Shown piece by piece: positions 1 through 64,000 of a stretch of DNA of 64,000 nucleotides (positions within the stretch are counted from its first letter, which is position 1; every line of letters begins with the position of its first letter). A program made the position numbers and the translations under genes. The notes under the pieces are model-generated. The model was given only the letters and a program-made list of their open reading frames with translations, was not told the DNA's origin and made no database searches. Origin of the DNA: Microbacteriaceae bacterium 3FA27C10 (lineage in GTDB: Bacteria > Actinomycetota > Actinomycetes > Actinomycetales > Microbacteriaceae); assembly GCA_005502775.1 (NCBI GenBank), contig SCNI01000007.1, positions 57,309 through 121,308 on the forward strand, read 5' to 3'.

Positions 1-75
1 CTGATCGGCCGCAGCCGCAAGACCCATGACGAGCAGCGCCTGCAGCTCCTGCTCTCGGGCCGCGCCACGGCCTGA
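1..75 (+). CDS. 3' end of an unidentified gene (partial)
   Basis: An open frame enters from the window edge and stops with TGA at 73-75. The last 24 residues include RSRKTHDEQRLQLLLSGR, a basic and leucine-rich tail. A large inverted repeat follows 22 bp later, as expected downstream of a real gene. Too little is visible to name a family. It could also be a chance open frame, since no start is in view. Confidence 0.45.
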   Translation: MIGRSRKTHDEQRLQLLLSGRATA

Positions 76-97
76 CCGCGCCGCGCGACCCGCGCGT

Positions 98-169
98 CGA
101 ACGATCGAGCCGTCGAAAAGACGTCTACAAGGCACACTTTGGGCGTCTTTTCGACGGGTCGATCGTTCG
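98..169. terminator. Long inverted repeat, likely bidirectional terminator
   Basis: Two 26-nt arms (98-123 and 144-169) pair with one mismatch around a 20-nt loop. The arm bases next to the loop contain AAAAG on one side and CTTTT on the other. It lies between the end of the partial plus-strand gene and the stop of the convergent ferritin-like gene at 198, so it can serve both. The arms are longer than needed for a simple terminator. Confidence 0.7.
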
Positions 170-197
170 GCGGGCGGATGCCGGCCCCGCGCACTGA

Positions 198-923
198 TCA
201 GGCCGTGAGGCCGAGGCGGTCCATGCGGCGGGTGTGTGCCGCGATCATCTCGGTGAAGACCGGCTCGATGCGCTGCTCGTCGGACTCGGGATTGCCCGTG
301 AGATGGATCGCTGAGCGCGCGACGAGCAAGGTGTCGCCCACGACGCGGCGCCCCCACATCGCGAGCCGCGAGCCGAGCACCGGATCACCGGTGATGGCCT
401 CCGAGAGGATGCGGTCGATGGCGTCGCGGCCGGTCTCGGCGTCGAGGATGGCCACGCAGCGCGGGCCGATGTCGCCCGGCAGGCCCGCGGCGAGCAGGGT
501 GAAGAAGTCGTCGAGGATGCCCGAGGTCAGATAGACGCTCGCGAGCTGCTCGTACCAGTCGGCGCCCTTCACGAGCGCACGGTAGCGGTCGATGCCCGGA
601 GTGAACGGCGCGATGATCTCCGACGGGGTGTCCACCCGGCGCCGGATCTCGGCCACGAAGCGCTCGTGCTTGTCGAGCGCCTGGCCCGCGGCGGGCGCGA
701 GCGCCTGCTTGGCGGCGACCGTGGGGGCCCGGCCGATCGCATCCGACAGCTCCTCGAAGATCGCGAGCTGCACGTAGGCGACCTGCCCGAGATAGGGCAG
801 CACCTCGGGAGTCAGCTCCGCCAGGTTCACCTTGGGGTAGCTCGAGGTGTCGATCCGGGGCTTCAGCCGCGGAATGTCGATGCGCACCTTCGGGCGGCGG
901 AGGAATCCGAACACGACGGCCAT
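198..923 (-). CDS. Ferritin-like fold protein (MiaE-like)
   Basis: A 241-residue protein starting at the ATG complementary to 921-923 (MAVVFGFLRR). It is helix-rich, with segments carrying possible di-iron ligands: FEELSD near residue 58, KHERFVAEI near 87, and DWYEQLASVY near 124. These resemble the ferritin-like proteins annotated as related to the tRNA hydroxylase MiaE. In mycobacteria a protein of this type is also encoded divergently from an RhlE helicase, matching the arrangement here. The substrate is unknown and tRNA hydroxylation is only a family-level guess. No membrane segments or signal peptide are seen. Confidence 0.75.
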   Translation of the reverse strand: MAVVFGFLRRPKVRIDIPRLKPRIDTSSYPKVNLAELTPEVLPYLGQVAYVQLAIFEELSDAIGRAPTVAAKQALAPAAGQALDKHERFVAEIRRRVDTPSEIIAPFTPGIDRYRALVKGADWYEQLASVYLTSGILDDFFTLLAAGLPGDIGPRCVAILDAETGRDAIDRILSEAITGDPVLGSRLAMWGRRVVGDTLLVARSAIHLTGNPESDEQRIEPVFTEMIAAHTRRMDRLGLTA

Positions 924-994
924 CCTATCGGCCCGCCCGAGCGCTCTTCGCGCGTCACGGAGCGCCGCACGACGTCGAGAAGACCTCAGTCGAC

Positions 995-1000
995 TAAACT
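995..1000 (+). promoter_or_regulatory. Possible -10 element for the helicase gene
   Basis: TAAACT lies about 125 bp before the GTG of the helicase gene, in the 201-bp gap between two divergent genes. No convincing -35 hexamer is visible. If used, it gives a leader of roughly 115 nt, which is common for cold-responsive RNA helicase genes. Confidence 0.3.
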
Positions 1001-1124
1001 CGACCCGGGCCCTGACGAAACTCGGGGCAATCGCCGCCGCCCGGCGCCATCGCCGGTCATCGCTCCGCTGCCATCGCAGCACCGTTCTCACCACGGCGGC
1101 CTCGCACTCACGACAGGTATCCCA

Positions 1125-2744
1125 GTGACCAATAACATCGAGACCTTTTCCGATCTCAACATCGACCAGGACATGGTCGACGCCCTCGCAGCCAAGGGCA
1201 TCCTCGAACCGTTCCCCATCCAGGAGCAGACCATCCCGCTCGCGCTCGACGGGCAGGACATCATCGGCCAGGCCAAGACCGGCACCGGCAAGACCTTCGG
1301 ATTCGGCCTGCCGCTGATCCAGCGTCTGGGTCTCGACCCCGAGCCCGGCGTCAAGGCCCTCGTCGTCGTGCCCACCCGCGAACTCTGCGTGCAGGTCACC
1401 GAAGACCTCGAGATCGCGGCGGGCAACCGCCCCACCAAGATCGTGTCGATCTACGGCGGCAAGGCCTACGAGGGTCAGATCGAGCAGATCAAGGCCGGCG
1501 CGCAGATCGTCGTCGGCACCCCGGGACGCCTCCTCGACCTTGCCGGGCAGCGTCTGCTGAACCTCGGCAAGGTACAGGAGATGGTGCTCGACGAGGCCGA
1601 CAAGATGCTCGACCTCGGCTTCCTCGCCGACATCGAGAAGCTCTTCGCGCAGACCCCGCCCGAGCGCCACACCATGCTCTTCTCGGCCACGATGCCCGGC
1701 CCGATCGTGGCCCTCGCGCGCCGCTTCATGAACCGGCCCATCCACATCCGCGCCACCGACCCGGATGAGGGTCTCACGCAGGCCAACATCAAGCACCTCA
1801 TCTACCGCGCGCACAACATGGACAAGGACGAGGTCATCTCGCGCATCCTGCAGGCGGAGGGCCGCGGCAAGACCGTCATCTTCACCCGCACCAAGCGCGC
1901 CGCCGCCAAGCTCGTCGAAGAGCTCAACGACCGCGGCTTCAACGCCGCCGCCGTGCACGGCGACCTCAACCAGGAGCAGCGCGAGCGCGCCATGGCCGCG
2001 TTCAAGGCCGGCAAGAAGGACATCCTGATCGCCACGGATGTCGCCGCCCGCGGCATCGACGTCGACGACGTCACGCACGTGATCAACCACACCATCCCGG
2101 ATGACGACAAGACCTACCTGCACCGTGCCGGCCGAACCGGCCGCGCCGGCAAGACCGGTATCGCGGTCACCTTCGTCGACTGGGACGACCTGCACAAGTG
2201 GGCGCTGATCAACCGGGCGCTCGAGTTCGGCCAGCCCGAGCCCACCGAGACCTACTCCTCCTCGCCGCACCTGTTCACCGACCTCGACATCCCGGAGGGC
2301 ACCCGCGGGCGCCTGAGGGCGTCGACGCGCTCGGCCGAGGTCGGCACGGGGTCGGGTGCGGCCGGCGGCTCCCGCTCAGGCGGCGACCGCGGCGGCTCGC
2401 GGGGCGGCTCCCGCTCGGGCGACGGGCGCTCCGGCGACGGGCGCTCGCGTTCAGGCGGCTCCTCCGAAGGCCGGTCCTCCGAAGGCCGCTCCTCCGAGGG
2501 CCGTCCTCCGCGCAACCGCAACCGCTCGGCCGGCGCCGACGGCGCACCCCGCAGCTTCAACGAGATCTTCCCTGCCGCGGCCTCTGCGTCTGCCTCAGCC
2601 GGCGAGGCCGCCCCCTCGTCCGGATCCGCCGCGTCGACGGAGTCCACCTCCGCCGGAGCCGGCTCCGAGCACCACGACGGCAACAGTGCCCCGCGCCGCC
2701 GCAGCCGCACCCGCCGCCGCGCTCCGCGCCCCGCCGCCGACTAG
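1125..2744 (+). CDS. rhlE: DEAD-box ATP-dependent RNA helicase
   Basis: A 539-residue RNA helicase with a GTG start giving (M)TNNIETFSDL, the usual Q-motif beginning. Motifs in order: FxxL and PIQEQ (8-35), Walker A AKTGTGKT (50-57), PTREL (83-87), DEAD (156-159), SAT (187-189), and HRAGRTGR (333-340). After about residue 405 comes a low-complexity tail of Ser, Gly and Arg with repeated SSEGR and RSGDG units, followed by an Arg-rich end. Such RGG-like tails bind RNA non-specifically. The protein probably remodels structured RNA in the cytoplasm (ribosome assembly or mRNA decay). The symbol follows the actinobacterial habit and is less sure than the family. Confidence 0.9.
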   Translation: MTNNIETFSDLNIDQDMVDALAAKGILEPFPIQEQTIPLALDGQDIIGQAKTGTGKTFGFGLPLIQRLGLDPEPGVKALVVVPTRELCVQVTEDLEIAAGNRPTKIVSIYGGKAYEGQIEQIKAGAQIVVGTPGRLLDLAGQRLLNLGKVQEMVLDEADKMLDLGFLADIEKLFAQTPPERHTMLFSATMPGPIVALARRFMNRPIHIRATDPDEGLTQANIKHLIYRAHNMDKDEVISRILQAEGRGKTVIFTRTKRAAAKLVEELNDRGFNAAAVHGDLNQEQRERAMAAFKAGKKDILIATDVAARGIDVDDVTHVINHTIPDDDKTYLHRAGRTGRAGKTGIAVTFVDWDDLHKWALINRALEFGQPEPTETYSSSPHLFTDLDIPEGTRGRLRASTRSAEVGTGSGAAGGSRSGGDRGGSRGGSRSGDGRSGDGRSRSGGSSEGRSSEGRSSEGRPPRNRNRSAGADGAPRSFNEIFPAAASASASAGEAAPSSGSAASTESTSAGAGSEHHDGNSAPRRRSRTRRRAPRPAAD

Positions 2745-2788
2745 CACCCCTCGAGCCCCTGCCAAGAGCAAGGCAACCTCCCAAAAAC

Positions 2789-2854
2789 AAGGAGATCCTC
2801 CACGACACGCCGCCGGCACCGAGCCGGCAACGGCGCGTCGCGGAGGATCTCCTT
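2789..2854. terminator. Bidirectional terminator between helicase and PHP genes
   Basis: Arms at about 2789-2812 and 2833-2854 pair in about 22 of 24 positions, the two mismatches being G-U compatible. A smaller GCCGGC stem sits in the loop. A short T-rich stretch (TTCGTTTT) follows on the plus strand. It separates two convergent genes. Confidence 0.8.
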
Positions 2855-2925
2855 CGTTTTGGTCGCTCGGAGCTCGGCCGATGGCCGGCGGCCGGGGGCC
2901 GATGGCGCCAGGGCCGTAAGGGCGA

Positions 2926-3798
2926 TCAGGCAGCGTAGACGGGCTGCCAGCCGGTCGCGCGGTCGATGAGGGCGTCGAGAACTTCGGGGCGGGTGGTGTT
3001 CTCGCCGAGGCGGTTGGGCTTGCCCTCGCCGTGGTAGTCGCTCGACCCCGTGAGCTGGAGCCCGTACTCGTCGGCGAGCCGCTGCAGCCGCACCTTACCC
3101 TCCGGCGTGTTCTCACGGTGGTCGATCTCGAGGCCGAACAGGCCCGCATCCACGAAGTCGCGCATCCGGTGCTCGAGCACCACGTCGGCGCGGCTCACCG
3201 TGGCCGGGTGCGCGATCACGGGCACTCCGCCCGCCGCCACCACGAGTTCGATCGCCGTGAGCGGATCGGGCGCGTAGTGCGGCTGGTAGTAGCCGGCCCG
3301 CCAGTGCAGGATGCCCGCGAAGGCCTCACTGCGTGTGCCCGCGAGCCCGCGGGCCACGAGGGCGTCGGCGATGTGCGGCCGGCCCACCGTCGCGCCGGGA
3401 TTGGTCTGGGCGACCACGTCGTCCCAGTTCACGTCGTAGTCGCGCGAGATCCGGGCGACCATCTCCTCGGCCCGGTGCAGCCGCGCCTCCCGGATGCGCG
3501 CGGTCTCGGCCACCAGCTTCGCGTTGTTGGGGTCGAACAGGTACGCGAGCAGGTGCACGCTCGACCAGTCGACGCGGGTGCTGAGCTCCATACCCGGAAT
3601 GAGCGTCACGCCCTCGCGGCGAGCCGCATCCGTGGCCTCGGCCCACCCCGCGGTGGAGTCGTGATCGGTCAGAGCGACCGTGCCGAGGCCGGCTGCCGCC
3701 GCGGCGGCCACCAGGCGCGCCGGCGATTCCGTGCCGTCGGAGACCCTGCTGTGCGTGTGCAGATCGATCGGCCCCCGGAAGCGCCGATCGGAAGACAT
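2926..3798 (-). CDS. PHP-domain metal-dependent phosphoesterase
   Basis: A 290-residue PHP phosphoesterase. The N-terminal DLHTHSxxSDG (around 12-22) supplies the first histidines of the metal site; TDHDS (around 44) and the later IAHPATVSR and SSDYHGEGKPN motifs supply the rest. This layout matches the YciV/TrpH group, where characterised members are 3',5'-nucleoside bisphosphate phosphatases or 5'-3' oligoribonucleases. The start MSSDRRF at 3798 is preferred over a 33-nt longer frame because the domain begins immediately after it. Cytoplasmic, transcribed divergently from the aminopeptidase gene. Confidence 0.85.
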   Translation of the reverse strand: MSSDRRFRGPIDLHTHSRVSDGTESPARLVAAAAAAGLGTVALTDHDSTAGWAEATDAARREGVTLIPGMELSTRVDWSSVHLLAYLFDPNNAKLVAETARIREARLHRAEEMVARISRDYDVNWDDVVAQTNPGATVGRPHIADALVARGLAGTRSEAFAGILHWRAGYYQPHYAPDPLTAIELVVAAGGVPVIAHPATVSRADVVLEHRMRDFVDAGLFGLEIDHRENTPEGKVRLQRLADEYGLQLTGSSDYHGEGKPNRLGENTTRPEVLDALIDRATGWQPVYAA

Positions 3799-3882
3799 TC
3801 CACAATCGTAACGAGTCGGGCGGTTCTCCACAGACGCCGCGCATCCGCGAGCACTCCGGATGCGCGGGTGGAGAATGGATGC

Positions 3883-5394
3883 ATGGCCAACACTTCAGAC
3901 ACCGCCACCGCGTACACGCCCGCCGAGCAGACCGCCGCTGCGCCCGCCGCCGGTCACCCCGTGACCGACGCTCCCGAGCCCCGCGCCACCAGCAATCGGT
4001 CGACGACGCCGAGCTCGGAGCGGTTCCGCGACTACATCGGCTCGAACTGGGCCGAGCGCGACGACGTGCTGCCCCCGGCACGCGAGCAGGCCCCCTACGC
4101 AGCCGCCCGCCGGCAGGCCCTGTCGGCGCTGTTCCCGGGCAAGCGCCTGATCGTTCCGGCGGGTGCGCTGAAGCAGCGCTCGAACGACACCGACTACCCG
4201 TTCCGTGCGCACTCCGCCTTCTCCTACCTCACGGGCTGGGCCTCCGACGCCGAGCCCGGGTCTTTCCTCGTGCTCGAGCCCTCGGGCGCCGGCCACGAGG
4301 CCACGCTCTACTTCCGCGAGCGCGCGGGCCGCGATTCCGACGAGTTCTACGCGAACCCCGAGATCGGCGAGTTCTGGATCGGGCCGCGTCCCTCGCTCGC
4401 CCAGGTCGCGAGCGACCTCGCGATCGACACCCGCGGCATCGCCGACTTCGACGAGGTGGTGTTCGACGCCGGCACGCTCGTGCTGCGCGAGCCCGCCCCC
4501 GAGCTGCCGGCCGGCGCCGGCGACGAGGCCGACGCCGAACTGGCGCGCGTGCTCTCGGAGCAGCGCCTGGTGAAAGACGCCTACGAGATCGAGCAGATGC
4601 GGCTGGCCATCGCCGCCACCGCACGCGGCTTCGACGACGTGATCGCCGACTTCCCGCGCAGTTCTCAGCACGAACGCGGTGAGCGCCTGGTCGAGGGCGT
4701 GTTCAACACGCGTGCCCGGCTCGACGGCAACACCGTGGGCTACGACACCATCGCCGCCTCGGGCCCGCACGCCTGCATCCTGCACTGGACGCGCAACGAC
4801 GGCCCCGTCGTGCCGGGCGACCTCATCCTGATGGACGCCGGGGTCGAGCTCGACAGCCTGTACACGGCCGACATCACGCGCACCATCCCGGTGTCGGGCC
4901 GCTACACCGAGGTGCAGCGCACGATCTACGAGGCGGTGCGCGAGGCGGCCGATGCGGCCTTCGCCATCGTGCGGCCGGGAATCCGCTTCCGGGAGATCCA
5001 TCAGACGGCGATGGCGGTCATCGCGAAGCGCACGGCGGAGTGGGGCCTGCTGCCGGTCACGGCCGAGCAGGCGCTCGAGGCCGACAACCAGCAGCACCGC
5101 CGCTACATGGTGCACGGCACGAGCCACCATCTCGGCATCGACGTGCACGACTGCGCGCAGGCGCGGCGCGAGATGTATCTCGACGGCGTGCTCGAGGCCG
5201 GCATGGTGTTCACCATCGAACCGGGTCTCTACTTCCAGCCCGACGACCTCACGGTGCCGGCCGAGATGCGTGGAATCGGCGTGCGCATCGAAGACGACGT
5301 ACTGGTGACGGCCGACGGCGCCGAGAACCTCTCCGCCGGCATCCCCCGCACCGCCGACGAGGTCGAGGAGTGGTTCGCCCGCCTGAACGCCTGA
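3883..5394 (+). CDS. pepP: Xaa-Pro aminopeptidase (M24, AMP domain N-terminal)
   Basis: A 503-residue aminopeptidase P-type enzyme that removes an N-terminal residue preceding proline. The C-terminal pita-bread domain shows the dinuclear metal ligands: MDAGVELDSLYTADITRT (two Asp), VHGTSHHLGIDVHD (His), TIEPGLYF (Glu) and GVRIEDD (Glu). The N-terminal half carries the creatinase-like domain, including FRAHSAFSYLTGW. The start is ATG at 3883 behind GGTGGAGAA. Residues 1-45 are an unusual Thr/Pro/Ala-rich extension with no hydrophobic core, so it is not a signal peptide. The gene diverges from the PHP gene and is followed by a 49-bp gap with its own promoter. Confidence 0.92.
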   Translation: MANTSDTATAYTPAEQTAAAPAAGHPVTDAPEPRATSNRSTTPSSERFRDYIGSNWAERDDVLPPAREQAPYAAARRQALSALFPGKRLIVPAGALKQRSNDTDYPFRAHSAFSYLTGWASDAEPGSFLVLEPSGAGHEATLYFRERAGRDSDEFYANPEIGEFWIGPRPSLAQVASDLAIDTRGIADFDEVVFDAGTLVLREPAPELPAGAGDEADAELARVLSEQRLVKDAYEIEQMRLAIAATARGFDDVIADFPRSSQHERGERLVEGVFNTRARLDGNTVGYDTIAASGPHACILHWTRNDGPVVPGDLILMDAGVELDSLYTADITRTIPVSGRYTEVQRTIYEAVREAADAAFAIVRPGIRFREIHQTAMAVIAKRTAEWGLLPVTAEQALEADNQQHRRYMVHGTSHHLGIDVHDCAQARREMYLDGVLEAGMVFTIEPGLYFQPDDLTVPAEMRGIGVRIEDDVLVTADGAENLSAGIPRTADEVEEWFARLNA

Positions 5395-5430
5395 CCCTCG
5401 CGCGTGCCGGGGGCGCCCAGGACGAAGGTC

Positions 5431-5436
5431 TAAGTT
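5431..5436 (+). promoter_or_regulatory. -10 element for a leaderless transcript
   Basis: TAAGTT stands 7 bp before the GTG at 5444, the spacing expected when transcription starts at or just before the start codon. No Shine-Dalgarno sequence precedes the GTG, consistent with leaderless translation, which is frequent in actinobacteria. Confidence 0.5.
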
Positions 5437-5443
5437 AGTAGTC

Positions 5444-6784
5444 GTGAGTGCCACCAGAGTCTTCGTCGCCCGATTGGCGGGGTGCACCGTTTTCGACCCC
5501 GCCGGCGACCGTCTCGGCAAGGTGCGCGACGTGCTCGTCGTCTACCGCAAAGACGACCCGCCGCGCGTGGTCGGCCTCATCGTCGAGATCCCCGGGCGCC
5601 GGCGCGTCTTCGTGTCGATCGGACGGGTCACGAGCATCTCGAGCGGCCAGATCATCACCACCGGCCTCATCAACGTGCGCCGCTTCGAGCAGCGCGGCGG
5701 CGAGGTGCGGGTGATCGCCGAGCTTCTCGGCCGCACCGTGGTGTTCGCCGACGGCACGGGCCAGGCCACCATCGAAGATGTCGCCATCGAAGAGTTCGGC
5801 CCCGGCGAGTGGGCAGTGGCCCAGCTCTTCGTGCGCCGCCCCAAGACCAGTTCATCCCCGTTCGCCAAGGGCACGACGGTGTTCGCGAACTGGTCCGACG
5901 TGCACGAGAAGACCGCAGTTGGCCAGGCCCAGTCGGCCGAGCAGCTCATCGCGACCTACAGCGACCTCAAGCCCGCCGACCTCGCGAACACCCTGCTCGA
6001 CCTCCCCCAGGCCCGCATGCTCGAGGTCGCCGAAGAACTGCCCGACGACCGGCTCGCCGACGTGCTCGAGGAGATGCCCGAGAGCGAGCAAGTCGAGATC
6101 CTCTCCCAGCTCGACGACGACCGCGCAGCCGACGTGCTCGACCAGATGCAGCCCGACGATGCCGCCGACCTCATCGCCCAGCTCTCCGAGGAGCGCGGCG
6201 AGCACCTGCTCGAGCTCATGCAGCCCGAGGAGGCCGACGACGTGCGCATGCTGCTCGCCTACGCCCCCGACACCGCCGGCGGTCTGATGACCACCGAGCC
6301 CATCATCGTGAGCGCCGACGCCACCGTGGCCGAGGGCCTCGCCCTCATCCGCCGCCACGAGCTCGCTCCGGCGCTCGGTGCCGCCATCTGCGTCACCCTC
6401 CCGCCCTACGAGCCGCCCACCGGCCGATTCCTCGGCATGGTGCACTTCCAGCGGATGCTGCGCTACCCGCCCCACGAGCGCCTCGGCACGATCCTCGACC
6501 AGGGGCTCGAACCGGTCACCGCCGACACCAGCGCGGCCGTCGTGTCGCGCATCCTCGCGAGCTACAACCTCGTCTCCGTTCCGGTTGTCGACGACAACCA
6601 CCGACTGGTCGGGGTGGTGACCATTGACGATGTCCTCGACTACCTCCTGCCCGACGACTGGCGAAGTAACGACAGCGATGACGACACCCCTGAACGGGTG
6701 CCGGATCGCACGCCCACGCGAGCGCTGAGCGGAGCGCCGCGCCCCACCACCCGCGGAAGGAGGACCGGCCATGGCACGTCGTGA
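5444..6784 (+). CDS. Soluble MgtE N-domain / CBS protein with PRC-barrel start
   Basis: 446 residues. Residues about 1-130 contain PRC-barrel-like strands (DRLGKVRDVLVVY and LGRTVVFADGTGQATIEDVAI). Residues about 155-265 are Asp/Glu/Leu-rich helical repeats (LPDDRLADVLEEMPE, LDDDRAADVLDQM) typical of the MgtE cytosolic domain. CBS motifs follow (MTTEPIIVSADATV, VPVVDDNHRLVGVVTIDDVLDYL). The membrane channel domain of true MgtE is absent, so it cannot itself carry Mg2+. It is likelier a nucleotide- or Mg-sensing regulator of a partner. It overlaps the DUF1003 membrane protein gene by 14 nt, so the two are probably translated together and may form a complex. Confidence 0.85.
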   Translation: MSATRVFVARLAGCTVFDPAGDRLGKVRDVLVVYRKDDPPRVVGLIVEIPGRRRVFVSIGRVTSISSGQIITTGLINVRRFEQRGGEVRVIAELLGRTVVFADGTGQATIEDVAIEEFGPGEWAVAQLFVRRPKTSSSPFAKGTTVFANWSDVHEKTAVGQAQSAEQLIATYSDLKPADLANTLLDLPQARMLEVAEELPDDRLADVLEEMPESEQVEILSQLDDDRAADVLDQMQPDDAADLIAQLSEERGEHLLELMQPEEADDVRMLLAYAPDTAGGLMTTEPIIVSADATVAEGLALIRRHELAPALGAAICVTLPPYEPPTGRFLGMVHFQRMLRYPPHERLGTILDQGLEPVTADTSAAVVSRILASYNLVSVPVVDDNHRLVGVVTIDDVLDYLLPDDWRSNDSDDDTPERVPDRTPTRALSGAPRPTTRGRRTGHGTS

Positions 6785-7364
6785 CAGCAGCACCCACAAC
6801 ACTCGAGGCACCCGAGGGCTCGACGCCCCGAAAGGCCGACGCAGCGGCGTGATCCCACGTCGGCCGGTCGCCGGCCGAGACCGCTTCGGCCGGTTCACCG
6901 AGGCCATCGCCCGCGCCATGGGCACGCCCTGGTTCCTGTTCGGTCTCACGCTCTTCGTCGTGGTCTGGATGCTCTTCAACACCCTGGGGCCCGAAGCCTG
7001 GCGCTTCGACTCTGCGGCGATCGGCTTCACGGCCCTCACGCTCATCCTCTCGCTCCAGGCGTCCTACGCGGCCCCGCTCATCCTGCTCGCGCAGAACCGT
7101 CAAGACGACCGCGATCGCGTGCAGTTCGAGCAGGACCGGCAGCGCGCCGAGCGCAACCTCGCCGACACCGAGTATCTCGCCCGGGAGGTCGTGGCCCTGC
7201 GGCTCGCCCTGCAGGACATGGCGAGCAAGGAGTTCATCCGCGCCGAGCTTCGTGCGCTCCTCGACGAACTCGACGAACGTGACGAGCAGCGCGACAGCGA
7301 CGCCCAGTCCGCTCCCGATCCCACCGGTGCGGCCGTCGTGCAGCCCGAGCTGCCGAAAGCCTGA
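6771..7364 (+). CDS. DUF1003 membrane protein
   Basis: A 197-residue protein with the DUF1003 signature: a basic N-terminus (RRPVAGRDRFGRFTEAIARAMG), two membrane helices (about 50-70 and 80-105) separated by FDSAAIGF, and a long charged cytoplasmic coiled coil (QDDRDRVQFEQDRQRAERNLADTEYLAREVVALR). Function of the family is unknown. The start overlaps the end of the MgtE/CBS gene by 14 nt and the Mrp gene begins 1 nt after its stop, so all three form one transcriptional unit. In many actinobacteria the same three genes travel together. Confidence 0.88.
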   Translation: MARRDSSTHNTRGTRGLDAPKGRRSGVIPRRPVAGRDRFGRFTEAIARAMGTPWFLFGLTLFVVVWMLFNTLGPEAWRFDSAAIGFTALTLILSLQASYAAPLILLAQNRQDDRDRVQFEQDRQRAERNLADTEYLAREVVALRLALQDMASKEFIRAELRALLDELDERDEQRDSDAQSAPDPTGAAVVQPELPKA

Positions 7365-7365
7365 G

Positions 7366-8682
7366 ATGCCCGCCGAGCAGGCCCCCGGCGGGGTCGCGGA
7401 TGCCGTGCGCGCGGCCCTGAGCCAGGTCATCGACCCCGAGATCCGCAAGCCGATCACCGAGCTCGGCATGGTGGGCGCGGTCGACGTCGGCGCATCCGGA
7501 ACCGCCTCGGTCGTCCTGAAGCTGACGATCGTCGGATGCCCGGCCGCCTCGGCCATCGAGCGCGACGTGCGCGAGGCCGCGGCCGGCGTTCCCGGTGTGA
7601 GTGGGGTGGCCGTCGACGTCTCGGTGATGACCAAGGAGGAACGCGCCGCACTCACGCTGCAGCTGCGGGGCCCGGGGCGCCGCACCATGCCCTTCGGTCC
7701 GGGCACCCTCACCCGGGTGTACGCCATCACGAGCGGCAAGGGAGGGGTGGGCAAGTCCACTCTCACCGCCAACCTCGCGGTGGCCCTCGCAGCGCGGGGG
7801 CTCTCCGTGGGTCTCATCGACGCCGACGTCTACGGCTTCTCGATCCCGGGCATCCTGGGCCTGGTCGACGAGAACGGCATGGCGGCGCGGCCCACCCGGG
7901 TCGACGAGATGATCCTGCCGCCGGTCGCGCACGGTGTGAAGGTCATCTCCATCGGCATGTTCATCGACCCCGAGCAGGCCTCCGCCACCGGCGGCGCCGT
8001 GGCCTGGCGCGGGCCGATGCTGCACCGCACCATCGAGCAGTTCCTCACCGACGTGTACTTCGGCGACCTCGACGTGCTGCTGCTCGATCTGCCGCCCGGC
8101 ACCGGCGACGTCGCCATCTCGCTCGGCCAGCTGCTGCCGAACGCCGAGGTGATCGTGCTCACCACCCCGCAGTCGGCGGCGGCGGATGTGGCCGAGCGCT
8201 CCGGCCTCGTGGCGATGCAGACCGGGCAGCACGTCTACGGCGTGATCGAGAACATGGCCGGGTTCGCCGCGCCCGACGGCACGATCGTCGAACTCTTCGG
8301 AGCCGGCGGCGGCGCCGAAGTCGCCCGTCGTCTCAGCGAGCGGCAGCAGGCCCGCGCCACCGAGAAGCGGGCTGCACTGGTGTCGGATGACGCGGCCGCG
8401 GGCGCTCCCACGGATGACGCCTCGGCTCCCGCGACGAGCACTGCTCGGGCGGGGCACGGCAGCGTAGCGCGTGCGGGCACAGACGCCGCTGATACCGAGG
8501 TGCCGCTTCTGGCCTCCGTGCCCCTCAGCCTGGCCCTGCGCACGGGCGGCGACGCGGGCGCCCCCGTCGTGCTCGCCGATCCGTCCGATCCGGCCAGCCT
8601 CGCCATCGCCGCCGTCGCCGACCGCCTCGCGCGCCGCGGCCGCGGCCTCGCCGGGCGCCCGCTCGTGGTCGCGCCCCGTTAG
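7366..8682 (+). CDS. Mrp/ApbC-type P-loop ATPase, iron-sulfur carrier family
   Basis: 438 residues. The N-terminal MIP18/DUF59 domain has DPEIRKPITELGMV (23-36) and the conserved GCP with Cys58. The deviant Walker A SGKGGVGKST (123-132) and GLIDADVYGFSIPG identify the Mrp/NBP35 family, which carries or inserts Fe-S clusters. The usual CxxC pair before the C-terminal part is absent: the segment reads IENMAGFAAPDG. An Ala/Thr/Asp-rich linker of about 45 residues (around 365-410) interrupts the C-terminal region. Iron-sulfur carrier function is inferred from family. It starts 1 nt after the DUF1003 stop. Confidence 0.88.
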   Translation: MPAEQAPGGVADAVRAALSQVIDPEIRKPITELGMVGAVDVGASGTASVVLKLTIVGCPAASAIERDVREAAAGVPGVSGVAVDVSVMTKEERAALTLQLRGPGRRTMPFGPGTLTRVYAITSGKGGVGKSTLTANLAVALAARGLSVGLIDADVYGFSIPGILGLVDENGMAARPTRVDEMILPPVAHGVKVISIGMFIDPEQASATGGAVAWRGPMLHRTIEQFLTDVYFGDLDVLLLDLPPGTGDVAISLGQLLPNAEVIVLTTPQSAAADVAERSGLVAMQTGQHVYGVIENMAGFAAPDGTIVELFGAGGGAEVARRLSERQQARATEKRAALVSDDAAAGAPTDDASAPATSTARAGHGSVARAGTDAADTEVPLLASVPLSLALRTGGDAGAPVVLADPSDPASLAIAAVADRLARRGRGLAGRPLVVAPR

Positions 8683-8759
8683 GGTTCGTCTCGGCTGACG
8701 AGACCACTCAGCACGCCGGTCGACGCACTAGCGGTCGCGGACGCGGTAGTGGTCGCGAG

Positions 8760-9185
8760 CTAGGTGGCCTCGGTGTCGAAGGCGGTGACAGCGGCTGAAC
8801 CGGGCGCGGACGCCGGCGCCGCGGTGGCGTCGATCGGGCCGCCGGCCGACTTGGCCTTGTGCTGCAGATAGGCGGGCTCCGGGCGAGTCGACGGCCGCGT
8901 CACCGGCGACACCGCGGGCGGGCCCGCCGGCTCCTCGTCGAGCAACGCCTCGCGGATGATGCGGCGCGGGTCGTACTGGCGCGGGTCGAGCTTCTTCCAG
9001 TCGACATCGTCGAATTCGGGGCCCATCTCGTCGCGCATGCGGTCTTTCGCGCCGTTGGCCATGTCGCGGACGGTGCGCACCAGCTGAGCGAGTTTGGCGG
9101 CATAGCCGGGGAGCCGCTCCGGCCCGAGCACGAACACCGCGATCACCCCGATGAGCAGCAGCTTCTCGAAGGTCAACCCGAACAT
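8760..9185 (-). CDS. tatB: Sec-independent (Tat) translocase subunit TatB
   Basis: 141 residues starting MFGLTFEKLLLIGVIAVFVL: a short N-terminal membrane helix, the GPERLPG hinge, and an amphipathic helix (YAAKLAQLVRTVRDMANGAKDRM), the TatA/TatB fold. The long acidic then Ala/Pro-rich tail fits TatB better than TatA. It takes part in recognising twin-arginine signal peptides at the membrane, relevant here because EfeB about 13 kb downstream can gain or lose such a signal. The start is chosen at 9185 because the membrane helix begins there; upstream in-frame codons give non-homologous sequence. Divergent from the methyltransferase gene. Confidence 0.9.
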   Translation of the reverse strand: MFGLTFEKLLLIGVIAVFVLGPERLPGYAAKLAQLVRTVRDMANGAKDRMRDEMGPEFDDVDWKKLDPRQYDPRRIIREALLDEEPAGPPAVSPVTRPSTRPEPAYLQHKAKSAGGPIDATAAPASAPGSAAVTAFDTEAT

Positions 9186-9256
9186 TCTGAAAGCATACCG
9201 CCGCGCCTCGGACCTGCCTGGGCACCGGATCCGTATGCTGGCTGGGGAGGCCCACC

Positions 9257-9889
9257 GTGTCACGAAAAGAATCCAGTTGGAAGTTCGCCGACGACATCGT
9301 CGTCGAGTCCCCCCAGATCATCGCCGCGCGCGCCCACGCCACCGAAGTGGGGGTCGAGTCGGTCTCGCCCGCCATCGGCAGTCAGCTGGCCGTGATCGCC
9401 GCGGCGACGGATGCGCGCTCCATCGTCGAGATCGGCACCGGTCTCGGAGTCTCCGCGCTCTGGATGCTGAAGGGCGCCCCCGAGGCCACCATCACCTCGA
9501 TCGACACCGAGGTGGAGCACCAGCAGGTGGCTCGCGCGGCGCTGCTGGAGGCCCGGGTGCCGGCCAACCGCATCCGGCTCATCACGGGGCGCGCCGGCGA
9601 CGTGCTGCCCCGGCTCAACGAGAACTCCTACGACCTCGTGCTCGTCGACGCCGACGCCGACAAGGTGATCGAGTACGTCGAGCACGCCCTGCGGCTCGTG
9701 CGCCGCGGCGGAACGGTGCTCGTGCCGCACGCGCTCTGGAAGGACAAGGTCGCCGATCCGGCGCAGCGCGGTGACATCGTCGCCGACTTCCGCACCCTCG
9801 TCGCCGAGCTCTCGGCCTCCGAAGCCGTGCTCGTGGCCCTCTCCCCCGCCGGAGACGGCCTGCTGCAGGTCACCAAGACAGCGAGCTGA
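9257..9889 (+). CDS. O-methyltransferase, class I SAM-dependent (COMT family 3)
   Basis: A 210-residue methyltransferase. SAM-binding motif I is IVEIGTGLGVSALWML (about 56-71), followed by ITSIDTEVEHQ with the ribose-binding Asp and YDLVLVDADAD, the conserved Asp motif of catechol/caffeoyl-CoA-type enzymes. The GTG start sits behind GGGGAGG, with a possible -10 TATGCT at 9234-9239. The methyl acceptor cannot be told from sequence. The same position next to tatB is seen for actinobacterial O-methyltransferases of unknown substrate. Confidence 0.87.
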   Translation: MSRKESSWKFADDIVVESPQIIAARAHATEVGVESVSPAIGSQLAVIAAATDARSIVEIGTGLGVSALWMLKGAPEATITSIDTEVEHQQVARAALLEARVPANRIRLITGRAGDVLPRLNENSYDLVLVDADADKVIEYVEHALRLVRRGGTVLVPHALWKDKVADPAQRGDIVADFRTLVAELSASEAVLVALSPAGDGLLQVTKTAS

Positions 9890-9940
9890 AACGCCGACGA
9901 CCCCGGCGCATCCGCACCGAGGCCGTCGTGTCTCGTGTCG

Positions 9941-10114
9941 CTAGGCGGGGCTGACCACCCCGGCAAGAGCGTCGTGAAGCTCTTTCGCCTCTGCGTCATT
10001 GACGGAGACGACGAGTCGCCCCCCGCCCTCCAGCGGCACTCGCACGATGATGAGGCGTCCTTCTTTCACTGCCTCCATCGGTCCGTCTCCGGTCCTGGGT
10101 TTCATGGCGGCCAT
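9941..10114 (-). CDS. DUF3117 small protein
   Basis: 57 residues read from the ATG at 10114: MAAMKPRTGDGPMEAVKEGR, then a region with IIVRVPLEGGGRLVVSV and a helix (AEAKELHDAL). This is the hallmark of the short, highly conserved actinobacterial DUF3117 family, whose members are about this length. Function is unknown. The protein has no membrane segment and is probably a small cytoplasmic beta-rich protein. It lies alone between the methyltransferase gene and a membrane glycosyltransferase gene. Confidence 0.9.
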   Translation of the reverse strand: MAAMKPRTGDGPMEAVKEGRLIIVRVPLEGGGRLVVSVNDAEAKELHDALAGVVSPA

Positions 10115-10219
10115 TCGGCTCCCCTTTCGTGGTGTCGACCTCTATTATCGCGGATGCACGAGACCTCGTGGAACTCCTGAGAGCGCGCGCCCGGCATTGG
10201 GCGGATGTTCGGCCCGGGT

Positions 10220-11452
10220 TCACGGAGGTGTCCAGTCCCGTCCGTCGACTCCCCAGGCGATGGTCATCCAGCCCACCTGACCGGCGACCGCGACGATCAC
10301 GAGCACCGTGCGGTAGATCTTCGAGCGCGGTACAGCGAGCGCCCCGAGCGCCGGGAACATCGGCATCAGCAGCCGGAAGGTGCTCGACTGCGGAAAGAAC
10401 ACCGCGAGCAGATAGAGACCGTAGCTCGCGAGCCACAGCCTCAGGTCGACGCCGAGCCGCTTCACCGGCGGGATGAACAGGAACACGGCGAAGCCCACGA
10501 TCAGCAGCACCACCACCACGATGCCGAGCGGCTCGCCGAGCCACCAGTTGCCGCCCTGGAACCAGGCGGTGAACGGCACGAGTTCGCCGTAGCCGATGTA
10601 GGAGGCCCGCCAGGCGAGCTCGGTGTCGGTGTAGGCGCTCATCGACCCCGTCACGATCCAGGCGATCAGCGGCCAGGCGAAGCCCATGAACGCGCTGAAG
10701 CCGGCGAGCACCACCGTCAGCACACGCTGCGGCACGGGGAACGGATGCTCCTTCCGCACCAGGTAGCGGTGCACGATGTGCAGCCCGAGGAAGAGCGCGA
10801 ACGCGAGCCCCGAGGGCCGGGTGAGCGCCATCACCGCCACGATCGGGAACACCCAGGCATAGCGGTGCCGCACCACGAGGTAGAGCGCCGAGACGAGCAG
10901 GAAGAGGGACATCGACTCGGCGTAGGCGAACTGCAGCAGCGGCGAGAGCGGCGCCACGCAGAACAGCACCACGCTGAACAGGGCCGTGCCCTCGTCTTTC
11001 AGCACGGATCGCATCAGGCGGTAGAACACGAGTGCCGTACCGGCGGCGAACAGCACCGAGAGCGACACCGCCACGAGCTCCCAGGATGCGCCGGTGAGGT
11101 CGCGCAGGGCCTGCACCAGGAACGGGTAGCCGGGCATGAACGCCCAGGCGTTCTCCCCCACGTGTCCGTCGGTGGTCATCGGGAGGATCGAGGGATAGCC
11201 CTGGAAGCTGATGATCTTGTACCAGGTGCCGTCCCAGATGATGGCGTAGCTCAGGTACGGCGGGTTCGCCCCCGTCCACGGGTTCGCCCCCTGGGCCCGC
11301 GCGAAGAGCAGGATGATGATCGTCGTGACCACGCGCGAGAGCACGAAGACTCCGAGCACGCGCACCCACCACGGCGTGAGCCGGTATCGCAGCCGCAGCT
11401 TCGAGACCGGGGCCCGCCGGGGTTCGGCGAGCTGCGCATCCTGTTGTGTCAC
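10220..11452 (-). CDS. Integral membrane mannosyltransferase-like protein (PIG-V-like)
   Basis: 410 residues with about ten hydrophobic segments. Near the first external loop is the motif [17 protein letters not shown], recalling the WDxxWY motif of GPI mannosyltransferase PIG-V and related bacterial GT-C enzymes that use polyprenyl-phosphate sugars. Later loops hold TRPSGLAF and [15 protein letters not shown]. The likely role is transfer of a mannose-type sugar outside the membrane to a lipid or glycan; acceptor unknown. The gene begins 10 bp after the dapE stop on the same strand, so it is likely the second gene of a dapE operon. Confidence 0.75.
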
Positions 11453-11462
11453 GACGTTCCGC

Positions 11463-12572
11463 TCAGACTGCGCCGGTGAGCCAGGAGCGCAGGCCGTCCT
11501 CGCACGAGACGATCTGGCTCACCCGCACCCGCTCGTCGTCGGCATGCGCCTTGAGCGGATCGCCGGGGCCGTAGTTCACGGCCGGCACGCCCATGGCCGA
11601 GAAGCGGGCCACGTCGGTCCAGCCGTACTTGGGTTTGGGCTCGCCGCCGACCGCCGCGAGGAACTTCTGCGCGAGCGGAGCATCCAGGCCCGGGCGCGCG
11701 CCCTCGGCGAGGTCGACGATGCGGATGTCGTAGCCCTCACCGCCGAAGAGCTCGTGGATGTGAGCCACGGCCTCCTCGCCCGAGCGGCTCGGCGCGAAGC
11801 GGTAGTTGACGTGCACCATGACCTCGTCGGGGATGACGTTGCCCGCCACCCCGCCGGAGATGCCCACGGCGTTGAGGCCCTCCCGGTACACGAGGCCGTC
11901 GACCGCCACCTCGCGAGCCTGGTAGCCCGCGAGCGTGGCGAGCACGGGAGCGGCCTTGTGGATGGCGTTGTCGCCCACCCAGCTGCGCGCCGAGTGCGCC
12001 CGCAGTCCGTAGGCGCGGATCTCCGCACGGAGGTTGCCGTTGCAGCCGCCCTCGACCTGACTGTTGCTCGGTTCGCCGAGAATGGCGAAGTCGCCGGCGA
12101 AGAGCTCGGGGTGGTTCGCGGCGAGGCGGGTGAGGCCGTTGAGCTCGTTGGAGACCTCTTCGTGGTCGTACCACATCCAGGTGATGTCGACCACGGGATC
12201 GGTGAGCTCGGCGGCGAGCTTCAACTGCACGGCCACACCGGCCTTCATGTCGACCGTGCCGCGGCCCCAGAGGTACTCCTCGCCGTCGATCGTCTCGAAG
12301 CGGGTGGGCACGTTGCCGTTGATCGGGACCGTGTCGATGTGCCCGGCGATCACCACGCGCTGCGCCCGTCCGAGGCTCGTGCGCGCGACGATGGTGTCTC
12401 CGTCGCGGGTGATCTCGAGGTGGGTCGCCTGCGCGGCGAGCGCCGCCACGATGGCGTCGGCGATGAGCCGCTCGTCGCCCGAGACCGACTCGATGTCGCA
12501 GAGCTGCTGGGTGAGGACCGTCGACGACTCCGTCAGATCGAGAACCGGATGCACGGGGTCGAAAGCTGGCAT
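11463..12572 (-). CDS. dapE: Succinyl-diaminopimelate desuccinylase
   Basis: A 369-residue M20 amidohydrolase of the lysine/DAP pathway; it hydrolyses N-succinyl-LL-DAP. Metal-site motifs are AGHIDTVP (His), [10 protein letters not shown] (Asp), DHEEVSNE (Glu pair), GEPS, and a late His in KAHADDER. Length matches the actinobacterial enzyme. It is divergent from dapD, which makes the succinylated precursor, across only 39 bp. The ATG at 12572 follows a -10 (TAAACT) by 6 nt, suggesting a leaderless mRNA. Confidence 0.95.
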
Positions 12573-12578
12573 TCCACA

Positions 12579-12605
12579 AGTTTAGGGTTCCCGGGCCAAT
12601 ACGCT
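12579..12605. promoter_or_regulatory. Face-to-face leaderless promoters for dapE and dapD
   Basis: On the minus strand TAAACT (12579-12584) ends 6 nt before the dapE ATG. On the plus strand TACGCT (12600-12605) ends 6 nt before the dapD ATG. The 39-bp gap means each -35 region must lie inside or across the other promoter, so the two promoters overlap. No ribosome-binding site is visible for either gene. Confidence 0.5.
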
Positions 12606-12611
12606 GGAGTC

Positions 12612-13586
12612 ATGCCTGACGAAGTCCTGAACATCTCCCCTGCCGCTCCCGCCACCCACGCCTGGGGTCACGGCCTCGTCACGGTGGCCGGCGACGGCAC
12701 CGTGCTCGACACCTGGTACCCGGCCCCGCAGCTCGGCGAGCCGCCCGTGGGCGCGACGCTGCAGGTGCCCGAAGAGCTGCTCGCGCACGCGCTCCCGGAT
12801 GCGCGGCGCAACGTGACCGTCGACGTCACCGCCGAGGTCATCGAGCTCGCCGCCCCGCCGCGGTCGACACCGGATGCCTACCTGCGGCTCCACCTGCTCT
12901 CGCACCTCCTCGTGGCCCCGAACACCATCAACCTCGACGGCATCTTCGGCCACCTGCCGATCGTGGTGTGGACGAACGCCGGCCCCGTGCATCCGGCCGA
13001 CTTCGACCGCCTGCGTCCTACTCTGCAGCGCGCCGGCATCCAGGCCTACGGGGTCGACAAGTTCCCGCGCCTGCTCGACTACGTCACCCCGCCGAAGGTG
13101 CGCATCGCCGACGCCTCGCGCGTGCGGCTCGGCGCCCACCTCGCGCCCGGCACCACCGTGATGCACGAGGGCTTCGTGAACTTCAACGCCGGCACCGTGG
13201 GCACCTCGATGGTCGAGGGCCGCATCTCGCAGGGCGTGGTGGTGGGCGACGGCTCCGACATCGGCGGCGGGGCCTCCATCATGGGCACCCTGTCGGGCGG
13301 CGGCACGCAGCGCGTCTCGATCGGGCGGCGCGCGCTGCTCGGGGCGAATTCGGGCATCGGCATCTCGATCGGCGACGACTCGGTGGTGGAGGCGGGGCTC
13401 TACGTCACCGCCGGCACCAAGGTCGTGCTCATCGACGGCTCCGACGACGAGAACCAGATCGTCAAGGCGGTCGCGCTCTCCGGCGTGCCGAACCTCCTCT
13501 TCCGCCGCAACTCCCTCACGGGCGCGGTCGAGGCCGTCGCCCGTTCCGGCGCCGGCGTCACCCTCAACGCCACCCTCCACGCGTAG
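12612..13586 (+). CDS. dapD: 2,3,4,5-tetrahydropyridine-2,6-dicarboxylate N-succinyltransferase
   Basis: 324 residues starting MPDEVLNIS. The C-terminal half is a left-handed beta-helix of hexapeptide repeats ([50 protein letters not shown] turns) as in actinobacterial-type DapD. It adds succinate from succinyl-CoA to tetrahydrodipicolinate, upstream of DapC and DapE in the DAP route that feeds lysine and peptidoglycan. Its partner enzymes are encoded within 5 kb. A palindromic element follows 18 bp after the stop. Confidence 0.95.
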
Positions 13587-13604
13587 CCTCACGCCCCTCC
13601 CCTC

Positions 13605-13665
13605 CCATCGACCAGCCGCAAGTGGCCCCTGTACGCGCCCTTCAGGGGCCATTTGCGCCTTTTCG
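13605..13665. repeat. Palindromic element C (left flank of DUF559 gene 1)
   Basis: An internal inverted repeat pairs GCAAGTGGCCCCTG (13618-13631) with CAGGGGCCATTTGC (13643-13656) with one mismatch. Over 61 bp it matches the element at 14689-14749 in direct orientation at 45 of 61 positions, including the outer CCATCGAC. It ends 3 bp before the DUF559 stop and could also act as terminator for dapD. Confidence 0.7.
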
Positions 13666-13667
13666 AA

Positions 13668-14609
13668 TCAGAGGCGTGCGCCTCGGGAGAGGAGTGCGTG
13701 GCGAGCACGTTCGGGGGTGGACCGTAGGCCCGTCAGCGGGCTCTCTTTGGACTCGCGGATGAGGAGCCATCCCGCACGCGCCAGCTGTTCGTGGCGCTCG
13801 ATGTCGCGGTAGAACTGGGTCGAGTCCGTGCGATGCTGCTCGCCCTCGTACTCCACCAGCACCTTGAATGACGGGTACACCAGGTCGCCGAAGCCGATCC
13901 GCAGGCCCCGCTCGTCGGTGATCTCGACGTTGAGCCCCGGCTCGGGCAAGCCGTGCCTCACAAGTCGCAGGCGCAGCCGGGTCTCGCGCGGGGATTCGGC
14001 GCCCTCGCGCACGAGCTGGAGCGCCTCGCGCGCGTTCCTCTTGCCGCGCCCCCGGAAGCGCTGCACCCGTGACTCGAGCTCGGCCCGGGAGGCGTAGGGC
14101 CGCCGATCTTCCGGGTTCTGGCGGCGCGGCGTCAGAACGAGGTGGTCCCCCATCGCCACGAGGTCGTCCAAGCTGAGCACGGGCGCCAGGTGCAACCACG
14201 CGGTGACGGGATCCACAACCGGGAGGTCGTGACGCGAACGGATGCGGATGGCCGCGTCAGCCGCGATGTGACCAACCACACCGGCCGAACGCGGGCGGGT
14301 GGCGCCGGCGATCGCCGTGACGTGCAGCGTCGCATCCGCCGCGAACCGCCCCGGCAGCGGTGCGCCCCAGAGCAGCGCCGCCGTCGCATGGCTGAACACA
14401 TCGCCGTCGCGCAGTAGCGGCGCATACGCCCTGCAGCGTGCGAGGACGTCACCGTCGCCGCGCTGCCGCCGACGCACGCCGTGGAACGGACGCTCGAGGT
14501 CGGAAGCGCGCATCCGCTTTCGCGTCAGCCCGCCGGCCATCCCCTCGCGCACCGGGAAGGCGGCATCCCGAAACTCGACGGGCAGTTCCTGTGGCTCTCG
14601 CATCCCCAT
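13668..14609 (-). CDS. DUF559 nuclease-like protein (AbiEi/Vsr-like)
   Basis: About 313 residues if started at the ATG at 14609 (MGMREPQELPVEF); the ATG at 14603 is equally possible, and a longer frame to 14720 begins inside a palindrome and is rejected. The C-terminal part shows the DUF559 restriction-endonuclease-like fold: FGDLVYPSFKVLVEYEGEQH with Asp and an ExE replacing ExK, then RDIERHEQLARAGWLLIR. The middle region resembles the AbiEi antitoxin-like proteins common in Microbacteriaceae. No toxin or methylase gene adjoins it. It sits between two related palindromes (13605-13665 and 14689-14749), suggesting it moved as a unit. Confidence 0.7.
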   Translation of the reverse strand: MGMREPQELPVEFRDAAFPVREGMAGGLTRKRMRASDLERPFHGVRRRQRGDGDVLARCRAYAPLLRDGDVFSHATAALLWGAPLPGRFAADATLHVTAIAGATRPRSAGVVGHIAADAAIRIRSRHDLPVVDPVTAWLHLAPVLSLDDLVAMGDHLVLTPRRQNPEDRRPYASRAELESRVQRFRGRGKRNAREALQLVREGAESPRETRLRLRLVRHGLPEPGLNVEITDERGLRIGFGDLVYPSFKVLVEYEGEQHRTDSTQFYRDIERHEQLARAGWLLIRESKESPLTGLRSTPERARHALLSRGARL

Positions 14610-14688
14610 ACCCTGCCCAGCACGTCCCCGGCGCGGGGCCCCCGAGCCCAGTTTGTGGACAACTCCCCCCTCCCCTGCCGCTGGGGAA

Positions 14689-14749
14689 CCATCGACAAGT
14701 CGCAAATGGCCCCCATTCACGTGGAAGGGGGGCCATTTGCGACTTCTCG
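14689..14749. repeat. Palindromic element D (right flank of DUF559 gene 1)
   Basis: Perfect 18-nt arms at 14697-14714 and 14728-14745, extending further with one mismatch. The core GTCGCAAATGGCCCCC is shared with element C. It lies 8 bp after the citrate synthase stop, so it may also serve as the gltA terminator. Confidence 0.75.
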
Positions 14750-14756
14750 GCGAGGC

Positions 14757-16052
<1,296 letters not shown>

Positions 16053-16070
16053 GGCGCCTCCTTGAGATAT

Positions 16071-16094
16071 TCGGGCGGAGAGTGATCCGCCCGA
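16071..16094 (-). promoter_or_regulatory. Hairpin in the gltA leader
   Basis: Arms TCGGGCGGA (16071-16079) and TCCGCCCGA (16086-16094) pair perfectly over 9 bp with a 6-nt loop. In the minus-strand transcript the stem ends about 8 nt before the AAGGAGG of gltA. It may shield the mRNA 5' end or tune ribosome access; no known regulator motif was recognised. Confidence 0.5.
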
Positions 16095-16229
16095 GTTGTC
16101 GTCAGCGGGACGCTGTCGACGTCTGGTGAGACTGTGACTGCGTTGACCCTCATACAGCCTAATGTGACGAGAACCCTACTGTCGCATCCGCTCACGCTCG
16201 CCTCCTCTGCTTGGAGGAATGCTCCAGCT

Positions 16230-17345
16230 TCAGCGCAGCCCGTCGGCGTCGAGGCGCGCGACCGCGGCGGCGATGCGCTCGTCGCTCGCCGTCAACGAGA
16301 ATCGCACGTGCTGGGGGAAGTGGGCGCCATAGAACGGACCGGGCCCGGCGAGGATGCCGCGATCGGCGAGGGCGGCGATGGTCTCCCACGCGTCCCGGCC
16401 CTCCGTGGCCCAGAGGTAGAGTCCCGCTTCACTGCGGTCGATCCGGAGTCCTGCCCGCTCGAGCGCCGGCCGGAGCGCGGCGCGGCGGGCCGCGTAGAGC
16501 GCCTTCTGGGCGGCGACGTGCTCGTCGTCGCCGAGGGCGGCCACCATGGCGGCCTGCACCGGTGCGGGCACGATCATGCCGGCGTGCTTGCGCACCGTCA
16601 CCAGCCGCGCGATCAGCGCCGGGTCCCCGGCGGCGAAGGCGGCACGGTAGCCGGCCAGGTTCGACTGCTTGCTCAGCGAGTAGGCGGCGAGGACGCCCGT
16701 GAGGTCTCCCCCGGTCACCCGGTGGTCGAGGATGCTCGGCACGGGTTCCGAGGCCCAGCGCCCGTCCCAGCCGAGTTCGGCGTAGCACTCGTCTCCCGCG
16801 ATGACGGCTCCGAGCTCGCGCGCACGCTCCACCGCTCGCCGCAGCTGAACGTGGTCGAGAACCCGGCCGTCGGGGTTGCCGGGGCTGTTGACCCAGACCA
16901 GCCGGGTGTTCTCCGGCCAGGAGGCCGGGTCGTCGGCGGCGAGGGTGTCGGCGCCCGCGATCCGTGCTCCCATCTCGTAGGTGGGATACGCGGCCTCGGG
17001 ATGCACGACGACGTCGCCCTCGCCGAGCCCGAGCATGAACGGCAGCCAGGCCACGAACTCCTTCGAGCCGATGGTGGGCAGCACGTTCTCCTCGCTCAGT
17101 CCGCCGACCCCGCGGCGGCGCGCGAACCAGGCGACGATCGCCGAGCGCAGCCCCGGGGTTCCGACGGTGAGCGGGTAGGAGTGTGCATCCGTCGCCGCGG
17201 CCAGAGCCTCACGCACGGGCCCGGGCGTCGGGTCGACCGGGGAGCCGATCGAGAGGTCGACGATGCCACCCGAATGCGCGCGGGCACGCACCGCGAACGG
17301 CGCCATCTGGTCCCACGGGTAGTCCGGGAGCTCTCCGAGCGGCAC
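16230..17345 (-). CDS. dapC: Succinyldiaminopimelate transaminase
   Basis: A 371-residue fold-type-I aminotransferase. The PLP lysine lies in AYSLSKQSNLAGYRAAF; VWVNSPGNPDGRVLD and AVIAGDECYAELGW give the Asn and Asp/Tyr cofactor contacts. In actinobacteria this family, encoded just after a 7Fe ferredoxin gene, is DapC, which converts N-succinyl-2-amino-6-ketopimelate to N-succinyl-LL-DAP. GTG start at 17345, 16 bp after the ferredoxin stop. Other DAP genes lie 4-5 kb away, supporting the assignment. Confidence 0.9.
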   Translation of the reverse strand: MPLGELPDYPWDQMAPFAVRARAHSGGIVDLSIGSPVDPTPGPVREALAAATDAHSYPLTVGTPGLRSAIVAWFARRRGVGGLSEENVLPTIGSKEFVAWLPFMLGLGEGDVVVHPEAAYPTYEMGARIAGADTLAADDPASWPENTRLVWVNSPGNPDGRVLDHVQLRRAVERARELGAVIAGDECYAELGWDGRWASEPVPSILDHRVTGGDLTGVLAAYSLSKQSNLAGYRAAFAAGDPALIARLVTVRKHAGMIVPAPVQAAMVAALGDDEHVAAQKALYAARRAALRPALERAGLRIDRSEAGLYLWATEGRDAWETIAALADRGILAGPGPFYGAHFPQHVRFSLTASDERIAAAVARLDADGLR

Positions 17346-17361
17346 GGCGGCGCGCCGGGGT

Positions 17362-17685
17362 CTAGTGCTCGCCCTGGGGCGGCAGCGCGGCGATCACCGG
17401 GTGGTCGTGCTTGATCACGCCGATCTTCGCGGCACCGCCGGGCGAGCCGATCTCCTCGAAGAACTCGACGTTGGCCTTGTAGTAGTCGGCCCACTCTTCG
17501 GGCAGGTCGTCTTCGTAGTAGATGGCCTCGACCGGGCACACCGGCTCGCAGGCGCCGCAGTCGACGCACTCGTCGGGGTGGATGTAGAGCGAGCGTTCGC
17601 CTTCGTAGATGCAGTCGACGGGGCATTCGTCGATGCACGCGCGGTCTTTGACGTCGACGCACGGGAGGGCGATGACATAGGTCAC
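17362..17685 (-). CDS. fdxA: 7Fe ferredoxin ([3Fe-4S][4Fe-4S])
   Basis: 107 residues, GTG start giving (M)TYVIALPCVDVKDRACIDE. Cysteines at 9, 17, 21 and 25 and the later CVDCGACEPVCPVEAI supply a 3Fe-4S and a 4Fe-4S cluster, as in FdxA ferredoxins. It is a soluble electron carrier. It precedes dapC by 16 bp and probably shares its mRNA, the usual actinobacterial order. Confidence 0.95.
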   Translation of the reverse strand: MTYVIALPCVDVKDRACIDECPVDCIYEGERSLYIHPDECVDCGACEPVCPVEAIYYEDDLPEEWADYYKANVEFFEEIGSPGGAAKIGVIKHDHPVIAALPPQGEH

Positions 17686-17705
17686 TGTGGATCGGGTCCC
17701 TTCGA

Positions 17706-18296
17706 TTACCGGGAGTTCAAGTCTACGTGCTCGGCGCGCGACTTCCCGCCGGACTGCGCCCCGGCGAGGCGCGGCCAGGCCAGCACGGCCACCGCGAGCA
17801 GGGTCGATCCGACGAGCCAGACCATGCCGGCCACGCTGTCGGGGATGAGCACCGAGCCGCCGGGGCTCGGCAGCGCGAGGAGTGCCACGAGTCCCACCAG
17901 GGCGACCGCGGCGAGCACGGCGGCGAGTCGCGTGGGGGCGACCATCCGGAGGCCCACGAGCAGCATCCCTTCGGCGGCGAGCGCCAGGATCAGCCCCACG
18001 GGCAGGTCGAAGAGGCCGAACACGCTCACGCTGATCTGGTGCACGATCGTGCCGAGGATGCCGAACACCCCGCCGATGAGGAACGCGGCGGCGAGCCCGA
18101 GCACGCGCGTGCCGAGCGAAGTGCCGGCCGGCTCGGGCTCGTACTCCGGCTCGGTGAAGGCGGGAGCGGTCTCCCCCGTCACGCCCATCGCTCCGGCATA
18201 GACGCTGCTGGGCGCCGCGGCACCGGCCCCGGTCGTGCGGATGCCGTACCGCGGTTCGCTCTGATCGGCGCCGTCCCGGCGCGGCTCGCTCTCCAC
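17706..18296 (-). CDS. Small four-helix membrane protein (DUF6113-like)
   Basis: 196 residues with a GTG start. The first 60 are hydrophilic and Pro/Ala/Glu-rich. Four hydrophobic segments follow (around VLGLAAAFLIGGVFGILG, FDLPVGLILALAAEGMLLVG, LAAVLAAVALVGLVALLAL and MVWLVGSTLLAVAVLAW), with LPSPGGSVLIPDSVAGMVW between the last two. It resembles actinobacterial DUF6113 proteins, but I am unsure of the family number. Function unknown. It lies 20 bp upstream of fdxA on the same strand. Confidence 0.65.
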   Translation of the reverse strand: MESEPRRDGADQSEPRYGIRTTGAGAAAPSSVYAGAMGVTGETAPAFTEPEYEPEPAGTSLGTRVLGLAAAFLIGGVFGILGTIVHQISVSVFGLFDLPVGLILALAAEGMLLVGLRMVAPTRLAAVLAAVALVGLVALLALPSPGGSVLIPDSVAGMVWLVGSTLLAVAVLAWPRLAGAQSGGKSRAEHVDLNSR

Positions 18297-18326
18297 GGAG
18301 CCAGCCTACGTCGTGGGGTGCGCCGC

Positions 18327-20129
18327 TCAGCGCCGGCGGCGGGTTCCGAAGATGCCTTCCATGACACCTTTCAGGATCGTCTGCGTGGTCTTGGATCCGA
18401 GCACGTCGGTGAGCAGGTCGGGCTGCGGCTTCGTCGCGCGGCTGCGCGGGGCGGATGCACGGCGCGCGTCGGCCGCGGCATCCGCCTTCGCCTGCTTCTC
18501 GGCCGCCTTCTGGAACTCGGCCTGCTGGCGGGCGTATTCCTCCTGCGCCTCGACCTGCGCCGCGGCAGCGGCGGCGGCGTTCATCTTGGCGGTGAGCATC
18601 TCCCGTGCCGACTCCCTGTCGATCGGGGTGCCGTACCGGGCGAGCAGGGGCGAGGCGGCGACCGCGGCATCGATCTGCGCATCCGGCGTCGGCGCCATGG
18701 AACCCTGCGGCGCCCGCACCCGCGTCCACGCCACCGGCGAGGGGGCGCCCTTCTCGTTCATGACGGTCACGATCGCCTCACCGGTGCCGAGATTCTGCAG
18801 CACCTGGTCGAGGTCGTAGTCCGAGGTCGGGTAGGTCGAGACGGTCGCGCGGAGTGCTTTGGCGTCATCCGGGGTGAAGGCGCGCAGGGCGTGCTGCACG
18901 CGCGAGCCGAGCTGCGCGAGCACGTCGCCCGGGATGTCCTTCGGCGTCTGCGTGACGAAGAAGATGCCGACGCCCTTCGAGCGGATGAGCCGCACGGTCT
19001 GGGTGATCGACTGCTGGAAGTCCTTCGACGCGCCGGCGAAGAGCAGGTGCGCCTCATCGAAGAAGAACACGAGCTTGGGCTTGTCCAGGTCTCCCACCTC
19101 GGGCAGGTCGTTGTAGAGGTCGGCGAGCAGCCACATCAGGAAGGTGGAGAACAGCTGCGGCTTGTCGGCCACCCGCGGCAGCTCGAGCAGGTTGATGACC
19201 CCGGTGCCGTCGGCCGCCGTGCGGAGGAAGAGCGAGGTGTCGATCTCGGGTTCGCCGAAGAAGGCCTCGGCGCCCTGGGCGGCGAAGGCGATGAGCTCGC
19301 GCAAGATGACGCCCACGGTCTGATTCGAGAGGCCGCCGAGGTTCTTCAGCTCGACCTTGCCCTCGTCGCTCGTGAGGTAGCTGAGCACGGCGCGCAGATC
19401 GCTGAGGTCGACCAGAGGCAGCCCGGCCTGCTCGGCGTAGTGGAACACCAGGCCGAGGCTCGACTCCTGGGTGGCGTTGAGGCCCAGCACCTTGCTGAGC
19501 AGCAGTGGGCCGAAGCCCGAGAGCGTGGCGCGGATCGGCACGCCCTTGCCGATGCCGCCGAGGCTGAAGTACTCCACCTGGCTGGCCTTCGGCGCCCAGT
19601 CCTGCCCGATGGCGGCGGTGCGGGCGAGGAGCTTCTCGTTCGGCTCCCCCGGCGTGGCGACGCCGGAGAGGTCGCCTTTCATGTCGGCGGCGAACACGGG
19701 CACGCCGTGCGCAGCCAGCTGCTCCGCGAGAGCCTGAAGAGTACGGGTCTTGCCCGTGCCGGTGGCCCCGGCCACGAGTCCATGGCGGTTGGTCATGGCG
19801 AGCGGGATGCGCACGGGCGCGTCGGGCACGGGCTCCCCGTTCACGAGCGCGCCGATCTCGAGGGCCGCGCCGGCGAAGGCGTAGCCGGCGCGGATGACGT
19901 CGACCTCGGCCACGGAGAGCGGGCCCACCGCGGGCGCGGCGGGCGCAGCTGTGGGCGCGGAGCCGGCGGGTGCGGGCTCGGCCGCCGCCACCTCCTGCGC
20001 GGCCACGGCCGCCGCCGCGGCATCCTGAGCTCGCTTGACGGCCGCCTCGGCCGCGGCCTGCGCCTGTCGGGCGGCCTCGAGCGCCGCCTCCGCTTCGGCC
20101 TGGGCCCGTACCACCGCGTCGTCCGTCAT
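18327..20129 (-). CDS. HerA-like ATPase (DUF853)
   Basis: A 600-residue ATPase. Residues 1-70 are Ala/Glu-rich coiled coil and linker. Walker A is VAGATGTGKTRT (around 117-128), Walker B is LVFFFDEAHLLF, and a sensor-like motif is GVGIFFVTQTPKD. A second Ala/Gln-rich coiled coil and a basic tail (FGTRRRR) close the protein. HerA/FtsK-type proteins translocate DNA, but the DUF853 subgroup has no proven role. It stands alone, divergent from the iron-uptake operon. Confidence 0.85.
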   Translation of the reverse strand: MTDDAVVRAQAEAEAALEAARQAQAAAEAAVKRAQDAAAAAVAAQEVAAAEPAPAGSAPTAAPAAPAVGPLSVAEVDVIRAGYAFAGAALEIGALVNGEPVPDAPVRIPLAMTNRHGLVAGATGTGKTRTLQALAEQLAAHGVPVFAADMKGDLSGVATPGEPNEKLLARTAAIGQDWAPKASQVEYFSLGGIGKGVPIRATLSGFGPLLLSKVLGLNATQESSLGLVFHYAEQAGLPLVDLSDLRAVLSYLTSDEGKVELKNLGGLSNQTVGVILRELIAFAAQGAEAFFGEPEIDTSLFLRTAADGTGVINLLELPRVADKPQLFSTFLMWLLADLYNDLPEVGDLDKPKLVFFFDEAHLLFAGASKDFQQSITQTVRLIRSKGVGIFFVTQTPKDIPGDVLAQLGSRVQHALRAFTPDDAKALRATVSTYPTSDYDLDQVLQNLGTGEAIVTVMNEKGAPSPVAWTRVRAPQGSMAPTPDAQIDAAVAASPLLARYGTPIDRESAREMLTAKMNAAAAAAAQVEAQEEYARQQAEFQKAAEKQAKADAAADARRASAPRSRATKPQPDLLTDVLGSKTTQTILKGVMEGIFGTRRRR

Positions 20130-20192
20130 GGCCTCAGCCTAAATCTGGCAGAGCGTTCAGGGAATGGATTCGGCTTGGCACCCCGGGCCACC

Positions 20193-20211
20193 TAAGGCTA
20201 GGCTTACCCAA
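20193..20211. promoter_or_regulatory. DtxR/IdeR iron box 1 upstream of efeUOB
   Basis: TAAGGCTAGGCTTACCCAA agrees with the IdeR/DtxR consensus TWAGGTWAGSCTWACCTWA at 17 of 19 positions. It lies 66 bp before the efeU start, in the right place to block the promoter when iron is plentiful. Confidence 0.8.
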
Positions 20212-20212
20212 G

Positions 20213-20231
20213 TAAGGCCAGCCAAACCAAC
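20213..20231. promoter_or_regulatory. DtxR/IdeR iron box 2, tandem and weaker
   Basis: TAAGGCCAGCCAAACCAAC matches the same consensus at 14 of 19 positions. Its start is exactly 20 bp after that of box 1, so two dimers of the repressor could sit on nearly the same DNA face. Confidence 0.5.
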
Positions 20232-20276
20232 AGTGACCGCGACCTTCCCTTCCCTGTCTCCGTCGAAAAGGTTCCC

Positions 20277-21209
20277 GTGCTCGCCAACTATCTGATCGGC
20301 CTGCGCGAAGGGCTCGAAGCTGCCCTCGTGGTGGGCATCCTCGTGGCCTACGTGCGCAAGATCGGCCGCCGCGACGTGCTGTTCCGGCTCTGGTCCGGCG
20401 TCGGCCTCGCCGTCCTCGTGTCGCTCGGCCTCGGCGCCGTCCTCACCTTCGGAGCCTACGGCCTGAGCTTCGAGGCCCAGGAGGCCATCGGCGGCTCGCT
20501 CTCGATCGTGGCCACCGGCTTCGTGACCTGGATGGTGTTCTGGATGCTCCGCACCAGCCAGAACCTCAAGGGCACCCTGCACTCCGACATCGAGAAGGCT
20601 CTCATCGGCGCCGGCTGGGGTCTCGTGCTCGTGGCGTTCCTCGCGGTGGGCCGGGAAGGCATCGAGACCGCCCTGTTCATCTGGGCCGCGGTGCAGGCCA
20701 CCGGCGAGACCACGTTCCCGCTGCTGGGAGCCGCCCTCGGCATCCTGACCGCCGTGGTGCTCGGGTACCTGATCTACCGGGGCCTCGTGCGCATCAACCT
20801 CTCGAAGTTCTTCGCCTGGTCGGGCGGGTTCCTCATCCTCGTCGCGGCCGGTGTGCTGAGCTACGGCGTGCACGACCTGCAGGAGGCGGGCATCCTCCCG
20901 GGGCTGAACAACCTGGCCTTCGACGTGAGCGGCATCGTGCGGCCCGACAGCTGGTACGGCACGCTCCTCAAGGGCACCGTGAACTTCTCCCCCGCCACCA
21001 CCTGGCTCGAGCTGGCGGTCTGGCTGGCCTACTTCGTGCCCACCATGATCCTGTTCCTCCGCGCCGTCCGGCGCGGGCCGAAGAAGACGCCGGCCGCCAC
21101 GACCACCGCACCGACGGCGCCCGTTGCGCGAACGAACCCCACGACCACTGCCCCCACGATCCCTGCCTCCGCCGATTCCGGCGCCGTCCCCCGCTTGGAG
21201 CACCTGTGA
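20277..21209 (+). CDS. efeU: Ferrous/ferric iron permease EfeU (FTR1 family)
   Basis: 310 residues, GTG start giving (M)[14 protein letters not shown]. Both REGxE motifs of the FTR1/EfeU iron channel are present (residues 10-14 and 126-130). About seven membrane helices are predicted, and the last 45 residues are a Thr/Ala/Pro-rich cytoplasmic or external tail. It moves iron across the membrane after handling by EfeO and EfeB. Expression is probably repressed by an iron-bound DtxR/IdeR regulator at the two boxes upstream. The stop overlaps the efeO start by 4 nt (GTGA). Confidence 0.95.
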
Positions 21210-22390
21210 AGACCCGACCGATCCTCGTCGCCGCCGGCGCGGCGCTGACCGCCCTCGCCCTCGCGGGCTGCGTTCCCAACAACACCTCGTCGACGGATGC
21301 CGCCGGCGCGATCACCGTCGACAGCTCGGCCGACGCCTGCACGGTGAGCGCCAGCACGGCCACGAGCGGCACCCTCAACTTCAACGTCACGAACTCCGGC
21401 ACCCAGGTGACCGAGTTCTACCTGCTCGCCGAAGACGGCCTGCGCATCGTGGGCGAGGTCGAGAACGTGGGCCCCGGCATCAGCCGCGACCTCGTGGTGC
21501 AGGCCCAGCCCGGGAACTACTTCACCGTCTGCAAGCCCGGCATGGTGGGCGACGGCATCGGCCGCGCCTCCTTCACCGTCTCGGGCGACAAGGTGCAGCT
21601 CGCGGGCGACCAGCAGCAGCAGGTCGACCAGGCCGCCACCAACTACGTGGCCTACGTGAAGGACCAGGTCGGCCAGCTCGTCACCGGCACCGACACATTC
21701 CTCGCCGCCTACCTGGCGGGCGACGACGCCACGGCCCGCACGCTGTACCCCACGGCCCGCGCGAACTACGAGCGCATCGAGCCCGTCGCCGAGTCCTTCG
21801 GCGACCTCGACCCGGCCATCGACTTCCGCGAGGCCGACGTCGCCGCGGGCGACGAATGGACCGGCTGGCACCGCATCGAGAAGGACCTCTTCCCGCCGGC
21901 GGCCGCCGACAACGGCGGCACCGCCTACGTGCCGCTGACGGCCGACGAGCGCAGCCACTACGCCGACAAGCTCAAGGCCGACACGCAGAAGCTCTACGAC
22001 GCCGTCACCGCCTCCGACTACACGGTCGGCATCGACGCGATCTCGAACGGCGCCATCGGCCTCATGGAGGAAGTGGCCTCGGGCAAGATCACCGGCGAGG
22101 AGGAGATCTGGTCGCACACCGATCTCTGGGACTTCCAGGCCAACCTCGAGGGCGCCAAGGTGGCCTACGAAGGCGTGCGCGACATCGTCGACGCGAAGAA
22201 CCCCGAGCTCGTGAAGAGCCTCGACACGCAGTTCGCCTCGCTGCAGACGCTGCTCTCCGGCTACGGCAACCTGAGCGACGGCTTCACCTACTACAACGAC
22301 CTCAGCACCGAGCAGGTGAAGCAGCTGGCCGACGGCGTCAACGCCCTGGGCGAGCCGCTCAGCCGCCTCACCGCAGCCCTCGTGAGCTGA
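21206..22390 (+). CDS. efeO: Iron uptake lipoprotein EfeO
   Basis: 394 residues with a lipoprotein signal ending in LALAGC (Cys22). Residues about 35-130 form a cupredoxin-like domain; the rest is the M75/imelysin-like helical domain with the HRIE motif (222-225), the HxxE metal site of this family. It binds iron outside the membrane and passes it to EfeU. The GTG start overlaps the efeU stop. Lipidation would depend on Lgt, encoded at 42.2 kb. Confidence 0.94.
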
Positions 22391-22421
22391 CACCCAGCCG
22401 CCGCATCCTAGAGTTGTCATC

Positions 22422-23750
22422 ATGTCTGCCCAGGAAACACCCGAGGAGCAGCCAGAGACCGTGACCCCGGATGTCCCGCCCGCCCCGACGACGCCTGCCC
22501 CGGCGAGGCCGAACAATCCCCTGCGGGAGATGCCGGACTTCGTCGGGGCGGGAATCGGCTTCTCGCTCGACCGCTTCGTGCTCCCCCCTGCCGCTTCGGC
22601 ACAGGGCGGCGGCACGGTGTACCCCTTCTTCGCCGCGAACCAGTCGGGCATCGTCACCCCCGCGCAGGATCGCCTGCACTTCGCCAGCTACGACGTGGCC
22701 GACATCTCGCGCGACGAGCTGGTGACCCTGCTGAAAGACTGGAGCGCCGCCGCCGCATTGATGACCCAGGGTCAGCAGGCCGGCACCTACGGCGCCACCG
22801 GCGGCCCCTACGACGCTCCGCCCGACGACACCGGCGAAGCGCTCGGCCTGCCGGCATCCGGCCTCACCATCACCATCGGCTTCGGCCCCAGCCTCTTCAC
22901 GAACGCGGCCGGCGCCGACCGCTTCGGCATCGCGGCGCAGCGCCCGGCCGCGCTCGTCGACCTGCCGCACTTCCCGGCCGACATGCTGCAGGACGAGCTG
23001 AGCGGCGGCGACCTGTGCATCCAGGCCTGCAGCGACGACCCCCAGGTCGCGGTGCACGCCATCCGCAACCTCTCGCGCATCGCCTTCGGGCGCGCCTCGA
23101 TCCGCTGGTCGCAGCTCGGCTTCGGCCGCACCAGTTCCACCTCCCAGGCGCAGGCGACCCCGCGCAACCTCTTCGGCTTCAAGGACGGCACCGCCAACAT
23201 CAAGTCCGAGGAGACGGATGTGGTGAACGGCCAGGTCTGGGCCGCGGCCGACGACGGTGCGGAGTGGATGGCGGGCGGCTCCTACCTCGTGGCCCGCAAG
23301 ATCCGCATGACGATCGAGACCTGGGACCGCACCTCGCTGCGCGAGCAGGAGCGCGTGATCGGCCGCACCAAGGGCGAAGGTGCTCCCTATTCGGGCGGCA
23401 CGGAGTTCACCGCCCCCGACTTCGCCGCGCTCGGCGCCGGCGACAAACCGCTCATCGACACCCGCTCGCACCTGAGTGTCGCGCACCCCGACCAGAACTC
23501 CGGAGCACAGCTCCTGCGTCGCGGCTACAACTTCGTCGACGGCAACGACGAGCTCGGGCGGCTGAACGCCGGACTGTTCTTCATCGCCTACCAGCGGGAC
23601 CCCCGCGCGCAGTTCATCCCCATCCAGATGAACCTCGCCAAGAACGATGCGATGAACGAGTACATCCGGCACGTCGGCTCGGGCGTCTTCGCCGTACCGC
23701 CCGGAGCCTCGACCGGGGGCTACGTGGGCGAGACGCTCTTCGGCGCGTGA
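22422..23750 (+). CDS. efeB: EfeB deferrochelatase / DyP-type heme peroxidase, Tat signal inverted
   Basis: A 442-residue DyP-type peroxidase that takes iron from heme or oxidises it at the cell surface. The mature-domain start TVYPFFAANQSGIVTPAQ, the GFKDGT motif and RSHLSVAHPD identify EfeB. Family members carry a twin-arginine signal; here residues 24-40 instead read as a proline-rich stretch (TPAPARPNNPLREMPDF) with no RR motif, although the later part of a signal (GAGIGFSLDRFVLPPAASA) is kept. The missing motif is encoded on the opposite strand of the same 48 bp, flanked by 13-bp inverted repeats. As written the protein is probably cytoplasmic. The stop overlaps the MFS gene by 4 nt. Confidence 0.93.
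   Translation: MSAQETPEEQPETVTPDVPPAPTTPAPARPNNPLREMPDFVGAGIGFSLDRFVLPPAASAQGGGTVYPFFAANQSGIVTPAQDRLHFASYDVADISRDELVTLLKDWSAAAALMTQGQQAGTYGATGGPYDAPPDDTGEALGLPASGLTITIGFGPSLFTNAAGADRFGIAAQRPAALVDLPHFPADMLQDELSGGDLCIQACSDDPQVAVHAIRNLSRIAFGRASIRWSQLGFGRTSSTSQAQATPRNLFGFKDGTANIKSEETDVVNGQVWAAADDGAEWMAGGSYLVARKIRMTIETWDRTSLREQERVIGRTKGEGAPYSGGTEFTAPDFAALGAGDKPLIDTRSHLSVAHPDQNSGAQLLRRGYNFVDGNDELGRLNAGLFFIAYQRDPRAQFIPIQMNLAKNDAMNEYIRHVGSGVFAVPPGASTGGYVGETLFGA
22479..22552. repeat. Putative intragenic invertible segment in efeB
   Basis: Perfect 13-bp inverted repeats CCCGCCCCGACGA (22479-22491) and TCGTCGGGGCGGG (22540-22552) enclose 48 bp (22492-22539). Because 48 is a multiple of three, both orientations keep the efeB frame open. 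Reversing the 48 bp gives codons 24-40 reading KSGISRRGLFGLAGAGV, followed in frame by VGAGIGFSLD: a complete Tat signal. No recombinase gene is in the window. Whether the segment still flips, or was flipped once, cannot be told here. Confidence 0.85.
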
Positions 23751-25132
23751 GGGGCGTCCTCGGCGCGCGCTACCGGCTCATCACCATCGGCTCCTTCGCG
23801 CTGGTCTTCGTCGCAGCCTTCGAGAACCTCGCCGTCACCACGGTGATGCCGGTGATCAGCGCCGAACTCGACGGCGCCTCCCTCTACGCCGTGGCCTTCG
23901 CGGGGCCGCTCGCCGTCTCGGTGCTCGGCATGGTGGTGAGCGGCACCGCGAGCGACCGCAACGGGCCCGTGTGGCCGCTCTACGCCTCCGTCGCCCTGTT
24001 CGCGACCGGTCTCCTCGTCGCCGGCACCGCCACGAGCATGGGCGCGATGGTCGCCGGCCGACTCGTGCACGGTCTCGGCGGTGGCGCGATGACCGTCGCC
24101 ATCTACGTCATCGTGGCCCGGGTCTACCCGACCTCGCTCCAACCGCGCATCTTCGGTGCCTTCGCCGCGGCCTGGGTGCTGCCGGCCCTGGTCGGCCCCT
24201 ACACGGCGGGGCTCCTCGGTGACACGGTGGGCTGGCGCTGGGTGTTCCTCGGCGTCGCGGTGCTCGTGCTGCCCGCGCTCGCGATGGTGGTGCCGGCGAT
24301 GCGGCTGATCGCCCCCGGTACCGCGGAAGACCGCGCGGCCGCCGCGTGGAGCGTCTCGCGCATCGTCTGGGCTGTACTGCTCGGGCTCGCCATCCTGGCC
24401 CTCAGTCTCGCCTCGGAGCTCGACGGCGTGCTCGTGTTCGCGGTGGCCGGGGGCTCGCTCGTGCTGGCGGTGGTGGCGCTGCGCCCCCTGCTGCCGCGGC
24501 ACACGCTGCTGGGCGCGCGCGGACTGCCGAGCGTGATCCTGATCCGGATGCTCGTCGCCGGCGGGTACACGGCTGCGGAGGTCTACCTGCCCTACCTGCT
24601 CACGAACCGCTTCGCCCTCGACGCCTCGACCGCCGGCCTCGCCCTCTCGGCCGCCGGCATCGCCTGGGGCCTCACCTCGTGGCTGCAGGGGCGGCTGCCC
24701 GGACTCGGTGCCACGCCGGCGCTGCGCCTGGGCACGGCGACCGTCGTGGGCGCCACCGCGGTGGTCTGCGCCACCGCGTTCTTCGGCTGGCCGGCCTGGG
24801 TGTCCATCGCCGGCTGGGCGTTCTCCGGCGCCGGCATGGGGCTGGCCTACCCCAAGCTCTCGGTGCTCACCCTGAGCTACTCGAAGCCGGGGCAGCAGGG
24901 CTTCAACAGCTCGGCGCTCAGCATCGCGGATGCGGCGGGCCCGGCCATGTCGCTCGCCATCGCCGGCATCCTGTTCGGTGTGCTCGGTGGGCCGGAGGCG
25001 ATCGGCGCCTTCGGTGCCGTGTTCCTGTTGGCCACCTGCATCGCCACGGCCGCGCTCGTGATGAGCGGGCGGACGGCGGCCGCCCCCGCCGGGCGCACGG
25101 CCACCTCCCCGACTGGACTCACCACCTCGTGA
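23747..25132 (+). CDS. MFS transporter, DHA-type
   Basis: 461 residues, GTG start overlapping the efeB stop (GTGA). About 14 hydrophobic segments are seen. The N-terminal helix holds the FxVAAFENLAVTTVMPVIS pattern of drug/H+ antiporters, followed by SGTASDRNGP in the 2-3 loop and GRLVHGLGGGAMTVA. It is tightly coupled to efeUOB and so likely iron-regulated; a role in siderophore or metabolite export is possible, but the substrate is unknown. Confidence 0.85.
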   Translation: MRGVLGARYRLITIGSFALVFVAAFENLAVTTVMPVISAELDGASLYAVAFAGPLAVSVLGMVVSGTASDRNGPVWPLYASVALFATGLLVAGTATSMGAMVAGRLVHGLGGGAMTVAIYVIVARVYPTSLQPRIFGAFAAAWVLPALVGPYTAGLLGDTVGWRWVFLGVAVLVLPALAMVVPAMRLIAPGTAEDRAAAAWSVSRIVWAVLLGLAILALSLASELDGVLVFAVAGGSLVLAVVALRPLLPRHTLLGARGLPSVILIRMLVAGGYTAAEVYLPYLLTNRFALDASTAGLALSAAGIAWGLTSWLQGRLPGLGATPALRLGTATVVGATAVVCATAFFGWPAWVSIAGWAFSGAGMGLAYPKLSVLTLSYSKPGQQGFNSSALSIADAAGPAMSLAIAGILFGVLGGPEAIGAFGAVFLLATCIATAALVMSGRTAAAPAGRTATSPTGLTTS

Positions 25133-25178
25133 ACGACGAACGGCCCGCACCTCGCGAGGAGGGCGGGCCGTTCGTCGT
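25133..25178. terminator. Bidirectional terminator between MFS gene and typA
   Basis: Perfect 16-nt arms ACGACGAACGGCCCGC (25133-25148) and its complement (25163-25178), loop 14 nt. It begins immediately after the MFS stop codon and ends 11 bp before the typA stop. Confidence 0.85.
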
Positions 25179-25189
25179 GAGGCGGGCGA

Positions 25190-27097
<1,908 letters not shown>

Positions 27098-27192
27098 GGG
27101 AAAGTCCTCAGGTTCGTGAACCCGAACTCGGTGGCCTTGCCACCCGCGGGCCCTATATAGCGGGGAGTGTGTGGGCGACGTGGCCCGATCCG

Positions 27193-28944
27193 CTAAACGC
27201 CCAGGGTGATTCCAGCTCCCGGGATGGCGTTCAGCAACTCCTTAGTATATTGCTCCTTCGGGCTGTCGAAGACGTCATCGGTGCTCGCGGCCTCCACGAT
27301 CTTGCCCTGCTGCATCACGCAGACGTTGTCGGCGATCACCCGCACCACCGCGAGGTCGTGCGTGATGAACAGGTAGGTGAGCTCGAGTTCGGCCTGCAGA
27401 TCGGCCAGAAGCTTGAGGATCTGGGCCTGCACCAGCACGTCGAGCGCCGAGACGGCCTCGTCGAGCACGACGATGTCGGGCTTCAGCGCGAGCGCCCGCG
27501 CGATCGCGACGCGCTGACGCTGTCCACCTGAGAGTTCGTTGGGATAGCGCGTGATGAGCGTCTTCGGCAGCGCCACCTGGTCGAGGAGCTCGAGCACACG
27601 CGCCTTGCGCGAGACCCGGTCGCCGACCTTGTGCGTGTTGAGCGGTTCGCCGATGGTGTTGCCGATGTTGCGCAGCGGGTCGAGCGAGCCGTACGGATCC
27701 TGGAACACCGGCTGCATGCGCCGGCGCAGGTCGAGCAGGGCCTTGCCCTTGAGCGGTGCGACATCCTGGCCGTCGATCATGATCGAGCCGCTCGTGGGGT
27801 CTTCGAGGCGCAGGATCATCTTCGCCACCGTCGACTTGCCCGAGCCCGACTCGCCCACGAGTGCCGTGGTCGTGCCCTTCTCCACCGAGAACGACACGGC
27901 GTCGGAGGCCGTCAGCTCACCGGCGGCGCCGCGGCCCTGGCCGCGGATCTTGTAGACCTTCGTGAGGTCTTTCACCACGATGGCGTCGGGGCGCTTGGTC
28001 TTCGGCTGCTGCTCGATACGCTCCTCGGCCGCCGCGATGAGGTCGAGCCCCTCGGTGACCTTGGTGGGGGCGTACTCGAGATCGCTCAGCGCGTGGCTGG
28101 CCGAGGCGTGCGTAGCCGACTGGATGCGCCGCGACGCCAGGCTCGGGGCTGCGGCCACGAGACGCTGCGTGTAGGGGTGCACCGGGTTCTGCAGGATCTC
28201 CTTCGAGGGCCCGGCCTCGACGATCTTGCCCTTGTACATCACCACGAGCTGCTCGGCGCGCTCGGCGGCGAGGCCGAGGTCGTGCGTGATGAAGAGCACT
28301 GCCGTGCCGATGTCGCGGGTGAGCGTCTCGAGGTGGTCGAGGATGCGCCGCTGCACGGTCACGTCGAGCGCCGAGGTGGGCTCGTCGGCGATGAGCAGCT
28401 TCGGCCGGCTCGACAGGCCGATGCCGATCAGCACGCGCTGGCGCATGCCGCCGGAGAACTGGTGCGGGAACTGCTTGAGCCGCTTGTCGGCATCCGCGAG
28501 GCCCGCCTCCTTCAGCACCTGGATGGCGTGGGCCTTGACGGCCTTGCGGCCCGAGGCGATGCCGTTGGCGCGGATGGTCTCCTCCACCTGGAAGCCGACG
28601 CTCCACACGGGGTTGAGGTTCGACATCGGGTCCTGTGGCACGAAGCCGATCTGGCGGCCGCGGATCTCCTCCATCTTCTTTTCGGAGTAGGAGGTGAGCT
28701 CCTGCCCGTCGAACATGATGGAGCCGCCCGTGATCCGGCCGGGGCCGGGGAGCAGGTTGATGATGGCGTGGGCCGTCGTGGACTTGCCCGAGCCCGACTC
28801 CCCCACGATGGCGAGCGTCTGCCCTGGCATCAGGGTGAGGTCGACGCCGCGCACGGCGGGAACGATGCCCTCGGTCGTCTGGAAACCGACCTCGAGGTTC
28901 TTGATTTCGAGAAGGGGCTGGATGCTGGTGCTGGAGTCGCTCAT
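27193..28944 (-). CDS. Peptide ABC transporter, fused double ATPase (DppD-DppF)
   Basis: 583 residues with two complete ABC ATPases in one chain. The first has GESGSGKST, FSGGMRQRVLIG and LLIADEPTSALD; the second has GESGSGKST, LSGGQRQRVAIA and IVVLDEAVSALD, where Val replaces the usual Pro/Thr after DEA. Each ends with the oligopeptide-type region (HPYTQRL; KEQYTKELL). It energises uptake of peptides or nickel-type substrates through the two permeases upstream. The start overlaps the permease stop by 4 nt. Confidence 0.93.
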   Translation of the reverse strand: MSDSSTSIQPLLEIKNLEVGFQTTEGIVPAVRGVDLTLMPGQTLAIVGESGSGKSTTAHAIINLLPGPGRITGGSIMFDGQELTSYSEKKMEEIRGRQIGFVPQDPMSNLNPVWSVGFQVEETIRANGIASGRKAVKAHAIQVLKEAGLADADKRLKQFPHQFSGGMRQRVLIGIGLSSRPKLLIADEPTSALDVTVQRRILDHLETLTRDIGTAVLFITHDLGLAAERAEQLVVMYKGKIVEAGPSKEILQNPVHPYTQRLVAAAPSLASRRIQSATHASASHALSDLEYAPTKVTEGLDLIAAAEERIEQQPKTKRPDAIVVKDLTKVYKIRGQGRGAAGELTASDAVSFSVEKGTTTALVGESGSGKSTVAKMILRLEDPTSGSIMIDGQDVAPLKGKALLDLRRRMQPVFQDPYGSLDPLRNIGNTIGEPLNTHKVGDRVSRKARVLELLDQVALPKTLITRYPNELSGGQRQRVAIARALALKPDIVVLDEAVSALDVLVQAQILKLLADLQAELELTYLFITHDLAVVRVIADNVCVMQQGKIVEAASTDDVFDSPKEQYTKELLNAIPGAGITLGV

Positions 28945-29891
28945 CGCTGAGCCCTCGCCTTCGGGTCGAGAGCGTCTCTGACGACCTCGCCGAGCATGAT
29001 GAAGCTCAGCACGGTGATCGAGAGCGCCAGGGACGGGTAGATGAGCGTCTGCGGCGCCGTGCGCAGGTCGGATTGCGCGGCGCTGATGTCGTTGCCCCAT
29101 GACATGGTGGTGTTCGGCAGGCCCACGCCGAGGAACGACAGCGTGGCCTCGGCCACGATGGCTGCTCCGAGCGAGATGGTGGTGACCACGATCACGGGGG
29201 CGATCGAGTTCGGCAACACGTGACGGAGCAGGATGCGGAAGCGCGAGACGCCGAGCGCCTGCGAGGCCATCACGTAATCGGAGTTCTTGACCCGCATGAT
29301 CTCGGCTCTCAGAACGCGAGCCGTCGCCGGCCAGGCGAAGATGCCGATGGCGAGCGAGATGACGAACACGTTCCGATAGGCCGAGAACACCGACATGATG
29401 ACCACGGCGGCGAGGATGTAGGGGATCGAGAAGAAGATGTCGCCCGCGCGGGAGAGTACCGAGTCGAGCCAGCCGCCGTAGTAGCCGGCGAACATCCCGA
29501 ACAGAATTCCGAGCACCGTGGTGAGCACCGTTACGATGATGCCGACCGACAACGAGGTCGAGGTGCCGTGGATGATCCGCGAGAAGACGTCGCAACCCTG
29601 CTTGGTGAATCCGAGGATGTGCTCGGCCGTCGGTGCTCCGTTGCTGTTGGACAACACGCAGTTGTCGTTCGGCGGAACCGAGGTGAACAGGTTCGGGAAC
29701 AGCGCGACGAGCACGACCAGCAGGATGATGACCGAGGAGATCCAGAACATCGGCCGGCGGCGCATGTCGCGCCAGGCGTCGATCCAGAGGTTGCTCGGGC
29801 GCTCCCCCACGTTGACCGTGTCGATCGCGACGAGCGGCGTCTCTTCGAGGGGCGCGACGTAGTGCGTCTGGGTGGGTGGGTTATTTGACAT
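28941..29891 (-). CDS. Peptide ABC transporter permease (DppC-like)
   Basis: 316 residues with six membrane helices. The N-terminal part has WRDMRRRPMFWISSVIILL, typical of DppC/OppC. The EAA loop around MRVKNSDYVMASQALGVSRF contacts the ATPase. It overlaps the DppB-like permease gene by 11 nt and the ATPase gene by 4 nt. An extracellular insert with two Cys (DNCVLSNSNGAPT and KQGCDVF) is seen after the first helix, a common feature in actinobacterial members. Confidence 0.92.
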   Translation of the reverse strand: MSNNPPTQTHYVAPLEETPLVAIDTVNVGERPSNLWIDAWRDMRRRPMFWISSVIILLVVLVALFPNLFTSVPPNDNCVLSNSNGAPTAEHILGFTKQGCDVFSRIIHGTSTSLSVGIIVTVLTTVLGILFGMFAGYYGGWLDSVLSRAGDIFFSIPYILAAVVIMSVFSAYRNVFVISLAIGIFAWPATARVLRAEIMRVKNSDYVMASQALGVSRFRILLRHVLPNSIAPVIVVTTISLGAAIVAEATLSFLGVGLPNTTMSWGNDISAAQSDLRTAPQTLIYPSLALSITVLSFIMLGEVVRDALDPKARAQR

Positions 29892-30810
29892 AGCGGATCC
29901 TCGGGTCGAGAAGGCCGTACAGGAGGTCGACGACGAGGTTGACCACCAGGTAGATGAGCACCATGACGGTCACGAAGGAGACCACGGTGGGGCCCTCCCC
30001 GCGCACGATCGCCTGGTAGAGCGTGCGGCCGACGCCGGGCACGTTGAAGATTCCCTCGGTGACGGTGGCGCCCACGAGCAGCACGCCGAAGTCGGTGGCC
30101 GCGTAGGTGACCACCGGGATCAGCGAGTTGCGCAGGATGTGCACCGGGATGATGCGGCGCCGGCTGAGGCCCTTGCCGTAGGCGGTGCGCACGAAGTCGA
30201 GCGACTGGGTCTCGATCACCGAGGCACGGGTGAGGCGCACGATCTGCGCGAAGGTGATACTCGCCAGCACGAACGCCGGGAGGATCAGGTCTTGGATGGG
30301 CGCCCCGCTCGAGACCGTCGTGCGGGCCCAGCCGAGCTGGATGCCGAAGATGAACTGCGCCACGAACGCGATCACGAAGATCGGCAGGGAGATGAAGATG
30401 AGGCTGACCACGAGCGCCGATGCATCGAAGAGCTTCCCCTTCCGCAGCCCCGAGACGAGACCGATCAGCACGCCACCGACGAACTCGATGATGAGCGCCA
30501 TGATGGCGAGGCGGATGGTGACTGGGAAGGTGCGCGCCAGGATGTCGGCGACCGGCTCGCCCGAGAACGAGGTGCCGAAGTCGCCGTGGAAGATGCCGCC
30601 CAAGTAGAGGAAGTACTGGATGATGAAGGGCTGATCGAGGTGGTACTGCTGTCGCAGGCTCTCGAGCAGCGCGGGGCTGGGCGTCTTGTCGCCGAAGAGA
30701 GCGAGCAAGGGGTCTCCGGGCATGGCGAAGACCATGAAGTAGATCAGGAACGTCGTTCCCAGGAGAACAGGGATCGCCTGCAACAGGCGCCTGAGGATGT
30801 ATCCGGCCAA
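29881..30810 (-). CDS. Peptide ABC transporter permease (DppB-like)
   Basis: 309 residues beginning MAGYILRRLLQAIPVLLGTT, the signature N-terminus of DppB/OppB permeases, with six helices and the LTRASVIETQSLDFVRTAYGKG coupling loop. It pairs with the DppC-like permease downstream. The gene is separated from the substrate-binding protein gene by 104 bp containing a hairpin, so part of the transcription probably stops before it. Confidence 0.92.
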   Translation of the reverse strand: MAGYILRRLLQAIPVLLGTTFLIYFMVFAMPGDPLLALFGDKTPSPALLESLRQQYHLDQPFIIQYFLYLGGIFHGDFGTSFSGEPVADILARTFPVTIRLAIMALIIEFVGGVLIGLVSGLRKGKLFDASALVVSLIFISLPIFVIAFVAQFIFGIQLGWARTTVSSGAPIQDLILPAFVLASITFAQIVRLTRASVIETQSLDFVRTAYGKGLSRRRIIPVHILRNSLIPVVTYAATDFGVLLVGATVTEGIFNVPGVGRTLYQAIVRGEGPTVVSFVTVMVLIYLVVNLVVDLLYGLLDPRIRYVK

Positions 30811-30872
30811 GGGTCAGACCGTGCCAATCGAACTAGTGGGCCGGGACGGCCGCTGAACTATGGACATAATAC

Positions 30873-30901
30873 GGGGGCGGCAGCCGAATGCTGCCGCCCC
30901 C
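30873..30901 (-). terminator. Hairpin after the substrate-binding protein gene
   Basis: Arms of 11 bp (GGGGGCGGCAG at 30873-30883 and its complement at 30891-30901) with a 7-nt loop, and no long T-run afterwards. Placed between the binding protein and permease genes, it likely gives partial termination or 3'-end protection, so the binding protein is made in excess. Confidence 0.7.
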
Positions 30902-30914
30902 GATCGATCGAGAA

Positions 30915-32531
30915 CTAGCTCTTGGTGACCTCGTAGTACAGCGGCACCGAGTTCCAGCCGAACTGGACGTTCGACACGGTGTCGGCGTAGCCGCCCGTGA
31001 CGTTCGCGTACCACAGCGGGATGGCGGGGAGATCCTTCAGCAGAACCTCCTGAGCCTTCTGGAAGTCCGAGTTGGCCGCGGCCGCGTCGGTCTCCGATGC
31101 ACCCTGCGCCAGGATCTTGTCGAACTCGGCGCTGGAGTACTTGCCGTCGTTGGACGAGGCGTTGGTGGCGTACAGCGGCTGCAGGAAGTTGTACAGACCG
31201 GGGTAGTCGGCCTGCCATCCGGTACGGAACGCCGTGGTGATCGCTCCGCTCGTGACCGCGGTGCGGAACTCGGCGAAGGTCGGGTACGGAGCGCCGGAGG
31301 CGTCGATTCCCAACGTGTTCTTGATGCTGTTCGACACCGCGTCGACCCACACCTGGTGCGAGCTGTCGGAGTTGTAGCCGATCTGGAAGGTACCGCTCCA
31401 CGGCGAGATCGCGTCGGCCTGAGCCCAGAGGGCCTTCGCCTTGTCCGGGTTGTAGGTCAGCACGTCGGCGCCGGTGAGGGAGTCACTCCAGCCGTCGATG
31501 ACCGGCGAGGTGAAGTCGGATGCCGGGGTACGGGTGTCCTGGAAGATGACCTTGGTGATCTCAGGGCGGTTGATGGCCATCGAGAGTGCCGCACGACGCA
31601 GCTGCCCCTCTTGGTTGTTGCCGAAGTGCGCGAGCGACGCCGGAATCGTGAACGACTGGAAGATCGCTGCCGGCTGGTTGACGGCACGATCGCCGAGGTC
31701 AGCCTTGTAGTTGGCGAGAGACGCCGCCGGGATGGAGTCCAGGATGTCCAGGTTGCCACCGAGCAGGTCGGCGTAGGCCGCGTCCTCGCTCGCGTAGAAC
31801 TTGAACGTCACACCGCCGTTGACCGGCTTCCGGCCTCCGGTGTAGTCGCTGTTCGCGACCAGGCTGATCTGCTCGTTGTGCTTCCACGCGTCGGCGCTGG
31901 CCAGCTTGTACGGGCCGTTTCCGATCGGGTTCTGACCGTAGGCGGCCATGTCGTCGAAGGCTTCCTTGGGCAGCGGGTAGTACGCCGAGTAGCCGAGGCG
32001 CAGGGGGAAGTCCGAGAGCGGCTCGGTGAGCGTCACGGTGAAGGTCGTGTCATCGACGACCTTCAGACCGCTGAGGCTCGTCTGGGGGTTGGTCTCGTCG
32101 AAGCCCTGGATGATGCTGAACCAGCTCTGGTTCAGCTGCGTGTTCGCCGCGTTGGCGCCGTAGTTCCAGGCGTCGACGAAGGAGCTCGAGGTGACGGGGT
32201 CGCCATTGGTGAACTTCTCGCCCGACTTGATCTTGATCGTGTAGGTCTGAGCGTCATCGGTCGTGATGCTGTCGGCGACGTCGTTCACGGGCTTGCCCGT
32301 GGCGTCGTAGTACACCAGGCCGGCGAAGAGCGAGTCGAGGATCTTTCCACCACCGGTCTCGTTCGTGTTGGTGGGGATCAGGGGATTCTGGGGCTCTGAA
32401 CCGTTCGCGGTGATGACCGCGGAAGAACTGGCCGAGGTGCTGGTCGAGCTGCCGCTGGCGCAGCCCGACAGTGCGAGCGCGCTCGCGGCGACCAGCGCGA
32501 TCGCGCCGATGCCATACCGTCTGATTTTCAA
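30915..32531 (-). CDS. Peptide ABC transporter substrate-binding lipoprotein
   Basis: 538 residues from a TTG start (32531) giving (M)KIRRYGIGAIALVAASALAL followed by SGC, a lipoprotein signal; AGGAGG lies 4 nt upstream. A second in-frame start, GTG at 32558, also has its own AGGAGG 7 nt upstream and would add nine residues (MPAFCTGGK). The SBP_bac_5 fold is seen in NPLIPTNTNETGGGKILDSLF, the signature near YPLPKEAFDDM, and the late WQADYPGLYNFLQPLY. It captures oligopeptides or similar ligands for the transporter encoded downstream. Confidence 0.93.
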   Translation of the reverse strand: MKIRRYGIGAIALVAASALALSGCASGSSTSTSASSSAVITANGSEPQNPLIPTNTNETGGGKILDSLFAGLVYYDATGKPVNDVADSITTDDAQTYTIKIKSGEKFTNGDPVTSSSFVDAWNYGANAANTQLNQSWFSIIQGFDETNPQTSLSGLKVVDDTTFTVTLTEPLSDFPLRLGYSAYYPLPKEAFDDMAAYGQNPIGNGPYKLASADAWKHNEQISLVANSDYTGGRKPVNGGVTFKFYASEDAAYADLLGGNLDILDSIPAASLANYKADLGDRAVNQPAAIFQSFTIPASLAHFGNNQEGQLRRAALSMAINRPEITKVIFQDTRTPASDFTSPVIDGWSDSLTGADVLTYNPDKAKALWAQADAISPWSGTFQIGYNSDSSHQVWVDAVSNSIKNTLGIDASGAPYPTFAEFRTAVTSGAITTAFRTGWQADYPGLYNFLQPLYATNASSNDGKYSSAEFDKILAQGASETDAAAANSDFQKAQEVLLKDLPAIPLWYANVTGGYADTVSNVQFGWNSVPLYYEVTKS

Positions 32532-32731
32532 TTTTCCTCCTGTGCAGAATGCGGGCACGGTCTTGCCTCCTCGTGGGAGGCTGGACCTAAGGAAGTACCC
32601 TAAGTGGGGGCCAGCACCGGAGCAAAACCTGAGCCGACAAAGTTACATACACGAAACTATCTCCGATGATTTATTGTGAGATTCCGACAGAGAACGTGGA
32701 ATTCCACCATTCGACGCAAGAAAGTTAAGCG

Positions 32732-33508
32732 ATGACCCGAGCCGCCGAATGGGGCCGTTTGCGCCGCCGGAGGCTGTGGACGGAGCTCGGGATCGTTCTC
32801 GGGGTCTCGCTCGGCGCATCCGCCGTCTACTCGGTCGTGAACCTGATCGGGCGGCTCACCGCCGACACCCCGCTCGGGGAGCAGACGGCCACCATCAACG
32901 GCGCCCTGAGCGACCGTTCGTGGCTCGACCTGACGTACCAGCTGCTCGCGATCTTCTTCGCCCTGATGCCCGTGGTTCTCGCGTTCTACCTGCTCGCCAT
33001 CTCGGGCGGCAACCCGTTCCGGCGCCTCGGCTTCGACGCCCGCAAGCCCGTGAGCGACCTCGGGCGGGGGCTCCTGCTGGTTCTCGTTATCGGCGTGCCG
33101 GGCATCGCCCTGTACTTCGTGGGGCGTGCGCTCGGCTTCACCGTGAACGTGGTGCCCGCGCCGTTGGACACCTACTGGTGGACCACCCCCGTGCTCATCC
33201 TCTCGGCCCTGCGCGCCGCACTGCAGGAGGAGCTCATCGTCGTGGGCTACCTCTTCACGCGCTTGCGGCAGATCGGCTGGGGCAAGTGGCGCATCATCAT
33301 CGCCGCCGCCGTTCTGCGCGGCAGCTACCACCTCTACCAGGGCATCGGGCCGTTCTTCGGCAACGTCGTGATGGGGATCGTCTTCGGCTGGTGCTACTGG
33401 CGCTGGGGGCGCACGATGCCGCTCGTGATCGCGCACTGGATCATCGACATCGCCTCGTTCGTGGGCTACGCCTGGGCGGTCTCGGCGTTCCCGTCACTGT
33501 TCGGTTAG
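32732..33508 (+). CDS. CPBP family intramembrane glutamic protease-like protein
   Basis: 258 residues, about seven membrane helices. The Abi/CAAX motifs are present: ALQEELIVVGYLFTRL (EE and the distal Arg), LRGSYHLYQGIG (His) and VIAHWIIDIAS (His). Members are prenyl-protease homologues with roles in signal processing or bacteriocin immunity; the substrate here is unknown. The stop overlaps the convergent pentapeptide-protein stop by 3 nt. Confidence 0.85.
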   Translation: MTRAAEWGRLRRRRLWTELGIVLGVSLGASAVYSVVNLIGRLTADTPLGEQTATINGALSDRSWLDLTYQLLAIFFALMPVVLAFYLLAISGGNPFRRLGFDARKPVSDLGRGLLLVLVIGVPGIALYFVGRALGFTVNVVPAPLDTYWWTTPVLILSALRAALQEELIVVGYLFTRLRQIGWGKWRIIIAAAVLRGSYHLYQGIGPFFGNVVMGIVFGWCYWRWGRTMPLVIAHWIIDIASFVGYAWAVSAFPSLFG

Positions 33509-34326
33509 GCGCCGGCGTCGGGCTTGGGATCCGGCTCAGCCTTCGGCCGCCGGTTCGTGACCAGGAACGCCACGATGCCCACCAGCACGAGCAGCCCACC
33601 GCCCGCGAAGCCGCCGATCATGAGCCAGTTCGGCGTCTCCGAACCACTCGACGAGTCCGCGATCGGCACCGGGGTGGCGGTGACGGGCTCCGGCGTGAAC
33701 AGGGGCGTCGCGGTAGGGGTGGCCGTGACCGAGGCCACCACGTTCACGGTCATCACGGCGGTCGCGGTGCCCTTGAACGACGAGGAGATCGTGCAGAGCA
33801 CGTTGGAGGTGCCGATGGGGAACACCTGACCGGAGTCGACCGGAGCGCCGACGATCGAGCATCCGTCGACCGTGAGGCCCGGCGGGGGTGTGACGTCGAA
33901 GGCCACCGGCGCGGATCCCGAGGCGTCCGCCGTCACGTCGACGGTGGCGGGCACGATCCCCGCGCCGGTGAAGTCGGCCCCGACGATGCGGGTGCCGCTG
34001 AAGTCGGCTCCCGAGATGTTGGCCCCCGCGAACACGGCGCCCTGAACGTCGCCCCCGGCGAAGGACGCCCCGATCAGGTTCGCGCCCCGGAAGTCGCCCT
34101 CGCCGAACCGCGTTCCGGTGAGGTTCACCCCGGCGCACTGGGCGCCCTGCGGGCCGTTGTCGGTGACGCGGTAGACCACGCAGCCGCCCTCGTCGAACAC
34201 CGGATCGGCGACGACCGCGGCAGAGGCCGGCCCGGCGACGATCGCGACGGCAGCCGCTCCGGCGAGCACTCCGATCAGGGAGCGGAGCGCGGCGGAGCGG
34301 ACGCGGGCGGAGCGTTCTGCGGGCAT
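33505..34326 (-). CDS. Secreted pentapeptide-repeat / HYR-like cell-surface protein
   Basis: 273 residues. A signal peptide (SLIGVLAGAAAVAIVAGPASA) precedes an exported domain. Residues about 65-110 form pentapeptide repeats (VNLTG TRFGE GDFRG ANLIG ASFAG and so on) that should build a short right-handed beta-helix. Next is an immunoglobulin-like HYR-type module with paired Cys (GCSIVG and NVLCTISSS), then a Thr/Pro/Ala stalk, a C-terminal membrane helix (MIGGFAGGGLLVLVGIVAFL) and a basic tail. No LPxTG motif is seen, so it is probably membrane-anchored with its fold outside. Function unknown. This mix of modules is unusual. Confidence 0.75.
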   Translation of the reverse strand: MPAERSARVRSAALRSLIGVLAGAAAVAIVAGPASAAVVADPVFDEGGCVVYRVTDNGPQGAQCAGVNLTGTRFGEGDFRGANLIGASFAGGDVQGAVFAGANISGADFSGTRIVGADFTGAGIVPATVDVTADASGSAPVAFDVTPPPGLTVDGCSIVGAPVDSGQVFPIGTSNVLCTISSSFKGTATAVMTVNVVASVTATPTATPLFTPEPVTATPVPIADSSSGSETPNWLMIGGFAGGGLLVLVGIVAFLVTNRRPKAEPDPKPDAGA

Positions 34327-34422
34327 GCCTCGCACCCTACCAAACCGCCGTGCCGAGCCCCTGCGTGCAGGCGCGCCGGCACCTCCGCGCACGCGGTGCG
34401 TCGGCCCGCCGCGCGACCGAGA

Positions 34423-34491
34423 CCAGTTTCTGCAGGAATACCCGAGAGCATCGCAGATAGCTCGCCGCTCGAGGCCATTCCTGCAGAAACC
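34423..34491. repeat. Palindromic element A (left flank of DUF559 gene 2)
   Basis: Near-perfect 19-nt arms (34421-34439 and 34477-34495) around TTTCTGCAGGAAT. Its reverse complement matches 35437-35505 at 55 of 69 positions without gaps. It ends 2 bp before the stop codon of the DUF559 gene. Confidence 0.8.
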
Positions 34492-34493
34492 GG

Positions 34494-35414
34494 TCACATC
34501 GCGATGACGAGGCCCGCTCGGCGATGGCGAGCAGCCCACCGATGCTCGCGCCGCGCGACGAGAGCACGAACCGCGGCGATGACGCGCGGCCACTCGAGCA
34601 TCACCTGGTCGAAGGTGAGTCTGATCACGATGTACCCGCGCTCGACGAGCGCGAGGTCGCGCTCGCGGTCGACGGCGTAGGCCTCCGCGCCGGAGTGCCA
34701 CGCCTCGCCGTCGGTCTCGAGAACGAGGCGATCGCCGATCAGGAGGTCGACGGCTCCCACCCCGTCGATCTTGACCTGGCTCCGAAACGGGATGTTCATC
34801 CGCCGCAGCCCGAGCCGCGCCTTCGTCTCCAACCCCGAGGCCGCGGCGGGGTCGACCACGTCGAGGTACGCGCGAATGCTCTTCGGGAGTCCACTCAGCA
34901 GGAACTGGAGACCTGTGGTCGTGATGCGACCCTCGTGGAGCGCGGAGTCGAGGCTGACGATGGCGTCCATCCGCGATTGACACTCGACCGCGTGCAACAG
35001 CGCCCACTCGAAGCCGTCGACCGCGCCCTGCAGCTCGTCGAGCACCATCGACCGGCGCGAGCGGTGCACGACGAGCCCATGCTGCTCGGGCCTGCCGAGC
35101 GGCACCTTCCGACTGTTCGGCGAGGTGACCCCGCGGCCGTCTGCCGCCACCCGCACGTGCAGGCGGTGGTCCCGCACGCACCAGATCTTCTCGCGCTCCA
35201 GCACCGAAACGCACGAGAGCCGGCCGCCCACCGCCACCGCACGCACCACCTCACGGGGTGCCTGCGGCGCCGCCACCCAACCGCTCCGCACCCGCACGAG
35301 TCGCCCTCTCCGCACGGCGTTGTCCACCTCGACGGGTGCCGCGCCGAGCGCGTAGAGCTGCGCAACCGGCGCCACGCCGCCGACACGGTCGATGATCTCC
35401 TCGAGATGAGACAT
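34494..35414 (-). CDS. DUF559 nuclease-like protein with AbiEi-type N-domain
   Basis: 306 residues starting MSHLEEIIDRVGGVAPVAQL, a winged-helix-like N-terminus seen in type IV AbiEi antitoxin-domain proteins (VDNAVRRGRLVRVRSGWVA). The C-terminal DUF559 domain shows VDLLIGDRLVLETDGEAWH (Asp, then ExD) and DRERDLALVERGYIVIRLTFDQVM, a Vsr/PD-(D/E)xK-like fold. No partner toxin or methylase is adjacent. The gene fits exactly between the inverted elements at 34423-34491 and 35437-35505. It could be a free-standing nuclease; DNA target unknown. Confidence 0.75.
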   Translation of the reverse strand: MSHLEEIIDRVGGVAPVAQLYALGAAPVEVDNAVRRGRLVRVRSGWVAAPQAPREVVRAVAVGGRLSCVSVLEREKIWCVRDHRLHVRVAADGRGVTSPNSRKVPLGRPEQHGLVVHRSRRSMVLDELQGAVDGFEWALLHAVECQSRMDAIVSLDSALHEGRITTTGLQFLLSGLPKSIRAYLDVVDPAAASGLETKARLGLRRMNIPFRSQVKIDGVGAVDLLIGDRLVLETDGEAWHSGAEAYAVDRERDLALVERGYIVIRLTFDQVMLEWPRVIAAVRALVARREHRWAARHRRAGLVIAM

Positions 35415-35436
35415 GCTCAGATTGTGCCATGGGTTC

Positions 35437-35505
35437 GGCTTTTGCAGAAATAGTCTCGAGCGGCGGGCTATTTTCGACGCTCGAGGCTATTCCTGCAAGA
35501 ACTGG
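35437..35505. repeat. Palindromic element B (right flank of DUF559 gene 2)
   Basis: Arms 35442-35465 and 35475-35498 pair at 21 of 24 positions around the shared CTCGAGCG core. It is the inverted partner of element A. It lies between the DUF559 start and the gcvP stop, so it may also terminate gcvP. Confidence 0.8.
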
Positions 35506-35551
35506 ACGCTCGCCCGGACCACACGAAGGCGCTCGCACCCGCGAAGGACTG

Positions 35552-38488
<2,937 letters not shown>

Positions 38489-38492
38489 CCGG

Positions 38493-38864
38493 TCACTCGC
38501 CGATCAGCGCGGAGTACTCGTCGAAGCTGAGCAGCGGCGGCAGCGCGCTGAACTCCACTTTGAGCAGCCAGCCCTCGCCGAGCGGGTCGCTGTTCACGAG
38601 CTCGGGCGAGTCTTCGACGGCGGAGTTCTTCTCGAGCACCGTGCCGTCGACGGGGGCGAAGAGCTCGCCGACCGACTTGGTGCTCTCGATCTCGCCCACG
38701 ACGGTGCCGCCCGAGACCTCGGTGCCGGCGTCCGGCAGGTCGAGGTAGACGATGTCGCCGAGCTGTGCGGCGGCATAGGCGGTGATGCCGATCGTGGCGG
38801 TGGTGCCCTCCACGAGCACCCACTCGTGCTCGGCGGTGTAGCGGAGTTCGATCTGTTCGGGCAT
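38493..38864 (-). CDS. gcvH: Glycine cleavage system H-protein
   Basis: 123 residues. The lipoyl-attachment lysine is in [15 protein letters not shown] (about residue 63). It shuttles the aminomethyl group between the P and T proteins. It starts 1 nt after the gcvT stop, so translation is coupled. Confidence 0.97.
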
Positions 38865-38865
38865 G

Positions 38866-40086
38866 TCAGTCCTTCTTCCGGCGGTAGAACGGGAGGGGGG
38901 TGGTGCGGAAATCGAGGCGCTTGCCCCGGATGTCGACGCTCACGACGGTGCCGGGTTCGGCGTAGCGCGGGTCGACGTAGGCCAGGGCGATCGGATGCCC
39001 GAGGGTGGGCGACAGGGCGCCGCTCGTGACGAGGCCGATCGGGGCCTCGGAGGCGCCGCCGGCGGTGTCGGCCACATCGGCACCGGCGGGCGCCGGGGCG
39101 AAGACCGCGTAGTCGGCGCGCGCGGCCCGCTTGCCCTCGGCGACGAGCCCCACGAGAACGGGAGCGTCGTCGGGAGCTCCGGCCTCCAGGGCCGCCTTGC
39201 CCACGAAGTCGGGCTTCGACAGCACCGGCACCCGGCCGAGCCCCGCCTGCGAGGGGAAGGTCTCGAGCGAGAGCTCGTGGCCGTAGAGCGGCATCCCGGC
39301 CTCGAGTCTCAGCGTGTCGCGGCTGGCGAGTCCGGCGGGAACGAGGCCGGCGGAGGATCCGGCGGCGGCGATCGCGTTCCAGAGCGCTTCGGCGGCATCC
39401 GGGTGCAGGTAGAGCTCGAAGCCGTCTTCGCCGGTGTAGCCGGTGCGGGCCACGAGCATCCGTTCGCCCTCGAAGGTGCCCGGGAGGCAGCGGTAGTAGC
39501 CGAGCTCGGCGAGCCCGGGGACGTCGACCCCGGCGGCGGCCTCGAGGATGCCGAGCGAGGCCGGGCCTTGCACCGCGATCAGCGCCACCTCGTCGCTCTC
39601 GTCGGCCAGCACGGCGTCGAAGCCGTCCACTCGCTCCGCGAAGGCGGCGGCGACGGGCGCCCGGTTGGAGGCGTTGGCCACCACGAAGAACTCCGCGTCG
39701 CCGACGCGGTACACCACGAGATCGTCGATGATGCCGCCCGTGGGCGCCAGCAGCAGGCTGTACTTGGCCTGCCCGAGCTCGATCGCCGAGAGACGCCCGG
39801 CGAGCGCGAAGTCGAGGAAGGCGCCGGCCTGCGGGCCGCTCACGCGGAACTCCGCCATGTGCGAGAGGTCGAACAGGCCCGCCGACGAGCGCACCGCGTG
39901 GTGCTCGGCGAGGTCGCTCGAGTAGCGCACCGGCATCTGCCAGCCGGCGAAGTCGGTGAAGGTGGCATCGGCGGCCACGTGCACGGCGTGCAGAGGTGAG
40001 TAGCGGGGCGCGGAGGCGTCGGCCTGGGCGGGCTCGCCCGGCGTGCCGTGCTGCGGGAGGTGCGGTGAATCCACTGGCGTCGTCAT
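38866..40086 (-). CDS. gcvT: Aminomethyltransferase, glycine cleavage T-protein
   Basis: 406 residues. The N-terminal 45 are a Pro/Ala-rich extension followed by [18 protein letters not shown]. Folate-binding landmarks include [28 protein letters not shown] and [19 protein letters not shown]. It transfers the methylene group to tetrahydrofolate and releases ammonia. First gene of the operon; the ribosome-binding site GGAGAACTC lies directly before the ATG and can pair with a sequence at the end of the riboswitch. Confidence 0.96.
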
Positions 40087-40152
40087 GAGTTCTCCGGTGT
40101 CGTCGCAGAGTCGCCCCTGCGCGGGTCGGGAGCGCTGTGCGCTCGTGAGAAC

Positions 40153-40364
40153 TCCCCCTCTGTCATCGTGCCTGAGAGATTCACGTCGCGCCCGGCATCC
40201 CGGTCGTTCGACGCTTTCACCGTGGGCGAGCCGCTGTCAATGCCGCGGACTGCTTTCCAGAGTGGCCAGTTCGACGCGGTACGGGGACCTGAGAGATTAT
40301 CGGAGAGGATTGCTCCTTCGGTGCCACCGGGCTGGACTGCCCGGACGGCTCTCCCGCGTCGGCC
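40153..40364 (-). ncRNA. Tandem glycine riboswitch (gcvT leader)
   Basis: Read on the minus strand, the first aptamer has CGGGAGAG, then CACCGAAGGAGCAA and AATCTCTCAGGTCC; the second has CCCACGGTGAAAGCG and AATCTCTCAGGCACGATGAC followed by AGAGGG. These are the conserved blocks of the two-aptamer glycine riboswitch. It ends 66 nt before the gcvT ATG. Just after aptamer 2, GAGTTCTC (40147-40154) is complementary to GAGAACTC (40087-40094), which overlaps the gcvT ribosome-binding site, suggesting control of translation. Confidence 0.93.
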
Positions 40365-40453
40365 TGATGGCCGGCGGTATTCAGTTGTGGTGAAGTGCTC
40401 GAGGCGCCTCGCGAACGAGCATAGCGCCGATCGTCAGGAGCGATCGCCCTCGA

Positions 40454-41554
40454 TCAGGCGCGTCGCACGCGGTACTGGTTGACCAGAGGGCAGTCGAAGG
40501 GGTCGGGAGCGGCGAGCCCCACCTTGTTCATGTACGTGATGACCTGCTTGTGCGCCTCGAGCAGCGAGGTCTGCGTGTACGGGATCTTGTGGGTCGCGCA
40601 GTACTCCTCGACGATCGGGCGCACCTTCACCAGGTGCGGGCGCGGCATCGACGGGAAGAGGTGGTGTTCGGTCTGCAGGTCGAGACCGCCCATGAAGATG
40701 GTCATGCCCCAGCCGCCCTTGATGTTGCGGGAGGAGAGCACCTGCTTCGAGAGGAAGTCGACGCGCGAGCCGGCCGGGAAGATCGTCATGCCCACGTGGT
40801 TGGGGGCGAAGGATGCTCCCATGTAGAGCCCGAACACGGCCAGCTGCACGCCGAGGAAGGCGAACGCCATGCCGAGGGGCAGGAAGTAGAAGACGACCGC
40901 GACGTAGGCGACGAGGCGCACACCGATGAACCACAGCTCGAGCTTGCGGCCCTGCACCGGTCCGCGGGCGAACAGCGTCTTGAACGACAGGTAGTGGAGG
41001 TTGATGCCCTCGAGCAGCAGCAGCGGGTAGAGCGCCCAGCCCTGGCGGCGCACCAACCAGGCGGCGATTCCACGCGTCTTGGCAGCATCCTCTTCGAGGA
41101 ACACCACGGTGTCGGGGTCGATGTCGGGGTCTTTGCCCACCGTGTTCGGGTTGCCGTGGTGGCGGGTGTGCTTGGTCATCCACCAGGTGTAGCTCATGCC
41201 CACGAAGGCGGTGGCGAGGGTGCGGCCGGCGCGGTCGTTGGCCTTGCCCGACTCGAACACCTGACGGTGCGAGGCCTCGTGAGCCAAGAAGGCGAACTGG
41301 GTGAAGATGATGCCGAGCGCGCCGGCGATCAGCAGCTGGTACCAGGTGTCGCCCAGCAGCACGAAGCCGACTCCGGCGCCCACCAGGGCGAGCACGAGCA
41401 CCGAGAACATCACGATGTAGAAGGTGCGGCGCTTTCGCAGCAGTCCCATGTCTTTCACCGTGGCCAGCAGCTCGGAATAGGCGGCCGTCGGATGAGCGGC
41501 GCCTGTCTTCCGGGGGGATGTGGCGCGCGGGGTGGGGCTGTTGGTGATGCTCAC
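40454..41554 (-). CDS. Acyl-lipid/acyl-CoA fatty acid desaturase
   Basis: 366 residues with the three histidine boxes of membrane di-iron desaturases: HEASH (around 92), HTRHHG (around 129) and QTEHHLFP (around 300). Four main membrane helices surround them. It introduces a double bond into membrane fatty acids, a response often used to keep membranes fluid in the cold. A cold-shock protein gene lies just upstream on the same strand, but with its own terminator. GTG start at 41554. The riboswitch of gcvT begins about 90 bp after its stop. Confidence 0.9.
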   Translation of the reverse strand: MSITNSPTPRATSPRKTGAAHPTAAYSELLATVKDMGLLRKRRTFYIVMFSVLVLALVGAGVGFVLLGDTWYQLLIAGALGIIFTQFAFLAHEASHRQVFESGKANDRAGRTLATAFVGMSYTWWMTKHTRHHGNPNTVGKDPDIDPDTVVFLEEDAAKTRGIAAWLVRRQGWALYPLLLLEGINLHYLSFKTLFARGPVQGRKLELWFIGVRLVAYVAVVFYFLPLGMAFAFLGVQLAVFGLYMGASFAPNHVGMTIFPAGSRVDFLSKQVLSSRNIKGGWGMTIFMGGLDLQTEHHLFPSMPRPHLVKVRPIVEEYCATHKIPYTQTSLLEAHKQVITYMNKVGLAAPDPFDCPLVNQYRVRRA

Positions 41555-41713
41555 TGGGCCTTCTCACTGGAGTCGTGTTCGACTTCACAGCCGCGGTGCG
41601 AGCGAATTGCCCTCGTTCAGATGTTCTCAACCTAGAGGGTGAACCTGCGGATTGACCCGGGACACGGTGAACACCGAGCGTCAATCGTGCCCCGGTCGGG
41701 GTGAACGCGGGCA

Positions 41714-41748
41714 CGAAAAAACCCGCGCCGCCGAAGCGGACGCGGGTT
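41714..41748 (-). terminator. Rho-independent terminator of cspA
   Basis: Stem AACCCGCG/CGCGGGTT (41720-41727 with 41741-41748) followed, on the minus strand, by a run of six T (41716-41721). It starts 15 bp after the cspA stop. Confidence 0.9.
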
Positions 41749-41763
41749 CTTCGAAGGGGAGAA

Positions 41764-41970
41764 CTACGCGATGGGCGTGATGTTCTCGGCCTGCAGGCCC
41801 TTGCGGCCCTGGGTGACGTCGAACTCGACGCGCTGGTTCTCTTCGAGGTTCTTGTAGCCGTTGCCGGTGATGCCGGAGTGGTGGGCGAACACGTCTTCTC
41901 CACCGTCATCGGGGGAGATGAAGCCGAAGCCCTTTTCGGAGTTGAACCATTTCACGGTGCCTTGAGGCAT
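41764..41970 (-). CDS. cspA: Cold-shock protein
   Basis: 68 residues: [20 protein letters not shown] with both RNP motifs (KGFGFI and DVFAHHSGI). It is a single-stranded RNA/DNA-binding chaperone. The leader contains a 7-bp hairpin just upstream of the coding region and the gene has a strong terminator, indicating a short abundant mRNA. Confidence 0.96.
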
Positions 41971-41993
41971 TGTTTTCTCTTTTCGAGGTAAGC

Positions 41994-42012
41994 GGTTCCG
42001 CCTGTCGGAACC
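41994..42012 (-). promoter_or_regulatory. Hairpin in the cspA 5' leader
   Basis: GGTTCCG (41994-42000) and CGGAACC (42006-42012) form a 7-bp stem with a 5-nt loop, 23 nt before the ATG on the transcript. Temperature-sensitive leaders are known for csp genes; whether this hairpin acts that way is inferred only. Confidence 0.45.
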
Positions 42013-42191
42013 TACCGTCGCGGTGTACTTTGTTCCGCTCCTCAGAAAAACAAGCCCTGCCCCGAAACCGAGGCGAAGACCCTATTCAAGATTCATGGGT
42101 AACACAACAACTGGGACCAGCTTACCCGCGCCCTGGGCTTTTGGCTACGGTCTGCGCATCGAGTCGGCCAGCAGTTCGCCGCCGGAGCATC

Positions 42192-42197
42192 TAGAAT
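42192..42197 (+). promoter_or_regulatory. -10 element for lgt
   Basis: TAGAAT, an excellent actinobacterial -10, placed 50 bp before the proposed lgt start. Transcription should begin near 42203-42206, giving a short leader that contains GAAAGG (42236-42241). Confidence 0.55.
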
Positions 42198-42247
42198 TCT
42201 CGTGCCGCTGTCTGCGCACGTCCCCGCTGCCGCCTGAAAGGTCGACG

Positions 42248-43252
42248 ATCATCGCCCCGCTAAGCATCCCGAGTCCCGACCCGGCCTTCGCCTCGTTCCC
42301 CGTGTTCGGGCTGACGATCCACACCTACGCGCTCTGCATCCTCGCGGGCATCATCGCGGCGATGTTCATCGTGAACCACCGGCTCACCAAGCGCGGCGGG
42401 GAATCCGGCATCGTGATCGACATCGTGCTCTGGGCGGTGCCGCTCGGAATCATCGGAGCGCGGCTCTACCACGTGTTCACCCACGTCGGCGACTACTTCT
42501 ACTCGGGCGCGAACCTCTGGAACGTGTTCGCCATCTGGGACGGCGGCAACGCCCTCTACGGCTCGCTCATCGGCGGTGCCCTCGGCGCCTACATCGGCTG
42601 CCGCATCACGGGCATCCGCCTCTGGTCGTTCGCCGACGCGCTGGCCCCGGCGATGCTCGTGGCGCAGGCGCTGGGCCGCCTCGGCAACTGGTTCAACCAC
42701 GAGCTGTTCGGCCTGCCCACCACGCTTCCGTGGGGCCTGGAGATCGAGTCGACGAACTCCAAGTTCCCGCAGGGCCTCGCAGACGGCACCCTCTTCCACC
42801 CCCTGTTCCTCTACGAGATCATCTGGAACCTCGTGGGCGTCGCGCTGCTGCTCCTTCTCGAGCGCCGCTTCCGTCTGCGCTGGGGCAAGCTGTTCGCGCT
42901 CTACCTCATCTGGTACGGCCTCGGCCGCAGCTGGCTCGAAGCCATCCGAATCGACCCCACGAGCGACGGCTTCCTCGGCATCCCGGCCAACATCTGGGCC
43001 TCGTTCGTCGCGATCGCGCTCGGCATCGTGCTCTTCGCCGTGCAGAGCCGCCGTCACCCCGGACTCGAGATCTCGGTCTACCGCGAGGGCCGCGGTCCGC
43101 GGATCGAGCCCTCGAAGAAGGGTTCCGGCGACGCGAGCGATGCTGACGCGGATGCCGATGCGAGCGACAGCGACACCTGGACGGATGCGGAACTCGCCTC
43201 GGTGGGCTCCGCCGAGTCCTCGTCCTCGTCCTCGGAGAAGAAGACCGACTGA
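42248..43252 (+). CDS. lgt: Prolipoprotein diacylglyceryl transferase
   Basis: About 334 residues. Lgt attaches diacylglycerol to lipoprotein cysteines. Seen: SFPVFGLTIHTYALCILAGI (first helix), GARLYHVFTH, GGNALYGSLIGG and the Lgt signature ALGRLGNWFNHELFGLPT. The tail is acidic and Ser/Asp-rich. No ATG, GTG or TTG exists in frame near the conserved N-terminus; the best-placed start is ATC at 42248, 6 nt after GAAAGG. An in-frame ATG at 42095 would add 51 unrelated residues and lies upstream of the promoter. Start uncertain. Its clients include EfeO and the peptide-binding protein. Confidence 0.9.
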   Translation: MIAPLSIPSPDPAFASFPVFGLTIHTYALCILAGIIAAMFIVNHRLTKRGGESGIVIDIVLWAVPLGIIGARLYHVFTHVGDYFYSGANLWNVFAIWDGGNALYGSLIGGALGAYIGCRITGIRLWSFADALAPAMLVAQALGRLGNWFNHELFGLPTTLPWGLEIESTNSKFPQGLADGTLFHPLFLYEIIWNLVGVALLLLLERRFRLRWGKLFALYLIWYGLGRSWLEAIRIDPTSDGFLGIPANIWASFVAIALGIVLFAVQSRRHPGLEISVYREGRGPRIEPSKKGSGDASDADADADASDSDTWTDAELASVGSAESSSSSSEKKTD

Positions 43253-43272
43253 GCAGCCACCGGATCTCACCG

Positions 43273-43324
43273 CAGAAATGGCGAGGAGCGACACCGTATT
43301 CGGTGTCGCTCCTCGCCATTTCTG
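43273..43324. terminator. Perfect 24-bp hairpin, bidirectional terminator
   Basis: Arms 43273-43296 and 43301-43324 pair perfectly with a 4-nt loop (TATT). It lies between the lgt stop and the stop of the convergent membrane protein gene. Confidence 0.85.
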
Positions 43325-43337
43325 GAAGCGCGGGCGT

Positions 43338-44135
43338 CTAGTCCGCCAGAGCGACGGCGCCCGTCACCTGTGCCTGCATCTCCGCGGGCAGCTCGCGCAG
43401 CCGGCGGCGGTCGCGGATGCACACGAAGCCCACGCAGACCACCCAGACGAGCCACGGGAAGGTCGCGAGCATCGCCGTGGCCGCTCCCCCGGCGGCGAAG
43501 AAGGAGTCGGGGCTCGTGCCGCCGAACATCGTCGGAACCGAGAGCAGATTGAGGCCGGCCGTCGCGTAGGCGACCCAGCCGGTCCAGCGCGGGAGCGCAT
43601 CCGAGGCCAGGATGACGTAGCCCGAGGCGGCGGCGATCATCGCGTTGAGCGTGCACCCGATCGACCCGAAGAGCAGCGTGTGACCCACGGTGAGCGCGCG
43701 CAACGACGAGGGGTCGAGGGTGAGGCCCATGGTGTCGAGCGCCGTGCCGCCCTCCATGCCGTCCCCCACGAGCGTCACGCCCACGAACAGCAGACCGGCG
43801 CCGAAGGCGAGGTCGGCGATCCACTGCAGGTCGGGGCGGGTGTGCGTGACGATCTGCCGGAAGCCGCCGAGGAAGACGATCAGCGCGGCCATCAGGAAGG
43901 TGTCGATGAGGATCGTGACGAGGGTCTCGTTCGCGGTGCGCGCCATGAACGCGGCGAGGGCGTCGGAGTCGTCGAGCGCCGGCCGCGCGCCCACCAGGAA
44001 CACCTGCACCAGGAACTCGGCGAGCGTCAGCCCGGCGACCGTCACGGCGGCGATGCCCGTCCAGAGCCGCACGTCGGGGTTCAGCCGCCCGTTCCGCACC
44101 ACGGTGATCATGTGCTTGTGTCGGTGCTCCTGCAT
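43338..44135 (-). CDS. Six-helix membrane protein, unknown
   Basis: 265 residues from the ATG at 44135, which follows AGGAGGGG by 6 nt. About seven hydrophobic segments are seen, including WTGIAAVTVAGLTLAEFLVQVFL-like and LVTILIDTFLMAALIVFLGG stretches, the latter followed by FRQIV. The first 25 residues are polar and His-rich (MQEHRHKHMITVVRNGR). No catalytic motif was recognised. About 200 bp separate it from the next feature upstream, where nothing else is evident. Confidence 0.75.
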   Translation of the reverse strand: MQEHRHKHMITVVRNGRLNPDVRLWTGIAAVTVAGLTLAEFLVQVFLVGARPALDDSDALAAFMARTANETLVTILIDTFLMAALIVFLGGFRQIVTHTRPDLQWIADLAFGAGLLFVGVTLVGDGMEGGTALDTMGLTLDPSSLRALTVGHTLLFGSIGCTLNAMIAAASGYVILASDALPRWTGWVAYATAGLNLLSVPTMFGGTSPDSFFAAGGAATAMLATFPWLVWVVCVGFVCIRDRRRLRELPAEMQAQVTGAVALAD

Positions 44136-44355
44136 CCGTTCCCCTCCTGTCGTGCCGCGCATCCGCGCGCCGCGCTGCTCGCGCTCGACCCTAGCAAGCG
44201 GGTGATCCACGGCCGGCCACGACGCGAGGACTTCCCAACAGATGCAGCACTACCGCCCTCCCCCTGTTGCCGCCTAGGCATCATCTACTGGGTCGGGCAG
44301 CCAGGACAGAGGCCCGCCTTGGCGCGCGGGCCGTGCGGAACGCCACTGGCGACGG

Positions 44356-44532
44356 TCATCCGGTCGGATGGCTAGTGAGGAGCGTGATGAACAGCGTCAG
44401 CCAGGTGATGAAGAAGGCCGCTTGCAACGTCGTTCCGAGAGCGCCCACGATGACCGCCCAGCGCGCGAGACCGCGCCCGCCTTCAGTGTTCGAGCTGAAG
44501 CTCAGCTGCCGCGTGGCGATGATGCCGAGCAC
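44356..44532 (-). pseudogene. Fragment of a DUF4190-like membrane protein
   Basis: A 58-codon frame reading VLGIIATRQLSFSSNTEGGR, then GLARWAVIVGALGTTLQAAF and a last hydrophobic helix. The LGIIAxRQ...GGRGLA order matches the second half of DUF4190-type proteins, whose first helix is missing because the ychF 3' end abuts it. The only in-frame start is a GTG with no clear ribosome-binding site. It may be a remnant, or a small single-helix protein. Confidence 0.4.
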
Positions 44533-44552
44533 GAGCCGCGTGACATCGGCGA

Positions 44553-45626
44553 TCAGTTGTTGAAGCGGAACTCGACGACGTCGCCGTCCTGCATGACGTA
44601 GTCCTTGCCCTCGATGCGGGCCTTGCCCTTCGCGCGGGCCTCGGCGATCGAGCCGGTGGCGACGAGGTCGTCGAAGGAGATGATCTCGGCCTTGATGAAG
44701 CCCTTCTGGAAGTCGGTGTGGATGACACCCGCCGCCTGCGGAGCCGTCCAGCCCTTGCCGATGGTCCAGGCGCGCGTCTCCTTCGGGCCGGCGGTGAGGT
44801 AGGTCTGCAGGCCCAGCGTGTCGAAGCCGATGCGGGCGAGCTGGTCGAGGCCGCTCTCGTCCTGGCCGGTCGACGCGAGCAATTCTGCGGCATCCTCCGG
44901 TTCGAGGTCGATGAGCTCCGACTCGAGCTTCGCGTCGAGGAAGATCGCCTGAGCGGGCGCCACCAGGGCGGCCAGCGCGGCCTTGCGGGCGGCGTCGTTC
45001 AGGATGGCCTCGTCGACGTTGAACACGTAGATGAAGGGCTTGGCCGTGAGCAGGCCGAGCTCCTTGATCGGCTCGAGGTCGATCGTCGAGGTCGAGAGCG
45101 GCTTGCCCGTGTCGAGGTATTCGCGCGCGGCGACCGCGGTCGAGAGCACGATCGGCTCGAGCTTCTTGCCGCGCACCTCCTTCTCGTAGCGCGCTTCGGC
45201 CTTCTCGAGGGTCTGCAGGTCGGCGAGCACGAGCTCGGTGTTGATGGTCTCCATGTCGCTGGCCGCGTCGACCTTGCCGTCGACGTGCACGACATCCGGG
45301 TCTTCGAATCCGCGGATGACCTGCGCGATCGCATCCGCCTCCCGGATGTTGGCGAGGAACTTGTTGCCGAGCCCCTCGCCCTCGCTCGCGCCCTTCACGA
45401 TGCCCGCGATGTCGACGAACGACACCGGCGCCGACAGGATGCGCTCGCTGCCGAAGATCTCGGCCAGCGCGCTCAGGCGCGCGTCGGGCAGGTTCACCAC
45501 GCCCACGTTCGGCTCGATGGTGGCGAACGGATAGTTCGCCGCCAGGACCTGGTTCTTGGTGAGGGCGTTGAACAGGGTGGACTTGCCCACGTTGGGGAGT
45601 CCGACGATCGCGATAGTTAAAGCCAC
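44553..45626 (-). CDS. ychF: Redox-regulated ATPase/GTPase YchF (OLA1)
   Basis: 357 residues starting MALTIAIVGLPNVGKSTLFN. G motifs include the Walker A above, FVDIAGIVKGASEGEGLGNK and FNVDEA, the variant linked to ATP preference in this family. A TGS domain closes the protein (DGDVVEFRFNN). It is a ribosome-associated stress-response ATPase of the Obg family. Divergent from the DUF389 gene across 43 bp. Confidence 0.95.
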   Translation of the reverse strand: MALTIAIVGLPNVGKSTLFNALTKNQVLAANYPFATIEPNVGVVNLPDARLSALAEIFGSERILSAPVSFVDIAGIVKGASEGEGLGNKFLANIREADAIAQVIRGFEDPDVVHVDGKVDAASDMETINTELVLADLQTLEKAEARYEKEVRGKKLEPIVLSTAVAAREYLDTGKPLSTSTIDLEPIKELGLLTAKPFIYVFNVDEAILNDAARKAALAALVAPAQAIFLDAKLESELIDLEPEDAAELLASTGQDESGLDQLARIGFDTLGLQTYLTAGPKETRAWTIGKGWTAPQAAGVIHTDFQKGFIKAEIISFDDLVATGSIAEARAKGKARIEGKDYVMQDGDVVEFRFNN

Positions 45627-45669
45627 GGTCGACCATCCTAGCTTCGCCTCCTGCGCCTACATTGTGCTC

Positions 45670-46638
45670 ATGAAGCAATTGCGCGTGATCTCCCCCGCAA
45701 GCCTGACCGAGGAGCTCGTGCGCTTCCTCTCCGACGACCCGGATGTCGCCCACGTCATGGTGCTGCCGGGCGCCGCCGCGAAGCCGCCCGGCGACGTGGT
45801 GGTGGCCGACGTCGCCCGTGAGTCCGCGAGCGCCGTGATCGAGCGCATCCGGGCGGCCGGCGTCTGCGACGGCGGGGCGATCGTGATCGACGACATCGGC
45901 GCCGTCATCAGCGACAACGCCGAGCGCGCCGACCGCGCCGCCGCCGGGCAGCCAGGCGACGCCGTGGTCTGGGAGGACATCGAGCAGCGCACGGGCGAAG
46001 AGACCCGGCTGAGCGCGAGCTACCTCATCTTCATGACCATCGCGATCGTCATCGCGGGCGTCGGCGTGCTCAACGACCAGCCGATCCTCGTGATCGGCGC
46101 CATGGTCGTGGGGCCCGACTTCGGGCCGCTCGCCGCGCTCTGCGTCGCCCTCGTGCGCCGCCGGCCGCGCATGGCGGGCTCGGCGCTGCTCGCCATCGCC
46201 GTGGGCTTCGCCGTCGGCATGGCCGGCACCGTGCTGGCCACCTGGGGGCTCGCGGCGATCGGGCTCGCGGATGCCGGGATGCTCACGGCCCCGCGCCCGC
46301 AGACCGACTTCATCTGGGCGCCGGACGCCCTGTCGTGGGTGATCGGCGTGCTCGCCGGAGTCGCCGGGATGCTCTCGCTCACGACCGCGAAGTCGGGCGC
46401 GCTCGTCGGAGTCCTGATCTCGGTGACCACCATCCCCGCGGCGGGCAACGCGGCCGTCGCCTTCGCGCTCGGGGTGCCGGGCGAGGTGGGCGGATCACTG
46501 CTGCAGCTCGTCATCAACCTCGCGGCGATCGTGGCTGCCGGCACCGTGACGCTCGGAGTGCAGCGCGTGCTCTACCGCCGGCGGAGCCGCCGCACCGACG
46601 CCATCGCCGATCGCGATCTGCGCCGGGTGGCCGGCTAG
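45670..46638 (+). CDS. DUF389 membrane protein
   Basis: 322 residues from ATG 45670; TACATT 6 nt upstream fits a leaderless promoter. An N-terminal cytoplasmic ferredoxin-like domain (LRVISPASLTEELVRFLSDD) is followed by about six helices with the DUF389 hallmarks NDQPILVIGAMVVGPDFGP and VISVTTIPAAGNAAVAFALG-like segments. The family (TIGR00341-type) has no assigned function. Confidence 0.85.
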   Translation: MKQLRVISPASLTEELVRFLSDDPDVAHVMVLPGAAAKPPGDVVVADVARESASAVIERIRAAGVCDGGAIVIDDIGAVISDNAERADRAAAGQPGDAVVWEDIEQRTGEETRLSASYLIFMTIAIVIAGVGVLNDQPILVIGAMVVGPDFGPLAALCVALVRRRPRMAGSALLAIAVGFAVGMAGTVLATWGLAAIGLADAGMLTAPRPQTDFIWAPDALSWVIGVLAGVAGMLSLTTAKSGALVGVLISVTTIPAAGNAAVAFALGVPGEVGGSLLQLVINLAAIVAAGTVTLGVQRVLYRRRSRRTDAIADRDLRRVAG

Positions 46639-46672
46639 ACGGAGAAGTCCCCGTCCGCCGGCTGCACCGGGC

Positions 46673-48208
46673 TCAGTTCTGGGGGAAGCCCAGGTTGATG
46701 CCGCCGTGCGAGGGGTCGAGCCAGCGCGAGGTGATGGCCTTCTCCTGGGTGAAGAAGCGGAAGCCCGCGAGCCCGTAGGCCTTCGAGTCGCCGAAGATCG
46801 AGTCCTTCACACCACCGAAGGAGTGGTAGGCCACCGGCACCGGGATCGGCACGTTGATGCCGATCATGCCCACCTCGACCTCGTTCTGGAACCGGCGCGC
46901 GGCTCCCCCGTCGTTCGTGAAGATCGCCGTGCCGTTGCCGTAGGCGCCGTTGTTGATGAGGTCGACGCCCTCCTCGTAGGAGTGCACGCGCACCACCGAG
47001 AGCACCGGCCCGAAGATCTCGTCGAGGTAGACCTTCGACGTGGTGGGCACGTCGTCGATGAGGGTCGGGCCGAGCCAGAACCCGTCGACGGCCCCGTCGA
47101 CCTCGACCCCGCGGCCGTCGACGACGACGGTGGCGCCGTCCTCCGTCGCCACGTCGATGTAGGAGGCCACCTTGTCGCGGTGCACCTCGGTGACCAGCGG
47201 GCCCATGTCGCAGGAACGCCGGCCGTCGCCGATCTTCAGCCCGCTCATCCGCTGCTGGATCTTCGCCACCAGCTCGTCGGCGATCGTGTCGACCGCCACC
47301 AGCACCGAGATCGCCATGCAGCGCTCCCCCGCCGAACCGAACCCCGCGTTGATCGCGGCGTCGGCGGCCAGGTCGAGGTCGGCATCCGGAAGCACCAGCA
47401 TGTGGTTCTTCGCCCCGCCGAGAGCCTGCACGCGCTTGCCGTTGCGCGCCGCGGTCTCGTAGATGTAGTGGGCGATGGGGGTCGAGCCGACGAAGGAGAT
47501 CGACTTCACGTCCTTGTGCTCGAGCAGGCCGTCGACGGCCTCCTTGTCGCCGTGCAGCACATTGAACACGCCGTCGGGCAGCCCGGCCTCGCTGAACAGG
47601 GCGGCCAGCCAGTTCGCCGCGCTCGGGTCTTTCTCGCTCGGCTTCAGCACCACGGTGTTGCCCGCCGCGATGGCGATCGGGAAGAACCACATCGGCACCA
47701 TCGCCGGGAAGTTGAAGGGGCTGATGATGCCCACCACGCCGAGCGGCTGCTTGGTGGAGTACACGTCGACGCCCGTGGAGACGTTCTCGGAGTACTCGCC
47801 CTTCAGCAGGTGCGGGAACCCGGTGGCGAGCTCCACCACCTCGAGCCCGCGGGTGATCTCGCCCGCCGCATCCGAGAGCACCTTGCCGTGCTCGCTCGTG
47901 AGGATCTCGGCCAGCTCGCCCTTGCGTGCGTTGAGCAGCTCGCGGAACGCGAAGATGATCTGCTGGCGTCGGGTGATCGAGGTGTCGCGCCAGGCCGGGA
48001 AGGCGGCCTTGGCGGCAGCGACGGCCGCGTCGATCTCGGCCCCGTTGGCCAGGGCGACGTTCTTCGTGCGGATGCCGAGGGCCGGGTCGTAGACCGGAGC
48101 CGTGCGCCCGCTCGTGGAGACGAGCTCGGCGCCCCCCACCCAGTGGTTCACGACCGGCAGCTCACGGGCTGCGGATTCGACGTCGACGACGGAGAGTGCT
48201 TCAGACAT
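46673..48208 (-). CDS. mmsA: Methylmalonate-semialdehyde dehydrogenase (CoA-acylating)
   Basis: 511 residues. Aldehyde dehydrogenase landmarks are ISPFNFPAMVPMWFFPIAIA, VGSTPIAHYIYETAA, the catalytic Cys in GSAGERCMAIS, and EIFGPVLSVVRV. The CoA-acylating MmsA/IolA subfamily is indicated by GGAKNHMLVLPDAD. It makes propionyl-CoA or acetyl-CoA from (methyl)malonate semialdehyde in valine, thymine or inositol catabolism. Divergent from rmuC; no catabolic partners adjoin it. Confidence 0.92.
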   Translation of the reverse strand: MSEALSVVDVESAARELPVVNHWVGGAELVSTSGRTAPVYDPALGIRTKNVALANGAEIDAAVAAAKAAFPAWRDTSITRRQQIIFAFRELLNARKGELAEILTSEHGKVLSDAAGEITRGLEVVELATGFPHLLKGEYSENVSTGVDVYSTKQPLGVVGIISPFNFPAMVPMWFFPIAIAAGNTVVLKPSEKDPSAANWLAALFSEAGLPDGVFNVLHGDKEAVDGLLEHKDVKSISFVGSTPIAHYIYETAARNGKRVQALGGAKNHMLVLPDADLDLAADAAINAGFGSAGERCMAISVLVAVDTIADELVAKIQQRMSGLKIGDGRRSCDMGPLVTEVHRDKVASYIDVATEDGATVVVDGRGVEVDGAVDGFWLGPTLIDDVPTTSKVYLDEIFGPVLSVVRVHSYEEGVDLINNGAYGNGTAIFTNDGGAARRFQNEVEVGMIGINVPIPVPVAYHSFGGVKDSIFGDSKAYGLAGFRFFTQEKAITSRWLDPSHGGINLGFPQN

Positions 48209-48319
48209 GGTTGGGGATTCCTCTACTGCGAGCGGCTCATCGATGAGCTTTTCAGCCAGCCTAGAGGGTCTGCGCCGTGGCGTGAATGCGCTGTCGGAGG
48301 TCGGTGACACACTGTCAGC

Positions 48320-50059
48320 ATGGATGCACTCCTCCCCCTCGTCATCGGACTCCTGATCGGCCTCGCCCTGGGCGCGGTCGGCGGCTGGCTGATCGTCCGC
48401 GGTCGCCGGGCGGATGCGCCGGGTGGCGCGGATGCCGCGCTCCAGGCCGCGCTCGCCGAGCGCTCCGCCGACCTCACCGAGGTGCGGGGGCGCGTCGAGC
48501 AGCTCGTCGAGGAGCGCTCCACGCTGCAGGCGCGGCTCGCCGCGCTCGACGCCACGGCGACGGCCCTGCGCGAGCAGGCCGAGGCCACCGCGCTGGCGCA
48601 CCGAGAACAGGCGGCGCTCGCCCGCGAGCAGTTCGACGCCCAGCTCGGCTTCGCGAAGGAGCAGTCTCGCGAGCGGCTGCTCCAGCAGGAGACCCAGTAC
48701 GCCGCCCAGATCGCGGCGCAGGAGGAGCGGCTCGCCGAGTTCCAGGAGCGCCTGCGGGCCCTCAAGGAGGCCGAGGCGGCGCGCATCGAAGAAGACGGCA
48801 AGGTGCTCGTGGCGCTCAGCCCCGTGCGCGAGAGCCTGAAGGCCGTGCAGGAGAAGGTCGTCGAGCTCGAGACGCAGCGCCAGCAGCAGTACGGCGAGCT
48901 CAGCCAGCAGCTGAAGTCGGCCACCGAGTCGGAGGAGCGCCTGCGGTCCACCGCCGAGTCGCTCGCCTCGGCGCTGCGCTCCAACAGCACCCGCGGCGTG
49001 TGGGGCGAGACGCAGCTGCGGAGTGTGGTGGAGGCTGCCGGCCTCATCGAGCGGGTCGACTTCGACGTGCAGACGAGCATCCTGAGCGACTCCGGTGCCG
49101 GCCGGCCCGACATGGTGGTGCACCTCCCTGGCGGCAAGAACATCGCGGTCGACGCGAAGGTGCCCTTCGACGCCTACCTCGAGGCCTCGGCCATCCCCGC
49201 TTCCTCCACCGGCATCGAGGGCGAGCACCGCACGCAGCTCATGAAGAAGCACGTGAAGGCGCTGCGCGACCACATCACCGCGCTCGGCACCAAGGGGTAC
49301 TGGAACGGGCTGGAGGCCTCGCCGGAGCTCGTGATCGCATTCATCCCGAGCGAGTCACTCGTGTCGAGCGCGCTCGAGGCCGACCCCTCGATCATGGAGT
49401 TCGCCTTCGGCAAGAAGGTGGCTCTGGCCTCTCCGGTCACCCTGTGGTCGGTGCTGAAGACGGTGGCGTTCAGCTGGCAGCAAGACGTCCTCACCCAGGA
49501 GGCCCGCCAGCTGTTCGACCTCAGCCAGCAGCTCTACACACGCCTCGGCAAGACGGCCCAGCACATCGACAAGCTCGGCCGCACGATCGACCGCACGGTG
49601 AAGGACTACAACGCCTTCATCGGCTCCTTCGAACGCCAGGTGTTCCCCACGGCGCGCAAGCTCGGCGCTCTGAGCAGCGAGAACCTGTTCCCAGAGCTCG
49701 TGGCCATCGAGGAGTCACCCCGCGAGATCACGGGCCGCGAACTGCTCGCCGAGCTCGAGGAGCCGGCCCAGCCCGAGCTGGGGGCGAAGCTCGCGCTCGT
49801 GGTGCCGGTCGCGGGGGCCGCATCCGATGTGCCCGCTGCCGAGCAGACCGAAAGCGCCGGGCTCTCCGGCGACGAGGAGCCGGAGACCGACGAGACCGAT
49901 GAGGAGCGAGCGGCCGCCGTCGAGCGCGCGGTGGCCGAACTCGACGCCTTGCGCGACGCCGGAGCCCTCCGCGACGCCGCCTACCTCGCCCACGAACACG
50001 ACCGCGTCATCACCGTCGAGCTCGACCTCGACGACAAGTCGGGCACCACCGACCGCTGA
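48320..50059 (+). CDS. rmuC: DNA recombination protein RmuC
   Basis: 579 residues. An N-terminal membrane helix (LLPLVIGLLIGLALGAVGGW) is followed by a coiled coil (about 35-190) and the RmuC nuclease-like domain: STRGVWGETQLRSVVEAAGL, RPDMVVHLPGGKNIAVDAKV with a PD-(D/E)xK-like core, and TLWSVLKTVAFSWQQ. The acidic tail is Glu-rich. RmuC limits inversions at short repeats in E. coli, of interest because efeB carries such repeats. Confidence 0.92.
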   Translation: MDALLPLVIGLLIGLALGAVGGWLIVRGRRADAPGGADAALQAALAERSADLTEVRGRVEQLVEERSTLQARLAALDATATALREQAEATALAHREQAALAREQFDAQLGFAKEQSRERLLQQETQYAAQIAAQEERLAEFQERLRALKEAEAARIEEDGKVLVALSPVRESLKAVQEKVVELETQRQQQYGELSQQLKSATESEERLRSTAESLASALRSNSTRGVWGETQLRSVVEAAGLIERVDFDVQTSILSDSGAGRPDMVVHLPGGKNIAVDAKVPFDAYLEASAIPASSTGIEGEHRTQLMKKHVKALRDHITALGTKGYWNGLEASPELVIAFIPSESLVSSALEADPSIMEFAFGKKVALASPVTLWSVLKTVAFSWQQDVLTQEARQLFDLSQQLYTRLGKTAQHIDKLGRTIDRTVKDYNAFIGSFERQVFPTARKLGALSSENLFPELVAIEESPREITGRELLAELEEPAQPELGAKLALVVPVAGAASDVPAAEQTESAGLSGDEEPETDETDEERAAAVERAVAELDALRDAGALRDAAYLAHEHDRVITVELDLDDKSGTTDR

Positions 50060-50085
50060 CGCCCACTCATCCCGCCCACGAACGT

Positions 50086-50171
50086 CGCGAATCGGAGGGG
50101 GATTTCGACTTCCGCCGCCTTTGAGCTCCGCTCAACCGAAGGCGGAAGTCGAAATCCCCCTCCGATTCGCG
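50086..50171. terminator. Perfect 31-bp inverted repeat between rmuC and glpX
   Basis: Arms 50086-50116 and 50141-50171 are perfectly complementary. Within the 24-nt loop TTGAGC (50121-50126) pairs with GCTCAA (50130-50135), giving a stem on a stem. Located between two convergent genes, it is probably a bidirectional terminator, though exceptionally long. Confidence 0.8.
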
Positions 50172-50183
50172 TACCTCAGCCCC

Positions 50184-51164
50184 CTACAACCACTTCGCCG
50201 CCAGGTGATCCGCCTCGATCCGCCGGATCGTCCCCGAGTGCGAGCGCAGCACGATCGACTCCGTGCGGATGATCGGGCCGAGTCGCTTCACGCCCGCGAC
50301 CAGCCCGCCGTCCGTCACGCCGGTGGCCACGAAGAAGGTGTTGTCGCCCGACACGAGGTCGTTCGCCTCGTACAGCTTGTCGATGTCGAGACCGGCGTCG
50401 ATGCCCTTCTGGCGCTCGTCGTCGTCCTTCGGGGCGAGCCGGGTCTGAATGAAGCCGCCGAGCGCCTTGATGGCGCACGCCGTCGCCACGCCCTCGGGGC
50501 TGCCGCCGATGCCGACGCACATGTCGATGCGGGTGCCGTAGCGGGCCGCGTTGATACCGCCGGCCACGTCGCCGTCGAGCATGAGCCGGGTGCCGGCGCC
50601 CGCCGCGCGGATCTCCTCGATGAGCTCGACGTGGCGCGGGCGGTCGAGCACGGCCACGCGGATGTCGCCGACGTTCTTGCCCTTGGCCTTCGCGAGGGCG
50701 CGGATGTTGTCGCCGATCGGCCGGTCGATGTCGATCACGCCGATGCCGTCGGCATCCGTCACGATCTTCTTCATGTAGAACACCGAGGAGGCGTCGAGCA
50801 TGGTGCCGCGGTCGGAGGCCGCGAGCATCGAGATGGCGTTCTGACGCCCGGCGGCGGTGAGCGAGGTGCCGTCGATCGGGTCGACCGCGATGTCGCAGGA
50901 GGGCCCGCGCCCGGTGCCCACGTGCTCGCCGTTGAAGAGCATCGGCGCCTGGTCCTTCTCGCCCTCGCCGATCACGATCACGCCGTCGAAGTCGACGGTG
51001 CCGAGGAAGGCGCGCATCGCGTCGACCGCGGCCCCGTCGGCGGCGTTCTTGTCGCCCTTGCCGATGAACGGCTGCGCCCGGATGGCCGCCGCCTCGGTGG
51101 CCCGCACCAGCTCGAGAGCGAGGTTGCGGTCGGGGTGCTCGTAGAGGGGGATGCTGCTGGTCAT
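50184..51164 (-). CDS. glpX: Class II fructose-1,6-bisphosphatase
   Basis: 326 residues from ATG 51164 behind GGAAGGA. Motifs VIGEGEKDQAPML, AVDPIDGTSLTAAG and LDGDVAGGINAA are those of GlpX phosphatases. It hydrolyses fructose-1,6-bisphosphate in gluconeogenesis, the only FBPase type in most actinobacteria. Divergent from the aldolase gene that acts on the same metabolite. Confidence 0.95.
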   Translation of the reverse strand: MTSSIPLYEHPDRNLALELVRATEAAAIRAQPFIGKGDKNAADGAAVDAMRAFLGTVDFDGVIVIGEGEKDQAPMLFNGEHVGTGRGPSCDIAVDPIDGTSLTAAGRQNAISMLAASDRGTMLDASSVFYMKKIVTDADGIGVIDIDRPIGDNIRALAKAKGKNVGDIRVAVLDRPRHVELIEEIRAAGAGTRLMLDGDVAGGINAARYGTRIDMCVGIGGSPEGVATACAIKALGGFIQTRLAPKDDDERQKGIDAGLDIDKLYEANDLVSGDNTFFVATGVTDGGLVAGVKRLGPIIRTESIVLRSHSGTIRRIEADHLAAKWL

Positions 51165-51340
51165 GACACAGTCCTTCCGAGAAGTGCAGAGGCGCGCCGT
51201 GACGGACCGCGCCGGCGGGGGCCACACGCCTCCCGGTGCGTTTTCCAGCCTATCGGTCGGAGTGCTCACACCACCGCTGGCTAGACTCGGTGCTGTACGC
51301 AGGCCGGCGCGCTGCCATCGCGCCCACCAAAGGAGATGAC

Positions 51341-52366
<1,026 letters not shown>

Positions 52367-52385
52367 GCCGCGAACAGGAGATTTC

Positions 52386-52949
52386 GTGACCGACGAGCGA
52401 CCGAAGCCGAAGTACGGAGAGCTGGCCCCCGAGGGCTGGGTCTGGCAGCCGCCCCAGCGGGCGGCGCCGGATGCGGACGAGCCCGCCTCTCCGGCTCCGG
52501 CCCCGGCCGCGCCGCCCGCCCGAGGCGCTCAGGCGCCGGGTGCGGAGGCGACGCCGCACACCGGGCTCGGCTTCAGCACCGGCGACGTCGTGGCGACCGT
52601 GATCCTGCTGGCGATCGGGCTGTACTCCACGCTGAACTCCATCGTGGGCGGCCTGCTCAACCTGCCGGCACTCATCCAGCCCGTCATCGACGCCCAGGGT
52701 CTCGGCGTGACGTACACGGCCACGAGCGCGGCGAACGTCATCGGCACGATCGGCGCCGTGGCGCTCGCCCTCATCTACGCTCTGGCGGTGTGGGCCTCGG
52801 TGGTCGCCATCCGCAAGCACAAGCGAGCCGTCTACATCCCGCTCGCCTGCGCCGTGCTGAGCTTCATCGCGCTCGTGTTCGTTCTGGTGCTGGCCATCTT
52901 CGCCGACGGCGCACTCGTGAACGCGATGCTCGCGAGCTCCGGGGCCTGA
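52386..52949 (+). CDS. Small membrane protein (DUF6264-like)
   Basis: 187 residues, GTG start. The N-terminus (TDERPKPKYGELAPEGWVW) and a Pro/Ala-rich stretch precede four hydrophobic helices. A KYGE...P box of this kind occurs in a Microbacteriaceae membrane family that I believe is DUF6264. Function unknown. It starts 19 bp after the aldolase stop and is probably cotranscribed. Confidence 0.65.
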   Translation: MTDERPKPKYGELAPEGWVWQPPQRAAPDADEPASPAPAPAAPPARGAQAPGAEATPHTGLGFSTGDVVATVILLAIGLYSTLNSIVGGLLNLPALIQPVIDAQGLGVTYTATSAANVIGTIGAVALALIYALAVWASVVAIRKHKRAVYIPLACAVLSFIALVFVLVLAIFADGALVNAMLASSGA

Positions 52950-53025
52950 CCACCCGAGCCGAGCCGTCAGCCCGCGCCGCCGAAACCCTCGCACAGCGGC
53001 ACGGACGGACGATTCGGCAGCAGGC

Positions 53026-54090
53026 TCAGGCGCTGTGGCGTCCGCCGAGGGCGCGGGCGTCCTTCTTGCCCGCGGTGTCGCGGCGGAGCTCCTTCGGCAG
53101 GGAGAAGACGAGGTCCTCCTCGGCCGTCTGCACGGTCTCGATGTCGCCGTAGCCGGCGCCGGCGAGGTCGTCGAGCAGTTCCTGCACGAGCACCTCGGGA
53201 ACGGATGCGCCCGACGTCACCCCCACGGTCTCCACGCCGTCGAGCCACTCCTGCTTCACCTCGTGCGCGTAGTCGACCCGGTAGGCGGCCTTCGCGCCGT
53301 ACTCGAGGGCGACCTCGACGAGGCGCACCGAGTTCGACGAGTTCGCCGAACCCACGACGATCACGAGATCGGCGTCCTTCGCCACCTTCTTGATGGCGAC
53401 CTGCCGGTTCTGGGTGGCGTAGCAGATGTCGTCGGACGGCGGATCCTGCAGCTTCGGGAACTTCTCGCGCAGGCGGCGCACGGTCTCCATGGTCTCGTCG
53501 ACCGAGAGCGTGGTCTGCGAGAGCCACACCACCTTGTCGGGGTCTTTGACCTCGATGCCGTCCACCGCATCCGGGCTGTTCACGAGCGTGATGTGCTCGG
53601 GCGCCTCGCCCGCCGTGCCCTCGACCTCCTCGTGGCCCTCGTGGCCGATGAGCAGGATCTCGAAGTCGTCGCGCGCGAAGCGCACGGCCTCGCGGTGCAC
53701 CTTGGTGACGAGGGGGCAGGTGGCGTCGATGGCCTGCAGCCCGCGATCGGCGGCGCCCTGCACCACGGCCGGCGACACACCGTGGGCCGAGAACACGACG
53801 TGGGCGCCCTCGGGCACCTCGTCGACCTCCTCGACGAAGATGGCGCCGCGCTTCTCGAGCGTGGTGACGACGTGCACGTTGTGCACGATCTGCTTGCGCA
53901 CGTAGACGGGGGCGCCGTAGTGCTCGAGCGCCTTCTCCACGGCCACGACGGCCCGGTCGACACCGGCGCAGTAGCCTCGCGGCGCGGCCAGGAGCACGCG
54001 CTTGTGCCCGGCCACCGGGTTGTCCTTGAGCCTGTTCCGCACGCCGGGGATCCTCGGCATCGGCAGGCTGATGGTCGTCGCGTTGCTCAC
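53026..54090 (-). CDS. ispH: 4-hydroxy-3-methylbut-2-enyl diphosphate reductase
   Basis: 354 residues. The three Fe-S cysteines are in [26 protein letters not shown] and [13 protein letters not shown]; the catalytic Glu-region and [11 protein letters not shown] are present. It makes IPP and DMAPP in the last MEP-pathway step, feeding the prenyltransferase encoded at 61.3 kb. GTG start at 54090; minus-strand TAGAAT ends 7 nt upstream, suggesting a leaderless mRNA. Divergent from xseA. Confidence 0.96.
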
Positions 54091-54148
54091 CCGATCGATT
54101 CTACGTGCCCCAGCCTGGGTGACGGCGGCGTGTGGAATGCTGGACGGC

Positions 54149-55393
54149 GTGACCGATGCACCCACCGCCCCCGCCGCATCCGGCCCGTCGACGGCCGACG
54201 CCCCGTGGCCGGTGGGCGAGCTCGCGCAGAAGATCCGCGGCTACATCGAACGTCTCGGCACTGCCTGGGTCGAGGGCGAGATCACGCAGTGGGGCGTGTC
54301 GGGCGGCAACGTCTACGGCAAGCTCAAAGACCTGAACGACGAGGCGACCATCAGCTTCACGGTCTGGTCGTCAGTCAAGACGCGCCTTCCGGCCGACCTG
54401 AAGCAGGGCGACCGCGTGATCGCGCTCATCAAGCCCAACTACTGGGTGCGCGGCGGCACGCTCACCATGCAGGTGTTCGAGATGCGGCACGTCGGCCTCG
54501 GCGACCTGCTCGAGCGGCTCGAGCGGCTGCGGGCCCAGCTCGCCGCCGAGGGTCTGTTCGACGCCGCGCGCAAGAAGCCGCTGCCGTTCCTCCCCGGCGT
54601 GATCGGCCTCGTCACCGGCAAAGACAGCGACGCCGAGAAAGACGTGCTGCGGAACGCGCAGCTGCGCTGGCCCTCGGTGCGCTTCCGCGTGGTGCACGCG
54701 GCGGTGCAGGGCGACAGAACTCCGCGCGAGGTGGTGGCCGCCATCGAGGCACTGGATGCCGACCCGGCCGTGGAGGTCATCATCGTCGCGCGCGGCGGCG
54801 GCGACTTCCAGAACCTGCTCGGCTTCAGCGACGAGGCGGTGCTGCGCGCCGCTGCGGCCGCGCGCACCCCGATCGTGAGCGCCATCGGGCACGAGGCCGA
54901 CCGTCCGCTGCTCGACCTCGTGGCCGATCTGCGCGCGTCGACGCCGACGGATGCCGCCAAGCGCGTCGTTCCCGACGTCAGCGAAGAGCTCGCCCGCGTC
55001 GACCAGGCGCGCCTGCGCATCCGGGGCCGCGTGTCGTCGCTCGTGTCGGTGGAGGTCGACCGGCTGCAGCAGATCCGCAGCCGGCCGGTGCTCGCCACCC
55101 CGGGCCGGATGCTCGATGCGCGCTCCGAAGACCTCACCCGGTTCGTGGCGCGCGGCGAAGAGCTCGTCTCGCGCGTGATCGAGCGCGAGGGCAACACGGT
55201 GCGGGAGCTCACCGGCCACCTGCGCGCGCTGTCGCCGCAGCGCACCCTCGACCGCGGCTACGCGATCGTCCAGGCGTCGAACGGCCACATCGTGCGCGCG
55301 GCGACGGAGGCCCCGAGGGGCACCGCGCTCACCATCACGGTCGCCGAGGGCGCTCTCGACGCGCACTCAGACGGACCGCACAGCGATCGATAG
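54149..55393 (+). CDS. xseA: Exodeoxyribonuclease VII large subunit
   Basis: 414 residues. An OB-fold ([28 protein letters not shown]) is followed by the catalytic region ([55 protein letters not shown]) and a coiled coil. With XseB it degrades single-stranded DNA. The start is GTG 54149; ATG 54137 in frame is an alternative. The usual ispH/xseAB arrangement of actinobacteria. Confidence 0.94.
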
Positions 55394-55403
55394 GATTGTT
55401 CCC

Positions 55404-55658
55404 ATGGCCTCCATGCCCGCATCCCCCTCGTCGTCCGCCCCCTCGGCTCCGGCGTTCGCCGACGTCGCGGAGCTGAGCTACGAGGAGGCGCGCGACGAGC
55501 TCATCCGTGTGGTGAGCGAACTCGAGCAGGGCTCGGCCACCCTCGAGCAGTCCCTCGCGCTCTGGGAGCGCGGCGAGGCGCTCGCCTCGCGCTGCGAGAG
55601 CTGGCTGATCGGCGCCCGCGAGCGACTCGAGGCCGCCCGCCAGACGGCAGCGGAGTAG
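55404..55658 (+). CDS. xseB: Exodeoxyribonuclease VII small subunit
   Basis: 84 residues. After a Ser/Pro/Ala-rich start comes the XseB helical hairpin: [20 protein letters not shown] and [19 protein letters not shown]. It binds the XseA coiled coil. Ten bp after the xseA stop. Confidence 0.95.
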
Positions 55659-55662
55659 GCGC

Positions 55663-56373
55663 GTGGCCAAGAGCACAGCGAGCGCACCCCCCGAGCGGCC
55701 CGTCGTCGCCGAACTCGGGCGACCGGAGACGCCGGAGGAGGAGGCCGCCCGCAAGCGGGCCCGAACCATTGCGTACCGCGACAGCAAGACGCTCAAGAAC
55801 CTGCTGATCGCCCTGGGGCTCACGGTGGCCCTCCTGCTCGGATTCATGCTGCTCGTGCCGCGGCCCGACGGAGCACCCCTCTACCAGGCCGTCGACTACC
55901 AGCAGGTGGCTGCGGGCGCACAGGCCTCGATGCCGATCCCGCTCGCCGCCCCCGCCCTGCCCGAGGGATGGTCGTCGAACGTCGCCGAGATCCGCTCCGG
56001 CACGAGCGACAAGGTCGTCTCCTGGTACATCGGGCTCATCTCGCCGAGCAAGCAGTACGTCGGCGTCACGCAGGCACTCGACGCCAACCCGAGCTGGCTC
56101 GCCGAGCAGGTGGCCAAGGGCTTCGCCTCCGACGTGGTCACGCTCGACGGCGTGCAGTGGACCGTCTACGACAACCGCGCCACCGGCACCGACGTGGGCA
56201 ACGCGAAGTACGCGCTCACCACCGAGTCCGGGCCCACCACCTACGTGGTGTTCGGCACCGCCGGCGTCGACGACATCACCACCGTGGCCACCGCGCTCGG
56301 CGACAACGTGCGTGCGCAGGCCACCGTCGACCCGGCGACGCTGCCGTCGGCGTCCGCCTCCCCCTCCTCCTGA
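55663..56373 (+). CDS. DUF4245 membrane-anchored protein
   Basis: 236 residues, GTG start 4 bp after the xseB stop. A charged N-terminus (RKRARTIAYRDSKTLKNLLI) leads into one membrane helix (about 47-65), followed by an exported domain with the DUF4245 core LPEGWSSNVAEIRSG, WYIGLISPSKQYVGVTQAL and WTVYDNR. Function unknown; the family regularly follows xseB in actinobacteria. Confidence 0.9.
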   Translation: MAKSTASAPPERPVVAELGRPETPEEEAARKRARTIAYRDSKTLKNLLIALGLTVALLLGFMLLVPRPDGAPLYQAVDYQQVAAGAQASMPIPLAAPALPEGWSSNVAEIRSGTSDKVVSWYIGLISPSKQYVGVTQALDANPSWLAEQVAKGFASDVVTLDGVQWTVYDNRATGTDVGNAKYALTTESGPTTYVVFGTAGVDDITTVATALGDNVRAQATVDPATLPSASASPSS

Positions 56374-56450
56374 ACGACCCCGCTCCTCCTGGACCGTCCA
56401 GCCTCCTCCTGAACCGCACAACGACCCCACCCGACTTGGAGAACGACACC

Positions 56451-57092
56451 GTGGCCGATTTCACTCCCCCTGCCCGCGTCTGGGCCACCATGGTGCGCGG
56501 TAACGAGCGGTTCATCGCCGGCGCCCCCAAGCATCCGCGCCAGGACGCCGAGACCCGCGCCGAGCTCGCACACCTGCAGAACCCGCGCGCTGCCCTGCTC
56601 GGCTGCAGCGACTCCCGGCTCGCGGCCGAGATCATCTTCGACCTCGGCCTCGGCGACCTCTTCGTCGTGCGCAACGCCGGTCAGGTCGTCTCCGAGTCAG
56701 CCGTGGGAAGCCTCGAATACGCCGTCGAGGTGCTCGGGGTGTCGCTCGTGGTCGTGCTCGCCCACGACGAGTGCGGCGCCGTGCGCGCCGCCATCGACTC
56801 TCAGCTGCCGGATGCGGCGCCGCTGCCCGGTCACATCCGCACCCTGGTGCAGAAGATCGTGCCGGCCATCAGCGAGGTGCCGGCCGAACGCGCCGAGGAC
56901 GGTTCGCTGCTCTCGGCGCCGGATGCGGCCGACGTGGGCCGGGCCCACCTCCGCGACACCGTGAAGGCGCTCCTGGAGTCGTCGGAGATCATCACGGCGG
57001 CGGTCGCCGAGGGTAGATTGGCTGTGGTCGGAGCAAACTACCGACTGGCCGAAGGCCGAGCCGTGGCCGACATCGCCATCGGCGAGATCTGA
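56451..57092 (+). CDS. Beta-carbonic anhydrase
   Basis: 213 residues from GTG 56451. Zinc ligands are in [12 protein letters not shown] (Cys, Asp) and [11 protein letters not shown] (His, Cys), with [19 protein letters not shown] between. It interconverts CO2 and bicarbonate in the cytoplasm. It sits between the DUF4245 gene and fumC; bicarbonate supply for anaplerosis is a plausible link. Confidence 0.94.
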
Positions 57093-57159
57093 CCCCTCGA
57101 TTCCCCGCGACGGCGCCCGCGCGCCGCGGATGACACACGAACGAAAGGACGACCACACA

Positions 57160-58575
57160 GTGGTGGACAACGCCTCGGAGACCGAGTACCGCATCGAGCA
57201 CGACACGATGGGCGAGGTGCGCGTGCCCGTCTCCGCGCTCTACGGAGCACAGACCCAGCGCGCGGTCGAGAACTTCCCCGTGTCGGGCTCGGTGCTCGAG
57301 CCGGCGCAGATCGCCGCGCTCGCGCGCATCAAGAAGGCCGCCGCGCTCGCCAACGCCCGCCTGGGTGTGCTCGACGGGGCGATCTCGGAGGCGATCGCCG
57401 CCGCCGCCGACCGCGTGATCGCGGGCGAGTTCGACGCCGACTTCCCGATCGACGTCTACCAGACCGGCTCCGGCACCTCCTCGAACATGAACATGAACGA
57501 GGTGCTCTCCTCGCTCGCCACCGCTTCGCTCGGCTCGCTCGTGCATCCGAACGACCACGTGAACGCCTCGCAGTCCTCGAACGACGTGTTCCCGACCTCG
57601 GTGCACGTCGCCGTGACGAGCGCGCTCATCCACGACCTCATCCCCTCGCTCGAGCACCTCGCCGAGGCGCTCGAGGAGAAGGCGGTGCTCTGGGCCGGCG
57701 CCGTGAAGGCGGGCCGCACGCACCTCATGGATGCCACGCCCGTCACGCTCGGCCAGGAGTTCGGCGGCTACGCGATGCAGATCCGGCTGGGCATCGAGCG
57801 CGTTCAGTCGGCGCTCCCCCGGGTCGCCGAGGTCCCGCTCGGCGGCACGGCGGTCGGCACCGGCATCAACACGCCCGCCGGGTTCCCGCAGCTCGTCATC
57901 TCGATCCTCGCCGAGGAGACCGGGCTGCCGATCACCGAGGCCCGCGACCACTTCGAGGCGCAGGGCGCCCGCGATTCGCTGGTGGAAGCATCCGGTGCCC
58001 TCCGCGTGCTCGCGGTGTCGCTCACGAAGATCTGCAACGACCTGCGCTGGATGGGCTCGGGTCCGAACACCGGCATCGGCGAGCTGCACATCCCCGACCT
58101 GCAGCCCGGGTCGTCGATCATGCCCGGCAAGGTGAACCCCGTCATCCCCGAGGCCGTGCTGCAGGTCTGCTCGCGCGTGATCGGCAACGACGCCTCGATC
58201 GCCTGGTCGGGAGCTTCCGGAGCATTCGAGCTGAACGTGGCCATCCCGGTGATGGGAACGGCCCTGCTCGAGTCGATCCGCCTGCTGTCGAACTCCGCGG
58301 TGCTGCTGGCCGACAAGACGGTGGCCGGGCTCCAGGCGAACCTCGAGCGGGCGCGCGCGCTGGCCGAGTCCTCGCCGTCGATCGTCACGCCGCTGAACCG
58401 GATCATCGGCTACGAGGCCGCCGCGAAGATCGCCAAGCACTCGGTGGCGCGCGGGATCACGGTGCGCGAGGCCGTCGTCGACCTCGGCTTCGTGGAGCGC
58501 GGCGAGGTCACCCTCGAGCAACTCGACGCCGCACTCGACGTGCTCTCGATGACCCGCCCACCGCAGGCCAAGTAG
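57160..58575 (+). CDS. fumC: Class II fumarate hydratase
   Basis: 471 residues from GTG 57160 (GTG 57163 also possible; GAAAGGAC is upstream). Family motifs are [45 protein letters not shown] and the signature [12 protein letters not shown]. It interconverts fumarate and malate in the TCA cycle. A strong terminator follows 25 bp after the stop. Confidence 0.96.
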
Positions 58576-58600
58576 CGCGCCGGCGCAGGCCTGCACTCAA

Positions 58601-58642
58601 ACGACGGAGGCTGCACCCCGATCCGGGTGCAGCCTCCGTCGT
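58601..58642 (+). terminator. Terminator after fumC
   Basis: Perfect 18-nt arms (58601-58618 and 58625-58642) with a 6-nt loop, followed by CTTCGTGT. It starts 25 bp after the fumC stop. Confidence 0.85.
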
Positions 58643-58678
58643 CTTCGTGTCGGGGCCGACGTCTCCGTCGTCTCGATG

Positions 58679-59154
58679 TCAGGGTGAGGCGAGGAGGGGC
58701 AGCTGGGCGACCCAGAAGGCTGCCAGCAGGGCAGGGCCGAGCGGATGCCGGGCCGCGGGCACGGGGTCGATGTGTGCGGGGTCGTCGGGCACGGGGTCGG
58801 TGGGCACGGGACGTCCCGGACGCGCTCGCATGCCTGCGCGCGAGGGGATCACCGTGCCTGCTCCCCTGCCCACAGTCCACGTCCCGAGGACCTGCGCGCT
58901 GACGACGCCCGCGCCCACCAGCATCCCGGAGCTCAGGGACTCCGGTCGCCCCAGGGCTCCCGTCATCCCCGCCAGCGAACCCAGCCACAGACTCAGCTTC
59001 ACATCGCCCAGCCCGTCAGAACGAGACCCGGCACGACGAGCGCGTTCGGCAGCCGGAGTTGCCGCAGGTCGGCGAGCGCGAGTGGAACCGTCACCGCAGC
59101 GAGGTGGAGCAGCGGCAGCATGACGGGCCACCACGGCGGCGAGAGGATGAGCAT
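58679..59154 (-). pseudogene. Decayed prepilin peptidase (A24 family)
   Basis: The frame from ATG 59154 reads MLILSPPWWP, a helix, then ALADLRQLRLPNALVVPGLV (first catalytic Asp region of type IV prepilin peptidases) and stops at TGWAM. In another frame, overlapping the same bases, the sequence continues GLGDVKLSLWLGSLAG, the second catalytic GxGDVK motif, to a stop at 58679. The 50-60 residues normally between the two motifs are missing and the frame is broken, so an internal deletion has occurred. The 3' part also carries a proline-rich repeat (TDPVPDDPAHIDPVP). No pilus genes are in view. Confidence 0.7.
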
Positions 59155-59305
59155 GCCGACACCGTAGGACTGGCGAAAGGGCCCGCAGAGTTCTCCACAG
59201 GCATCCGCTGAACCACGACGAGGTGAACGGTCTGTGGACAAGCTGGCGGGTATCGGCGGATCGGGGTATCCCAGAGGCAGAGCCGCTCGACCGGAAGGAT
59301 CCACC

Positions 59306-59686
59306 ATGACGCAGCCGCCCCGCACCCCGCCACCCGGCATCCCGGCCTCCGCGCCGGGTGCGCCTGCCCGCAATCCGCTCGGCCTGGCCTCACTCATCGT
59401 GGGCTCGGCCGGGCCTGTGATCGGGCTGGTGTTCCTTCTCGCCCAGGGGGTGCTCGTCGCCCGCGGCGAGCTCTCGATGCTCGCCGTGGTCAGCACAGCG
59501 AACGGAGTGCTCGCAGCTCTGGCGGCGGGGGTGGCGGTCGTCCTGGGTGTCATCGCCGTCACGCGCCGCGGGCGTTCCCGGGTGCTCGCCGCGGCCGGCA
59601 TCGCACTCGGAGCATCCGGTCTCGTCGGAGTGATCGGCACAGTGCTCTACGGCATCGTCGTGAACCTCTCACGGGTCTACGACTGA
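59306..59686 (+). CDS. Small membrane protein, DUF4190-like
   Basis: 126 residues from ATG 59306 behind GGAAGGATCC. A Pro/Ala-rich start (TQPPRTPPPGIPASAPGAP) precedes three helices and GVIAVTRRGRSRVLAAAGIA, the LGxIAxxR...G...A order of DUF4190-type proteins. Function unknown. Confidence 0.7.
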   Translation: MTQPPRTPPPGIPASAPGAPARNPLGLASLIVGSAGPVIGLVFLLAQGVLVARGELSMLAVVSTANGVLAALAAGVAVVLGVIAVTRRGRSRVLAAAGIALGASGLVGVIGTVLYGIVVNLSRVYD

Positions 59687-59688
59687 AC

Positions 59689-59743
59689 GACCCGGCAGTT
59701 CGTGCCCCCACCTCGGAGAGAGGGCGGCACGAACTGCCGGGTC
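59689..59743. terminator. Bidirectional terminator before phoH
   Basis: Perfect 18-nt arms (59689-59706 and 59726-59743) with a 19-nt loop between two convergent genes. Confidence 0.85.
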
Positions 59744-59760
59744 GGCGACGTCGTGAGCGG

Positions 59761-61131
59761 CTAGGCCAGCTCGTTCGACTCCAGCATCTCGGTGACGAGG
59801 GCGGCGATCGCCGAGCGCTCCGAGCGGGTGAGCGTGATGTGGCCGAAGAGCGAGTGCCCCTTGAGCGTCTCGATCACGGAGGCCACGCCGTCATGCCGGC
59901 CCACGCGCAGGTTGTCGCGCTGGGCCACGTCGTGAGTCAGCACCACCCGCGAGTTCTGACCGATGCGCGAGAGCACCGTGAGCAGCACGTTGCGCTCGAG
60001 CGACTGCGCCTCGTCGACGATCACGAAGGCGTCGTGCAGCGAACGGCCACGGATGTGCGTCAGCGGCAGCACCTCGAGGATGCCCCGGTCGATCACCTCG
60101 TCGAGCACGTTCTGCGAGACGAGCGAGCCGAGCGTGTCGAACACGGCCTGCGCCCAGGGGTTCATCTTCTCGGCGGCGTCGCCCGGCAGGAAGCCGAGCT
60201 CCTGCCCGCCCACCGCGTACAGCGGCCGGAACACCATGATCTTCTTGTGCTGTTGCTTCTCGAGAACCGCTTCGAGACCGGCGCACAGGGCCAGAGCCGA
60301 CTTCCCTGTTCCGGCTCGACCTCCCAGCGACACGATTCCCACCTCGGGGTCGAGCAGCATGTCGATCGCCACGCGCTGCTCGGCCGAGCGGCCGTGCAGC
60401 CCGAAGACGTCGCGGTCTCCGCGCACGAGCTGGAACGAGTCGCGCGAGGTCACGCGGCCGAGCGCCGAGCCTCGGTCGGAGTGGATGACGAGCCCCGTGT
60501 TCACGGGCATGTCACGCACCAGCGGGGTCGTCAGCTGCTCCTGGTCGTAGAGCTTCGACATCTCGTCGGAGCCGAGCGTGATCTCGTCGAGCCCTGTCCA
60601 TCCCGAGTCCACGGCGAGCTCGGCGCGATACTCCTCGGCCGGCAGGCCGATCGAGGCGGCCTTGACGCGCAACGGGAGGTCTTTCGACACCACGGTGACG
60701 GCGTAGCCCTCGTTGGCGAGGTTCATGGCCACCGCCAGGATGCGCGTGTCGTTGTCGCCGAGCTGCAGCCCCGAGGGCAGCACCGAGGTGTTCGAGTGGT
60801 TGAGCTCGACACGGAGGCTTCCCCCCTCCGTGCCGACGGCGATCGGGAAGTCGAGACGTTCGTGCTGGATGCGCAGCTCGTCGAGATTGCGCAGCGCCTG
60901 GCGCGCGAAGTACCCGATCTCGGGGTCGTTGCGCTTGGACTCGAGCTCGGTGATGACGATCACCGGCAGGACGACCGCGTGTTCGGCGAACCGGAAGATG
61001 GCTTTCGGATCAGACAGAAGAACCGAGGTGTCCAGTACGTAGGTCACCTCGGTCGTGTGCGTCGATCCGGTCGTGCGGGTGGTGCTGCGGGCATCCTTTC
61101 CGGTGTTCGTCCTGCTGGGCTTCTGAGTCAT
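59761..61131 (-). CDS. PhoH-family ATPase with N-terminal PIN RNase domain
   Basis: 456 residues from ATG 61131 (GTG 61149 is an alternative). The PIN domain begins [14 protein letters not shown] with conserved acidic residues in TELESKRND and GDNDTRILA. The PhoH part has [14 protein letters not shown] (Walker A) and [10 protein letters not shown] (Walker B). This PhoH2 architecture links an RNase to an RNA helicase-like ATPase. The gene is preceded by a 218-bp region with a 7-bp hairpin (ATCAGGC...GCCTGAT, 61235-61253). Confidence 0.9.
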
Positions 61132-61349
61132 GGGCTCGGCCACATCCACTCCAACCCCGAGCGCTCGGCGCTCGGATCAGTAGGCGATCGGGCCACAGTG
61201 GAGGTCAGTCGAAACGTACTTATGTGGCCGTCTCGATCAGGCGCCATGCCTGATGCAACCGAAGCTACGCCCGATCCCGGATGCGCGGGTTACGACACAC
61301 AGCCAAAGAGATTAACTTCGTGTTACACGGCTGTAATTCCGCCCGTTCA

Positions 61350-62135
61350 CTACCCGCCGAAGCGGCGCTGCCGGCGGGAGTAGTCGCGGAGCGCGCGGAG
61401 GAAGTCGACCTCGCGCACGTCGGGGCCGAGCGCCTCCATGAAGTAGAACTCGCTGTGGGCCGACTGCCAGAGCATGAAGTCGCTGAGCCGCTGCTCCCCC
61501 GAGGTGCGGATGACGAGGTCGGGGTCGGGCTGGCCGCCGGTGTAGAGGTGCTCGGCGATGAGTTCCTGGTCGATGGCCGCCTCGAGTTCGTCGAGGCCGT
61601 GTCCGAGTCCGCGGTGCTTCTGGATGATGCTGCGCACGGCATCCGCGATCTCCGATCGCCCGCCGTAGCCGATGGCGAGGTTCACGTGCAGGCCGGTGTG
61701 CGAGGCCGTGCGCTCCTCCGCGGCGTCGAGCGCGGTGATCAGCGCCTCGGGCAGGCCCTCGTCGGTACCCACGTGCTTCACCCGCCAGTCGCGGTAGTGG
61801 GAGATGTCGTCGGCGAGCTCGGCGATGATCTCGATCAGCTCGCCGAGCTCCTCGGTGGAGCGGTTCGTGAGATTGTCGGTCGAGAGCAAGTAGAGCGTCA
61901 CCACTTCGATGCCGAGGTCGTCGCACCACACCAGGAATTCCAGGAACTTCGCGGCACCGGCCCGGTGCCCGTGCGCCACCGTCTCGAGCGAGCGCTGCCG
62001 GGCCCAGCGACGGTTGCCGTCGAGGATCATGGCCACGTGCTTGGGCAGCACCGAGCCATCGAGATGGCGGCGGATGCGTCGCTGGTAGAGACGGTAGAGG
62101 AGGCCTTTCCCGACCTTCTGCTGACTGTTCGACAC
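61350..62135 (-). CDS. uppS: cis-prenyltransferase (isoprenyl transferase)
   Basis: 261 residues, GTG start. Motifs AMILDGNRRWARQ (catalytic Asp), LYLLSTDNLTNRS and VIRTSGEQRLSDFMLWQSAH define the UppS family, which adds isoprene units in cis to give polyprenyl diphosphates for cell-wall synthesis. It may make short- or long-chain product; actinobacteria often have two such enzymes. Confidence 0.93.
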   Translation of the reverse strand: MSNSQQKVGKGLLYRLYQRRIRRHLDGSVLPKHVAMILDGNRRWARQRSLETVAHGHRAGAAKFLEFLVWCDDLGIEVVTLYLLSTDNLTNRSTEELGELIEIIAELADDISHYRDWRVKHVGTDEGLPEALITALDAAEERTASHTGLHVNLAIGYGGRSEIADAVRSIIQKHRGLGHGLDELEAAIDQELIAEHLYTGGQPDPDLVIRTSGEQRLSDFMLWQSAHSEFYFMEALGPDVREVDFLRALRDYSRRQRRFGG

Positions 62136-62233
62136 ACCGATACGCTACTCGCTCGCCCTGACCGGCACGTGCATCCGGCTCACGCCCGGCTCCCACCCGG
62201 CTTCCGCCCATCGGTCAGGCGTAGTCTGGGCGC

Positions 62234-63001
62234 ATGGCCGCACGCGAGACCCCCGCCACCTCTCCCACCCCGGATGCACGGCGCGAGTCCGCAAACGACG
62301 GCGGCCCCGAGCTGCCCCGGATCCCGCTGATGGAAGACGCGCTGGAACACCCGGTCACCGAAGTCAAGCCCACCTGGCGCGGCTGGATCCATGCGGGCAC
62401 CTTCCCGTTCACGATCGCCATGGGCATCGTGCTGATCTGCCTCGCTCAAGGCGCGCCGGCCAAGTGGGCGAGCGCGGTGTTCATGCTCACCTCGATGCTG
62501 CTGTTCGGCAACTCGGCGCTCTACCACCGCTTCAACTGGAAGCCGAAGACGAAGCTCCTGCTGAAGCGCATCGACCACGCCAACATCTTCCTGCTGATCG
62601 CCGGCACCTACACGCCCATCGCCGTGCTAGCGCTGCCGCCAGACAAGGGCGTGCTGCTGCTGAGCCTCGTCTGGGCCGGAGCGCTGCTCGGTATCGGCTT
62701 CCGCGTGTTCTGGATCGGGGCGCCTCGCTGGCTCTACGTCATCCTGTATCTCGCGCTCGGCTGGGCCGCGGTGATGTACCTCGTCGACATCTTCCACGCG
62801 AACCCCGCCTCGATGGTGCTCGTGATCGTGGGCGGGCTGGCCTACACCGCCGGCGCGATCGCCTACGGGCTGAAGCGGCCGAACCCGTTCCCGGGACGTT
62901 TCGGCTTCCACGAGATCTTCCACACGCTCACCGTGGTGGCGTTCCTCTGCCACTGGACCGCCATCCTGCTGCTCGCAATCAACCCGCCGTTCAACGGCTG
63001 A
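62234..63001 (+). CDS. Hemolysin III / PAQR-type membrane protein
   Basis: 255 residues. Seven helices with the family residues GNSALYHRFNW, RIDHANIFLLIAGTYTP and GFHEIFHTLTVVAFLCHW (Asp and His cluster of possible metal hydrolase activity). A hydrophilic 45-residue N-terminus precedes them. The stop lies within a 14-bp tandem repeat. Confidence 0.9.
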   Translation: MAARETPATSPTPDARRESANDGGPELPRIPLMEDALEHPVTEVKPTWRGWIHAGTFPFTIAMGIVLICLAQGAPAKWASAVFMLTSMLLFGNSALYHRFNWKPKTKLLLKRIDHANIFLLIAGTYTPIAVLALPPDKGVLLLSLVWAGALLGIGFRVFWIGAPRWLYVILYLALGWAAVMYLVDIFHANPASMVLVIVGGLAYTAGAIAYGLKRPNPFPGRFGFHEIFHTLTVVAFLCHWTAILLLAINPPFNG

Positions 63002-63031
63002 CGGTCAACGGCTGGCGGTCAACGGCTGGCG
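62989..63031. repeat. 14-bp tandem repeat across convergent stops
   Basis: Nearly three copies of a unit like GCGGTCAACGGCTG run from the last codons of the hemolysin III gene through its TGA to the stop of the next minus-strand gene. Confidence 0.8.
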
Positions 63032-64000
63032 GTCGGGCCCGGCCCGGCGGCCTGCACGTTCGAGACCACCAGCGCGGCGAACTGCGGGAGCAGGGCCGTC
63101 TGTTCGGCCGGAACCCGCAGGTCGAACCAGGCGTTGTCGACCAGCACCGCGATCTCGGTTCCGTCGGGTGAGACGTAGGCCTCAGCGGGATAGCCCGTGG
63201 TGGGGGTCCACGCCCCGCCGCCGATCGGTGACGATGTCGCGAAGTACCCGGCGCCGCCCGGCAGCACGGAAGCCGACATCGCGGCGCCGGTGCCCGACCA
63301 CGCGCATCCGTAGCCGCCCACCTGGGCGTTGCTGCGGAAGGTGGCGATGCGGAACTCGCCCTCGTAGCTGCGGAAGTTGTACATCGTCGGGTCTCCCGTG
63401 AGGTCGACCAGCTGCGGGGTGGTCGCCAGCCCGTCGCAGTCGGTCACTCCCGCCAGGTTCGACCCCGCGGGCTCCCAGAGCGGCCCGGAGGCCCCGGCCC
63501 CTGCCACCGCGTCGGCGACGGCCGAGAACCGTTCGCGGGCCGCACTCAGCGTGGACTCCGAGATGTCCAAAGTCGCCGGGACCACGACGAGTTGCACGCC
63601 AGAGCCCGCGACGCGATCGACGAGCGCGCACAAGGGGTAGCTCGTGCCGATGGTGCAGGCCTCTCGCGAACCCTCGCCGAACCCAGGGATCGTGGGGTAC
63701 GAGCCGAGATCGATGCCGTCTGAGGTGGCGCGGTAGTCCTCGGCGGTGACGTCGGGCACGATCGTCAGAACCACGGTCGGGGTGTAGGTGCCGTTCGGCG
63801 CCCCCGCCGGGGAGAGCCACCCGCAGAGGAGCGATCCGGCACGCTCGTCGGCGAAGCCGAGGGGACCAGGGGCGGCCGACGGCGCAAGAGGCACGAGCGG
63901 CATTCCCACCATTGCTTCGGCGACGGACTGCGGCAGCAGAGTGTCGCAGCTCAGCGGCACGCGCACCGGGGCCACGGTGGCCACGGGCGTGGGGGTGGGA
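63019..64000 (-). CDS. Secreted or surface protein, N-terminus outside window (partial)
   Basis: At least 326 residues; the frame stays open to the window edge (a PTPTP-rich linker), so the start is missing. Cysteines recur in an extracellular pattern (PLSCDTLLP, SLLCGWLSP, EACTIGTSYPLCALVD, VTDCDGL, GYGCAWSG). No catalytic motif or known domain was recognised. The Pro/Thr linker suggests a lipoprotein or anchored protein with an exported domain. Confidence 0.75.
   Translation of the reverse strand, partial: PTPTPVATVAPVRVPLSCDTLLPQSVAEAMVGMPLVPLAPSAAPGPLGFADERAGSLLCGWLSPAGAPNGTYTPTVVLTIVPDVTAEDYRATSDGIDLGSYPTIPGFGEGSREACTIGTSYPLCALVDRVAGSGVQLVVVPATLDISESTLSAARERFSAVADAVAGAGASGPLWEPAGSNLAGVTDCDGLATTPQLVDLTGDPTMYNFRSYEGEFRIATFRSNAQVGGYGCAWSGTGAAMSASVLPGGAGYFATSSPIGGGAWTPTTGYPAEAYVSPDGTEIAVLVDNAWFDLRVPAEQTALLPQFAALVVSNVQAAGPGPTASR

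Follow-up and report, generated by a model that had tools for sequence, protein, structure and literature searches.

In the efeB gene of a Herbiconiux genome, a 48-bp segment lies reversed relative to the same gene in 153 relatives. We hold with moderate confidence that the most likely cause is a recent inversion by pairing of the short inverted repeats that flank the segment, leaving an EfeB that is predicted to be cytoplasmic. The gene lies in a 64-kb stretch of DNA (hereafter the window) from a 4.0-Mb draft assembly of 115 contigs (completeness 99.88%, contamination 0.34). It comes third in an efeUOB operon, models for EfeU and EfeO matching directly upstream on the same strand, and its product scores 472.8 bits against TIGR01412 over residues 62-440, above the curated cut-off of 428. 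A twin-arginine (RR) signal, which TIGR01412 leads one to expect of EfeB, is absent from the assembled frame and present once the 48 bp are reversed. The genome encodes TatC, and thus the Tat pathway exists in this organism. Table 1 lists the features concerned.

Table 1. The efeUOB operon and the inverted segment within efeB; positions are those of the window.
Feature	Position	Strand	Description
efeU	20277-21209	+	NF041756, FTR1 iron permease
efeO	21206-22390	+	NF041757, Imelysin domain
efeB	22422-23750	+	442-aa DyP-type deferrochelatase/peroxidase; TIGR01412 and both Dyp_perox Pfam domains; frame intact
Left arm of inverted repeat, CCCGCCCCGACGA	22479-22491	+	Codes P-A-P-T plus one base
Inverted 48-bp spacer	22492-22539	-	Minus strand codes SGISRRGLFGLAGAG, the end of the Tat n-region and start of the h-region of relatives
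Right arm of inverted repeat, same 13-mer	22540-22552	-	Sits in V-G-A-G codons of the plus strand
Remaining signal region, FSLDRFVLPPAASAQ	22560-22604	+	Identical in both orientations; possible AxA cleavage site (by eye)

The two arms are 13 nt long, 100% complementary and separated by 48 nt, and both lie inside the single gene efeB. As assembled, EfeB begins with MSAQETPEEQPETVTPDVPPAPTTPAPARPNNPLREMPDFVGAGIGFSLDRFVLPPAASAQ; the RR pair is missing from this form, as is the first half of the hydrophobic stretch. Reversal of the 48 bp keeps the frame open and gives MSAQETPEEQPETVTPDVPPAPTKSGISRRGLFGLAGAGVVGAGIGFSLDRFVLPPAASAQ, the N-terminus then reading ...PAPTKSGISRRGLFGLAGAGVVGAGIGFSLDRFVLPPAASAQ as in congeners; reversing the spacer alone gives the same result as reversing the arms too. 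The hydropathy maximum over 15 residues is 1.38 in the assembled form, compared with 1.75 in the reversed form. The first-pass annotation had described the perfect repeats, the lack of a twin-arginine motif in the assembled translation and the in-frame recovery of PAPTKSGISRRGLFGLAGAGVVGAGIGFSLDRF... on reversal, and all three descriptions are borne out.

Its argument that this arrangement is unlikely to be due to chance holds only in part. A scan of all six frames of the window for [ST]RRx[FLVIM] ahead of a run of at least 10 residues with no D, E, K, R, N, Q, H or P gave one occurrence, exactly at the efeB spacer on the minus strand, whereas perfect inverted repeats with arms of at least 13 bp and spacers of 10-150 bp occur eight times in the window. 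The hidden signal is rare; the inverted repeat alone is not. That the length of the segment is divisible by three, also offered as evidence, carries no weight, given that an inversion never changes length. The open frame of the flipped form is likewise expected anyway: the corresponding stretch, when flipped, acquires a stop codon in just 3 of the 153 relatives, and in none of the 21 in which the arms are at least 11 bp.

The orientation of the segment was compared across 154 Microbacteriaceae efeB genes, one per genome, of which 16 are from Herbiconiux (the window included) and 138 from other genera, the latter among 222 matching non-Herbiconiux genomes. An in-frame RR motif is present in 153 of the 154, the window being the sole gene without it. 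A stricter pattern, requiring [ST]RR with the right neighbour together with an uncharged stretch, at a distance of 44-69 residues ahead of a conserved anchor, fits 151 of the 154; besides the window, the two genes outside this pattern keep RR and have a changed neighbour residue. Among the named loci RR was found in 64 of 80, the conserved anchor having been missed in the other 16. GISRRG stands in frame at this site in all 15 of the other Herbiconiux genomes examined. The reversed spacer is identical to those of the 15 congeners at 36-44 of 48 positions, whereas the assembled strand matches at 14-18 of 48, about the level of unrelated GC-rich DNA, which supports the annotation's view that the Tat signal stands in the wrong orientation. 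The annotation had named two outcomes that would speak against that view, a homologous proline-rich sequence in relatives or the lack of a Tat signal there; the result is clearly the opposite, with RR in 153 of 153 relatives.

Of 7930 protein matches that passed, 120 were listed; 116 of these carry [ST]RRx[FLVIM], three begin downstream of the motif and one is the window protein itself. Residues 13-56 of the assembled EfeB, searched against a collection of ∼5.8 billion proteins, matched only themselves and no relative among the 75 candidates scored. Neither this search nor the set of 153 relatives yielded a second inverted efeB. Given that RR is in frame in 153 of 154 genes and that the reversed spacer matches the congeners, it is an inversion that separates the assembly from its relatives, and we consider an inversion in efeB to be well supported. 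From the orientation in relatives, the spacer identity and the peptide search together, we infer that the export orientation is ancestral and the assembled one derived. As in a repeat-mediated microinversion, the stretch between the inverted repeats is the ancestral sequence in reverse complement.

The hidden signal is almost undecayed. The neighbour of the window EfeB in the tree is H. daphne, with weak support (81/61), and over the 15 complete codons that the reversed spacer contains, one residue differs between the two. Had the signal been unread since the H. daphne split, ∼8 changes would be expected (32 sites × 0.25, from a dS of 0.52), and a rough Poisson estimate gives P = 0.003 for so few. 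Thus either the inversion is recent or the segment is in the export orientation for part of the time, a pristine spacer being equally expected under back-and-forth flipping. Compared with H. daphne, purifying selection is evident in the mature domain of EfeB (dN 0.091, dS 0.52), and the catalytic part shows no amino-acid excess over EfeO, for which dN is 0.119. Relaxed selection on EfeB is unsupported, efeB dN not being above that of efeO. No Herbiconiux row of the EfeB tree, 15 in total, has an end branch as long as that of the window EfeB, at 0.13.

The codons around the RR motif suggest why repeats occur at this site. In many Herbiconiux, Pro-Ala-Pro codons precede the motif and Gly-Ala-Gly codons follow it. 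These flanking codons are complementary when their third positions are G or C, and the Herbiconiux repeats around RR are thus partly a consequence of Pro-Ala codons before the motif and Gly-Ala codons after it. Codon make-up accounts for much of the repeat, and some Herbiconiux excess remains beyond it. The longest perfect repeat enclosing the RR codons has a mean arm of 10.4 bp in the 16 Herbiconiux, compared with 7.5 in synonymous-codon shuffles, with p ≤ 0.05 in 5 of the 16 (p = 0.013 and 0.030 for the window in two runs), while in the other genera the mean is 7.4 compared with 6.9 and p ≤ 0.05 in 21 of 138; the rows are related by descent, so that these tests are not independent. Of the 16 Herbiconiux, 8 have arms of at least 11 bp around the RR codons; of the 138 genomes from other genera, 14 do. 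The single-strand hairpin of the window is strong relative to dinucleotide shuffles (z = -4.67). Against synonymous-codon shuffles, p is 0.28 for the window, and ≤ 0.04 in 5 of the 16 Herbiconiux but not in the other 11; selection on the hairpin is, by the former value, unsupported for the window. At three loci of other Herbiconiux (L006, L007 and L016), inverted repeats of 14-15 bp surround the RR motif at slightly shifted places, and flips there would yield similar proline-rich N-termini.

On the reading that we prefer, a recent repeat-mediated inversion, the two perfect 13-bp repeats would have paired during replication or repair, and a template switch or hairpin-linked repair would have reversed the 48-bp spacer without any dedicated recombinase. 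The reversal takes the twin-arginine motif out of the protein and leaves the efeB frame open, and the EfeB haem peroxidase would be retained in the cytoplasm. We regard the loss of EfeB export as a sound prediction; against it, part of the hydrophobic stretch remains in the assembled form. Since the arms are still perfect, a similar event could restore the signal, and in that sense this would be a slow switch. An inversion free of recombinase is favoured because the documented routes need none, the contig carries no recombinase match and the arm has no other exact pair. Resolvase and phage-integrase domains (PF00239, PF00589) gave no match on the window's contig, the 4 and 7 matches found genome-wide all lying off it, and the 4 further exact matches of the arm 13-mer in the genome are never paired.

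One occurrence of the 13-mer falls within the reading frame of a tyrosine recombinase (1028-1942; locus L145, 1068-1080, contig C60). We considered this as a dedicated recombinase site and set it aside as probably due to chance, the 13-mer being unpaired there (one match in 3.4 kb, with 0.45 expected when up to 2 mismatches are allowed). Elsewhere in the window, a perfect inverted repeat of 31 bp, its spacer 24 bp long, lies between convergent genes at 50086-50171; its 12 genome matches comprise 2 to itself (both strands) and 10 elsewhere, in the likeness of a REP-type palindromic family. On the minus strand, 40153-40366 holds two glycine riboswitch aptamers side by side (Rfam RF00504; 59.1 and 40.2 bits). 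The genome also has two more DyP peroxidase genes in which no Tat signal was recognised by eye. One of them adjoins a 266-aa gene that, by eye, resembles an encapsulin shell protein (locus L279, 542-2553, on the same contig and outside the window).

Recombinase-free routes of this kind are described outside the bacteria. In yeast genes, according to excerpts of PMC8604942, spacers have inverted at perfect short inverted repeats, with some sites flipping back; the inverted spacers measure 2-5 bp, shorter spacers being favoured. Between human and chimpanzee, excerpts of PMC8755829 report microinversions flanked by inverted repeats with spacers of 17-33 nt, for many of which the authors prefer a break-repair route. 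Small inversions in plastids are typically 4-50 bp and are linked to hairpins (excerpts of PMC12371153). At 48 bp, the efeB spacer is within the plastid range and above the primate and yeast ranges as given in these excerpts, and the shorter spacers of the latter two are a point against the repeat-mediated route. In the titles and abstract openings covered by our literature search, we found no bacterial example of such a spacer inversion.

The first-pass annotation had offered either an intragenic inverton or a one-time inversion that disabled export. The inversion itself stands, as judged against the 153 relatives. Only one orientation was seen in this species, in a single copy in the assembly, and no recombinase domain was found on the contig; the second of these options is at least as good a fit as switching. 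A phase-variable intragenic inverton, in which both orientations persist in the population through a recombinase or through frequent flipping at the repeats and EfeB is either exported or cytoplasmic, seems to us possible but unlikely. It gains from the perfect arms around an undecayed signal, from arms longer than shuffled expectation in Herbiconiux and in the window itself, from the open frame in both orientations and from the recombinase-domain matches elsewhere in the genome; part of E. coli EfeB is, moreover, reported active on haem in the cytoplasm (excerpts of PMC3577903). Set against this, every other genome examined, 15 of congeners and 138 of other genera, has the export orientation, the contig lacks a recombinase match, the other copies of the 13-mer are unpaired and the repeats of other genera are barely above the null. 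A recombinase gene is often, not always, present near inverton repeats, an enzyme encoded elsewhere might act on them, and the ∼61 bp between arm centres are short for synapsis by known invertases. Within the species, the evidence on orientation comes from one genome with one copy in its assembly. S. aureus FepB stripped of its signal peptide allowed haem iron to be used, but FepA had to be present as well (excerpts of PMC3577903). EfeO is the counterpart of FepA and is unchanged in the window's genome. Because FepB needed FepA and EfeO is not altered, a cytoplasmic EfeB might lack its partner; going by the E. coli and S. aureus reports, cytoplasmic retention need not abolish EfeB activity. 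Among the matches listed by literature searches on intragenic invertons, on Tat signals with phase variation (10 of 63 matches) and on bacterial microinversions (titles and abstract openings, mostly of papers outside the subscription literature), none concerned inversion of a Tat signal.

We think it improbable to a greater degree that the organism really carries the export orientation and that the reversal is an artefact of assembly, amplification or consensus calling. The genome is a single draft in 115 contigs, the 153 relatives examined are oriented the opposite way, and inverted repeats promote chimeric reads. However, usual assembly k-mers exceed the 13-bp arms in length, and usual reads exceed the 74-bp unit, which should keep a minority chimera from prevailing; the completeness and contamination values and the single copy in the assembly argue in the same direction. 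Very improbable, in our judgement, is an inversion that became fixed longer ago and settled EfeB in a cytoplasmic role. The long end branch of the window EfeB would fit such a history, but the hidden signal is undecayed, efeB dN does not exceed that of efeO, and the genome already has the two other DyP genes in which no Tat signal is recognisable.

A bolder proposal, which we put forward tentatively and consider rather doubtful, is that the EfeB Tat signal is a reversible DNA switch without a dedicated invertase, placing the haem peroxidase outside or inside the cell, and that complementary Pro-Ala and Gly-Ala codons around RR make high-GC actinobacterial Tat signals prone to flipping in general. 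Were it a true switch, with an inversion deciding the membrane side of an enzyme, protein targeting would join the traits that small inversions switch. Should it be no more than one recent mutation, the efeB case would still be a clean natural micro-inversion that removed a targeting signal in one step and left the frame of the enzyme intact. It also points to a sequence reason, the complementary codons flanking the RR motif, which is testable across actinobacteria.

The window EfeB shares family, operon and domains with EfeB/YcdB/FepB (TIGR01412, tat_substr_1), and differs in that its assembled frame is without the twin-arginine motif. The intragenic, or recoding, invertons reportedly described by Chanin et al. 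(2024, Nature 634:234) have, like efeB, repeats inside a gene and a flip that keeps the frame and recodes the protein; efeB differs in presenting one orientation in one genome, without a linked recombinase, and in that the recoded part is an export signal. Excerpts of PMC11868660 and PMC11892184 mention these invertons as a reference and a count. Among small inversions, those of plastids (PMC12371153, excerpts) resemble efeB in their size class of 4-50 bp and their flanking repeats or hairpins, and those of primates (PMC8755829, excerpts) in their flanking inverted repeats, but at 17-33 nt; unlike efeB, neither lies in a bacterial signal peptide. With the template-switch inversions of yeast, efeB has in common that perfect arms are kept, only the spacer is reversed, the change is in frame and flip-back is possible over evolution; as excerpted from PMC8604942, the yeast events span 2-5 bp and alter up to two residues, whereas in efeB 48 bp and most of a targeting signal are reversed, in a bacterium.
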